Assembly (NCBI RefSeq): GCF_028389875.1
Contig: NC_084663.1
Location: 186,001-250,000 of the forward strand
From: Rhea pennata
Taxonomy: Eukaryota > Chordata > Aves > Rheiformes > Rheidae
DNA length: 64,000 nt
Reading direction: 5' to 3'
Part shown: positions 1 through 64,000 of the stretch, piece after piece
Numbering within the stretch: the stretch's first letter is position 1
Layout of the letters: the number at the start of each line of letters is the position of its first letter
Notes under the pieces: model-generated
Seen by the model: the letters and a program-made list of their open reading frames with translations, nothing else
Databases searched by the model: none
Told to the model about the DNA's origin: nothing
Position numbers and translations under genes: made by a program

Positions 1-467
1 TTAGAACTGGTTGTGCTTCTGGAAGGAGTAAACTGTCTAAGATGTCTAGGAAAGGAGATGGAGCACTTCTCATGGCAGGCATCTGGCTATTTACTACTGT
101 GTTAGAAATCAAGCTATCTCAGATTGTTTGGATATTGTGTCCTATTGTCATTTCTAGCGACTAAGTACCATACGTCATTATCGCTCTTTGCACCTTTGTC
201 TTATCTACTGATATTTTTCTTTTGCTAGTGTGTTTATAGAAATGTTGAGTGTCCATGTAACCAGTCAGCACAACTCTTAGCTAAGCCTAGCTGTGAAGAG
301 GTTCTAATTTTGCATAATCTCTTGCTCGTGGAATATCTCAAATAGGTGAGGTGAAACCTATTTGTAACCCAGTGTAGATGGGCTAGGCTTTGCATTTTGG
401 ATGTAGATTGTGAAGGGAACAGACCTTGGAAAGTCATGTCATTCAGAACTTGTTTTTTGTCTTACAG

Positions 468-3400
468 ACTTCTGGGACACAGCTGGACAAGAGAGGTTCC
501 AGAGCATGCATGCGTCCTATTACCATAAGGCTCATGCTTGTATCATGGTAAGGGTAGTCTCTCAGCTCTGATTTGGTGGAATTTTGACTGATAACAGTAC
601 CATTAGACATTGGCTTATATGTTACTTTTCAGATTTATACTGTCTTATATTTTTTTGTCCCTTCTAGTTGCTTAAAAATCTTTCCTATATCATTCCTTTT
701 TCTCTCACCAGATAAAACCAGTGTAGTTGGGAATGTTTAGCTCTTTTTATCTTCCTGATGACACTCTTACTACATTCTCTGAGTTTGTTTTCTTCTGTAT
801 TTCCTTACACTGGTTACTGTGTTTCCAGTAAGGAGATACCTAAAACTGAACATTCAACTTCAGGTGAAGTCTTGCCAGAGGTGGTGTGAGAGAAAGAACA
901 TCCGTTCCTTACTCTGTGATGTGGTTTTTGGATTATGCAGTACAAAACTGTTCTGACATGTTCTGCAGGGGCACCGTGTAAGACATGCTTTTCTGATCTT
1001 CTGCTCTTTCTGTTTTCACATACTTTGCTGCTTCCTGTATTAACAGCTCAAATGAGTCTTGTTTTTTCCCTCCTAACCCACTTAGATTTCTTTGTACTGT
1101 TACTCAAACTTTTCCCCATTTGTTATTATTTGTGAACATCAGTCAACTTCACTGATATTTTAATGTAATGGTTAAATTAGAGGAGCCTCACATTTGGCTC
1201 TACTTAGCATAACAGATTTTTCTCAGTGCTGTTCACTGTCATGAGTGATAGAGTGTTTGTCATTGTGCAAACTAAGAATGTAAAGGAAACCCAGGCAGTG
1301 TTGCCAGCATAGTGCCAAGAAAGGGGTGTCTGCATGTTTAAAAGTTTGCTAGATGTTCTCCCTTTTATCTTTCTTTCTTTCTAACAAAGGCCAGATTCCA
1401 TTGTTGATGTCTTACTTAAACAGTTGTAGTTGACTCTGTCAGGAGGCTCCAAGGAATGCTACCTCAGATCTGGAATACCCTCCTCCAGATGTTCCTTTTA
1501 GTTGCTGTATTTGCAGTATTGTGACCTTAAAGAAATACTAGAAGAATATAGGACTGGGGCAAATTCTGGATTCCATACAAGTGTTCAGTGCAGTAGGTTA
1601 ATGAGAAGCTGCCTTGCTGTAGGCCCCATGATATCTTGTTCTTTTTTGGAAGGTGTTTGATGTTCAGCGGAAAGTCACCTACAAGAACTTGAGCTGCTGG
1701 TACAAAGAGCTGAGAGAGTTCCGCCCGGAGATTCCTTGTATTGTAGTGGCCAACAAAATTGATGGTGAGTATATATTTTCAGCTTCTCAGGGTTATGATG
1801 TGATTCTCTTCTGACCTGATTTGGTAGAGTATGTCATTTGTCTGTTTGGTCCAGATGAGTTCTTGAATATTAGTCCCTTAGGGCTGTGTTTTACTAAGTG
1901 AATAGCTGGATCCTTTACTGACCTTTCATGGTGTCTTAAAAGCTCTTGTTCTTGTTTTACTAGCAGTTAACAATATAAACTCAGTCCATTTATAGTTTAT
2001 TCAAGTGATGTGCTTCCAGTTTTGTCCTTCACATGCTGCCCATTTTATCCAAGAACCCAAAATCTGGTTGGAGTAGTGCATAGTCAAAAATTACAGAATT
2101 TCTTGCTGAAAAAGGAGCATGACTTATTCTGTGGTTTCCCCTGATAGAGACCATAGCTGCCTTTGTATTGCTGGTTTGGCCTGCAGGTTTCCAAGGGGCT
2201 CAGTGGTAGAGAGTCTAAATATACCTGATGGTAAACTTGTTCAACTCCTTCTACAGATGACTGGATGATTGTCTCCTCCTCTTAGGGATTGCAGCTAGGC
2301 ATCCTTTAATTCTGTCATTTGGATTGTGATCTGTCTCCAGCATCTTGTGAGAGCACCTGATTCCTCACCTTTCTGCTGAGCATCAGAGAGGACTACATCC
2401 CCTTAGGTCCACAGTCTCCTGCTGTTCCCTATCAATTACAGTGTCAGAAACGGGCTTCCCTCCTGACGTTCATGGTAGTAGTCATCACAGCTATAAATAG
2501 ATGTCTCTATTTGAACAAGTTGTCTGGGCTCCCACTTGTCAGAATTCAATACTCTCTGACCAGATTCTTTTAGATATTCTACATATACGGAGAGTGCAAT
2601 GTTTAACATTAAAGTTTAATTTAAAGAGATTTGATGTTACATGGGATTTTTGATTTAGCAGAGTGATACAGTAATATACTGAAATCGCAATACAAGTGCA
2701 ATTGCTATTACTGGTCTCTGTAATATGCTCACTGTCACGATGCTGGGCATCCCCAGTTGCTGGGAAGGAATCTGTGGGATGAAGCCAGCTCCAGCCTGTT
2801 GCTCTCTTCAAAAATTCCTTTGTTAGGTGTTTAGGTTTTATACTCTATGTTGGGCTGAGCCACTTATACACTTCCCCCATGCTGGCCTGGCTAATCTCAG
2901 GAAGACATTCACATTCTTTGTTCAACTCGAAAAGAAACTTTTTTCATCAAATTTATGGCTACTTATATAAAACAAAGGTCACCCTCTGCCCCTCTTTGTG
3001 TTAACATGAAGTCAGTTCTCTGTGCATCAGTTGTGGTTACTAAGTTGCATCTTCCTGACCCTCAAGGGCATCTTGTCTGTGTTCATTTCCTCTGAACCTT
3101 CTTTCATTGCAGGGGTTATTGCTCCCACTGTAGTCTGTGGAAGTTCATTTGGTTCAGTGGTGGGTTTTAGGCCATAATTGATCTTATATAGTGGAAGACT
3201 TTCCTCTAGGATGAGTCAATACAGCTTTGGATCCATTGACTGTACAAAGAGTCCAAGGCAAATTGACCTTGTGTTGGAACCCATATTGTAGACACTGTAT
3301 CTGCGTAGGTGAATCCTGCTCTGTTTTCTGTGTGAGAGTAGAGAGTGTTCCAGGAGACTCATCTGCCCTGCTTTGTTTGCTGTATTCCATCAGCACAAGG

Positions 3401-5025
3401 AAATGATCAACCTAGAACTCTAAGCACAGCTCCAGGCTGCAGAATCATTTATTCAGCTTCCTGCTTTCTCCAAGGAGGCAGGAAACAGCTCCCTGGGCAG
3501 TGCTCACTGGCAAGCGTTTGGACTCTGAACTATTCAGCTATTGCTTCCATGAGGAAAAAATGGATAGTCTGGAGTCATTCTCCTTCTGTGTTGGTATACA
3601 GACTTTCTACCAAAACTTTGAGCTCTTACTCCTGTGCCAGCATGGCCTGTAGATATGCTGTAGATTTGTTGCAAAACTGAAAAAAGGCCCCTTATCTACT
3701 GAGGTTAGAGTAGCCAGACTTAACTGTCTGTTGACTATATATTACAATATAGTCATTTGTATGCCATAAGCGTATCCTTGTCTCACAGGAATATGGGTGA
3801 TGTAGCATAAAGATAGTGGTCTGATATGATTAAATAGTGCAAAATGGAGGGAGAGGCATGATTAGTGTTGGCAATAGTAACCAGGTCATGTGGGCACATA
3901 GCAAAATTCACAAGGATATACCTGGAAAACATTCACAGAAGCAGCACAGCAAGTGAACTGGGATGTTTTCTGCTGCAAAGCATTATTCATTTATAGCACA
4001 TCAGGATCTGTCTGTATTTTAGTCAAGCATTATGGACAAGTTACAAAATCTTTCCTTTGTGTGTCATCTTGTCAAGTGTTTGCTGTCACTCTTAAAACCC
4101 TCTGGCTCTTGGGGAGGACCATCCTGACCTTGCACTGCAGTGAGGAGGCCCTGACAACTAGATCAGGCTCTGGTCTCCGTATGTTCCACCAACTCATGCA
4201 TATGTTGGTATTCTGCCTACAGTGATGTCTCACTGACCACTTCTTTTTTCCTCTAGCGGATATGAAGGTGACCCAGAAAAGCTTCAACTTTGCCCGGAAG
4301 TTCAATTTACCCTTTTACTTCGTGTCTGCTGCAGATGGTACCAATGTAGTGAAGGTAAAACATGGCTATTTGGCTCAGTGTCCATGAGCCTAATACAGTC
4401 CAAGGACATGGAGATTGCTGTAGGCACAGAGAGCAGAAAAGGGGCTAGCGCTTCTGGTAGGTTACTTGTGATGGTTCTGGTGGGTATAGGTTATTGCCAA
4501 GTTTTTTTTTTCTTGGGGTGTGGAACTAGACAGTTTCTCTATCTTGATGAAACTCAGCATCCTTTACTTTGAGTGACAAGCGTTCTCCTTCTGATCAGCT
4601 CTTCAATGATGCTATCAAACTGGCAGTTGCTTACAAACAAAATTCAGGTGATTTCATGGATGAGGTCATGCAAGAGCTGGAGGTAAGATAAAGCTCTGCT
4701 TACTGCACTCCTCCCTCTCCTAAGTGATTAGCAGCTCTGTCCTTTTTCCTTTCAGGGAAAGCTGAGAGCTTGCACCAAAGGGTGAAACTTTGCATGCTTT
4801 ACACTGGTGACACTATGGGGTTTGTGTGCTGCCCGTGTCTAGTTTGGAGTGGATGAGGTGGTAACACTTGGGAGAACTCATGCTGCCCTAGGCAGAGTGT
4901 GGCTGTTGCTCTCATGCTTCTCAGTTTTTTGTCCTGCTCCTTTTCAGAGCTTTGACTTGCAGAAGAGTGAGGACTTGTCAGAAACAGAGGAGAGCTGCTC
5001 TGAAGAGAAACCCCCATCTGCCTAA
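468..5025 (+). CDS. RABL2: RABL2, Rab-like small GTPase (3' part of gene, 5' exons outside window)
   Basis: Five exons are visible: 468-547, 1653-1764, 4257-4354, 4599-4682 and 4948-5025 (stop TAA 5023-5025), all with GT..AG junctions and consistent phase. They encode the last ~150 residues. The first exon opens inside the G3 switch II motif (DFWDTAGQERF); VANKID is the G4 base-recognition motif and SAADG the G5 position. The sequence matches mammalian RABL2 almost residue for residue up to LFNDAIKLAVAYKQN, then diverges in an acidic tail ending in PPSA. No C-terminal prenylation cysteines are present, as expected for RABL2. Known role: a GTPase that enters cilia with the IFT-B complex and is needed for sperm flagella. 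The P-loop exons lie before position 1. The downstream neighbour is acrosin, as in human 22q13.33. Residue-level family identity is clear; RABL2A and RABL2B cannot be told apart. Confidence 0.96.
2533..3130. repeat. Dispersed repeat, copy 1, possibly a solo LTR fossil, inside a RABL2 intron
   Basis: This stretch is clearly related to 7306-7755 plus ~8560-8740. Shared blocks include the start TGTCAGA, CAATACTCTCTGACCAG, TTACATGGGATTTTTGATT and GGGCATCCCCA. The start in TG and absence of coding capacity fit an old solo LTR, but no family could be assigned and the 3' end is approximate. It is a degraded fossil. Confidence 0.5.
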
Positions 5026-5937
5026 AGCCTCAGATCCTGAGTTTGTTTCTCATTTCCCTGTTTTTTTGGGGGGGTTATTTAGAGCTGGCCTTCACAGAGG
5101 AAAGTGATCTTCTCATGCACTCAGTACTCTGGTGAACAGCTGGGTATTTTCCCTTCTTGCAAGTGACTGTCTGGGCATGGCCTTCCTTGACCGGGTGCAC
5201 AGCACGGTCAAGGAGAGGGCAATAATATCTATATGGTTGCTGGTTACTGCATGTTCCTTAGAGGCTAAGCTTGCTGGGAGAGCTGAGCCACTCTCGGATC
5301 TGCAGGGAAGAGTACCCACCAAGATGCTTTAGTAGTATTTACTGGAGAAAACAAACACTAAATGTTTTTTTTTATAAAGCTTTGAGCTTGGGTCCTGTGC
5401 TTTTGTTATAGGGCCGTCCAGTTACTGCAAAGCACAGGTCTAACTGCTAGCCCTCCCCATTGCTTTATAGCTCATCTAGTGCTGCCTCTCTCTCTACCCA
5501 TTTGATCTCTGCTGCCCTGTTTCTCTGGGTTTGCCTTCCCATTCTGTTATGGAGCAGCCAAATCCAGGGAATTCTGGACTTGGGGTATTTCTCTTTTCAG
5601 GCCTGCTAGAGCTGAATTGGGTAGACTCTCATGCCCAGGTTTCTCCCATCCCAGCCTGATGGATATGGCTGCTGCTGTTCCAGTGTGTGGATCCAAAGGC
5701 TTAGTGTTTATTCCAGAGAGCCAAATACATACTCAAACATGCACACACATACACAACTCATGTGATTTGCAAAACAGATGAACACAAATGGTGGGTACTG
5801 TTAAAGGTACCACTCTTAAAACAAACAGCACTCATGAACATAGACCTGTCCTTTTCTTCTACAGCTGATCATAATTGATGTTCACTACTGAAGCATAAAC
5901 ATGCTTCCTTACTTCTTAGGTTTAATTGATATCATAG
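5026..5937 (+). other. RABL2 3' UTR and intergenic sequence
   Basis: Non-coding sequence following the RABL2 stop codon. A T-rich run and TATAAA lie at about 5366-5378, but no canonical AATAAA signal is convincing. A short CA-rich patch lies at 5733-5758. No open frame with family resemblance was seen. Confidence 0.5.
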
Positions 5938-6165
5938 ATATCATAGAATCAGTAAGGTTGGAAGGGACCTCCGGAGATCATCTAGTCCAACCCCCCTGCT
6001 CAGCAGGGTCACTTAGAGCATGGTAGACAGGGTTGCATCCAGGTGGGCCTTGAAGATCTCCAGAGAAGGACACTCCACAACCTCTCTGGGCAACCTGTTC
6101 CAGTGCTCTGTCACTCTCACAGTGAAGAAATTCCCCCTCACATGAGGGGGGATTAGACTCAAAAG
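5938..6165 (-). mobile_element. CR1 LINE, 3' end fragment
   Basis: It starts with the reverse complement of the CR1 3' tail (ATCATAGAATCAG) and continues with GGTTGGAAGGGACCTC and the CR1 blocks GAAGATCTCCAGAGAAGGA and TCTCTGGGCAACCTGTTCC. It is a severely 5'-truncated copy of about 230 bp, of the same subfamily as those at 34.1 and 63.8 kb. Confidence 0.93.
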
Positions 6166-7305
6166 CAGCTCACATCCATGGATCCCTTGAATATTAGCAG
6201 GGTATTAAGCTCATCTAATATCCATGCCCACATGCCAGGCTACTTAGTCTTTGGCTCAGAACTTGGGCCTTTCCGGATGTGGGTCTCACCTTGTTTGTGT
6301 GTTAGTCCAACTTGACATTTGCTTGTGAATTGCACATACACACAGGGATCCCACCAGTAGCCAGCCCTAGACACTGGGTGTTTCCAACTGCTGGCTCTCA
6401 GGCCAATGGGCGTCTAGGACCTGTGTTCCCTTCTCCCATTGCTAGCACTCAGGCCTCTCAACACATGTACAGGGAAGAGAGCAGTATTACACAGAAAATG
6501 GTTTGGAATAGCTTTTATAAAGGAGGTAACATGGACTGTGGTGATTAGCTGCAAGGCTCAGGTGAGCAGTCTGTGTAACTGGCCACTCTATTCCCCCGTA
6601 CTCTCCATTTGCCCGTGCTTATACTTCCCCCTCATCTACCTTGACCACTCCCTTTCTCTGCTCTAGTCTTCTAAATAAACAATCTACCTCTAGTTGCTTT
6701 TTCCCCAACGGCTCCCACTTTTGCTGCATTTATTGTATGACCCCATTTCCATGTTGCTTGTTGCTGTGTGCTCATCTGGAACAGGATCCAGTTGTAATAC
6801 ACGCACATGACTTGCACATGGAAGTGTATGCACAAGCTTGTTCTGCTGGATGTAATGCATGGACAAGGATGTGCTTGTTCTTAGATATGCATGTGCAACC
6901 ACACAAGTTCACTATGGCCTGGGGACCAGGGAATGAAAGAGTTAAGCTGTATCCAGGTATCAGTCTGTCACTAGGCTCAGCTCCCTGTCAGACTCAACAC
7001 TTCTTTCGTAAGTTGAATTCTGCTGTGAACCTCTCTAGTGTCATTCTATCTTGTAGGCAGTGGCCAGTGCTGAAGTGAGTACCCCATTCTTTGGCTGCAT
7101 TGCCACAAGTGGCATGAGAGTATCAGGCTGAGGAGCTGCAGGGATTACTGCTGGGTGGTGTGAGCTTGCCAGGATCGGGAAAATGTTTTGTACTGGCTTG
7201 GCAGCCTTTGTTAAACCCTGTTGATTCTGGAAAGTGCCTGAACTGGGGAAGTAAATGGGGGCTGATTATTGCAACTGATCACTGTGGAAACATGCCATGT
7301 GCCTG
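6166..7305. other. Intergenic, nothing recognised
   Basis: About 1.1 kb of unique-looking sequence between two repeats. Open frames are short, without splice context or family resemblance. Confidence 0.5.
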
Positions 7306-7757
7306 TCAGAGTCCAATACTCTCTGACCAGCTTCTTTTAGATATTCCACACGTGAAAGATGTAATGTTTAATATCGAACTTTACTTTGAGCATATTTGAT
7401 ATTACATGGGATTTTTGATTTAGCAGAGTGATACAGCAATCTACTGAAATCACAATACAAATGTAAGTTACACTTTGTAAAATACAGTAATTGCAATATA
7501 CAGTTCAATCAAAATACAAGTGTGATTCCCATTACAGGTCTCTAGAAGATGCTCACTGTCATGATGTTGGGCATCCCCAATCGCTGGAAAGGAATATGTG
7601 GGTTGAAACCAACTCAAAATTCTTTTGTTAGTTGTTCAGTTTTTATACTCTGTGTTGAGCTGAGCAACCTATATACTTCACCCCATACTGGTCTGGCTAA
7701 CTCAGGGAGATGTTCACACTATTTTGATGAACCAAGGGAGATGTGTTTTCACTAGTT

Positions 7758-8550
7758 GATCACAGAATCACAGAATGGTTGAGGCTGGAAGGGATCTCTG
7801 GAAATCATCTAGTCCACCCCCTCTGTTCCAGCAGGGTCATCTAGAGCACATTAGACAGGATTGTGTCCAGGAGGGTTTTGAATATCTCCACAGAAGGACA
7901 CTCCACAACCTCTCTGGGCAACCTGTTCCAGTGCTCTGTCCCTCTCACAGTGAAGAAGTTTTTCCTAATGTTCAGGTGGAACTTACTATGTTTCAGTTTG
8001 TGCCCATTGCCTCTTGTCCTGTCACTGCGCACTGCTGGAAAGAGACTGGCCCCATCTTCTTGACCTTCCCTTAAGATATTTGTAGACATTGACAAGATCC
8101 CCTCTCAATCTTCTCTCCTCCAGGCTAAATAAGGCCAGCTTTCACAGCCTTTCCTTGTAGGGAGATGCTCCACTCCCCTAATCATCTTTGTAGCCCTGTG
8201 CTGGACTCACTGCAGTAATGCCATGTCTCTCTTGTACTGGGGAGTCAAGAATTGGACAGAGTATTCCAGATGTGGACTCACCAGGATGGAGTAAAGGGGG
8301 AGGATCACCTCCCTTGACCTGCTGGCAACAGTTTTCCTAATACACCCCAGGAGACCATTGGCCACAGGGGCATATTGCTGGTACACGGTTAACTTGTTGT
8401 CTACCAGCACTCCCAGGTCCCCCTCTGCAGAGCTGCTTTCCAGCTTCCAGCCTGTACTAGTGCATGGGGTGCAGGACCCTGCACTTGGCTTTGGTGAACT
8501 TCATGAGGTTCCTCTCTGCCCCACTGTCCAGACTCAACTGGGATGTAGTC
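7758..8550 (-). mobile_element. CR1 LINE, ~0.8 kb 3' portion
   Basis: Longest CR1 copy in the window. It begins with the inverted tail (GATCACAGAATCACAGAATGG) and shows the usual CR1 order in reverse: CTCCACAACCTCTCTGGGCA, then CTCTTGTCCTGTCACT, then ATCATCTTTGTAGCCCTG, then the part encoding the C-terminal end of the reverse-transcriptase ORF. TTGAT lies at both edges (about 7756 and 8552) and may be a target-site duplication. It is more diverged than the 34.1-kb copy. Confidence 0.93.
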
Positions 8551-8583
8551 AATTGATCCATTCATTTGACATAGTTGTTTTTG

Positions 8584-8600
8584 GAAAAAAAAAAAAAAAA
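8584..8600 (+). repeat. Poly-A run
   Basis: Homopolymer A of about 16 bases just 3' of the CR1 edge; it could be part of the interrupted older repeat. Confidence 0.8.
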
Positions 8601-9572
8601 TCCACCTTCCAGTCCCCTTTGTGTTGAAATAAAATCAGTGCAAGAGCTGTGGTAGTCACACCCTATATAATTTCTGAGCTTCATGGGCACCTCACTCTTG
8701 CCCATCTCCTCTAACTCTTCTTCCTCTCTAGGGCTTTAGTGGTCAGTCACAGTGGCACCTTAAGCTCTTGCCCACCTGTGCTGGGCCCCAGTGACCTAGG
8801 TGTTGTTAGGGCATTAAGTTCAGACAGTCAGGGCTGCAGCAAATGGCAGCCAGGGTGGCGTAGCAAGGCGACAGGTTCAGTGCAAACCGGATGGACAGCT
8901 GCGGAGAGAATCATGTGGGCTTGAGAGGGTGAACAACATGGAAATTGCCTCCTTCTCTGCCCAGTACCCAACACTGCATGCACTTGGCCACATGTACCAA
9001 GGGCCCCAGGTGCTCTGCTACCCCAGGCTGTGTTGAACCAGAATTGTTCTATTGCTTTTCAATAGCGAATACATTAAACCTGCCAGATGGTGTTGGTAAG
9101 TTTAACATGGCCAGGGAAGACTGTGCTGCATGTGCATTTAACTGTTTTGTATAGGAGAGCTGACATCACCTGGGTCACAGCTTGTCTACCACAGCCATAA
9201 CCAGTATTAGCAGAGGCGGTGCTGGGAGCTGGTCAGTGCTGCCTGCCCCAGGGCTGCACGCTGTCATCCCATGAGCAGTGTTTGGTGGGGGCTCTCTGAG
9301 CATCCAGTCCCAGTGCCCACAGCTGTTGGCTCCGCTCCTGCTCACAAGCCCTCTGCACTGGCCCCACTGATGGTGCAGAGTGTGCACCACAGCGCACCAC
9401 AGCACACCACAGAGCACTGTGATGGCCCAGCACTCCGGAACAAGCAGCTCTGTGACATCGGTCTCAGCGCCACGGCACCGGGCCAACGCGGACACCGCAG
9501 GCAGCGTGCTCGGCTGCTGCACTGGTGTGAGAAGGCTGGGGCACCAGCAGCTGCCTCGTGCCGCTGGGGAAG

Positions 9573-11746
9573 ATGAAGTTGTTCCCCCTCCTCTTGGTGC
9601 TGGCCATGTGCTGGCCTGCATATGGCACATATGACAGCTGTGGGTAAGTAGCCTGAGGCCATGGGAGAGCATGTTTGGGGGAGCCTTGCAGGGAGCCTAC
9701 TTGCCCCCTGGCTGCATGGGAGGCTCCGCAACCCAGGGCAGGAGGCTCAGCTCCTCTCCAGCATCCAGGCTCCCAGCACAGCTCACTGCAGGGCTACAGT
9801 TGCACACCACACAGTGTGCCTTGGCCCCACTGTCCACATGCTGCCACATGGGGTGGGGAGCAGGAGGGACAACGGACAACCTTCAGCCTGAGCAGAGTGG
9901 GGAGCAGTCAAGCATGGTACTAATGAGTTTCTGATTACAGAGGGACCTGTGGGGTCCGGCCCATGGCCTCTTACTACAGCATGATGCGCGTCGTTGGTGG
10001 TACGGATGCTCAGCCAGGGTCCTGGCCCTGGATTGTCAGCATCCAGGTCCCCTGGAGAAGAGGCACCGGGCACATATGTGGAGGGACTCTCATCAGCCCA
10101 CAGTGGGTCCTCACAGCAGCTCACTGCTTCATAAATGCCACGTAAGGATGCACAGGGAATGGGGATGTCCCCACAACACAGGCAGGAGCCTTGGCTTTGC
10201 TCTCTAACCCCTCTCTCCATCTCCAGCTATGTCGAGATGTGGCGTATAGTGGTTGGTGCCTCCAGTTTGCTTCAGATGGGCCCTGAGGTAGAAGTACGCA
10301 ATATTAAACGGCTAGTGACGCATGAATATTATAATAATCGCTCACAGAGAAACGACATTGCCTTGCTGGAATTGGACCAACCAGTGCAGTGCAGCTACTA
10401 TATACAGCTTGCCTGTGTGCCCGATGGCTCGCTGCGAGTGTCAGAGCTGTCACCTTGCTACATCAGCGGTTGGGGTGCCATGGAGGAAGGATGTAAGTTC
10501 CCAACAAGTGCTGGTGTTCCCTGAGTGCAGGCTCGACATACTGTCGAGACAGGGGCTGGGCTACCCAGACAGCAGAGGCAAAACCCAGGGCCAACCCAAA
10601 GGGACATATGCTTGTAGAGAGTTAGCCTTGACCCATTACCCAAAGCAAGAGATGGGAAGCATCAGTAAATATGCCTTGCAAGATCCAAAACCAGGTCCTT
10701 TGAAAGGCGGTGACCCAGACAAGGAGGGTGAAATGGCAACATGCTGCCAGGTACCAATTCCTTTATATGCCCACAGCTAAGATACGACCTGCCATCCTGC
10801 AGGAGGCCCTTGTCCACCTCATTGACAACCACATCTGCAACAGCAGCCAATGGTATGCAGGGGCCGTCAGGAACACCAACCTGTGTGCTGGCTATCAGCA
10901 GGGTGGCATCGACACTTGCCAGGTAGGAAGGTGCAACAAGCCAGCCCACAGCAGCGGGTGCAGCCCTGTCATAACTTCTCAATGTATGCTGCCTATGCTC
11001 TGCCTGGCCAGCTACTCATCCATCTCTGGGTCCCACCAGTGACAGCGCTCACCTCCCCTTCCCCTCTGCAGGTCCTAGACGAGAGGTCCCCTTGCCCCAG
11101 GTGCCTTGGGCTCTCCCCAGAGAGACCATCCAGTGCTCTTGGTGCTCCACAGGTCCAGATCCTCTCCCTGGAACAACCCTAATCCACACCCCCAGGATCA
11201 CTGTGCAGACATGAGAGAGAACCCTACCTTACAGGCCCACGGGCCCTTCCCCAACGAGCTTCTGTAGGCTCCAGCAGCTGAGACGTGCCTCTGCGTGCAG
11301 TGCAGACAGCTCTGGGAAGTGCTGTTAGAGAGAAGCAGCCCTAGTTGTAGTGCTCACACTGGCCACCCAGCAACACCTTAAACCTCTCTCCTGCACTGCA
11401 GGGTGACAGCGGTGGCCCCCTTGTATGCAAAGATAGAACTGCCAACTACTACTGGCTTGTTGGTGTCACCAGCTGGGGAACAGGCTGCGGGAGAGCACAT
11501 CAGCCTGGAATCTACACTTCCACCCAGCACTATTATGACTGGATCCTGTTTCATATGAGCACACCACAAGAAGCATCATGGAGATGGGGTCATTTATTCT
11601 CGGCCTCAGGCCCATTCCAGAAGCCAAGGCCAATACCTACACAATCAGCAAGGCCCATGCGCTGTCCATATCCACGCCACAAGCTCATGGAATTCTTTAG
11701 TGGGGTGCAGCAGCTGCTGCATGTCCTAAAGGGAAGAAAGACTTGA
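9573..11746 (+). CDS. ACR: Acrosin copy 1 (sperm trypsin-like serine protease)
   Basis: Five exons: 9573-9643, 9941-10141, 10227-10492, 10777-10922 and 11402-11746; 342 residues, uninterrupted. A signal peptide ([18 protein letters not shown]) is followed by a short light chain with two cysteines and the activation site R40|VVGG. The trypsin fold shows His85 (TAAHC), Asp134 (RNDIALLEL) and Ser231 (GDSGGP). Asp225 in DTCQGDSGG predicts cleavage after Arg/Lys. The tail is short and lacks the long proline-rich extension of mammalian acrosin, but [16 protein letters not shown] aligns with the mammalian C-terminal FAKRLQQLIEVLKGK. Known role: acrosomal protease released at fertilisation. It is oriented towards ARSA, and its near-identical partner is 18261-20692 on the other strand. 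An AATAAA follows at 11910. Confidence 0.95.
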
Positions 11747-11909
11747 GCAGCAAGACAAACAGGACACAGGGCAGGCTGCATATATGGTTACCATTTGCTT
11801 CTGGGGCAATGCCCACTGATCCAGAGGCAACCCCAGGGCCTAGGCCTGCTCTGCACAGCTCACCCTCTCTCGACTGCCTACAAACTCTGAAAGTTTACAC
11901 AATTCCAGA

Positions 11910-11915
11910 AATAAA
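11910..11915 (+). terminator. Polyadenylation signal of ACR copy 1
   Basis: AATAAA about 165 bp past the stop codon. The same hexamer is conserved at the mirror position of copy 2. Confidence 0.75.
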
Positions 11916-12499
11916 GTTGCCTATTCTCACAGCTGACCATTCCTCAGTCCAGTTCTGTCTTGGGGGCATAGCAAGGATTTCCATAGACGGCACCTGAAAA
12001 ACAAGGCTGCATGCAGCCAGTTGGCCACAATTACAAAAAGTCACCTGATGGCTGATAATTTAAGGGATTACTGAAGTCCTTTGGGGCAGTGGAATCTGGC
12101 AAGCGCAGCACTACCTAAAAAACCACATCAGTAATAACACAGTAGTACAAGATGAACTAATAAGTGCATCTGAAATACCTGATACAGATAGTAACGTAGC
12201 AAAAGCGGGAGCCGAGTGCACAGATACAGTGGAAGATGGGCTGCAAGGCAGGGTCGGGGGAAGTACGTACTGGTTAGTGTAAAAGGAAAGCCTGGAACAG
12301 AGCAATTCCCACAGACTGAGCATAAAACGTGCACATCTCCATAAGATGAGGATGACAAGTTTAGCCAGCCTCACAGCTGCTTCCTCTTAGGGATAAAGAC
12401 TGCTGCCCCTGCCCGCAGGTGGGTTAACCCTGGTCCATACCAGGGTGCTGTACTTGTGCACCCTCAGGGCGGCCTGGCTCAGTCTCATTTCAGATACGT

Positions 12500-13037
12500 T
12501 AAACAGGTGCAGCTCTGCACCGCACCAGACCCTGACCCTCCCTCCGAGCTCTGCGGGGCTCTGCGGCGCGAGGTGCCTGGGCCGGCAAGGGGACAGGCCA
12601 GGCCGCCCCATGCTTCCCGGCAGCGAGGGGGCCACCGCCTTGTGCCTCACACTTGCCTTCCCCCGCCTGCCTGAGGACCATGCATAGGGGCTCGTGGGGA
12701 CCCCCACTTCCAAGAGCCCCTCCGTACGAGCGCCCAGAGCCGAGTGCGGGCCCGTGAGCAGCCCCGCCGCGGAAGAACCCCCGGCGCGGCTCCTTTAAGG
12801 CGCAGCCACGCGGCGGACTACAGCTTCCGTCACACCCCGCGGCTGCAGGATCACGTGGCCGCCCGCGCCGGTCACGTGGCGGCCAGCAGGTGCCGCGGCA
12901 GCTGGCTCGGTTCTGCCGCTCTCTGTGCAGCCTCGCTGGGCCGGCCGGCGCTGCGGCTGCGGCGGCAGGTTCACCCCTCCCCCCGCAGATAAGCGCGGTC
13001 TCAGCGGGCGGTGGCGTCTCCTGCGGGCGACAGGGCC
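12500..13037 (+). promoter_or_regulatory. ARSA CpG-island promoter
   Basis: GC- and CpG-rich sequence running into exon 1, with ACTACAGCTTCCG (ETS-type core, partial ZNF143-like context) near 12817, twin E-boxes at 12850-12880 and no TATA box. The transcription start is probably between ~12880 and 13030; this is inferred from position only. Confidence 0.75.
12850..12880. promoter_or_regulatory. Two CLEAR-like E-boxes upstream of ARSA
   Basis: CACGTG occurs at 12852-12857 and 12873-12878, in the contexts ATCACGTGGC and GTCACGTGGC. These are close to GTCACGTGAC, the CLEAR element bound by TFEB/TFE3 in lysosomal gene promoters. Spacing is exactly 21 bp, about two helical turns, placing both sites on one DNA face. 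Regulation by TFEB is inferred from motif and gene function. Confidence 0.65.
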
Positions 13038-16000
13038 ATGCAGCCGCCGCGACGGGGCCTGCTCTGGGCTCTGGGGCTGCTGGTCCTGCATGAGGCAGCC
13101 AGCGGCCCCCCCAACTTCGTGCTGCTCCTGGCCGACGACCTGGGCTTTGGGGACCTGGGGAGCTATGGGCACCCCTCCTCTGCCACGCCCAACCTGGACC
13201 TCATGGCCTCCCGTGGACTGCGGTTCACTGACTTCTACAGCAGCTCTGCGGTGTGCAGCCCCTCGCGGTACGTCTTGGCTGCTGCCAGCCCTGGGCTGCT
13301 GCCATCTGCCACAGGGCCCAATGGTGCAGCCAGCAGAGGCACCAAGGTGCTGCTTGACATCCTGAGGCAGAGCCGCAGCACTCTGGGGAGTGGGTGGCCA
13401 AGCAGCCTACTGCCATCAAGGAGGCCCAGAGATTCAGCTGCTGCCTAAGGGGACTGTGGATCCTGGCAGGCATGGGAGATGGCAGTGGCAGCTGTGAGAC
13501 CAGGCAGCTGAGCTAGCGGGTCCTTAGACGTGAGGACCATCAGTGGAGAAGAGATGTGGGCTGTTGAGTGGCATGGGGTACCCCCTGCACTGTGTCTGGG
13601 GGGTGATACCTGTCTCTTGTCTTACTCCTCTCATCTATAGGGCAGCCCTGCTGACAGGCCGGTTCCAGGTGCGCTCTGGGGTTTACCCTGGTGTGTTTAA
13701 CCCTGACTCCCGGGGAGGCCTGCCACTGTCTGAGATCACCATTGCGGAGGTGCTGAAGGCTGAGGGCTATGCCACAGCCATGGTTGGCAAGTGGCATCTG
13801 GGGCTGGGAATTAATGGCTCCTTCTTGCCCACCAACCAGGGCTTTGACCACTTCTTGGGGGTGCCCTACTCACATGACCAGGTAAGTGCTGGATCAAGTG
13901 TGTGAGGCCTGAAGTGCCCTGAATACAAGGCTCATATCTGAGAGTGCATGGACTAGGTTAGTGCTTTTGCTGACAGGTGGGAGGTTGCAGGACAGGGAGA
14001 TGGATGGTAGTGGGGAAAGCCTGCCTCTGAGGTGTTGCTGTGATAGAGCCATGTCTCAGGCTGTGGGTGACAGTGTGTGGGGATGTCAGCCCTTTGTCAA
14101 GGGAGAGCAGTCATGTGCTATGGATTGCATGAACGAGGGTTAGCTTTTGGTGTACAAAGAAACATCTGAATTGCTGTCAGGAGAAAATTGTATTGTGGCA
14201 GCATGGTCCTTTGGCAGTTTTGGGGTGAGCCTAGTCTATGGGCTTCTGGAAGGGGCTACCCAAGGGGTGCCTATGGACCTGGTGGTAGGCTGCTGTGAGA
14301 CTCTTTGCACTCCTCCTCACTGTTCTGCAATGCAGATAAAAGACAAAATGTTATTTTCTCTCTCCAGGGCCCCTGCCAGAATCTCACCTGCTTTCCGCCT
14401 GACATCAAGTGTTTTGGAACTTGTGACCAGGGCTTAGTGCCAGTGCCACTCCTCTGGAACCAGAGCATTGTGCAGCAGCCAATTTCCTTCCCTGATCTAG
14501 TGCCACTCTACAACAAATTCTCCCGGGACTTCATCACTGACTGTGCCCAGCGAGGCCTCCCCTTCCTGCTCTACTATGCCTCCCACGTAGGAGAGGGGGA
14601 AGGTTGCTCTGGGTAGAAGGGTGGGGGAGCGTCTGTCCTATGGGGAGAGCAGGGAAGCACTTTGACTCTTGCAGTCCCAGATGCATACTGAGAAGTCAGT
14701 ACCTGGAGGAAAGAAGGGGGAAATCCCTGCCGCAGCTGATTTGGAGTTGATGTTCCTGTGCTGAAGCTTTCTGACAGCACCATCCTGGTAATGTTCTTAG
14801 GCTGCTTCCATCTGGAGTTTTGCCTGCTCCTTGGGCTAGCAGTCCATCTGAGGCAAGGTCCCACCCTCTATGAAACTCCACATCCTCTGTTGGCACTGAG
14901 TTCCTTTGTGCTGTTTCTGAGAGGAGTTTCTGAAGCCTGGTGGCAAACCCTCTGTCATCTCATGGGTCTTGTCACATATCTTCATGTCCTAGCTAAGGTG
15001 TTCGCTGTCTGTAGGTGAGTATGGCAGCCAGGTGCAGCTTTGGCAGTTTGCACAGCAGTCTTCTCTCCCCTTTTCTCTAGCATACACACTACCCCCAGTT
15101 TGCAAGCCAGGAGTACACAGGGCAGTCACAGCGGGGGCCCTTTGGTGATGCTCTCTTGGAATTTGATGGCTCAGTGGGACAGTTGCTGCAGGCCTTGCAG
15201 GACAATGGTCTTACGGACAGGACCCTGGTGTTTTTCACCTCTGACAATGGGTGAGTGGGCTCAAGGGCGGACATCCTTCTTGGTAAGATTCTACTGCCTT
15301 GGTATGGCAGAGCTGGAACAAAGCACTGGGTGACTGGGACACAAGTGACATTATGTGGCATAACCTACATCTCTACCTGTGAGATCCTAGTGACCTGGAG
15401 TGAGGGAGGGAGTGAATGCTGTTCTGTATAGGACCTGTTGCATGAACCCTTCCTTGCCCCTCCCAATTCCCTTCCTGAGTGGGTGACCTTGGTCTCTAGT
15501 GCCTTGGTTGCTCATCTCGCACACCTCAGCCTCATCACACCATGCCACCTTCCTTGCAAGGTTGAGGAGGGTGGCAGGGTCACTCATTGGTGCCTTGTGT
15601 GTTGTGCCATGGCCCTGCTGACAGCATTAGGGAAGGGGTAGCATTGACCTGTGAGACTAACAGGAGATTGTTCCTCTGTCTTCCCTCACAGCCCTTCCAC
15701 TTTGCGGATGGCACGTGGGGGCAGCTCTGGCCTTCTGAGGTGTGGGAAGGGAACAACATATGAAGGTGGCATGCGGGAACCAGCAGTAGCTTATTGGCCA
15801 GGCCACATCATTCCAGGTGAGACTTGGTGCCGCTTGTCTTTTGCATGCTGATGCCAGCTGGAGTACAGGGTACTGTTAAAGCCCAACTTTTCTGGGGCAG
15901 GTAGAGGAGATGAGAGAAGTGACGATGACAGGGATGGGAATGGGATCAGGTGCTTGAACCTTTCCTTGTGCCTTGCTGTGGTGATAGGAGTGACCCATGA

Positions 16001-17052
16001 GCTGGCAAGCACCCTGGACATCCTGCCAACACTGACTGCTCTGGCTGGAGTGGCTCTTCCCAGCATTGCCCTGGACGGCTATGACTTGAGTCCTGTGCTG
16101 TTTGGATCGGGGAAGGTGAGTTCTACAGGCAAGTTCTGGCTAGCGCAGCACATAGAGGCTGAGTGTGGGGCAGGGGCTGGGGCAGGGGCTGTCTGCCTGG
16201 TGAGTAGCCCCAGCTGAGGGTCTGGGGAGAGAGCCATGAGCTGAGAGGTTTTCTGGCCCAGGCCATGCCATGGAGTTCCTGGGCTTCTCCAATTTGCTCT
16301 GAGGCGTGCTCTAACAACTGCAGCATGTTGTCAAGCCAAACATCCAGGGCTGCAGTGCCTGGACATAATCCCAATTCCTTCAAGTTGGGAGCAAGTAGGA
16401 TGCTGTTGCTCATTGCTACCCCTGCCCCATCCTGGCTATAATGTCAGGGTTCCTATATGACTCCCTAGAGCCTCCATGTGGTCCTGTCCTCCAGCCTCAC
16501 AGCCATATAGGTGACCTTGGCTCTGTTGCTTCCCACAGAGTCCCCGTCAGATGATGTTCTATTATCCACCAACCCCTGATCAACTGCACGGCCCCTTTGC
16601 TGTCAGGCTTGGGAAGTACAAGGCTCATTACTTCACACAAGGTCAGCGCTCCTCTCCTCTGCATGGGTGACTTGATGAAGTCCAATCTGGTTTTGCTGTC
16701 CAAATCTTAGTGAGATGAAACTGAGCTGCTCTTGGGGGCTTCTTTTGCAGGTTCCTTTCACAGTGATACCACCCCTGACCAGGCCTGCCATGGGCTGACC
16801 CCACTTACTCCCCACGTGCCCCCGCTACTCTTTGATCTGGAGTCGGACCCTGCAGAGCACTATGACTTGGTGCAGAGTGGTGCAGGGCCGGAAGTTCTGC
16901 AAGTGCTGAAGGAGATCAAACTGCAAAAGGTGCTTTTTGAACAGCGTATGGAGTTTGGAGAAAGCCAGATGAGGAAAGGCAGAGATCCTGCCCTGCAGCC
17001 CTGCTGCAACCCAGACTGCACCCCCAAGCCATCCTGCTGCCATTGCTCCTAG
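13038..17052 (+). CDS. ARSA: Arylsulfatase A (lysosomal cerebroside-sulfatase)
   Basis: Eight exons: 13038-13267, 13641-13881, 14368-14586, 15081-15250, 15692-15816, 15988-16115, 16539-16641 and 16751-17052. They sum to 505 codons plus stop, the usual length of vertebrate ARSA. A signal peptide (about residues 1-22) precedes the metal-binding LADDLG (Asp33, Asp34). CSPSR at 73-77 is the sulfatase signature whose Cys73 becomes formylglycine; the arginine codon is split by intron 1. GKWHLG supplies Lys127 and His129, NLTC at 162 is a conserved glycosylation site, TSDNG gives the Asp/Asn metal ligands, and [14 protein letters not shown] carries the second active-site lysine. The C-terminus is cysteine-rich ([15 protein letters not shown]). 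ATG 13038 is chosen because it begins the signal peptide. Known role: desulfation of sulfatide in lysosomes. It sits in the spacer between the two acrosin arms, on the same strand as RABL2. Confidence 0.97.
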
Positions 17053-17519
17053 CCTTCTGCTGCCCCAGTTGCTTCACACTCCCACCCTATCCCAGACCTA
17101 TCTACCAGCGCCCTGTACTAACTGAGTTCAGCCATAGAGCTGCCTGGAGCTTTGGCTCAGTGACACCCCTGACAATGGGGTACTGGTCTGGCAAGCTGTG
17201 AGTTGGGGAGGGTATCAACCCTCCTAGAGGGAGGTCATTAGACACACTGCACTCCACACTGCACTGCCAGGCTGAGGTCTCTTTACAGAAATACTGACTT
17301 GTTCAGGGAGGGACCATAATACAGCCTCATCTCCAGACTCAGCACAGCTTCATTCAAACCATGATAAAGATGAAACAAAGGGTATGCCATGGTATCCTCA
17401 GATCCCAACTTGCTGGAGGTGTGCTATGTCACCCTGAACGGGAACAGACATGGGAGCTACAGTAAAACTATCTGACAAGGGCCATGAGCACCCAGTTTTG
17501 CTATTTCAGATGCTGCTAC
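17053..17519 (+). other. ARSA 3' UTR and spacer
   Basis: Non-coding sequence after the ARSA stop codon. No canonical AATAAA is obvious before the right arm begins; the faint match of GCATCTGAAATA (left ~12168) with its inverse near 17505 marks the decayed inner edge of the palindrome. Confidence 0.5.
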
Positions 17520-18091
17520 CTGCTTAATCTCAGGTTGACATGTTATTACTGATGTGACTTCCTAGATACCACTGCCCTTGCCAGATTCCACTCCCTATAC
17601 ATCCCTTCAGTTATCTATGAAGCTTGGCCAACTCTCACATGACTCCCCCTAATCAGTTGTGAAATCCAGCTGTGCCTTGTAATGCTGTCTGTAACTCATC
17701 AGCTTCTCACTGTTACTTGTTATGTTCAGCAGTTTCTCATACTGAAACTCATGTTCAGGAGTTTCTCTTGGTCTACTCAGTTAGCAAATCCTTTAGCCAG
17801 GGCCTAGTCATCTGCTTGCCCACCTTAACGCTTTCACCAAAAGTCATCTTCATGCCACATCATTTTTCCCTAGCCTCAGTATGCCAGCCTTCTCCATCCC
17901 ATTGCTGCCTGCGTGGCTCTGAGCAACTTCCTCTCTGACTGGGCAGAATTTCAGCCCATCGGGTGACTTTTTGCAATTGTGGCCAACTGGCTGCATGCAA
18001 CCTCGTTTTTCAGGTGCTGTCTATGAAAATCCTTGCTATGCCCCCAAGACAGAACTGGACTGAGGAATGGTCAGCTGTGAGAATAGGCAAC

Positions 18092-18097
18092 TTTATT
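18092..18097 (-). terminator. Polyadenylation signal of ACR copy 2
   Basis: TTTATT on the + strand (AATAAA on the - strand), the mirror of 11910-11915. Confidence 0.75.
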
Positions 18098-18260
18098 TCT
18101 GGAATTGTGTAAACTTTCAGAGTTTGTAGGCAGTCGAGAGAGGGTGAGCTGTGCAGAGCAGGCCTAGGCCCTGGGGTTGCCTCTGGATCAGTGGGCATTG
18201 CCCCAGAAGCAAATGGTAACCATATATGCAGCCTGCCCTGTGTCCTGTTTGTCTTGCTGC

Positions 18261-20692
18261 TTAAACCTCGCTTTCCTTTATAACCTGAAGCAGCTCCTGC
18301 AGCAGAGCAAAGAAGTCCACCAACTTGTTGCGTGGAAATGGGCAGGAGCCAGGCCTGCTTGCATCTGCAGGTATTGGCCTTGGCTTCTGGAATGGGCCTG
18401 AGGCAGACACTGGTGGTGCACTTGTCTGCCCTGCTGGCCGTAGTCCCATATGGACCAGGATCCAGTCGCGATAGTGCTGGGTGGAAGTGTAGATTCCAGG
18501 CTGATGTGCTCTCCCGCAGCCTGTTCCCCAGCTGGTGACACCAACAAGCCAGTAGTAGTCGGCAGTTCTATCTTTGCATACAAGGGGGCCACCGCTGTCA
18601 CCCTGCAGTGCAGGAGAGAGGTTTAAGGTGTTGCTGGGTGGCCAGTGTGAGCACTACAACTAGGGCTGCTTCTCTCTAACAGCACTTCCCAGAGCTGTCT
18701 GCACTGCACGCAGAGGCACGTCTCAGCTGCTGGAGCCTACAGAAGCTCGTTGGGGAAGGGCCCGTGGGCCTGTAAGGTAGGGTTCTCTCTCATGTCTGCA
18801 CAGTGATCCTGGGGGTGTGGATTAGGGTTGTTCCAGGGAGAGGATCTGGACCTGTGGAGCACCAAGAGCACTGGATGGTCTCTCTGGGGAGAGCCCAAGG
18901 CACCTGGGGCAAGGGGACCTCTCGTCTAGGACCTGCAGAGGGGAAGGGGAGGTGAGCGCTGTCACTGGTGGGACCCAGAGATGGATGAGTAGCTGGCCAG
19001 GCAGAGCATAGGCAGCATACATTGAGAAGTTATGACAGGGCTGCACCCGCTGCTGTGGGCTGGCTTGTTGCACCTTCCTACCTGGCAAGTGTCGATGCCA
19101 CCCTGCTGATAGCCAGCACACAGGTTGGTGTTCCTGACGGCCCCTGCATACCATTGGCTGCTGTTGCAGATGTGGTTGTCAATGAGGTGGACAAGGGCCT
19201 CCTGCAGGATGGCAGGTCGTATCTTAGCTGTGGGCATATAAAGGAATTGGTACCTGGCAGCATGTTGCCATTTCACCCTCCTTGTCTGGGTCACCGCCTT
19301 TCAAAGGACCTGGTTTTGGATCTTGCAAGGCATATTTACTGATGCTTCCCATCTCTTGCTTTGGGTAATGGGTCAAGGCTAACTCTCTACAAGCATATGT
19401 CCCTTTGGGTTGGCCCTGGGTTTTGCCTCTGCTGTCTGGGTAGCCCAGCCCCTGTCTCGACAGTATGTCGAGCCTGCACTCAGGGAACACCAGCACTTGT
19501 TGGGAACTTACATCCTTCCTCCATGGCACCCCAACCGCTGATGTAGCAAGGTGACAGCTCTGACACTCGCAGCGAGCCATCGGGCACACAGGCAAGCTGT
19601 ATATAGTAGCTGCACTGCACTGGTTGGTCCAATTCCAGCAAGGCAATGTCGTTTCTCTGTGAGCGATTATTATAGTGTTCATGCGTCACTAGCCTCTTAA
19701 TATTGCGCACTTGGACCTCAGGGCCCATCTGAAGCAAACTGGAGGCACCAACCACTATACGCCACATCTCGACATAGCTGGAAGGGAGATGGAGAGAGGG
19801 GTTAGAGAGAGCAGAGCCATCCACTGTAGGAAAATGGCAGTTCCAACTGTTCCGGGTTTACAGTAGGGAGAGGGATGCAGTTATAGCCTTGCATGGAGGC
19901 ATAATGTCCTTGTATGCCTTGGGCACTGGGAACGTTGAGAATAGGCTACTAGGAAGCAGTGGCACAAGCCCAGCCTTCTCAAGGGAAACCCTCCTGCTGG
20001 AGTATTTTAAATGCCCAGTCGCTATGGGTGCTGTGAAGCAGATGGCTGGGAGGAGGCTGATGTGCAACAGCCAGGGCACCTGCCTGTGTTGTGGGGACAT
20101 CCCCATTCCCTGTGCATCCTTACGTGGCATTTATGAAGCAGTGAGCTGCTGTGAGGACCCACTGTGGGCTGATGAGAGTCCCTCCACATATGTGCCCGGT
20201 GCCTCTTCTCCAGGGGACCTGGATGCTGACAATCCAGGGCCAGGACCCTGGCTGAGCATCCGTACCACCAACGACGCGCATTGTGTTGTGTTGAGAGGCC
20301 ATGGGCCGAACTCCACAGGTCCCTCTGTAATCAGAAACTCATTAGTACCATGCTTGACTGCTCCCCACTCTGCTCAGGCTGAAGGTTGTCCGTTGTCCCT
20401 CCTGCTCCCCACCCCATGTGGCAGCATGTGGACAGTGGGGCCAAGGCACACTGTGTGGTGTGCAACTGTAGCCCTGCAGTGAGCTGTGCTGGGAGCCTGG
20501 GTGCTGGAGAGGAGCTGAGCCTCCTGCCCTGGGTTGCGGAGCCTCCCATGCAGCCAGGGGGCAAGTAGGCTCCCTGCAAGGCTCCCCCAAACATGCTCTC
20601 CCATGGCCTCAGGCTACTTACCCACAGCTGTTCTGTGCATTGTGTGCAGGCCAGCACGTGGCCAGCACCAAGAGGAGGGGGAACAACTTCAT
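18261..20692 (-). CDS. ACR: Acrosin copy 2 (inverted paralogue)
   Basis: Five exons on the minus strand: 20622-20692, 20124-20324, 19512-19777, 19082-19227 and 18261-18602; 341 residues, intact. His/Asp/Ser triad, the specificity Asp and R|VVGG activation site are all kept. Compared with copy 1 the signal peptide and catalytic core are almost identical. The mature N-terminus reads [10 protein letters not shown] (copy 1 [10 protein letters not shown]), the residues before the activation site read SQHNTMR (copy 1 SYYSMMR), and exon 3 has E113Q and Y125H. The last ~70 residues differ strongly and end [14 protein letters not shown]. Intron 2 is 346 bp against 85 bp. If the window is compared with inverted human 22q13.33, this copy has the orientation expected for ACR, so copy 1 may be the derived one. 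Both look functional. Confidence 0.94.
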
Positions 20693-21269
20693 CTTCCCCA
20701 GCGGCATGAGGCAACTGCTGGTGCCCCAGTCTTCTCACACCAGTGCAGCAGCCGAGCACGCTGCCTGCGGTGTCCGCGTTGGCCCGGTGCCGTGGCGCTG
20801 AGACCGATGTCACAGAGCTGCTTGTTCCGGAGTGCTGGGCCATCACAGTGCTCTGTGGTGTGCTGTGGTGCGCTGTGGTGCACACTCTGCACCATCAGTG
20901 GGGCCAGTGCAGAGGGCTTGTGAGCAGGAGCGGAGCCAACAGCTGTGGGCACTGGGACTGGATGCCCAGAGAGCCCCCACCAAACACTGCTCATGGGATG
21001 AGAACATGCAGCCCTGGGGCAGACAGCACTGCCCGACTCCCAGCACCCCCTCTTCTAACAACCAGCAGGAGAAAACTGTGACATTGCAACCCACTTGGGA
21101 GGTTGGCTGCCACTGTGTGCTTTGCTGGGCCCCTGGTCTTTTCCAAAACATGCACCCCACCGAACACAGCTACTACTGACTATGTGCACCCTTGGTAGGT
21201 GTTGAAGATCCAAACAGCCAACAAGCAGTGATGTGGAAGAAGGATGAAGAGTGCACATTCTTCATATGC

Positions 21270-21860
21270 ATGTTTTTGTATGCCCACACAATGTATGTGT
21301 GTGCATGTGTATACATTCAGTGTGTGTGTGTGTGTCTGTATGTATGTGCATGCACATGCACTCTGCAGGCTCATAGCTGTGCACGCTGTTCTGAGTGTGC
21401 ACACACTTTGTATGCAGTTACAACGTGAGTGTACTCTGTGTATGGATGCACGATATTTGTATGCATTGTGTCAGTGCACACTGCTTCTGTGCATCCAGTG
21501 TTTGGGTAGCTGAATCTGAGTGTGTGCACACTATGTCTATGTATTCACACTGTGTGAAAGTGTGAAGTGTTTGCATTCATTCCATGCATATGCAGCAGGC
21601 TGTGTGTGTGTGTGTGTGCGCACGTGCATGTGCGCATGTATGCGTTATGTGTTTGCAAGCACTCTGTGCATGCTGTGCGTGCACATATGTATTGTGTGCA
21701 AACACTGCAGGCCGCATGCTGTGGACTGTGAGCATTAGTGGCATTAGTGTGCGTGTATGCATGCATGTGTGCGCATGTATGTGTGCGTGTGTGCGTGTGT
21801 GCGCGTGCTTGCGTGTGTGGGGGGGTAGGTGCGCGTGTGTGCGTGCGTTCGCGAGCGCAC
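21270..21860. repeat. TG/GC-rich alternating purine-pyrimidine tract
   Basis: About 590 bp of interrupted (TG)n, (GCGT)n and TGTGTGCATG-type sequence beginning ~210 bp beyond the outer end of the palindrome. Long alternating purine/pyrimidine runs such as GTGTGTGTGTGTGTGCGC can adopt Z-DNA. Open frames within it are repeat by-products. Confidence 0.9.
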
Positions 21861-21877
21861 GCCGTATCCTCCCGCCG

Positions 21878-21892
21878 CCGCCAGGGGGCGCC
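21878..21892 (+). promoter_or_regulatory. Strong CTCF-like site
   Basis: CCGCCAGGGGGCGCC fits the vertebrate CTCF core (CCASYAGRKGGCRS) at essentially every constrained position. It lies in a short CpG-rich block (21840-21950). Occupancy is inferred. Confidence 0.7.
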
Positions 21893-21949
21893 GCTGCCCC
21901 ACCGGACCGCCGCCTCTCGGGTCACGGCACCGCGGCACTGCTCGCTGTC

Positions 21950-22075
21950 CTTGCTCACCAGCATCGTGCTCCGGCACTGCACACCAGCACCGCTCACCGG
22001 CGTCGCACATCACCACTGCTCACCAGCATCGCTCATCAGCACCGGCATCGTGCACTGGCACCACATACTGCAGCT
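21950..22075. repeat. Short imperfect minisatellite
   Basis: Degenerate copies of a ~15-bp unit related to GCTCACCAGCATC(G) (for example GCTCACCAGCATCG, GCTCATCAGCACCG, GCACACCAGCACCG). Non-coding. Confidence 0.6.
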
Positions 22076-22379
22076 GCCCCACCGTGGGCCCCAGTTTGAG
22101 GAGCGCCCATCTTTCCAGGAATCCTAGCCTGGCCATGAGGGATGATAGGGCATCCAGAGGGCTGTGCCAGGATCCCTGCTGTTCTTGGGGTTACAGCAGG
22201 GCAGTGGGTGATCCAGTGGTCCCTGAGTGGCTGAACGGATCCTGTGTGCAACCCTGGCCCCTGGGCCCTGTTTTTCTGGGACACTCCCATCTGCTGATTC
22301 TGACTCTACACAGGATGCCTCCTGCTGCATATGTACAAAGTGTCTCCCATCACAAGGAGCAGTCCATGGCTGGTAGATG

Positions 22380-22570
22380 GGAACTAATCAAATACATGCA
22401 AATCATGATAGCTAGAGCTACTGCACTCTGAGTTTTGCAAAGAAGCTAAAACACTTTGCAGGAAATCTGACTTCAGAACTTTGATCTCAGATAATTGTGC
22501 CACCTCACTGTTTTTAATGAGCACTGTTCCCTTCTGGAATATGGAAACTAGTAAAATCCTCCAATCAATT
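22380..22570. promoter_or_regulatory. AT-rich island with octamer motif, putative conserved non-coding element
   Basis: A perfect POU octamer ATGCAAAT (22396-22403) sits inside CATGCAAATCATG, followed by TAATGAGCAC and CTCCAATCAATTTC. Composition drops sharply from the GC-rich surroundings. Enhancer function is inferred from motif content only. Confidence 0.4.
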
Positions 22571-25285
22571 TCCTTTCATGTTGGCCTGTTTATCAGAACT
22601 ACGCAGGGCAAGGCCTTTGTGGGCAGCCCAAGGCTGGACTAGCAGGGGCTGCAGGAGCACCAGGACTGCAAGGTGGGAGCCAGGGCTAAGTGCAGAGCAT
22701 AGGGTGAGAACTACATGGGGCACCTGCAGCAGCTGTCTCACCCAGCACCAACAATGTCTCCAGAGCAGTGTGACTATTGAAGGAGCTCTGGACATCAGTG
22801 CTTTCAATAATAAGCAGTGTCCATAGCTGCTAATGAGAACACAGAACAGGAGTGGGAGAGATAGAGGGTGCTCCACAGTGAGGGTGGATGAGTAGCTACA
22901 GAGTGGGGTAAATGTGAGGAGAGGGCTGAGCATCTATTCTGTGCACACAGTGGGGGCAACTCTGGGTGCTCAAGTTGCAACTTCACCCTGGCAGCAGTGT
23001 TTGTGGCATCTCCCTCATCTCCCACCCTCATCTTTCACCCGCAGAGGCTGGGAGCTGAGAGCGGGGCCATGCAGTCGCTCCCATACAGAGAGCTGTTTTA
23101 TCCCCTGCCTGTGCCCCACTCTGCACAAAACTGCCTTTGAGCCAGCTTTGCTGCTTAAATGGTAGTTGTGTCTCACCCACACCATGCTGATGGTATAGAA
23201 GGTATTTCCAGGACACTACTTGGTGCTAAAGGGAGGGAGCATGCCCCTGAGGCTACCTGGTGCCGAGGAGTGAGCAGAGCTGAGACAGTGCAGAAAATGC
23301 TAGCCCTGGAATTGGAGGGCTGCAAGAACTGGGGACTAAGTCTGCTGGCCAGAGCTGCAGGGTGTGTGCTGCACCAAGGGCAAGCCCTGCTCCATTCTCT
23401 ACCCTGAAACAATAGCATCCACGTGGCACTGTTGCTAAGCGCAGCTCCATCAAGGGACATGTTTCTCAAAGAGACCATTTGCAAACTTAAAACTGTCCAT
23501 CTTCTGCTTTGTGATCACTGTGGCCTGTCTCTGAGGATCTAGGGGTCTCTTGTCAGCAGGACAGAGCAGCTGGGAGGGATGTTGTGGGGTGGTGGATGGG
23601 GCGCAGGGGTGTTTGCAGGCTGGGTTAAGGTTCAAGGTGCTGCAGCTAGCAGAAAGGTGGGTACTGTGCAGTGGGGGTTCCAGGGACACTGACTAGCTCA
23701 GGGTGCTTGGAGGGCTTGTGGTTGTTGACTTGGCCTGATGCTACAACAAGCAGAGTTTTCTGTACCCATGGGGCCAGACTCTGGGGATAAGTGCAAAGCT
23801 TGGGGCATTCCCAGAGTGGGGACAAGCATCCTTGCAGTGTGGGCAGCCCTTGCCTGGCCTGCAGGACCCAAGCATATGGATGATGGTTGCTAGAGTAGCA
23901 GCGATGCTGGATCACACCAGGGTGATGCAGATGTGAAGGGGGTAATTCGCAGGGGGCACAGAAAGAAGGCTGAAGTGCAGGAGAGGGAAGGGCCTCCTCC
24001 TAACGTGGGGAGGCCTGGTCCCAGACCAAGGCACTGTGGTGGGGCTGGGGATTGCCCCGACAGAAGGCCTTGCCATTCTAGGGCTGGGGGTGGTTCCCAC
24101 AGCTTCCAGGCGGCAGATGGGTCTGTCCCTCCACAGCGCAGCACCCCTGCTTGCCTGCCAGCTGGAGTCTCCTGCAGAGTTCACTCGGATTCTGTTCCTA
24201 ATGCTGCTTTCCATGTAAGTATGCCATCTGCATACTTACACTGCAGGCTTGGTGCCAGGGGACAGCAGCAATGCTGTGTGTGGTAGAGGAGGCTGCTGGG
24301 CAGGTGGTCATACAGAACAAGCTGTGTCTCAGGATGGTGCACCCGCCTCTGCATGCACCCTTCTTGCAGAGCAGCCGCTCTGCCGTCTGCAATGGAGAGC
24401 ACAGCGGCTTGCCTCAGGGCTGGGAAGATATCTGAAGGACTGTCTCCCACCACAAGCGTGAGGGACACCAGGAGTCACAGAATGCCTTGCCTAGCTAGAC
24501 AGGGAAGGAGAGTGCTGTGAGGGACTCCTTCCTCTACCATGTCCTTCCCTTGTCTCCTATGCCCATCTCAAGGCTGTGTTTGTTAAGGAGCCATACTGGG
24601 GAACCAGTGCCTGCTGCAGCTGATGCCTGGGTCTGCAGGGTTACATGGAGAGGGGCTGGGATGGTAGTGGCTGTCCTTACTGCAGAGCAAGGGGCAGCTG
24701 GGACAGGGCTGTGGCAAGTCTCCACAAGGGCTCTGGGCTGCAGGGGAAGGTCTGTAACAGGTGTCCTCAGCTAATAGCGTGCATTTGCTTCCTGCAGGAA
24801 GCACTTTTCCTCCTCGAAACCTGCAGAGCAGGCTTGCTGACCCCTCCAGCGTGTGCTGCCAGATGCACTCCTTGCCTCTGGAAGCAGGGCTCCCTGGAGA
24901 GGCTAAATGAACCCACTTTGCTCCACCAAACCAGTGCCTAGGTCGTCACCCCACCCACAGAGCAACCAAAAATGAGAGGTTAAAGTGAAATGAGTTTACA
25001 GAGTGTTTCTATGTGAACACAAGAGAAAGCTCCTCTGCCTGCTGGGGTCAGTCCACGCATCTCAGCAGCGAGGTGTGTATGGATACTGCTCATGGGCACC
25101 TCCCCCACCCAGCCTGCCAGACCTGCCACCCTGCTGTGTCCCATGGGGACTGGAGAGCATCCCAGTGCTCCAGGCTGCTGCCACTCTCATAGCTTCCTTT
25201 GGTGTCCCTATGGCTCCAGCTCTGGGCTGGCTATGCCTGGGGCCAGTGGGCTGCAGCGGGGGGCAGAGGTGGTTGACTGTGCTGG
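22571..25285. other. Intergenic, nothing recognised
   Basis: GC-moderate unique-looking sequence. Frames of up to ~120 codons exist on both strands but show no domain, signal peptide or coherent splice pattern. Confidence 0.5.
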
Positions 25286-25289
25286 AGAG

Positions 25290-25540
25290 GGCTGCGCTCT
25301 GCGGACACCTCCTGGTCATGTGGCTGCAGCTCTGCACCAACCTGCACTGCCTGACACATCTCACCAGGATTGGGGCAGGAGGCTCCAGCCACATCCAGCT
25401 GTGGGGGCTCTGTATCAGCCAATGCCGCCCTGCATGTTCTGGCAGGATTGGGGCAGGAGGCTCCAGCTACATCCCAGCAGCAGGGGCTCTGCACCAGCTT
25501 GTGCTGCCCCATGCATCCTGCCAGGATGAGGATAGGAGGC
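25290..25540. repeat. ~80-bp tandem duplication, about three copies
   Basis: The block GATTGGGGCAGGAGGCTCCA recurs at about 25369 and 25446, and a diverged copy starts near 25290. Each is followed by GGGGCTCTG and TGCCGCCCTGCATG/TGCTGCCCCATGCAT. Confidence 0.7.
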
Positions 25541-27104
25541 CCAAGGGGATGGTAGGGTCCAGCCCAGAGTGAAGGCACTGGCCTGCTCCTGCAATGGACA
25601 CTGCCACATCCCAAGGGACTGCAGCTCCTCTGCTCTCCCTCAGTCCCTTGTTATGCTTGCACCCACACAGGTCTGCACTGACAATTGCTCCCTGGAAAAA
25701 GCACCCCATTGCAAGTGGTGGGGAAGCATGCTGTAGGCAGCCTTCCACCAGTAAGCAGCACGGGCTGGGGCGAGGATGCCATCAGAAACAACTTGTGCAA
25801 ATAAAGCAAGCTGCACATCATAGAGTAAGATGCTGTTCATGCAGAGCAGGCTGGGAGCACAGCCGGATGTGCAAGGGAGGAGAGAGGCAGCAGAGCAGAG
25901 CTGGCTCCTCATGACCAATGTCATGCCCATTGCTGGCTGAGAATAGAGGTCATCTCAGTGCCAAAGTGATATGTGGGAAGCCGGTTTTCTCCCAGAGTTG
26001 AGCTCAGTGCAGTTTTGTGCTGCAGGAGGCAACAGACGGGATGATCCAAGGCATCAGGAGGGGAGACAAAAGGTGGAGGGGAGAGGAGTGGGGTTAGGAA
26101 GTTGCGCAGACAGAAAGCCCTGGAGATGGCAGGAGAGCCCAGCCGAAGGGTGATAGGGTCTGGGGAAAGGTCTTATGGGAGCCAAAGCTGCCCTGGCAGC
26201 CCCACATCCCTTTTTTGCTCACCGCCCTCTCCAGAACTTGTGGCTACCCCTGCATCCAGAGGCAGCCCCACGGCTGCCCCTCACCCAGAACCAGCTGCCT
26301 GTGCAAGGCCACATCCTGGCTGCACTCTAGGCCCAGAGAGGCTAGGCACTGCTTGGTGCTGGTAGCTCTGTTGGGGTGGGCAGATGAGCTGTGCCCAGCC
26401 TGGGATCCTGCAGTGGTTCTGGGACATGTGGGGCCCCCTGCAGCTTTGGACTGCGCTGCAGGAGTCCTCAAAGCCCTCTGCATTGCCTTCTAGAGCAAGT
26501 TGTCCGGACCCCTGGTCCCTGGGGTTGGAGGGGGAGCAGGCAGCGTTAGGAGCTGTGCTGAGGCCGTGACTGCAGGGAGGGAGCCATGGGCCAGGCCTGT
26601 GGGGGCACCTGGTGGGCCCAATGTACTGGGGCACTGGGAGTGGGGAGGGCAGAGTGAAAGGAGAAAGTTTGCAGGGCGCCCTGGAGCTCAAAGGCCCCTT
26701 GTGCTGTGCTGTGCACCAGGACTCTCAGGCCCACAGGGACAGCTCAGCTTTTGCTCTGCCCTGTGCAGTCCTGCAGCTTCTGCAGCGCTCCAGCAGTGCC
26801 GCTGAGGCTAGTGTGAAGCTGACACATACGGGGAGACTCGCTTGCTTCCGGGCCACCCTGCACTGTAGCCATGCTCCCTCTGCTGCCATGCTGAGCTGCT
26901 CTCCCACACTCTGTTGCCTCCCAGAGTGCGTCACCTCCACCTCACGTGGCTGAGAGAAGTTGCTATGAGATAACATGTCAGAAGATGAAGCAGATGCAGA
27001 GCCCATCAACAGCAGAGAAGCTTGAAATGGGCTGGGGAGGTTGCAGCAGTTCAGTGCAGAGGAGCTGGTGCTGCAGTCAATCATCAGATCCCCTCACCCT
27101 GCAC
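25541..27104. other. Intergenic, nothing recognised
   Basis: GC-rich unique sequence with many overlapping frames on both strands and no family resemblance. Confidence 0.5.
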
Positions 27105-27215
27105 ACTGCATATTTAATGGCTCTTTGGGTCTCAGTGTTTAAATCTCTCTATCTAATGAGCATTTAACTGCCACTCAATATTTAATGCCTCCGTGTTCAG
27201 TGCAATAACCCCATG
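27105..27215. promoter_or_regulatory. AT-rich putative conserved non-coding element
   Basis: It contains repeated TATTTAATG/ATATTTAATGCC, TCTAATGAGCATTTAAC and GTTTAAATC within ~100 bp of an otherwise GC-rich region. Homeodomain/MEF2-type cores are dense. Function is inferred. Confidence 0.35.
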
Positions 27216-28354
27216 TATCACAGTGAATGCTGGTCCATCACCCTGGGAATGGGGAGAGGCATGCTACAGGAGAGGATCTAGCACAGGTCACAGGCAGCAG
27301 ATCGAGGCTAGGGATGGGAGGGGGATCTGCTACCTGACACCTCTCACATGGATGACAGATTGTCTCTGTGCCATGAGCTCTACCTGCCTCTTTTTGGAGT
27401 CGTCTTCTCTTGGTGATGCAGCAGACCCTGGAGCTTCTCTGTGCTGTGTCCTGCTGCAGGACTGGTGCAGTTGGAGCAGTGGGCTGGAAGTAGCTCAATG
27501 GGCAGTGCAGCGCTGGTATGCTGCTGTCACATGCTGTCCTCAGCCAGAGGTGCTGTCCTGCAGTGAGCTTCTGCCCCTGGATTTGCAACCTGCAAGCTTG
27601 CTCTCCTGACCTCTGCTGTGGCAGAGCTGTATCAGGATGTGGCTGCAGGACCTGCCTTGGCTCCCCATTCACAGAGCTGCTGTCTGCATGGGCAGAGACC
27701 AGGAGAGCAGTGGAGCCCACCGCAGCAAGCCATGCACCCCTCAGCATGTGAGGTGCTGCACTGCACTGCAGCAGGGTGAGTTGCAGGAGGCTGGTGTGGA
27801 GTGCACGCCCTGTGTGGAACAAGGACACTGCTGAGCATGGTGACTGCCAAAGTCTGGCACTCTCTGCCCCCAGTGTGCAGTGTACCATTTGGCCGCACTG
27901 GCCATGTGCAGGCGCATGCGTCTGTCCTGTGTGATTTTGATGCACTTGGTTTAGCTTGCACTTGCTGACTCGTGCTGTTGCAAAGGCATTCACTCTCCAT
28001 AGGGCTGGTTGTGGTTCCTAGTGCTTCTACCCGCTCTTGCAGAAAGGCTCAACCCCAAGCCCTTTACCAACAAGCAGTTTTGGTAGGTCTGTCAAGATGA
28101 ATCTCTCCCCCAGGCTGGCAGGGTCTGGGATGTCCTTATGCCAGAGCCCCACATCTTCATCCATGTGCTGAACTGCAGCAAGAGCCAGCTCTGAGCTGTC
28201 AAACCTTTTCCTTTGGAGGAGCAAAGTCCCTCTTTCTCTGGGGGCCAGAGTTGATGGCACCTGTTGTGGCTGAACACTGAGACCCCATTCCCTCCTGCCA
28301 TTCATTTCCCAGGCTCATGGCAGGGGCCCAGCATATCTGGGTCTGCAGTCTTGA
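27216..28354. other. Intergenic, nothing recognised
   Basis: Unique-looking sequence. A minus-strand frame of ~250 codons (27238-27993) has no recognisable domain and is judged spurious. Confidence 0.5.
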
Positions 28355-28440
28355 GCCTTGCTGTGCCATGTCATACTGTGCTAGGCCATGCTATGCCATA
28401 CCATGCTGTGCCATGCCCTGCCATGCCATACTGTTCCCTG
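28355..28440. repeat. ~10-bp TGCCATGCTG-type minisatellite, short array
   Basis: Imperfect repeats of TGCCATGCTG (CCATGCTATGCCATACCATG and similar). Same motif family as the array at 30640-30945. Confidence 0.8.
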
Positions 28441-29585
28441 GCCCAGTGTTCCTGGCTCTGCAGTCTCCAGCCTTGATGAGCAGAAGCAGAGGACTGGGGA
28501 TTTCACCTTGTCCAGGCCTCCTCGACTGGTGAGGAACAACTGTCAGGGCACCCTTGCACCAGCCTGGGTGGATGCTGGTAGCAGGAGGGCACGTGTAGGT
28601 GGGGTGACCTACACCTGTGCTGGGACCAGCATGCATGGGACAGCAGGCAGCCATTGCATTTGGTTTGTGGGCATGTGGCATTGCAGGCAGTGGCCCCAGC
28701 TCCTGGCTGTGGGTCCCTGTGTGGGCTCTGGCACCGGCACCAGTCCCAGGACTGGCCGCGTGTGCCTCAAGCGCCGGCAGAGGCAGGTCTCCGCAGGCAG
28801 CAGAATTCACTTTGCTGCTCGGTGTGGGATTTGTAGCCAGAGAAGAAACGCAGCACACGGTGCTCTCCAAAGCAACATCCTGTGTGGTTCACCCTAGTAA
28901 GGCTCATCCAGTGCAACCTTTGAGGTGCTCCATGGCCAGCTCTTGTGTCCACCCCTCCTCCCCAGCACTTATCCTGTGCCACCCTGCTGTGAGGTCTCAC
29001 ACATGGCCACTGCCTCATAGTGCCAGGGCTGGTCTGACATGGCGGCATGAAGTACGCTCACTGTGCCCAGCTCTGGGCCTGCTGCGTCTCGAGGGGCTGT
29101 GTGATGGGGTGGTGCCCATGGAGCCCTTTGGGGAGGGGCTTGTGGCGCAGGCTGCGCTCACTGGCTGCTTGGCCCATGGTGCCAGGGTCTCCTTGCACAT
29201 CACTGTTGATGGGTGCCTGAGAACCGTGCAAGGCAGGGCTGCTCATGTGGCTGGGCAGGTCCCCCGCCTGCACCTCCCCTGTGCTCCCATCTGTGCCAGA
29301 AGGCTCAATGTCCCCATGGGAGATGGTGAGCATGGGGGCACACTGTGCCCCACACCGTGTGATGGGAGCCTGGTGCGTGCTGTCCCAGCGTTCTACCTGG
29401 GACCCCTGGCAGCCGAATGGTGCAGCTGGGGTGCATCTTTCCTCTGCAGACTCTTTCAGCATACGCCATCCCCCGTGCCAGGCCCAAGGCAGCAGCGACG
29501 CCTGGCCAGGCTGCTGGGCTGAGCTCTGCCTCATGCCCTGGGCTCAGGTCTGGCACAGCCACCTTGTCCCGGCACAGCCACCTTG
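28441..29585. other. Intergenic, nothing recognised
   Basis: GC-rich sequence with long stop-poor frames on both strands (the longest ~300 codons on +, 28617-29522). Cys/Trp/Pro/Ala-rich translation without domains suggests composition rather than coding. Confidence 0.5.
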
Positions 29586-29589
29586 TCCC

Positions 29590-30110
29590 AGCACAGCCCT
29601 GGGGCCAAATCCCCTTCCCTGTCCTGACATCTGCCCTGTTCCACAGTTCCCATCTCCATCCCTGTCCCCATCCCCATCTGAGCTCTGTCCTTGTCCCCAT
29701 CCCCACCCCAACCCTCTCCCTCTACCCATCCTGAGCTCTGTTCTATCTCCAACCCCATACTTACCTGCATTCCTATCCTGACCTTGACCTCCCCCATCCC
29801 CACCCCAACCCTATCCTTGTCCCCATGCTGAGCCCTGTTCCTGTCTCCAAACCCATCCCTATTCCCATTCCAATCCTGATCTTGACCCCCCCATTCCATT
29901 CCCATCCACATCACCATCCCCATCTCTGTCCCCATTCTCATCCCCATTCTTGTCCTCATCCCCATGACCATTCCTGTCCCCATCTCCATGCCCATCCTCA
30001 TCCCCCATTCCCATTCCCATTTCCATCCCAGTCCCATCCCCATCCTTGTCCCCGTCTCCATCTCCATTCCGATCCCCATTGCTGTCCCTGTCCCCATCCC
30101 AGCAGCTCCC
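29590..30110. repeat. CCCCATC/TCCCCAT simple repeat, ~520 bp
   Basis: Degenerate hexa/heptamer CCCATC-CCCATTC array, a near-continuous C+T+A strand without G. The complementary strand is GGGGATGGG-rich and could form G-quadruplexes. Frames reading MGMGTG or PHPHPHP are artefacts of the repeat. Confidence 0.92.
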
Positions 30111-30119
30111 TCCCCTCCC

Positions 30120-30300
30120 AGCGGCTGCTGCAGACTGCTGAGACTGAATTCCAGAGCTTTTGTGAGATACCTGATTAATCCCAGTATGAGCTGTAATCAC
30201 ATGGCAATAATTGCACGAGTTGTGCTTATCTGAATGTGTAATCATGGCAATGAATAATGCTCTGAGCTTGGCACCTCTCTAATTAGTGCCATGCCAAGGA
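30120..30300. promoter_or_regulatory. AT-rich putative conserved non-coding element with duplicated motif
   Basis: GTAATCACATGGCAAT (30193) and GTAATCATGGCAAT (30238) are near-identical and exactly 45 bp apart. They are flanked by CTGATTAATCCC and CTCTAATTAGTGCC. This arrangement of paired homeodomain-type cores resembles a developmental enhancer; conservation is not testable here. Confidence 0.45.
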
Positions 30301-30639
30301 GGGAGAGCCCCTGCTGCAGTGTTTTGCAACGGTGCCCCTGCCAGGGCTGGGGTCTGCTGCAGCGACGTGGGGCCTAGCTGTTGGGACATGTATGTGCGTC
30401 AGCGCCGCCCCCACTCTCAAGGCCCCGTGTGCTGCTGGGCACAGATACATGTGGTCCCAGGGCTGCACGTCGACTGCTGTGCCATTGATGGGAGAGTGTC
30501 CTAGCACACGTCACAATACTTATCCTGCTGCAAGGCCCTCTGTGTGCCAGTGCAGGATGTGGTAGAAGGGGCACAATGCCCCTGCACCATCCTGCTGACC
30601 TGTGCCGTATTGATGGCTGTGGAGAAGTTGCACAGCACC

Positions 30640-30945
30640 AACATGCTGTGGCATGTTGTGCCATGCTGTTCTGTGCTATGCTAAGCCATGCCATGCCCTG
30701 CTGTGTAGTTCTGTGCCTTTCTGTGACCTGCCATACCATGCTATGCTGTGCCATGCTGTGCCGTGCCATGCCATGTTGTGCTGTGCTAAGCCATGCTGGG
30801 CCATGCCATGTCACACTATACTGTCCCTTGCCATGCTGTGTCGTACTGTGCTGTGCTACATTGTGTCATGCTGTGCTGTGCCATGCCATGCTGTGTCATG
30901 CTGTGCTATGCCATGCTGCGCTATGCTGTGCTGTGTAGCCTGGGA
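30640..30945. repeat. ~10-bp TGCCATGCTG-type minisatellite, long array
   Basis: About 300 bp of imperfect CATGCTGTGC/CATGCCATGC units. The Cys/His/Met-rich open frames over it (30576-31078) are repeat artefacts. Confidence 0.92.
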
Positions 30946-31247
30946 GAGACTGCTCAGAGCGACAGGGCTGCCAGCTCATACCTCATCCCCAAAGGTGTCC
31001 ACATGCCTGCGTTCATGCAGGTGGCGCAGCAAACCATGGCTCCACATGGTGGGCTCAACAGCACTGCTATGCTGCTGAGAGTGGGAGTGTTGCTGTGGTT
31101 TGAGGGTTCTTTTCTCCTGCCTCAAGCCACAGGGGCATTTCCTAGTTGTATACAGTACCTCACTGAATGTTCACCTGCATACATGGTTCCCCAGATCCAT
31201 TAATTCAAAGGTCTAGGATAGGCAGGAATCTCCATTGCTCTGCTAGC

Positions 31248-31450
31248 ATCTCACTGAATTGCAGGGACCTCTAGAGATCATTCGTCCAACTCCCCAGCTG
31301 AGCAGGTAGTCCAGGACTATGTCCAGCTGATTTTGAATATCTTCAAGGAGAGAGACTCCATAACCTCTCTGGGCAATTTGTTCCTGTGTTCAACCACGCT
31401 CTCAGTGAAGAAGTGTTTTCTTGTGTTCAAATTGAATTTCCTGTGTTCTC
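31248..31450 (-). mobile_element. CR1 LINE, old 3' fragment
   Basis: It keeps the order GGGACCTCTAGAGATCATTC, then TTGAATATCTTCAAGGAGAG, then CATAACCTCTCTGGGCAA, then CTCTCAGTGAAGAAGTG. It lacks the terminal octamer repeats and is more diverged than the other copies. Confidence 0.85.
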
Positions 31451-31454
31451 CCAA

Positions 31455-31515
31455 TGTATACTATATTTATCTATATACTGGATATCTGTATTTACACTAT
31501 ATCTATATTTATCCC
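31455..31515. repeat. TATC/TATA-rich microsatellite
   Basis: Degenerate TATCTATAT repeats directly abutting the CR1 fragment. Confidence 0.7.
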
Positions 31516-31769
31516 ACCATAGCAGAGAGGCAAGAAGTCCCTGTGGCTCACTTGCAGTCTTGGACAACAGAGAGATTTGCAGAGGGAGAAATTTGGTAGA
31601 AATATCTGACCACCACCTCCAACATACCCAGCCAAAGCAACGAACCATGACAAGGATGCACTACAGAGCATGGCACAGACCAGAGACATCTACCAGTCCC
31701 TGCTAAGCAGAATATGACTTAATAGAGACTGGACACTTGCACATCCCAGAGTGAACAGTGGAAAAGCAT

Positions 31770-32170
31770 GCAGTCCAAAGTGAGCATTATCCACAGCTGT
31801 GTACAGCCCATGGTGAGCACTACTGTGTATGCATGTGGCCTGCAGTGAGTGCGGAACACGTGTGCAAAGCCTATGTAGAGCCCTGCCTGCAGCAAGCACT
31901 GACCGCACGTGTGTGCATGGCCTGTGGTGAGCACTGCCTGCAGTATGCACTGCCTGTATGAACATGTGCACAGTCCATGGTGAGCACTGCCTGGAGTGAG
32001 CAGTCTATATATGTGTGCACGGCCCATGGTGAATACTGTCTTCAGTGAGCATTGCCTATGTGTGAGCATGGTTCCTGGTGAGCTCTGCCTGCAGTGAGCA
32101 CAGCTCATGTGCACTGTGTGCAGTGAGCACTTCCTACCTGTGCATGCTCCTGGATGAGCCCTCCCCATGG
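31770..32170. repeat. Degenerate ~40-bp minisatellite
   Basis: Recurring GTGCACGGCCCATGGTGAGC and ACTGCCTGCAGTGAGCA blocks about every 35-45 bp. Non-coding. Confidence 0.8.
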
Positions 32171-32419
32171 ACATATGCAGACCTATGTGTCTCTACTCTA
32201 CAGCCATCATGTCCCTGCTCTCCAGCCTCCTGATGATAGTGATTCCCCCTGAGCTGGATGTTTGGAGGCAGCTGCTTTCAGCCTGGTCCTCTGTGGTGAA
32301 GATGGGGCTGTTGGGGCCAGTGGCATGGGCAGGGCCAGTGCCCAAAAGCAGAGGGCTGTGCCAGCGCAAGCTATACGGTATATCCTTGCAGGCAGGCAGC
32401 CAAACAGCCTCTGGAAATG

Positions 32420-32515
32420 TGCAGAGTCACAAATTAAAAGCTTAATTAGCAGATGTGCCTCCCTCAAGGAGCTGCTGCCTCATTAGCATCAGGAATGATG
32501 ACTAATTAGTAGGAA
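32420..32515. promoter_or_regulatory. AT-rich putative conserved non-coding element
   Basis: AAATTAAAAGCTTAATTAGC, CTCATTAGCATC and GACTAATTAGTAGG occur within 90 bp: three TAAT/ATTA homeodomain cores, two of them palindromic TAATTA. Function is inferred. Confidence 0.45.
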
Positions 32516-33024
32516 GAGGGTCCGCTCTGCCAGTTGAACCCCACGTGCATGTCCGCTCTGCCACAGGGCAGGGTGCACGTCAGACACCATCTTTCTCTGC
32601 CTGCCTCTCTCTGCCTGCCTTGTAGTGACTAGCCAGCCCAGAAAGGGTCTCCTCCAACCCACTGGGCCAGCCCTGCACTAGATGCCTCACTTTCCCTGCC
32701 CCCCAGTCCTTTCCCTGCTTTCCCTTCTTCCTTGGGCTGATGGTCCGTGTTTTCAAGCCTGTCCCCAGGTGGTTCAAAATGTTCTGCTAGAGGTCCATGG
32801 CACGGCCAACGGAAGGTGGGGGTGTCTCCCTGTGAGGTCCATGGCGTGGCACATGGAGGACAGGGTAGACCACAGATGTCCCTGGCACATGTGGAGGACA
32901 TGGTAGCACACCTCTCAGCATTGCCGGGAAATATCACTGCAAGAGGAGCCTAGAGAGCTCCTCCTGCTCAGACAGCTGTAAGCATTCACAGCAGCATCTC
33001 AAGCCATTTCCAGGACAGACACTG

Positions 33025-33115
33025 GCCCCTGTGAGGCTATCGGTTAATTAAACTTTCACAGGCCACATGCTCTTGGAAGAAATTAATTCACCAGAAAAGC
33101 CAGACTATGCTAGTG
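33025..33115. promoter_or_regulatory. AT-rich putative conserved non-coding element
   Basis: GGTTAATTAAAC and GAAATTAATTCACC lie about 40 bp apart, both palindromic TTAATTAA-type homeodomain sites. This is the last of a group of four such islands between 27.1 and 33.1 kb. Confidence 0.4.
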
Positions 33116-34120
33116 GCCAGGTGACACCCTTCTGCTGGGGACACTGGGCCCAGGCTGAGCGGAACATGCCCTGTTCACCTGAAAGAGCAGTGCCCAGTGT
33201 GTGTGACTGAGTGCTCACCTCATCAATTCCTGGAGCTGGCTGCTCTGGCTGTGTGCTGGGCCAGCTGTGAGCTAGCGGTGTGCCGTGGCTTCAGCTTGCC
33301 TACAGGGAAGATTCACAAATCCAAGTGTCAGACCTAACCTGGTGCCTGCAATGCCCTCCCAATTGATGCTGGCACTCACCATGTCTCAGCCATGATCTGC
33401 ACAGTGGCTCTGGTACAGCAGCCCATCTCTCTCCCTTCACTTCCCCAAGCCCTGGAAATCTGCTCCTTGCTGCTGGCAGGCTGGCCAGGATCAGCACTGC
33501 ATGTGCCCCAGAAAGAGCTCAAGAAGCCACCAGGCAATGGTCTGCAGAGGTCTCTGTGGTGTCCAGGAGCAGCTTGGTACTGTCCTGGCCATACTTTGTA
33601 CTGGCAGGAGGGCCTTAGTGCAGCTGGGCAGCACAGGGCTCTGTGTCTGGCACAGGATGGGGGTATCCCTTCTGCTCCAAGCAGGCTCTCAGGTGCTGGC
33701 AGCACCAGGATGCTGATCCTCTCTTCAGCCCCATGTGCAGGCCCTCAAGACCTGCTGGAGATGTGTGCTTGAGCAAGATGTAGCATTTGTCCCAGCTGGA
33801 GATGAAATCCTGTCTGGATAGGCCCAGGCACAGCCCATCAAAGAGCAGGTCCTGGATCCCAGCTGGATGGGCCATCAGAGAGGAAACCTCTTGGATCAGT
33901 ATGCCTGGGGTGTTTTCTCTCATTGGTGTTGCTACTAGCCTTGCAAACGGCCCCTGGAGCAGTCTGTGCAGATGCCAGAAAGCACAGAGGCCATCTGGGC
34001 ACTGAAACCTCATACTTGGTGCTTGCCATATTTCTTGGCATCTCTGCACCACAAGCCCCAGCTGGCCTTGCCATGGTGGAGGCACAGCCTCTATCACTGG
34101 TCAGAGACCATGGTCTCAGG
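33116..34120. other. Intergenic, nothing recognised
   Basis: Unique-looking sequence with short overlapping frames only. Confidence 0.5.
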
Positions 34121-34124
34121 GACT

Positions 34125-34670
34125 ATAATAGAATCATAGAATCAGTAAGGTTGGAAGGGACCTCTGGAGATCATCTAGGCCAACCTCCCTGCTCAGCAGG
34201 GTCACCTAGAGCATGGTAGACAGGGTTGCATCCAGGCGGGCCTTGAAGATCTCCAGAGAAGGACACTCCACAACCTCTCTGGGCAACCTGTTCCAGTGCT
34301 CCATCACTCTCACAGGGAAGAAATTCTCCCTCACGGTCAGGCGGAACTTCCTCTGCTTCAGTTTCTGCCCACTGCCTCTTGTCCTGTCACATGGGACAAC
34401 TGAACAGAGCGTAGCCCCATCCCCTTGGCACCCTCCCTTCAGGTACTTACACACATTGATGCGATCCCCCATCAGTCTTCTCTTCCCCAGGCTGAAGAGG
34501 CCCAGCTCTTGCAGCCGTTCTGTATAGGGCGGATGCTCCAGCCCTCTGATCATCTTTGTAGCCCTACTCTACAGTAGCTCCATGTCTCTCTTTTCCTGGG
34601 GAGCCCAGAACTGGACACAGTACTCGAGATGAGGCCTCACCAGGGCTGAGTTTAGTGGAGAGGAAGAAAG
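34125..34670 (-). mobile_element. CR1 LINE, ~0.55 kb 3' portion, young subfamily
   Basis: Starts ATAGAATCATAGAATCAGTA and runs through CTCCAGAGAAGGACACTCC, TGTCCTGTCACATGGGACAA, CTGATCATCTTTGTAGCCCT and GAGGCCTCACCAGGGC. The first 190 bp are almost the same as the 5.9-kb and 63.8-kb copies. Confidence 0.95.
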
Positions 34671-37600
34671 TTTTGGCCATGTGACATTAAGTGTACTTAA
34701 TGAATCACCAGGGAAGCTGAAAGGCTCCACATATAGTCTGGGTAGAAGGAAGCCAGCTGTTGCCATGCTCAAGGGCCTGCAACATTTCTGCACATGCGGT
34801 CAGATGATCTGCAGTTCTGGGAAAGAGCATGAAGAGTGACATCCAGAAAAGCAGTGAAATTTTGAACCTGAAAAGAGGCCAAGGGAGAATCTGGTCTGTC
34901 AAAGCACCAGCAGCACCAAAGCAAGCTCTCTTGTGGGAAAAGCAATACAAAGGGTGGAGACTGGGAGTAAGGACTGCTGCCACAGACTGTATCAGTACCC
35001 TGACACTGTGATCTGGGTAAAGGGAAAGAGACAGTGCTGCCATGCAGGATAGGAAGCTGTAAGTAGAACTTAAGCTTTTATGTCATGTACCTGCCTGATT
35101 CTAGACAGTGTTGTTGATGCTGGCACCCTAGGAAAGACATTCATTCTTAACTCTTGCTCTAATGCTTGTCCTGTGTTGAGGGTTACATGAAGCACATGCC
35201 AAGAATTTCCCTTCAGCAGGTGGGTGCTGAGAAAACCCACTTCAACACAGTCAGATGCCCAAGAGATATGTTTGCCATACAGCAGGACTGGCAGGAGAAG
35301 GAGCTGGTAACATAGGATGCTGGTGCAGAAGAAGCATTTTCAGTAACAAGTGTTAGTTTGAGTGACCTTGGCAGCAGGACCATTGAGGCCATGGCCAAAA
35401 CCCAGCACCTCTTTCCATAGGAGATATACTGCCTGTAGCTATACATAGACTGGAGGTGGTGATGTCCTGGAGCTGCCTTCCAGCATAGCATGAGTGAGGA
35501 CAGGAAATGTGTAAGCTCTAAGACGTGTTATAAGCCTCAGTAGTATTGTGTCACAGTTCTTGCAGAAGCATGGGCTGCATCTGGGAGTCCCCCCTCACTT
35601 CCCTCACCACATGACTGTGCTCTCTGCTCAGGTGATTACAGCTGAATCAGGCAGATATGCTGTGGGAAACCTGCACTCATCAAAGCCTCTGCTGCAGGAG
35701 CAGAAGGCTGGGCATGGGATGCCCTTAGCGGCATGCTCAGAGGCAGCTGCTGGCAGAGCCCAAGGCTTATCTGTCACAGGTAGGAAGATCTAACATTTCA
35801 AAGTCCCACAGCAGCTGCTTCTACACCATCAGCTCAGGGAAAAGAGATGGCTGCACCTTCTGCTTTCATCAACAACTGGAAAACACAAGAGCTTGTCCTG
35901 CTTCTGAGAACTTTTTCTAGACCAGGAGCTTTGGACTGAACATCCAGAAATGTCAGTAAAGGGAAAAGACTGTGAAATGGGACCTATCAAATGAGACCCA
36001 GCAAGAGGAGGGTCACTGCAATATATCCAGCTTGTTCTATGAGCAGCCAGGCAGGGTCAAGTGTAGAGGCAGAACCCAGTCCAGAGATGATGGGTCCAAG
36101 CAGACTCTAAGTGCAACTATTGTACGAGCAGCAGCAGTTGTGGGAGCAAGTGCAGCCATTTGAGCATTTGTCTTGGGAAGGACAGTGTGGGGTGAAGTCT
36201 GTACAGTCAGCATCTCAGCTGCTCTGCGCCATGTTTGCTTGTCCTGCACCAGGATGTATGGAGCATCATCCCCAGCCAGAGGTTTCAGTGGTGCAATGCC
36301 AATGAAGCTCTGAGTGTTAGGTTCACCAGGACCCACACTGAGGGCTGCAGAGAGCAGTCACCAACCTCTGGCTGGACTGTGATGCCCAGTGCAGCAGGCT
36401 TGGCATGCTCTTCCCGCTGCATTAGCCTAGGCCTTTCCTATACTCATCTGTAGCCAGCTGCTCCTGGCCCTGGAGCCAGTCTGCAAGCACTCAGAGTGGC
36501 TTGGGAGAGGAGGTGTCACTACATGGTGAGAAGTGTTTTGCTGGCACACAGAGGGGTGATGGCTGCAGATCTCTACCTGCAAGGACCTGGTGGTGGGGTG
36601 CAGTTCTTCATCACTTTTCTCTGTTCATCTCTGTCCTGGGATGACTCAGCCTAAAACACTACCTCAAACCCTGGCAGAACTGTGTCTGCTCTAACTGCTG
36701 GCAGAGTGAGAGCCCCTTCTAGGGCTGCCAAGCAGTTCCCAGTCCTTGCCCTGACCCTCCTGGAGATGGCAATTGGATGATGGCTGAAGGAGCCCCCTGG
36801 CCAGGCACAGCCACCTCTGTGCTGTAAGGGGTACTGGGCACACCACTTGCCCCGTGGCCTTGTGACAGCTCTCAGCCTGGCTGCAGCTCAAGATGGTGCT
36901 GGTGCTGGCACCAGCACAGTCCCTCTGTATACATGTGTCAGTCGCTTTCATAGCACAGTGCACAGGAGTGTGGGAGCAGCACCCATTCCAAGGCAGCCTC
37001 TGCTGCTGCTTCCCTCACTCTGAAGGTTGCACTCCAGGGCTTTAGCTGACCTCCCACCTCCTTGTGTCCTGGCTGGGCCTTAGGCCACTCAGTGTCCAAA
37101 GGGAAGAGCAAAACATGAAAGAAAGGTGCAAAGGAGGAGAAGGAAACTTGACCCGTTCCTCTGATGCTGTGCCCTGCTGCTCCATAGCTGGCATCTGCGG
37201 ACACCGGATGGCCTGTAGAATCTCAGCAAAGCACCTTTAGGAAAGCTTGGACTTGAGGAAGGCAATTCCCTGTTCCATATTTAGCACAGCTCAGCACCAA
37301 GGGTGAGATTTGTGGATACCATCTGCCTCTACTTTCCTGCAGTGAAACCAGCATCCTGGGCATTGCAAAGCAGTGCAGCGCCCAGGGGGTGCTTCTGGCT
37401 GGCAGCATGCAGCATTTTGGGACAGTTTGTCCTGGGGCCCTGAAAGCAGTGTCCTGCAGAGGTGGCCAGGGCCATGCCCACTGCCAGGCATCCTTGGCAT
37501 GACTGCTATGGGGGCTGGTTGCTGTCAGGTGGTTGCTGCTGTGTGCAGCCCACAGCCCCTCACATGAGCAAAAAAACCCGGCATCCCTGTGCTGCTGTAG

Positions 37601-39840
37601 CGGCTGTGCCCACTCAGCCAGTTGTCAGCAAGATGAGCTGCCCGCAGCCCCTAAGGTCCAGTCTGCTCTGTCCTGCTTGTTACCAAGCTGCAGGGACCAG
37701 ATGGGTCTGCCTCCACCTGGTTCCCATTCTGTCCGGGAGACACTGCTTCCTGCTGCCTCCCACTCACCAGCACTCACACACGCTTGTTCCTTGACCTTCG
37801 GAAGGAACCATGCAGGCAGGGAGCTCAGCTCTGCCTTGAGCCGCCTGCTCCACAGCATGGCACGTGCCTGCAGTCCCAGTCCCATGCTGCCCTGGGGACA
37901 GCTCTGGGGGCTAGTGTCCTGCAGAAGCCCTGCCCCTGCTCTGGGCCCAGAGCATGCTGTGCGTGCACGACTGTCAACCCACCCCCTTGCAGAGTTCCAC
38001 TTCACCAAGCCAGAGCTTGTCTGTGCCAGCTCAGCCTTGAGGGCTGTATGCTGGCTTGTGCAGGTGTCCTAATGCCTGTACATGTGCTTGGAGGAAGAGG
38101 CTGTCACCAGGATTGGCACAGCCCCATGGCTGTGCCTGTGTGTGTGTGTGAGCTCTCACCTAGTCATGCACACCAGCAGGGGCCTGCATCACATCCAGAT
38201 GGGCAGGAGTAGGGCTGGTTCCCATCCCTGGGTTCTCCCTGGCTCAGGTGCTCAATTCCCCATGCTGCTTGCACATCGAGGTCAGATGACTGTACAGACA
38301 TAGGCATGGGGCTCCTTATTGTCTGCACTTTGTGTGCTGACTGCTGCACAACCTCCTGCAGCTAAGCACACTTTTGGCTATGCTCTGCTGAGCGATGGCT
38401 CTTCTCCCAGCTCATACCAGCTCTATTTCACACTTGGCTGGTCTCAGGGGGAGCTGCCATATTTGACGTCAGACGCTGCTTGTCCTGAGCTTGCCCTGTG
38501 CCTGGACAGTGATGTGGTGGTGGTCATGAAAGGACACCCCAGGATGGACTCTCCCCTTGGCTCTCTGCCTGGAGGGGCCTGAACTCCCCTGTATGTAGAA
38601 GCAAAAAGGAAGCAAAACCCTGGGGCCAAAGGAGGGTTTTCCAGGCCTTTGCCTGTCCTTGGCTGTGCCATAGGCCTGTCCAAGCCTCCCTGGCATCATG
38701 CTGCCATTGCACCTCGGGGAGCCATGCCCTCACTGAGCTCGGTTCCGGCCTCTGGCACCAGGCAGCTGTTCCTCCGCTCTGCAGCTGTGGCTGCTCCCAC
38801 CACCCCACTGGTTTGCCTAGGAGGTGCCCTTAGGGCTGTGAGCCCAGCACCCATCCCTCTTACATGTGTGTAATCCAGCTGCTGTGAGCCCAGGACCCAT
38901 CTCCATGCTGTGTGACTGGGCTTGTTCCTGATGCCATGGGGCTGCAGGGCCTGTTGCAGACCTGGCTCCTATCTGCTGGTGTAAGTGCTACAATCTTTCC
39001 AAAGCAGCTGCTCCTCACATTGCAGGGCTAGGGCCCTGAGTCAGCTGTATGGGAAAAGCCCATTCCCAGCTCTTCAGGCCCATGAACGAAAGCCAGGAAA
39101 TTTGCCTCCATGAGCTAAGAAATAGCCAGAAAATTACACCTAAAAAATCTCATAAACAAAACCAGGCCAAAGGTGCAGGAGGAGCCTGGACAGCATTTCT
39201 GAGCCTTTGGCTCAGAGTGGCGACACTGCACTGGGGCAAGCAGCAGGAAAACCGTTCCTCAATGACCCCAGCTCTCCTTAGGCAGCAGAGCAGGAATGTG
39301 CTGTTCCCAGAGCTGCTCCCGGAGCTAGGTGCCAGACTGCAGGTGACTCGCTGCCCGAAGACAGGGCTGTGGTCAGGCAGGGACCAGGGATGGAGTTGGC
39401 ACCTGGGAGTCCTGGGGTGTGATGTGGCACTCAGGAGGGCTGGTCCATGGGGCAGCACAGCCAGCATGGCTCCCTGATGGTGGAGTGGGACTGGCAGAGG
39501 CAGGTCTGTGGTGGGTGCTGACGGTGTTGCAGAGTGTGTGTCTGTGGCCATGTCCAACCCTCCTGTGTGCGGCATGGGGCTGTGCTGCAGGCACAGCTGC
39601 TCCTGGAGGCTGTGGCGGGGGATTTCCTCTGGGTCTGGATGGTGCTCGCTGCAGGAAGGGAGAATCTCTGCTCTGGCAAGGTGTTTCCTGACTCTGCAGA
39701 TAGGATGTGGGAGGCACATCCTGCCCCCTGCCCACGAGTGTGTGCAAACCCCTGGGGAGCTGCTCGCAGACACACATCCCCCTAGCACAAGCACATAACC
39801 ACCGGCACCCCCAAATGCGTGCCTGTGCAGTCTAGCCACA
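34671..39840. other. Intergenic or intronic, nothing recognised
   Basis: About 5 kb of GC-moderate unique sequence. Frames reach ~180 codons at 37.5-38.1 kb and ~320 codons on the minus strand at 39.2-40.1 kb. These are judged non-coding: no domains, and the second runs into a minisatellite. Confidence 0.5.
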
Positions 39841-39844
39841 GCAG

Positions 39845-40140
39845 CTGTGTATGTGCACACACAGGGCCATGCATGTGTGCACCAGGCCACCTGTGTGCAT
39901 GTAGGGCTACATATGCACACCGGGCCACATGTGTGCACACAGAGCCACATGTGTGCACATACTGAACCATGTGTGAACACACACTGGGTCACATGTGCAC
40001 ACACAGCACAATATGTGTGCAGACACAGAGCCATGGTTGTGCGCACACTGCCATGTGTGTGCATGCAAGGCCACATGTGTGCAGAACCATGCATGGGTGC
40101 ACACACAAGGCCACGCATGTGCACGCAGGGCCCTGTGGCC
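39845..40140. repeat. ACACA-GGGCCACATGTGTGC minisatellite
   Basis: Degenerate ~22-bp unit built on GGGCCACATGTGTGCACACA, rich in ACATGT and TGTGCACA palindromes. Spurious Cys/His frames run through it on both strands. Confidence 0.88.
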
Positions 40141-40514
40141 AGGCCTGCCCAGGGGCTGTTGCACTGCAGACCAGCTCCCCTAGCTCCATGGCCAGCAGGA
40201 TGTGGGGGGGAGGTGGGGCAGGAGCTGGCCAGAGAATGTCCTCTTCCTGGAAGGAAAGGGGCAGAGCCAGCGGCTGCGGGTTTCCTTTAGGCTCTGGCTC
40301 TGCGGGCAGTGAGGGGCTGGAGCAGCTCACACGCGACCACACGGAGCAGGTAACGGCACCTGGACCCCATGGCTGTGGGGCAGCTGGGCCACCCCGGGAG
40401 CAGCATGGGGCTGGGGCACATGGTACTCCCTCCCTGGGGGCAGTGGAGCTGGCACAGTTCCAGTGTCCCTCTGTGGGCTCAGTGGGGCTAGGACCTTCCT
40501 GGCACCTTGCCCTG

Positions 40515-40860
40515 GGACCAGTGGGGCTGGGCTGGCCCCAATGCTTTGCCCTGGGGTTGGTGGGTCTGGGCAGGCCCCAATGCTTTGCCGTGGGGTCAGT
40601 GCGGCTGAGCTGACCCTGATGCTTCACTGTGCAGTCAGTGGGGCTGGACTAGCCTGGTGCTTTGCTCTGGGGTTGGTGGGTCTGGACTGGCCCCGATGCT
40701 TCGCCATGGGATTGAGGTAAACCTGGTGCTTCACTGTGGGGTTGGTGGGTCCAGGCTGGCCCTGATGCTTCATCCTGGGGTTGGTGGGGCTAAGCTGGCC
40801 CCGATGCTTCGCCGTGGGGTCAGTGGGGCTTAGCTGAGTCCCATGTTTTGCCGTGTTGAT
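40515..40860. repeat. 39-bp minisatellite, about 9 copies
   Basis: The unit starts GTGGGTCTGGGCTGGCCCC and ends GATGCTTTGCCGTGGGGTTG, 39 bp (13 codons), with one shortened copy near 40716-40745. Because 39 is a multiple of three, a frame through it looks like a protein repeat; no flanking coding sequence supports one. Confidence 0.92.
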
Positions 40861-41249
40861 GGTGGGAATGGTCAGAGCCTGGCAGTGCTGTGGGGTGAGG
40901 GTCTTGCTCTGGAGTGGCCCTGAGCTGCAGTGGGGCACGCACACAGGCCTGGCAGCAGCACCTGCCATGGAGAGATTGTCTGCCCTGCCTGCTGCGTCTG
41001 GCTGCCCCCACGGGCCCTGCTGCCCCAGAGATGGCTGCCCTGGGAGGATAGCTGCCCCATGGCTGTGGGTGCTCCAGAGCCTCCCACCATGCCTCCCTGC
41101 AGTGCCCATGTGGGGCCTGACCCCGCTGTCAAGGCTGTTCCCCACACGGCAGCGCTTGGCTGCCTGCCCTTATTGGGCCTGCTGTGGGCACTGTGTGGGG
41201 CACATGTCTGCCCCCTGGCATGGGGCATGGTGGTGCTCAGCTACTGGAC

Positions 41250-41640
41250 TGGGCTGTGGGGCTGGACCATGGGGCTGAGCAGGCCTGGGCTGTCAGGCAG
41301 GGCTGTGGGGCTGTGCCATAGGGCAACATGGGGCTGCAACACAGGGCAGGGCTGTGGGGCAAGACTATGGGGCAGCATAGGAGTGGACCATGGGGCAGGG
41401 CAATGGAGCAGGACTGTGGAGAAACATGGGGCTTTGCCATGTGGCAGGTCTATGGGGCAGTGCCATAGGTTGAACTGTGGCATTGGGCCATGGGAGACAA
41501 CCATGGGCTGCGCTGTGGGGCTGGGCCATGGGTTGCGCTATGGGCTTGGCCGTGGGGCTGGGTTACGGAGTGGGTGTGATGCTGGGGCTGGGGCCATGGG
41601 GCTGACCCTCCTCTCCCATCTTTGCCCCATGCCCGTCCCC
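41250..41640. repeat. Degenerate TGGGGCNGGGCCATGGGG-type repeat
   Basis: Imperfect short units of CATGGGGCTGGGCTGTGGGG form the transition from the 39-bp to the 40-bp array. Non-coding. Confidence 0.75.
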
Positions 41641-41689
41641 TCTCCCATGCCTGCACATCCCTGCCCCATGTCAGGCTGCAGTGTGCCCC

Positions 41690-42740
41690 ACAGCAAGGCT
41701 GGGCCAAGGCATGGTACAGGCATTGTGCCCCATGTGGGCATGGACCAGGCCATGGTGCAGGTCCTGTGTCCCACAGTGGGGTTGAGGCCGGCCCTGGTGC
41801 GGGCGCCGTGGCCCATGGCAGGGATGGGCCAGGCTGTGGTGTGGGTGCCATGCCCCACATGGGGATGGGCCGGGCTACGGTGCGGGTGCCCTGCCCCGTG
41901 GCAGGGATGGGGCCTGGCCACAGTGCGGGTGCCGTGCCTCACAGCAGGGATGGGCCGGCCGTGGTGTGGGCGCCGTGCCCCAGAGCAGGGATGGGCCAGT
42001 CGCAGTGTGGGCACTGTGCCCCACATGGGGGTGGGCCTGGCTGTGGTGTGGGTGCCTTGCCCCATGGCGGGGATGGAGCCCAGCCATGGTGTCGGCACTG
42101 TGCCCCAAGGTGTGGATGGAGGCTGGCTATGGTGCAGGCACCATGCGCCACAGCAGGGATGGGGCCTGGCCGCGTTGTGGGTGCCGTGCCCCACATGCGG
42201 ATGGGCCCAGCCGCAGTATGGGCACAGCGCCACACATGGGGATGGGCCGGCTGTGGTGTGGGCACCGTGCCCGACATGGGGATGGGCTGGCCGTGGTGTG
42301 GGCACTGTGCCCCACATGGAGATGGGCCTGGCTGTGGTGTGGGCTCCGTACCCCACATGGGGGTGGGCCTGGCTGTGGTGTGGGCTCTGTGCCCCACATG
42401 GGGATGGGTCAGCCACGGTGTGGGCTCCGTGCCCCACATGCAGATGGACTGGTCATGGTGTGGGCTCCGTGCCCCAGACGGGGATGGGCCGGTCACGGTG
42501 TGGGCTCCGTGCCCCACATGGGGATGGACCGGTTGCAGTGTGGGCTCCATGCCCCACATGGGGATGGACCGGTTGTGGTGTGGGCTCCATGCCCCACACG
42601 GGGATGGGCCGGTCGCGGTTTGGGCTCCGTGCCCCACATGGGGATGGACCGGTCGCGGTGTGGGCTCCGTGCCCCACACGGGGATGGGCCAGTCGCGGTG
42701 TGGTTGCCCTGCCCCACGTGGGGACGGGCCGTCCCTCGCC
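41690..42740. repeat. 40-bp minisatellite, about 26 copies
   Basis: Exact 40-bp period shown by GGGATGGGCC/GGGATGGACC at 42481, 42521 and 42561. The unit is GCCCCACATGGGGATGGGCC then GGTCGCGGTGTGGGCTCCGT. Copies are most uniform at 42300-42720 and degrade leftwards. The unit lacks stop codons in most frames on both strands. Since 40 is not a multiple of three, each frame cycles through all three readings, giving overlapping frames of 279-643 codons that should not be annotated as genes. Confidence 0.95.
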
Positions 42741-42851
42741 GGCTGCATGGCCCGGCCCGGGCATGGAGCCGGCCGGCCTGTGCCCACCCCAGCAGCAGGC
42801 TTTGAACTTTCTCTCCATCCGCTTCCCTTTCTTGCTCACACATACTCTCTT

Positions 42852-42865
42852 GTTGCCATGACAAC
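42852..42865. promoter_or_regulatory. RFX X-box
   Basis: GTTGCCATGACAAC is a nearly perfect inverted-repeat X-box (consensus GTTGCCATGGCAAC), ~40 bp before the CpG-rich block. RFX factors drive ciliary and some neuronal genes. Binding is inferred. Confidence 0.6.
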
Positions 42866-43099
42866 ACCTTAAACTAACACTCGGTTCCCCAGGCTGCGAG
42901 GGGGGCTGAGTTCGCAGGAGAAATTCATCTTTCTAGTGCGGATCCTCTCCAGAATCCCCCTCCGCCCCCGCCCCGGTGCTACTCTTGCAGCTCGCCCGCT
43001 TGCTCGCTGGTGCTGGCTGCCTCCGGCGCCCGCCGGTGCTGCTATGGTTACTCGGGCCCAGGCGCCCATCCCGCCGCCGCGAGCCGCCGCTGCTCTGAG
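42866..43099 (+). promoter_or_regulatory. CpG-rich promoter with candidate first exon of an unidentified gene
   Basis: A block dense in CpG ends in a splice donor at 43099/43100 (CTGAGG|GTAAGAGCC). An ATG at 43044 would encode MVTRAQAPIPPPRAAAALR before the donor, but no family is recognised and the exon may be 5' UTR. The block is squeezed between the 40-bp array on the left and the 28-bp array on the right. By mammalian order SHANK3 is a possible owner; the sequence does not demonstrate this. Confidence 0.5.
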
Positions 43100-43224
43100 G
43101 GTAAGAGCCGCGCCGCGCTCCAGCAGTGCTCGCACCCAGCCTGGCCGGCTGCGGGGTGCTGCGGCCTCTGGGGCCAACCACGTGGGGCAGAGCGGGCTCT
43201 GGGATGGGTGCTGGGCAGTGCGAG

Positions 43225-43890
43225 GGCCCAGCCGGGTGCTGGGAGAGTGGGCATTGGAATGGGTGCTGAGGAGAGCAAGCACTGGGATGGGCGCTGGGGA
43301 GAGCAAGCACTGGGGAGTGCAAGCACTGGGATGGGTGCTGTGAAGAGCAAGCACTGGGATGAGTGCTGGGAAGAGCAAGCACTGGGATGGGCACTGGGGA
43401 TAGTAAGTACTGGGACGGGAGTTGGGGAGTGCAAGCATTGGGACGGGCGCTGGGGAGAGCAAGCATCAGGATGGGCGCTGAGGAGAGCAAGCACTGCGAT
43501 GGGCACTGGGGAGAGCAAGCACTGGGATGGACACTGGGGAGAGCAAGCACTGCGATGGGCACTGGGGAGAGCAAGCACTGGAATGGGCACTGGAGAGAGC
43601 AAGCAGCAGGACAGGGGCTGGGGAGAGCAAGCACTGGGACAAACGTTGGGGAGAGCTAGCAGGAGGATGCGAGCTGGGGAGTGCAAGCATTAGGACAGGT
43701 GCTGGGGAGTGCAAGAATTGGGATGGGCACTGGGGAGGGCAAGCATGGGGATGTGGATTGAGGAGTGTGATCGCCTGACTTTGCATTGGGGGAGCAGGTG
43801 CTGGGATGGGCGCTAGGGAGAGCAGGCGTTGGGATGGGTGTTGTGGGGGAGCAGGTGCTGGGATGGGCATTGGGGAGAGCAGGCACCTGC
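43225..43890. repeat. 28-bp minisatellite, about 23 copies
   Basis: Unit GAGCAAGCACTGGGATGGGC plus ACTGGGGA, period 28 bp, most regular at 43450-43620. It starts ~125 bp inside the putative first intron. Frames in it reading SKHWDGHWGEQALGW are repeat artefacts. Confidence 0.93.
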
Positions 43891-44049
43891 TGTCTAGTGG
43901 GCAGGCATGGGGTGCCCTGAGTGGCATGGCAGCTGCACAAGGGGAGCTACATGTGGCAGCACCCACAGGACGTGAATGCTGCTTGCCAGGGCTGTGCTGC
44001 CCTGGGAAACATGCACCAGCATGCAGGTACCCATGGAGAGGTGCCAGGG

Positions 44050-44920
44050 TTTCTGGAGGTGCAAAGATGTGTGTGCCAGTGGGAAGACAACATGTTTTTT
44101 TTTAATGGCACACCAGGGGCTGTGCATGCTGGGGAACTGGATCTGGGGCTTCCAGTGGGTGTATTCAGTGGTGGATGGGAGTGGGGCCATGTGCTGGTGG
44201 GGCCATGCTGGCAGAGGGTTTATCTTCTGGGGGCAGAGGCTGTGGTTTGCAGTGGGGTGTATGTGCTGGTGGACACGGGACATGAGGTGCAGTGGGGTAT
44301 CTGCGCTGGATAGTAGGATCGTGGTGTGCAGTAGTGTGTGTGTGCAGGGAAACAGGGGCCACAGTGTGCCCTAGAGATGTAATGGATGGGGGCTGTGTTT
44401 TGCAGTGGGGTGGATCTGCTGCAAATAGGGCTGTGGGATGCAGGGTGTAGATGCAGAGTGTGCTGGTGAATTTGGGCCGTGGTGTGTGGTTGCACATGCT
44501 GGGAAGTAAGAGCAGGGGTGAGCATCTAGATGCTTTAGAGAATGGTAGTGGGGTGTATACGCTAGGTGACAGTAGCTGTGGTTTGCAGTGGGTGTAGGAA
44601 CTGTGGAATAGGAGCCATGGATTGCACTGAGATGTCTGCACTTTGGGGCAGGAGCTGCATTTTGTGCTGATGGGTAGGGGCTGTGGTGTGTCATGGACTG
44701 TGCAGCCTGGAGAACAAGGACTGTGGTTTTAGTAGGTGTATATTCTGAGGGATAAAGGCTGTGGTTTGTAGAGAGTGCAAATGCTTGAGGATACGTGCCA
44801 TGATTTGCAGTGGCGTGTGTATGTTGGGAAAGAGGGGCTGTGGTTCGTGGTCACTTCTGTGTGCTGGGGAATGAGAGCCCTGCCTTTCTGTAGCAGGCAC
44901 AGAGGCACGCATGCATCATA
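44050..44920. repeat. Highly decayed G-rich minisatellite
   Basis: Recurring GGGGCTGTGGTTTGCAGTGG and GGTGTATGTGCTGG blocks about every 45-60 bp, with increasing divergence. It continues the repeat-rich zone downstream of the candidate exon. Confidence 0.65.
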
Positions 44921-47900
44921 GGGAGGGGACCATGGTGCCTGTAGTATGATCCAGAAGTGTTTAGCCTGGGCAGGGTGACTTCTGGTAAAATCAGGTCATT
45001 GCTTTTGTAACATATCTGGTCGTGATCCTTGCATGTGTACGTAACCGGCTGTACCTACATTCAGGGCTTCACACATGCCTGATGCTCAGCCCACTATTTT
45101 GCTCTACACTCTATTGTCTGCATGTAAGCAGAGTTTGTGTCACAGAGCATCTCTGCCCCAGTCTCTCATGGATAATGGTTTATTCTTTAGGCTTGAGTGT
45201 GCTAGGCAGCCTTATGCATGGGGTTTATGTGGTTGTTCTTGTGTCTCTGGGCCTTAGTTTGCAATCTTGGTCTGTCCCTGACATCTTGGCGAACTGCTGG
45301 AAAGGTGAGATTCTGCCACCCTCATCCTCTGCTAAAACTGGGTCAAGGAATCGGGAAACACCATAGCTGGATTTGACCGCACAGGTACTGGTGCACATGA
45401 ATGGCTGGGTATGTTTCTGTAAATCAGGGTGCTAGTAAGGAGGCCACATGGCCTTGGAAGCAAACAGGATTTAGACAAGAATACTACCTGTTGTTTCTTG
45501 TCTTGAGGTCCAAGGACAGGGATCCTCAAAGCCTTCAGTGATGTAAGGGTTATACATGCCAAGCATTGCAGTCAAACATGAGAGCAGTTTTGCAGCTCAG
45601 TCTATAGCAAGGCATGGTGGGAAGATGTCTTGCAGTGTTGATGAATAAGCTGCTCTTCTGGCTGTGGTCCACTGTGTGTTTGTGTCAGTCTTGGGATGTA
45701 AAGAGAAGAGCTGAGGGCTTGGGAACTGAAGTCTGCAGGGCCCTGTTCTTCTAGTCTTAGATTGCCTCTGCCCAGGATGTACAATTGCTCTTGGTGAGTG
45801 TCCACTGGACTGGCCAAGCAATGCTCGGTGCTGCCCACGTGAGTGTGGATGTTGCATACGATGCCCCATGCTACGAGAGTGTGAGCAGGAGCTCATGGCG
45901 ACTGCACGTAATTTGTGGAGTGCACTCACTGCTTGTATGCAAATGAATAGACATGGGGCTGGATGTGCGTGAGAATGGCTGGAGAAAGGTGAGTGAGGGA
46001 GCAGGAATGGCTTTTGCTTTGGGTATGGTAGGGTCTTAAGCTACCAGAACTTTATAAATGTCACTAAAAACTTTCTTTGTCATCCTGTCACTACTGAGAC
46101 ATGCCATTGATGGAGACAAGCAACAAGTTTCCATACTTTTTTTTCCTATTAACACTTAAATGCATTACAGAGTTCTTGTGCGTTTGTGCACCTACTCAGT
46201 AGCCTTCTCTGGGGAGTTTGCTGGCTATTCCAAGCCATTTTTTAGATGATGACCATCTTACATGTTTTCCAATGTATAATGCCTAAATATTCTTGTCTTC
46301 TTAGTATTATCTTGATAATGCATAATCTGTATTGTTTGCATTTTGTATTATATTGTTTGCTTAAACCACTATCATATTACGGAAGTGCATGCAAACACGC
46401 ACGAGAAGCCCACTAGAGAATTTTCTGCTGGGATCTCCACCAGCTAAAAATCATAACAGTTGCCTGTGCAGGAAGTGTGTGTACAAATGCTGAGGCACAT
46501 GTGTGCAAGCAGTAAGGGCTGAGTATGGAAGGTGGGAAGGTATGTATGTGCATGCAGAGGATGACAGGGGCTGTAGGGTGAGGCTGGATGTGGAAGGCTG
46601 GGCTCTGTTTCTTGCATTGCAGAGAGCTGTCATGGACAGGTGAAGTGGGCATCCTGGCAGAGTGAGGTTCTTACTGGACATCACAAGATCTCAGTGCAAT
46701 GGGATGATTGCATACAGGTCTTGCCTCTCAGCGCAATGGACAGTGTACCCGCGGTGGGGCCTTACAGTGCTGGGCTCACAATTAGCAGTGGTGTATGGAG
46801 TGGAAAGTCTATAGCTGGATGTGGTGGAGCTGATCCTCCCATATGAGAGGAGGATCTCTTGCACTAACCAGCAGGTCTCTGGGCAACCCTGTGCTGCCGG
46901 ACACCTGGAGTCCTGGTGAAATACTCGAGGCCCGGCACCTCCTGTGCCAGCAGTGAGCAGTGCTGGAGGGAGCTGCTGCTCTCCCTGTAGCTCTGAGTAT
47001 TTTGCCACACTCTCATGGGAGAGGTGGGACACACGTGCTCTTGAGAAGTGGGAGTGGAGCTGCTCCTGGCAGCTGGTTCAGGGCCTGAGTGTAGCCCAGG
47101 AGTAGGCCACAGCTGGGAGCTAGCATGGCAAAAGCCAGTCACAAGCTGAACTGCCAGCGGCTCCCTTGGCTCTTGTGCTACTCTCTGTTTGGCAGGGGTG
47201 GGGGGTGTGCAGGAGGAGGGGGAACTGGGACAAGCTGGTGTGATCAAAGCAGCAGGGAAAGGAAAGGGTCTCCTTCTAGCCAGCAATGGGACTGGCTCGT
47301 GTCCTGCCCAGAGTGGGATTTCTCTGCCCAGCCTAGCCTCCAGCACAGCTAGGCTAGAAGGAGGGATGGGCTGGTCCAGCCCTACCCTTGGTGCCAGGGA
47401 CACACAGAGTGGCAGCGGGAGCTGCTGCGGTGCAGCTGGGCATAGCAGCCTCACCAGGCAGCAGCAGGGCTCTGCTGTGGGGTGGGAATCCCCTCTGCGA
47501 CTGCAGGCCTGGGGGGGGGGGGAGGCCTTGGAGCTAAAATGAGTATGAAGAGTAAATTGCCATCCCACTCATAAATGCAGCTGAGCTGCTGTAACTGTGA
47601 CAACAGGCAAAAGCTCTGGTTCATGAGTGTCTTGGCTCCTGCTAGCAGTGTGGGGAGGGAGAATCAGCACCGCTTTTATGGAAGTCTCTCAAAGATCAGT
47701 CCAAGCTTTCTTGGGATCAGGTTTCTCTGTCCACACCAAACAATCAGTCTACCCATCTTGTTATGAGGAGCAGAGTGGATAAGGACTGTCGTAACCCGAG
47801 AAGCAGGTCGATCAGGAGACTCTTCTATCATTAAATATTGAAAGATCTTCTCTGGCTGCAGTGTGTTCTCCATTCACTGACAGCAGCTCTGTTATGATTC

Positions 47901-48714
47901 TGGATTTTGCGTAAAGACTCATCTGTGTCTGCAAAAGATGACTTTGGATAGGAATGGGGCTGTGCAGAGTCTGGGATGGTGCAGGAGGGACCATCAGTTC
48001 TAGCTTTTCATCACAGTTAGTCCCTCCCCAAGCAGAGCCGAGCCCCCCATGCCTCAGGTTGCAGGACATATGCCTCGCAAAAAGTCTTTTGCAGCCTGGA
48101 CTTATCACAAACCTCCCAATGATCAGCCAGGTGGTTGTGGTCCAGCTAAGCTGGCATTTTATCTTTCAATCCCTGCTTTAAGGGACTGCTCGCTTTAGAA
48201 AGAGCTGGTTCTTTGGGTTCCCATTAGATGGCTTTTCAAGCTGAAGAACAGCAGAGAGACATAGGTGGGCAGAGCTGAGTTTGTAGATTGACTGTGTTTG
48301 CATTGAGAAACCCGAAGATGCTGTCTGGTTGGGGGCTCTGCTTTTCCCCAGGACAGAAGCAATAGGTCCTAGAGTGTATCACACTTCCTAAGGGTCACTC
48401 CCCACCTGGGGACTGTGAGGATGCATCTCTCTGGGAGAGTTGGTATTCTTAGCTTATTTAAGGAGTGGCTGAGACTTCCTGGTCTGGTTCTTTCTGCTTT
48501 TTATAGACATCCTGAGGGGAGCTTGAAGAATGGCAGGAAAAGCAGCAGCGCATAAGTGCTCAGGCCAGGATGCTATTGTTCAGCACATGGCAGAAGTCGG
48601 CTGCAGGCAGGGCAGGCTGAGGACTTCTCCAAGCCTGGAGTAGACTAAGTGTGTATCTCAGGGACCTTGAGCCCGCTCAGAGTGTGTAATGTTTCTTGGT
48701 TGCTGTGGAAAGGG
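44921..48714. other. Intergenic or intronic, nothing firmly recognised
   Basis: Mostly unique sequence, AT-richer at 46.0-46.5 kb. A 12-base G homopolymer lies at 47511-47522. A minus-strand frame at 47676-47873 looks protein-like but has no known match. Confidence 0.5.
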
Positions 48715-48733
48715 ACTACAGCTCCCAGCATGC
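48715..48733 (+). promoter_or_regulatory. ZNF143/THAP11-type motif
   Basis: ACTACAGCTCCCAGCATGC matches the long SBS consensus (ACTACAATTCCCAGCATGC) at 17 of 19 positions. Such sites mark promoters and chromatin loop anchors. No associated exon could be identified. Confidence 0.6.
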
Positions 48734-49858
48734 TGTGGGAATACAGGACAAAGCCACATCGCAGGCTGGGACTCAGAGACTGCAGGCTGTGTCTCTTTGG
48801 GGACATCTCCCATTCCCCTGAGGGGCTTGCAGAGCCTTTCGGCTGTGACAGGAGCCTGCTGGGACATGACAGTCCTACTCAAGCTCACCTTGGTGTGCCG
48901 CTCACCTCCCCTCTTAGTCTCAGAGGCCCATGGGGTGGAGCAGCTGTGCCAAATCGGACCATGCCAGGCGTAGTGGTAGTAGTGGTGGCAATGTGGCTGC
49001 ATGCATGCTCAGACCGTTGTGCGACTGAGCCTGGATCTGCACATAGATGTGCAGTGGTGTCTGCTTGTGGCACCTCAGTCCTTGGCCTCAGGTTTGCACT
49101 TGTCTTATTGCCTGGGAAGGCTTTCCCCTGTATTTCTTGCAGTGGTGCAGTTGGAAAGGTGCTACTGAGAGAAAATAACAAGTGGGTGGCTCGTGGCATT
49201 GTCCCTTTGCTGGGTCAGGACCTCCAGAGACCTCAGCACACAGAAATGGGTATGTCCCCTCTGCATGTTCCTTAGGAACTCAGGTCACAGGACTGTGTGT
49301 TTTCTCCACTGCTGTATCATAACCCTATGGATTACCCAGCAGAAAGACATTCCCACATCCATTCTGGGATAGGAATCTCCAGATGCTTCCCAGGTCCCGG
49401 TTCTATCTTGGGGACAGTTTTCTTTCTACTGACTTGTCATTTCTGATAATTTCATGTTTGTTAGACTTCTTGGGACCAGCGACTGTGATTGCTGTGAGTC
49501 TACAGTTTTTGCCCAGAAAGGGAAGAAGCTGAAGGAGAAGCAGGGGATCTGGGCATTTGCAACAGAGTCAAATTTAGACAAGTGAAAGGCAGAATCATGA
49601 GCAAGAGGCGTAATGGCCTCCCTGGAGTTCTTGCTGCTGGTGTGAATGAAGTCTCTCTTGTCGGCAGACAGCAGACTTCTTGGGGATTCGGAGGCCTGGG
49701 ATGCTGGCAATGGGTTACAGACTAAATACATAACGGATCGTTTGTGTAATTTATTCTTCTGTGAAGAGTTTAATCTATCAGGTCCAATAATAAATTCATA
49801 TATCTCCTTTACCTGTTATTAGGGTTGTGAGAAGATGCTCATATTGTAAGTATTTAAT

Positions 49859-50095
49859 TTACCTCCTGAATTGCATCCCATGCAGACTGGTGCCTATGAC
49901 ATCACTGGATGCATATTCATATGATTGACATTCCCGTGGGCCCTCATCAATTAAGGACAGAAAAGATGGTGTTTCGAGAGGTCCAGTCTCAGGAGGAACA
50001 CAGGTTTTCATCTGTTCCAGCCCAGATCTGCTCTGGCACTCAGGGATAGGCAGCAGAATGTGCAGAGTCAGGAAAAAGAGTGAGGGGAACCCCAT
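49859..50095 (-). CDS. Candidate first coding exon or small secreted protein, unidentified
   Basis: A minus-strand frame of 78 codons starts in a good Kozak context (AAGAAGATGG) with a signal-peptide-like N-terminus (MGFPSLFFLTLHILLPIPEC), then a polar, cysteine-containing stretch. A possible splice donor (GGAG|GTAAAT) lies at the end of the frame. A second open stretch on the same strand (49426-49812) follows an acceptor-like CAG and contains dibasic sites (HKR, DKR), but the phases of the two do not fit a simple join. The DNA here also has octamer-like ATGCATATTCATAT, so it may instead be a regulatory element. Function unknown. Confidence 0.22.
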   Translation of the reverse strand: MGFPSLFFLTLHILLPIPECQSRSGLEQMKTCVPPETGPLETPSFLSLIDEGPRECQSYEYASSDVIGTSLHGMQFRR

Positions 50096-50399
50096 CTTCT
50101 TGGAGACTGCACAAGGTTTCTAAAAGTTTGGGATCTATTCTGCAATTAGTAATTGCCCCTTTGGACTAGTCTGTTGTCTGGTGCCCACCTCCAGCACTCT
50201 CCAGAGGCTGCAGAGGGGCAGTGGGTGTTACAGGTAGCCAAGACCAGACGCATCCATGTGAGCCTTGGTTCTGCTAATCGGCAGGCCTCAGAGGAGTCCT
50301 GGAGGATAAGGCTTAATATCCTCACCAGATTTTCCTGTCATTGATAATTCTGGCTGGTATCATTACCACATAAACATCCAGTTCTGGTTGGAAATGTGT

Positions 50400-50900
50400 A
50401 AAGTTCTGGTCCTCAAGGGACCAGAGGACTGTGGCGTTGAGTTATACAGTCTAATGGGTGATGTGAAAAAGTATTTCCTTTCCTTAGTCTTAGATTCCAT
50501 TATGTTTTCCGTTGCTCTTGTGCTGTGAGATTAAAAGAAGAGAAGCCTTGTCTCCTTTCTGTTGTCTGTTCAGGATGTTACAGCCTTTTATCTGTGTCCC
50601 TACTTATTTGCCTGCCTTCTAAGGTAGGCAGCTACCAACTCTTTGCTTTCTCTTCTTCTGAGAGTTTTTCTAGCTCTTTGGTCATTCTTGTTGCCCATTT
50701 CTGAATCCTCGTAGTTTTGCAGTCTCCCATGTGAGCCCAGGTGCCTAGCCCTGCATGCATTATCCCTTGGGGTTGTGCTGTTGATGACTATGCAGACACG
50801 TATTCCCCATGCTGCCCATTTCTCTCCTGGTGCTGCCTGCAGTATCCTGAGCCTCCCTACCCTGTGGAGGTCAGTGTTCATGTGCAGCCTGTGCTAGGCT
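50400..50900 (-). mobile_element. Ancient CR1-like LINE remnant (probable)
   Basis: Weak but ordered resemblance to inverted CR1: GTGAAAAAGTATTTCCTTT corresponds to the GTGAAGAAGTTTTTCCT block, and TTGGTCATTCTTGTTGCCC to GATCATCTTTGTAGCCC. They lie ~210 bp apart, as in the younger copies. Much older than the other copies. Confidence 0.5.
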
Positions 50901-53900
50901 AGGCCATGACAAAGTGCTTTTGGGTCTCACCAGCCCTGCTTTTTGAGGTCATGCTGAGATTGTGCAAGGAGCAATCACAGCCTGGGGCCTTGGCAGATGC
51001 TACCTGGGGAGGCTCAGATGCCCCCAGTCACACTCCTGTGCACATGCACTTTGGTAACTGTCCATCTGTTGCATGTGTGGAGGCTCAGAAGGTGCGGAGC
51101 TGAGCCACAAGGCACAACGGGGTGCCTGGGTGATACTGTATGTAGCCCTGCTGCTCAGTAACAGCCTCAGTCAGCTATGGCCTTGGGGTGGCAACTGCCG
51201 GAAGGGAGCAGAGTGAGCTCATGGAGCACAAGCTGCAGGAAATGCCTTTGTGCTGCGGAAGTGCCTGTTGGGCGGACAGGGACTTCACGCTCTGCACAAC
51301 CCTTTGTCGGATTCATCTCACTGCAGCAACTGAGTCCCAGCCATGCTGTGCTGCTGACAGCAATGGAGTGTGAGACTTGTACCCTTGCCTGGCTTTGGAC
51401 TGTGCAGGAATATAAGCTGAGGCTGAGGCTGCTCTGTGCCATACTGAAGGATTCGGCTTGGGGATGGTGCATGGACTAGGGGGGAGGCTGTGCAGGTGTC
51501 TGTGCCATCCTGCTCCCAGAGGCTTTCCCTCCTCAGCCCTAAGGCCGGCCAAGCTGTGCTCATCAGTGTTTGATGTCCTGTAGTTGCCATATTCCCCTCT
51601 TCGGCGCCTGCATTTTCCAGCCTTGACTAGTCCCAATGCTAAGGCATGAGAGAGAGGCTCAGTTCCCTGCAGCTGCCAAACGTCCGAGCAGGGTACACGC
51701 ACGCCCTGTGCTATTTTGTTCCAGTCCTACATAAACAGCTGTAGAGGGTTTCATCTGTTTTCACAGCACAATAGTCCTGTGAGTTTTTCGCAAGGGAGAA
51801 GTCAATAAGGCAGTGACAGTTGGGTCCGGAGCATCATGCTAAGGCCAGCACTGTCATTTTGTAGAGGCATACCACAGTTCTTCAAGTGAGTCTCAGTGTC
51901 TGTGATCCCTCTGCCACTGGAAGCTGGAGTATTTCCTAAAATCGGTTTAAAGCCTGGTGGCACCCCAGGTGCCCATGTGGAACCCCTCAATCTCTCTGCA
52001 AAAACAAAATCCTTGCAGTAGCTCCTTCCCCCCACAGCACCGTGCACTTGCTGACACCAGCTGCAGCACAACAGGCATGCTCTAAGAAATCCCAAGTCAT
52101 ACATTTTTAATTTTCTACAACAGAGCAGCCATTTCAGCCACTCACCCAGAAAGGATCTTTAATGAGAAGCAAGAGAGAGCATGCACATTTCCAGCATACA
52201 AGAGGGCAGAGACATTATGGATGCAGTTTTCTATTTTTCTGGCTGTTTGTAGCTGTGCCTAAATTCAGCCTGGCAAACCTGCCATATCTTCTGGAGATGG
52301 GCTCAGCTAGGCCTTGATATCCTGTAGCTCGTGCCCTGTACAAGAGGGCTGGCCCTGTGGAGGAGGAAATGACCAACAGGACAACCAGTAGCAAGTGCCT
52401 CCTAGCATTGCTGGCTTTGCAATTCCAGCCTGCTCCTGCAGCTGCTCCTGTTCTCGGGCAGGACTCTGCCTGGAATTTGATGTGTCCCCAGGTGGGAGAG
52501 GTGCAAGAGAATTCCCTGGTGCAGCTGTGTCACCTCCTCTGATGCTCCATCTGCCTCGCTTGTTCCCTTGGGAGGCTGTGCTGCTGTCACATTTGGTCTC
52601 ATTAAGCTGTGTTGTGGGGCCAGTGAAGGCACAACCTTGCTGATCCTTCAGCATGCTTGGAGCAAGGCTGAGAGCCCTTGTGGCTCTCCTTGTGGGAGGA
52701 GCAGACAATCTTTGTCTCTGGTGTGAGGATGCACATTGCAGGCAGGATGGTGCTGGGAGCAGGGTTCGTGCCTGGATAGAGAAGCCAGGGGAAATGCAGC
52801 TGTAGCAGGACTTGGCACAAGCTAGAGATGATCTTGCCTTTCTTCCTGGTGTCCTGTGGGAGGTTTGCTCCCTCTTCCAGCGTTGCAGTCCCAAGGAGGC
52901 TCCCATATCTTCCTGCTGCCCTGAGGCTGAACCTGCTGTCTGTCTGAGCTGAGCACTAGGGGCCTTGCACATGGTGCATTGCACTGACACTGTCTTCACC
53001 ATATGTTGTCCGCAGGTTGATGAAGAGGACTTGCTGTGACCTTGTGCCTGTGACAGTCCTTTCAGGTAAGCCCCATTATGTTCCTCCTTTTCTGCCTTTG
53101 GAAACACCTTGGGCCTCCCAACAGGAGACGGTGGGGAACAGAGCTCTGGCTGGTGAGGACAGTCTGCAGCCTTGGTCTGGGAGGGTATGGACTGTCTGGG
53201 GCAGTGTGGAGCATCTTGTTTGTCCTTACTAGTGTCCAGGACACTATACCTGTGTTGAAATTGCGGATCTACAGGTGGAACAGGAAGCTTTTCTCCTGTT
53301 GCCAGAAGTTACAAGCCTCCAGCCTTCCCTGTCTTGACAACCTTCCTCCAATAACTGTGTGAGGGACAGTTTCCAGCTGTTCTTCTTCCTTGTCTTGAGT
53401 CACTCAGGTTCTTGTCTCTGTAGATTTTCTGCAAATCGCTGGTCAATCTCTTCTTTATCAACCCTGATGGTGTGCAGCCTGCTCACCTCCCTGCTGGTCC
53501 TTTGCCAGGCAGCTCAGTGCCTTGACTGATCCTGTGCCCTAGCTGCCTCATCTTCTTCGCTTGGTGGGAGGCACAGTTTCCTCTCTAAGCCGTAGGCCTC
53601 GGTGGCCTTTTTGCCCTGTCTGTCTCACTTACTCCTCTGAAGAGCTTCCTCTCTTCTCTCTCCAAAGACTCGTCTTGGTGCCTAGCAGAGACCTCAGTCC
53701 TTGGTAGTGCAGTAGCAGCTCGTTTCTGCCAGTAGAGCGTCTGGCTGACACTGTTCCTGTGTGGCCAAGTCTGCACATCCGGAGCGTGTCCCTGAGGATG
53801 TGTTCCCACCTCCCACTCTGCTTGTGCCCATGCAACAGGGTGCTGGGACTTGCAAGGAAGCAGGACTCCAGTGCCCGTCCCTGGCTCGTGGGCTGTGACC

Positions 53901-56510
53901 TACCAACCTCACTTACTGCAGACATTTGCCCTACGCACATTTGAGAAGTCCCACCTTCTGGGCAGGGATGAGCTGAGAAGCCAGCAAGGAGCCTGGCACA
54001 GAAAGTGCCAGCCTCACTCAGCTCTTTTGCCCTGTGCACTACGTAGGCTCAGCTGTGGTGTGCAGCAAGCAGTGCATGTCAGGCTTCAGGGCGAAGGCTT
54101 GGAAGCCAGAAGGTGAACAAAAGAAACATAAATGCTAACACACAAGAACAGTGAGGATTTTTTTGAGCACAGGTCTGGCTTCAGTAGGATCTTTTCCCAG
54201 CCAGCAGCTTAATTCCAGGACCTCTGAACTGTGTTGTCACTTCACCTCATAAATCCTGCAGATAAATTCAAGCTGCCGGTGCAGGGATGTCTCTGCTGCG
54301 TGGGCTGAGCTGTGAGGGCTGTGCAGTGTGTTTCTGTGCAGGGGCTGGCTGTGCTGCGTGGGCTATGCTGCGTGGGCCGTGCGCGTGTTTCCATACAGGG
54401 GCATCACTGCATCGTGCCAGTAGTTCAGAGCCAGGAGCTGCTGTGCCATGGGGCTGCTTCCCAGGCGGGGCTGCTGGGCTGTGCTGGGTGCCCAGACACA
54501 GCTGCCCGCCCGTACAGGGGCAGTCCTGACATGTGCAATGAGGTGAACTGCGTTTGTATGGAGATGTGGTCATTTATCCAGGTGCTTCTTTTTCTGCCTT
54601 GTGCACCCAGTACAGTCAATCCAGCCTGGCCCAGGAGTGCCTCCACCTCTCCGCTGGGCCCAAATTTGAATGTTGTGGTAGCATCATTTCTGAATAGTTC
54701 CAGCAGATCTCTCCTGAGAAAGCACTGCTCCTTACCTCAGGACCAGATTCACTCTCCTCATTCTGCAGAAAAAAAAGCAGATGCCTGTGAGAGCAGGGCC
54801 CATGGAGCTGGTCTTGGTGTAGACAATCCCTGTTTGGGGACTTTGTTCCTGACACTGAAGGGGAAGAACCCCACTCCCTGTGGCAGCAGGGACCCAAGGC
54901 CAGAAGATGCAGGGAGGCTCCTCCAGCTTGTGTGGAGGGCTGTGGCTGAGTGGGAAACCTGGTCATATTGGGACCCTGCCCTGCTCTGTCCTGGCATGAC
55001 TGCTGGCTGTCTGGCTGCGTGGTGGCTCTTCCCCGCATGCCTGCAGCTGCACCAGCCTTGGCTTGCTGCCTGCCCAGATCCTGCCTGCATGGTTGGGGAC
55101 AGGGGCTGGAGGCAGGGCAGGGCAGGGCAGGGATGCAGCCAGGCGAGGGATGCTGAGAGGCGATTAGTGCCTCAGTGCCAGACAAACAGATGGAGGCAGC
55201 GTTATCCTATTAGAGGGTCTAAGCAGGAGAAGCTGTGCAACGAGTTGAGGCACTGGCTGGTTGGTCTGTGGGTGCTCTGGGCTCCTGCAGTCTCAGGATG
55301 TGTTTCAGAGGTGGCAGCCCGCATGATGCCAGCTCCGGATAGTGTCTGCACCTGGGCGGTACCACATCCCTGGGAACAGGTCAGATTTGTGCTCCTCGGC
55401 ATGGGGCTCAGTGTGCCAGCTCTGGGCTCTGCACTCTGCTGCTGGGAGGCCTGGTGGAGCTGGGGAAGCGCAAGGGTTGTGCTGGGTGGACCGTGGCTGC
55501 TGCAGGCAGTGGATGGGGTTCAGACCCCACTGGCAGTGATGCCAAAGGGGTGTTGCACCCCGGCAGTAGCAGGGTGCTGAGCCCTCTCAGAGCAGGGTTG
55601 TCCAGGTTGCTGCAGGTATTGTGTATTTCTGCTTGCAGGAGGTTACTCCTCAGGTTTCAAGCCTTCCACTGCACTGTGCTGCTCCAAAACTGGAGCAGGA
55701 AGACCAGCCTGAGACATGGTGCATGGCTGTTACAGGTTCAGTGCACTCTCAGAGTGTGCCTGTAGGGCTGGGCAAGGCACGGCAGGATGGCAAGCAGGGT
55801 CAGCTGGGCCGTGGCATCACCCACACATCAAGGGGCTGGGTGCGTGTCTGGCTGTGCTGCTGTGGATCAGTGCCTGCTGCCCCTGGGACATGGGTGTTTG
55901 TAGGAACAAGGGCAGGAGCTTTGGGGACCTAAGGCTCAGTGACTTGTTCCGGGCTGCACTACCTTCCTGGGGCTGTACTTCCCTGCAGTTGTGCGCAGTG
56001 ATGGTGCAGGGAGGTGGAGGGAGCAGATGTGCTTTCTGCCTGCTGCGCAGCTTGGCACAGGCACCAGGGCCTTGCTCTTCCCTGCTGTATGCTTGCATGT
56101 ACCTCACCCAGGCATGCTCCTCTCCTGCATTGGTTGGCTGGGGGTGAGACTTCCTCATGAAGGAAGTCTCTACATGAGGAGCTGATGCGTGATGCAATGA
56201 CTTTGGGGATAACAGCAATGCCAGTCTGTCCCATGGACACCTCCAGGCAGAGGGGTTTGTGGCCAGGCTGATCTGACTCCCTTCTCTGCTCATGGTGATG
56301 GTTTACAAGTGTTCTCATCATGCTCTGAACAGAGCAGAGCTGCCAGCAAAGGTCTTGGCACAGAGGTCTGTCCCTGTCCCACTGGTCCTGTGGAGCGTTT
56401 TGACCTGCTAGCTGAGGTGGCACTGGGCTGTGATGTGGGTGTGGGAGCTGGGGACCCTGACCATGGGTGCACAGGGCCTTGCACGTGCTACATGAGAGCA
56501 TGCTGCCGTG
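50901..56510. other. Intergenic or intronic, nothing recognised
   Basis: Unique-looking GC-moderate sequence. Two long frames (52307-53107 minus, 54312-55580 plus) show no domain, signal peptide or family resemblance, and are judged chance frames in stop-poor DNA. Confidence 0.45.
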
Positions 56511-56636
56511 GTTACCAAGGTGACTGTTAAGTGACGTTCCTATGGCTACATGCACTGCTCAGTTCATGGAGTTACTGTGGCAAGAGTGCACTGAAGCCCC
56601 CAGGATCCCCCGTGACTCCCGTGTTCTCATGGCAAC
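56511..56636. promoter_or_regulatory. Pair of RFX X-box-like sites
   Basis: GTTACCAAGGTGAC (56511-56524) and GTTCTCATGGCAAC (56623-56636) each keep one good X-box half, 112 bp apart, in a region with a CRE-like GTGACGTTCC (56532-56541). Binding is inferred. Confidence 0.4.
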
Positions 56637-58094
56637 TGCCCTGCAATGTGCAATGTCCTTTGGATACAGGTTGGAGCAACAGAGAGACATCTCTGTGGCT
56701 GGGAGAGGCTGTGTTGCAGTGCTCAGAGCTGCGCTTCTGCACGCTGTGGGCCAAGACTGGGCTGTGCGGGTGTCGAGGGATGCTGCGGACCCAGGGGCTG
56801 GACCACCCATGCACCATCCTGCCCAGCCTTTCATGCCTGACTGGGGGAAGCACCCGGGGTGGACAGGCTGGGGCAGGCCCTGCCATGGTGAGGGGGTGCT
56901 GGGGACACTTCCCCTGCCAAACCAGCAGCTGCAGTCCTATGCCAGCAGTGCCAGGTCCCACGAGGTGTCTGCATAGGGCATGGAGCCTGCAGATCCCGAC
57001 TGCATCACAGGAGAACAGGCCCTACAGGCTGCAAGGTCACTGCCTTCCTTGCTCTGTCCCTCTGTCCCACTTCAGGTCCTGCAGAGACAGCTGCCCTGTC
57101 GGCAGATACCAGGGTGCTGCATTGCTGGTGCTGCTGGCTGGGCTTTCAGGGGTGAGGAAGGGCTGCAGACGCTGCTGCTTCACTGACAATGGGAGCAGAT
57201 ATGGGAGGACCAAAACACTGTAATCCTGACATTGCCACTGAGGTGCCTGTCGTGCAGCCTCTGTGCGAACAGGACGTCCTGCTCACCAGACCAACATCCC
57301 GCCTGCTTGGCTCTGGTTGCTGAGGGAAGGGGGACATGTGGCTGGGCCATGGGCAGGGCTGAGCCTGGAGATTGCTGTGTTGTCTTGGACAAAGAATTCC
57401 TGTTGACTTGAGGGGTCAGCTCCAGCTGGGACAGTGGCAGGAGTGAGCAGAAGGCCTTTGCTCTGGCCAGTCTGGACAGTTTAGACCATTTGGGAATCAG
57501 GGTGGTTTCAAAGTGCTGCACTCGCTTGGGCTGAGCACAGCATTCCTGTCCTGCAGGAGTGTTGTCCTACATGGTGTAAGTGGGAGGGGCAATGAGGAGC
57601 TGTGGGGCTGCTTGCAGCACAACTTCTAGAAATAACTCTTGGAAACCAGCTTGCCAAAGACACTTTTCCTGTTATTGCCCCAGCACTCTGCAGACAGGAT
57701 CCACTGCCCCCAGCCAGGCACTGCAGCTGCCCCCAGCCCTGTGTGCTGGGGGAGTTCAGGTCTCCTCTCTTCTCCCTGCCCCTGTCTGGGCACTTGGAGA
57801 CAGAGCAGCCCCAGGTCTCCCAGGGCTTGCATGGGCCTAGGATGCCTGCTGCTGTTCTTGCTGCTCCTGACCATTCTTGGAGTTGGCATCCCCCCACTAT
57901 CACCATGGGAAAGCCAAGCAATGGTCCAGCAGTTTCACTCACAACAGCGGCACGTTGTGGGACTTCCTCTTTAATCATCTGCTCATCCCCAGTGACCCAC
58001 TAACCTTGTCAAACGGAGAGAGGGAAAATCAATTGGCAGCAGCATTACCCATCAGATCCCGTAGGACACTGCAGCTGCATGCAGGCTGATCGAT
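56637..58094. other. Intergenic or intronic, nothing recognised
   Basis: Unique-looking sequence, short overlapping frames only. Confidence 0.45.
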
Positions 58095-58222
58095 GAGTCC
58101 TCCCCTCCCCTCCCCTCCCCTCCCCTCCCCTCCCCTCCCCTCCCCTCCCCTCCCCTCTCCTCTCCTCTCCTCTCCTCTCCTCTCCTCTCCTCTCCTCTCC
58201 TCTCCTCTCCTCTCCTCTCCAG
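58095..58222. repeat. (TCCCC)n-(TCTCC)n pentanucleotide microsatellite
   Basis: About 11 copies of TCCCC pass into about 13 copies of TCTCC, an uninterrupted ~125-bp homopyrimidine tract. The opposite strand is G-rich. Frames reading EERRGEERRGE or PLPSPPLPS are artefacts. Confidence 0.97.
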
Positions 58223-61200
58223 AGGGTCTGCAAGGAGGGATGGGTTTTTCCAGTCCTGATGAGCTCTGCACATCTGCTGCTCGGCCTGGGGACACGGCAC
58301 TCATCAGCCATATGCCCCTTGCTAAGCCCTGGAATGAAGGTCCCTCTTCCCTCCCTGCGAGCTGCCCCCACTGCAGGCAGGGTGACTCTTCCCTCTTAGA
58401 GCTGGATGGCAGCCCTGGAACGCAGCAAATACTGGGAGAACCATCTCGGATGTGCTGCCACCCCCTCCCTGGTGCAGGCAGAAGCAAGGCAGCTCTCTGT
58501 CCTCTGCTGTGGCAGAGCTGCAGCCACAGTTCTGCAGGGGTGTGACAGCATTGATCGTCCTGCCAGCACGGGAGCCTGTCCGCCTTCATGTTGTTGTGCC
58601 CGACAACGAGTGATGGAGGAGGCAGCCTTCCTGGCTGGCATGCAGAGCCTCTACTGGGCAGAAGCACTTTGCACAGCGCTGATCCCGCACTCTGTGCCCC
58701 GGCATGGAGGCAGGTGTGGACGCAGCCTGACGTTGCCCCAGGGCCGCACTGCGTTCAGCACCTGCGTGGGGCAGGGGCACCGATGCACTGGCCGGTTCTG
58801 GAGAACACGGGTGGCAGAGGCAAAGGACAAGGCTAGGCTGGTGCAAACAGCTTTGTGCTACCTGTCACATGGGGCTGGGACAGAGCCATGTCAAACAGCC
58901 GGGCTGGCAGACCTGTGAGTGCCCAGATAAGCACCTGAGGACGGCTTCAGATCATGGAGTACTGGCACGGGGCAGGGCCCCACATGGCACTGTCCTCAGG
59001 CCACCCCGGGCACAGAGCTGGCGGGACACCAAGGACAGTGGGTGAGCGGGAGGACAGCCCGCAAGTGCTGCAGGCTGCCGACATTCCTGGCAGGGTGCTG
59101 GGGATCCATGGTGGGGCAGAGCAGGCACAGCCCTGCAGCGTCCCCCCTCGCCCCCCTCCCGGAGAGGCCAAGCATGCCTTCCCCGTGCCTGAAATGATCG
59201 ACCGCACATTCCCGTGGCTGCCGCAGCCTCCTCTGGTAAATCAGTAACGACTTGTCCCTGCGAGAGGACTGGCTCTGCAGCTGTCCCATGGGCACGGTGA
59301 GCCAAGCTAGAGCGGATGCTCCCCAATCCTTCGAGGTGAGCACTTGTGGTATGGGAGGGCTGGGGCTCAGCTGGGCTGTCCCACCTCGGGCAGGGGTACT
59401 AAATAGCTCTGGGGGGCTCCCCGGACCCGGGAAGACTCTGGGGGGAACAATGGGCTTGCACAGCACCTGTGCAAAGAGCTGGGCCAGGCTTGGTGCTGCT
59501 GCAGGAATGGAGTCTGTGGTGGTGTGGGAGACCTACAGAGCTTGAGCCACTGGAGCAGGAGCTGGGTCTGGTCTCTGGGGGGCAAGTGTTGCCTGCAGCT
59601 CTGTGACTGTGCTGTGGGAGTCTGGCAGGGCAGGCTTGATGTTGGTGCAGATGGAGAGAAATGCTGTCCTCTCGCTTGTGCAGCTGTCAGGCCACTGGTC
59701 TGGAGAAAGTCAGGTGAAGTCTGTGCATATTGATGCTTTCCACAGCAGCAAGGGAGAGGTGATACCCCAACAGCTCTCCCCCCACAACAGCAACAGCTCC
59801 TGAGCAGCGGTCCCATTCCCAGTGAGGCCAGTAGGGCCAGTCCCATGTGCACCTTTGCACACACACCCCTGCCCGAGCAGTGACACCCCAGCAGCAGGCC
59901 AAGTCTCCCCTTATCTCCCACCTGTGACAGTGCTGTACGCACGCACATGCTGCTGCGGCATGAGGGAACCCTGGAGTGCAGAGCCCTAGTGCAGCTTGTC
60001 CTCTTCCAGCATGCGGCGCAGATGGGAGCTGTGTGTGCGCGCTTCTTCCCCAGCACAACACGATCAAGTACCAGGTCCCTGTCAAACTTAGTGCTGCAAT
60101 ATCTATCACACCCTGCTATCTCTCAGGACAGTAGCAGTCGTGTCGGTGAGCAGCCACCTGCAGCTATCTGTAATATGGGCCAAGCTCCAGCCCTTGCTAT
60201 GCTGGCACACCTGAAGATGCAGTGGAGCCAGATGCTCCCGTGCAGCACTCTATGTTTGCTGAGATCCTGTTCCTCAAAGGGCCAGGCCTCACAGGAACAT
60301 CAGAGTCACTGGGCATGTGAATGGAGAGGTGAAACTTGAGGCAAAAACCTGGAGCAGATCACACGGTAGCATCTGCACCCCAACAGGCCTGCTGTGCTTG
60401 GAAAAACAGGCATTGGAAAGAGGAAGAAATTTAACCCTGATTGAGCCAGGAAGAACATGGCTGGCCTAGGCAAGCTGCATTGCTTCTTGTAGTAGGCTGG
60501 TGTTTGCAGGTTTCTATGACGGGATGATGTGGCTGGGTGCAAGGTAACCCACTTAGGTATTTGTGACCATGATACCTGGGATCCAGCAGCTCCTGCAGCA
60601 GGAAATGCAGGTGGTTTAGCTCTGCTTTGCCCCCATGGAGAGACTTGTAATATGTCTCTTCATTTTGGAGAGATCATCGCTGTTGCTGCAGGGCCACAGC
60701 AGCCGTTGTTATCCTCATCCCATTCCCAGTGTTCCTGAGCAGGCTGCTTGTGTCGGTGGGACTGCTGCTTAGGCAGGAGCTGAGATCTGCTTGTGGTGTG
60801 CACTCCAGAGGACAAGGGTTTTGAAGCCCAGAAAGGCACAAGCTCTGTGGAGGACTCTTTGGTAGCGCATTGTTTTGTGTCCGAACTATGAACCTGAACT
60901 GTGTGGTGCGCTCACTATGACTGGGACCCTGCTTCTGTAGGGTCCCCTTGTGAGTCAGTTTCAGTTCCCCAAATGTGCCGGCCTGTGAAATCCCTGTGGC
61001 TCTGAGGGAAGGGGGTCTGCTTGCAAGAGCAGGCTGCATAGGCTGTACTTGTTTAGCCTGAAAAGTGAAAACTGAATGTGGATCTCACTGCTGCCTGTGA
61101 TATGTATATAAATAGTTTCATAAAGAAAAGAGGTGAGAAGAGCTGTACAGGCTAACAGACAATGCTGATGCAAGAATAAATGGGGTAAACTAGCATGAAT

Positions 61201-61959
61201 GTGTGGGCTAGAAATTAGGTCATTTCTAACCACCACAGCAAAGAAAGGTCTGAAACAGCTTTCCAGGAAGAGGACAGGACATGAGGAGACCTGGAGGAAG
61301 GAGCTTGATGAGAAGGTTTCAGACATGGCACCTTGGCTTGGTGTGCCAGCAAAACCTTCCTCGAGAATGCAGAGTAGCCTCCCACCCTGCTGCAGGCCTG
61401 CACAGGGCTGGCTCGCTCCCCACAGCCCTGGGCCACCAGCGCCAATGCTGATGCCAGGCACAGGCCTTCTTCCCCCTTGCGGGGCTCTTCTTGTGCTCCC
61501 TTTGCCCATTCTTCACCCTACAGGTGGGTACACAACTCCCCCATCTTGGAGGCAGTTCCAGGTGGTGCCCATGCTGTAACACACTGGGTTTTTTTCCTCC
61601 TGCTCTGATCATGCTCTGGGGCTTTTTGTCTTTCTCAAATCTTTCCTACTACTCCTGTCTAGGTCCCATTTAGGTGGCAACATTGAGCATTTCCAGGACC
61701 TTTCCAAGAGAATGCCTTCCATGCACAGCAACAACCACTTCAGTGACAGCTGTAATTCTGTACTACTGCTAATCCAAGGGAGTCCAAGTGCAGAGTACCT
61801 GGAGGCTGCTAGCATGGTGGTCAGCAGCTTAGCATGGGGTCATCCCCACAGCAGTGCCCTTCACGGGGGACCTGTGAGAGGTGGCAGGGAGATGGTAGGC
61901 TGGTCTCTGTGATACCTTCAATGGTGGCAAGTGGAAACACTGTTGCTCACAGCATAAGA
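58223..61959. other. Intergenic or intronic, nothing recognised
   Basis: GC-rich to moderate unique sequence with overlapping frames. A CpG-containing stretch at 59140-59260 ends in a weak donor-like CTCTG|GTAAATC, but no acceptor or family match makes it an exon. Confidence 0.45.
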
Positions 61960-62640
61960 GCTAAAGGTTGCTACACTTTATGACCTCTTGTGAGGGTTAT
62001 TGCAAGGAGTATTTGGGAATCTGAATAAACTGCTCCACTCTGGGTTTCATTTATCTCTGCTCCTGCTGGCACATGCAGGGAGCTCTACTAGACTAGCGAA
62101 GCGCGACTTTTTTTGATGGAAGCATTACTCATTTGTTCCTGTCACTAAAAAATCTTCTTGAAAGATTTTTATAACTCTATTTGATGATTTTTCATCCATT
62201 TTTTCCTGGTATTAGAATAAGACACATTGGATTATAATTTCTAAGATACTCAACTTGTTTTTTTTTCAAGATAAGTGATTTTTTTTTCTTCAGCAGAGCA
62301 GTTGATTTAATAAGAGAAAATGAATGTGAATGACTCTGCAAGTCTGTATTGGATTTTGGGGGTGGGGGTGGCCAATACGTTTTTCCAACCACTGACAGTT
62401 GTATCTTAGACATTATTGGGAACTAATGAGGTACCAGATGACTGGAAAAAAAGCAAGAATAATCCTAACAATTACCATCTGGAGCATTTAATTTCTCCCC
62501 CTAGTGAAATAACAAAGAAAGAAATAAAATCATTGAACAGCAATAGTCAAGTAGAACTACAGGCAGTAAAGTGCAGGCTCTGCCATGCCATTGTGCTCAG
62601 ATGAGAGCTGCTGCCAGGCTGCGTGGGGGGAAATTTGCCA
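61960..62640. other. AT-rich island with a possible LINE reverse-transcriptase remnant
   Basis: A 680-bp low-GC block with several T8-T9 runs. At 62416-62520 the + strand reads GTNEVPDDWKKSKNNPNNYH, reminiscent of the CR1/L2 reverse-transcriptase segment EVPEDWRKANVTPVFKKG...NYR. Very old if real; no other parts of a LINE are visible nearby. Confidence 0.3.
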
Positions 62641-63149
62641 CAAAGTGGTCATGAACCAGAGCCACCAATGACACCTGGGACACCACGGAGCAGGACTGAT
62701 TTATAGGCTAAATCTTGGCCTGTTTGGCTTGACACTGCAGGGTGGGAAGTGAGGGTGAGTGAAGCTGTGCTGCACTGAGGCAAGACAAAGGGACAGTTAT
62801 GTCTTTGCTCTCATTTAAATCCTGGCAGAAGGAGGAAAACAGCAGGTAGGAACCAGGTTCCAGTGCTACAGTGCACATTTAGAGCAAAGCAGTCACTCTG
62901 GGAAGGCCTTGTGCAGAACAGTTCCTGCTGTCAGTGAGCTGTGCCTTTGTCTGCGTGGCCTGGGCATTGCCTTAGAGAGGTGATGGATTGAGTTCAGGAT
63001 CCTTCCCCAGGATCTTCAGGCAGATGAACACCCATCCAAGGTGTTCCTCCATATTGGTCTCCAACCTTCCTTCAGCTTCTAAGTCTCTTCATGGGAATGC
63101 AGTTTCCAGTGCAAAGTGTCCAGGCAGGCATATGCACGTTTGCAGCAGA
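62641..63149. other. Intergenic, nothing recognised
   Basis: Unique-looking non-coding sequence. Confidence 0.5.
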
Positions 63150-63420
63150 AGGGTCCTATCTGCTCTATATGTCTTTATGCATGAGGTCACGGTCTGTCTC
63201 ACGGAGTGCGTATGTGCTTGCATTTGTGCAATATGTGAGCATACAGATATGTGTGCATGCCACAGATCCTCACCTGCTCCATGAAGGTGCATGTGCATAC
63301 ATGTGCACCAGCTGCAAGGAGTCCTTCCTGCTCCATTGCGTGCTTGTGTGTACACAAGTGTGTGCTGTGGTTTGTCCTTGTTTGTTCTCTCTGCATGTGG
63401 ATGTATGCCCATGGGGTGCA
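63150..63420. repeat. TG/ATGTGTGCATG-rich degenerate simple sequence
   Basis: Loose alternation of TGTGCATG, ATGTGTGC and GTGTAC blocks, similar to but weaker than the 21.3-kb tract. Confidence 0.6.
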
Positions 63421-63821
63421 GTCAGATCATGAGTGATTTGCTTCTCTGATTACTTATCTCCTTATGGATTATGTGCTTTTTTCCAAGCAGAATTTCATGT
63501 TCCTCCTGCTCTTGTTTCTAATCTCTTTAGGGCCTTTTATATTAATTCTCTTGTCTTTTTTTCTCTAAGAATTCCTCCCGATTTCATATTGTACTTCGTT
63601 GATGTGCTGTTTGTTCCCTTCTAGCCAGTCACTAATAAAAGTCAGGCCCAGGACCAGTCCTAGCCTCACATTTTGTGCCAGCCTCCATCTCTGGAGCTGA
63701 ACAGCAGTGGTGATGTGCATCCAACCTTCCAGCTACTTTCAGGCCAGGAGATGAGGCAGGCAGAGCATCGCAAGTGTGATGTTTGGAGAGGCTATGTCCA
63801 TCCAAAGGCAGCTGCATCCCA

Positions 63822-64000
63822 GATCACAGAATCATAGAATCAGTAAGGTTGGAAGGGACCTCTGCAGATCATCTAGTCCAACCTCCCTGCTCAGCAGGGT
63901 CACCTGGAGCGTATTAGACAGGGTTGCATCCAGGCTGGCCTTGAAGATCTCCAGAGAAGGACACTCCACAACCTCTCTGGGCAACCTGTTCCAGTACTCC
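63822..64000 (-). mobile_element. CR1 LINE, 3' end, cut by window edge
   Basis: ATCACAGAATCATAGAATCA followed by GTAAGGTTGGAAGGGACCTC and the standard CR1 3' order up to CAACCTGTTCCAGTACTCC at the last base. Continues beyond the window. Confidence 0.95.

Follow-up and report, generated by a model that had tools for sequence, protein, structure and literature searches.

In primates, the red (LW) and green (MW) opsin genes are described as undergoing gene conversion that homogenises the introns, while a coding peak of divergence retains functional differences (PMC3924837). The same account includes duplicated RNase genes in which coding divergence exceeds non-coding divergence, a pattern read as conversion combined with selection (PMC3924837). 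On a palindrome of the human X chromosome, MAGE-A3 and MAGE-A6 are reported to lie in arms that are nearly identical apart from a single diverged coding region, which was attributed to selection against homogenisation (dN/dS of 0.9; PMC3112145). In chicken, acrosin and acrosin-like, located at most 13 kb apart on chromosome 1 and sharing 68% protein identity, are both reported to be active, to be found in semen and to be inhibited by SPINK2 (PMC6767445). That report gives two acrosins for chicken, and another gives one for chicken and seven for zebra finch (PMC2865498). No description of conversion between acrosins was found in the open-licence PMC papers searched.

The window analysed here, a stretch of 64,000 nucleotides from Rhea pennata, carries two intact acrosin genes arranged as inverted arms on either side of an arylsulfatase A (ARSA) gene; the acrosin pair lies about 0.2 Mb from the end of its 217-Mb contig. 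Copy A (9573..11746, + strand; exons 9573-9643, 9941-10141, 10227-10492, 10777-10922 and 11402-11746) has an open frame of 342 aa and copy B (18261..20692, - strand; exons 20692-20622, 20324-20124, 19777-19512, 19227-19082 and 18602-18261) one of 341 aa, with the start codons at positions 9573 and 20692. The left arm of the inverted duplication extends over about 9207..12060 (+ strand) and the right arm over about 17947..21058 (- strand). The ARSA gene forms the spacer (13038..17052, + strand) and was identified by a Pfam sulfatase match on 2 of the 4 ORFs given and by a PDB match to arylsulfatase A; its limits are approximate, being the ATG and TAG read off the sequence. GC content was 0.51-0.60 in the introns and 0.48-0.55 in the flanks and the spacer. 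When solved structures of trypsin-like proteases were searched with copy A as the only query, the best 2 of 560 matched sequences were beta-acrosin heavy chains (E 2.4e-74 and 1.9e-72); the closest structures, 1fiw and 1fiz, are ram and boar beta-acrosin. Read by eye, both copies encode a light chain leading to an Arg-Val activation site, placed by homology at R40-V41, and the trypsin motifs TAAHC, NDIAL and GDSGG. Pfam matched none of ten long ORFs from other parts of the window at E 0.001, and Rfam gave no match at gathering scores.

The original prediction described introns 1, 3 and 4, the 3' UTR and the 5' flank as differing at only scattered bases, with heavy differences in the mature light chain, the C-terminal tail and a patch in exon 3, and this description was confirmed. 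Introns 1, 3 and 4 together differ between A and B at 1 of 1060 sites (1/297, 0/284 and 0/479, respectively), the 5' flank (9287-9572) at 4 of 286 and the 3' side, from the stop to 12051, at 6 of 305, each one beyond 11980. The coding sequence differs at 90 of 1026 sites, distributed as 10/71 in exon 1, 8/201 in exon 2, 7/266 in exon 3, 0/146 in exon 4 and 65/342 in exon 5, which also contains a 3-base gap. Intron 2 shows 4 differences in 85 sites in addition to indels of 256 bp and 5 bp; the 256 bp, present in copy B (19811..20066, - strand) and missing from copy A, had no clear second copy within the window. The longest identical run, 1114 bp (10330..11443, + strand), extends from within exon 3 across introns 3 and 4 and the exon between them into the start of exon 5; when the differences were placed uniformly in 20000 trials, none produced a run as long. 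At the arm edges, 9 differences were found in 9207-9265 and 6 in the 71 sites of 11981-12051.

A model with two states, homogenised and patch, was fitted along the arm alignment and outperformed a one-rate model by 140 log units. Its homogenised state contains 3 differences in 2400 sites, whereas divergence in the patch state is about 25%. The model delimited five coding patches, two small non-coding ones and three at the arm edges (coordinates that follow are on the + strand). Patch 1 (9606..9635, 10 differences) covers the end of the signal peptide and the start of the light chain, and patch 2 (9951..9985, 8 differences) affects the light chain, the last altered residue being residue 38, 2 ahead of the R40-V41 activation site. 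Patch 3, in exon 3 (10288..10331), has 5 synonymous and 2 nonsynonymous differences (E113Q and Y125H). Patch 4a (11532..11604, 28 differences) covers the end of the protease domain and the first part of the C-terminal tail and patch 4b (11637..11747, 36 differences) the remaining tail to the stop codon; the final difference, at 11745, is inside the stop codon and the next 235 bases are identical. The non-coding patches are found in the 5' UTR just before the ATG (9535..9559, 3 differences in 9535-9558) and on the borders of the indel in intron 2 (10185..10201, 4 differences). The divergence is mostly coding but not, as had been proposed, confined to coding sequence, since it includes the intron 2 edges, the three 5' UTR positions and both arm edges. 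As read from the sequence, the two acrosins have almost the same catalytic core and different ends; the tail of A has a computed charge of +7.75 at pH 7 and that of B one of +1.5.

The age of the patch differences was assessed from three sources. About 24 of 77 synonymous sites differ in the patches, compared to none of about 156 across codons 1-11, 41-111 and 127-272 (rounded counts in both cases). Homology continues past the 3' arm end in a flank that escaped homogenisation: 12066..12177 (+ strand), outside the left arm, is 69% identical to 17615-17502, its counterpart outside the right arm (17502..17615, - strand). This 31% divergence resembles the synonymous divergence of the patches; the alignment score was reached by 0 of 500 shuffles, and the counterpart is the sole strong second match of this flank within the window. 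The arm edges show lower divergence than this flank, which means that "old" does not stand for one uniform value. Lastly, a relic of a third acrosin, 63 bp long and similar to the exon 5 tail of copy A (54/63 identical), is present at 6737..6799 (- strand) and was also recovered by a genome search. Over the 63 columns of this part of the tail, A and the relic differ at 9 of 63, A and B at 23 of 60 and B and the relic at 23 of 60. The relic is thus nearer A than B in the tail, which places the A/B tail split before the A/relic split, in a comparison over a short stretch of 63 bp in whose first 27 bp B is also similar (shuffles reaching the score, 2/300 for B and 0/300 for A). No other relic exons were detected by comparing A exons 1-4 with 6700-9150, where scores were within the shuffle range (8 to 56 of 100 shuffles as high). 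Combined, the synonymous divergence of the patches, the 31% divergence of the outer flank and the grouping of the relic with A indicate an old inverted duplication that was homogenised save for the patches. Judged by these measures, the patch differences are old, the duplication is older than the intron identity implies, and the conversion of the arms put forward in the original prediction is well supported.

The best explanation, to which we give a probability of about 0.6, is an old duplication followed by conversion of the arms, with coding patches retained by selection against conversion. An old inverted duplication would have bracketed ARSA with two acrosin genes, and the copies would then have diverged at neutral and coding sites alike, as seen in the patches and the outer flank. 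Judging from the mosaic, the inverted arms would since have exchanged sequence by gene conversion until the larger part of both genes, with their introns, was nearly identical. Short stretches for the C-terminal tail and for portions of the light chain and of exon 3 would have kept the old divergence. Conversions erasing the patch differences were most likely selected against, and the differing ends may meet different partners.

Divergence peaks were concentrated in coding sequence beyond chance when tested by rotations and by random placement. Between 9287 and 11980, 90 of 99 differences are coding, a value reached by 14 of 2691 circular shifts of the exon mask and by 11 of 2691 with the mask reversed. 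Random placement of the 7 interior segments, 2 of which are non-coding, gave p 0.002 for the coding bias (0.003 with the tail taken as one segment), and p ranged from 0.002 to 0.005 over the placement and rotation tests. In the wider span 9207-12051, 90 of 114 differences are coding (62 of 2842 rotations as high; 39 of 2842 with the mask reversed), and counting mostly coding segments instead gave p 0.063. The coding bias suggests selection against conversion, and selection preserving difference, as first proposed, is its best reading, though not a proven one. The companion proposal, that selection drives the difference, was not borne out: no excess of dN over dS was seen in the patches, as nonsynonymous (51/159) and synonymous (14/48) differences in the tail give dN about equal to dS (p 0.86) and most differences of the exon 3 patch are synonymous. 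The tail of A remained open after 62 random substitutions in 1592 of 20000 trials.

Conversion might also have proceeded without selection, the patches being chance leftovers at which tracts halted on meeting heterology, namely the indel in intron 2 or a tail that had diverged before. The location of one patch at the 256-bp indel, the presence of another in the 5' UTR, the similar dN and dS of the tail and the result of the segment count are all in line with this account, but a larger intron share would be expected than the nine non-coding differences in 99 observed, and the tail patch ends within the stop codon; we regard it as unlikely, if deserving of attention. Less probable still is an import of patches: after complete homogenisation, short conversion tracts from a more distant paralogue, for instance the gene behind the relic, would have introduced coding patches into a single copy. 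The similarity of the relic to the A tail favours such a donor. However, several separate events would be required, and the relic is recognisable in exon 5 only, which makes the idea testable for the tail alone. At the DNA level, with the best candidates scored, the own genome yielded four matches to arm A (itself, copy B and the relic only) and two to the copy B tail (B and A only), hence no further donor for either. At least 155 trypsin-domain matches were found in the genome with 150 of 257 candidates scored, and in all 28 trypsin-domain loci examined the best match to copy A (at least 30 residues) was at most 65% identical.

Two further accounts appear very improbable. If the inverted duplication were recent and the protein ends had then changed very quickly under positive selection, the nearly identical introns would be explained. 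The patches have diverged at synonymous sites as well, however, which contradicts this account and led to its rejection; the outer flank is also 31% diverged, and in the tail the relic falls with A. An assembly artefact, a collapsed repeat used twice so that the arms look identical, would account for the exact match of 1114 bp. Only these two arms were found in the assembly, however, and since collapse presupposes near identity it is hardly expected to turn 25% divergence into none.

Under the preferred reading, old duplication with selection against conversion in the patches, the patches may be a natural footprint of those parts of a fertilisation protease that must differ between paralogues and those that may be shared. 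Such a footprint names specific segments whose binding to the egg coat, inhibitors or partners can be tested. More tentatively, and at somewhat less than even chances, long-term selection may keep two acrosins with a shared, conversion-maintained core and distinct sets of light chain and tail, which would equip the sperm with two binding versions of one protease towards the egg coat or its inhibitors. A gene tree built from whole acrosin sequences can combine two separate histories; acrosin copy counts and reports of positive selection may be affected by this.

Like the acrosin pair, the opsin genes combine homogenised introns with retained coding divergence; unlike it, they are about 24 kb apart with a peak around two exon 5 residues, and they are in tandem whereas the acrosin arms are inverted. 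For the opsins, species comparison and function are known. The duplicated RNase genes, RNASE1 of colobine monkeys, show the same excess of coding over non-coding divergence in another gene family. The chicken genes, not necessarily orthologous to the Rhea pennata pair, resemble it as two acrosins close together, and with 68% protein identity they are apparently less homogenised. MAGE-A3/A6 share with the acrosin pair inverted, nearly identical arms and diverged coding sequence, but their divergence, attributed to the human lineage, is about 2%, compared to about 25% in several patches here. No earlier report for acrosin was found in the literature searched; the pair would join a known kind of locus, exemplified by the opsins and MAGE-A3/A6.

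The window occupies positions 186001-250000 of contig 1 (216.9 Mb) in the 1.27-Gb assembly and carries two acrosin genes, each with five exons and an open frame: copy A (9573-11746, + strand, 342 aa) and copy B (20692-18261, - strand, 341 aa). In a structure-sequence search with copy A as query, the closest solved structures were two beta-acrosin heavy chains. The spacer between the copies holds a gene encoding sulfatase domains, with arylsulfatase A as its nearest match, and the copies lie in inverted arms, the left one at about 9207-12060 and the right one at about 17947-21058. Among the best candidates scored in R. pennata's own genome, arm A matched itself, copy B (in two pieces), a relic of a third acrosin and no others, and the tail of copy B (the C-terminal end encoded in exon 5) matched B and A only. 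A cluster of trypsin-domain exons is present on contig C57 (about 261799-315752, loci L009-L014); counting matches of 30 residues or more, the best one to copy A has 49% identity. Elsewhere the window contains long tandem-repeat arrays (41827-43811, units of about 28, 40 and 41 bp) and a dispersed repeat in four related copies (5932-6141, 7760-7969, 34125-34334 and 63823-64000), which we take to be CR1-like.

As expected from the original prediction, introns 1, 3 and 4 are nearly alike in the two copies (1/297, 0/284 and 0/479 differences, respectively), and exon 4 is identical (0/146). Exons 1, 2, 3 and 5 differ at 10/71, 8/201, 7/266 and 65/342 sites, and intron 2 at 4/85 with indels of 256 bp and 5 bp. 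The 256 bp found in copy B (19811-20066) and missing from copy A have mismatches at their edges. A two-state divergence model raised the log likelihood over 9207-12051 from -478.3 to -338.3 and delimited ten diverged segments, outside which 3/2400 sites differ; one of the three gives N243D, the sole amino-acid change in the core. Five segments are coding and account for the strong divergence predicted in the light chain, the exon 3 patch and the tail. Divergence is not confined to coding sequence as had been proposed, since intron 2 and the 5' UTR each hold one small interior segment and a further three sit at arm edges. The differences in the tail end with one in the stop codon, after which the copies agree for 235 bases. 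Within the otherwise diverged tail, 36 bases (11603-11638) are the same in both copies and may be a short conversion tract or a motif under constraint.

The retained divergence is biased towards coding sequence. Coding bases make up 38% of the span 9287-11980 and hold 90 of its 99 differences, a coding count matched by 14 of 2691 rotations of the exon mask (11 of 2691 with the mask reversed). Random placement of the seven interior segments gave p 0.002 for coding bases (p 0.003 with the tail counted as one segment) and p 0.063 when mostly coding segments were counted. With arm edges included, 62 and 39 of 2842 shifts attained the observed 90/114 coding differences.

Values of pS and pN were 0.245 and 0.197 for residues 12-40, 0.484 and 0.058 for the exon 3 patch (residues 112-126) and 0.294 and 0.320 for the tail (residues 273-342); residues 41-111 and 127-272 pooled carry 0 synonymous and 1 nonsynonymous difference. 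About 24/77 synonymous sites differ in these patches, against 0/about 156 in other codons (p 1.8e-13) and 1/1060 in introns 1, 3 and 4 (p 4.7e-29), p values that derive from rounded counts and from neighbouring sites that are not independent. Because their synonymous sites have diverged relative to the rest of the genes and the introns, the patches are old sequence. The dN/dS comparison gave no support for selection driving the difference, as the tail shows no surplus of nonsynonymous change (p 0.86).

Beyond the end of the left arm, 12066-12177 and 17615-17502 are 69% identical (E 1.4e-12; 0/500 shuffles), indicating that the duplication formerly extended further and that this part was left unhomogenised. 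The arm edges diverge less than this outer flank (9 differences in 9207-9265 and 6/71 in 11981-12051). The relic (6799-6737, - strand) is a copy A-like stretch of 63 bp from the exon 5 tail, with no other recognisable exons. It differs from the A tail at 9/63 sites, and B differs at 23/60 from A and at 23/60 from the relic. A therefore groups with the relic here, despite the near identity of A and B in introns, which makes the A/B tail split older than that between A and the relic. The exception would be an exchange of sequence between A and the relic, and even then the A/B difference is old. The copies form a mosaic in which near-identical stretches alternate with ones that diverged long ago, and the duplication is old.

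We propose that the inverted arms have undergone conversion with each other and that conversions erasing the differing ends were removed by selection. In the light chain, 7 of 22 residues differ, taking residue 18 as the assumed end of the signal peptide, and the computed tail charge at pH 7 is +7.75 in A and +1.5 in B. The exon 3 patch, mostly synonymous, changes two amino acids (E113Q and Y125H) and may reflect hitchhiking around these residues or be a plain leftover. A review states that proacrosin may bind egg-coat sugars via its N- and C-terminal ends (PMC12209203), which would fit the differing ends here without being evidence for them.

Gene conversion of acrosin was not described in the sections of open-licence PMC papers covered by our search, in agreement with the original prediction. 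Excerpts of published work report selection against conversion with homogenised introns in primate opsins (PMC3924837) and selection against homogenisation within a palindrome for MAGE-A3/A6 (PMC3112145); given these precedents, and none found for acrosin, the phenomenon is of an already known kind in a new gene. For birds, the earlier of two papers put the number of acrosins at one in chicken and at seven in zebra finch, where they are not clustered (PMC2865498), and the other reports two chicken acrosins within 13 kb, 68% identical and both active (PMC6767445). The chicken data would fit an old pair that has undergone less homogenisation in that species than in R. pennata.
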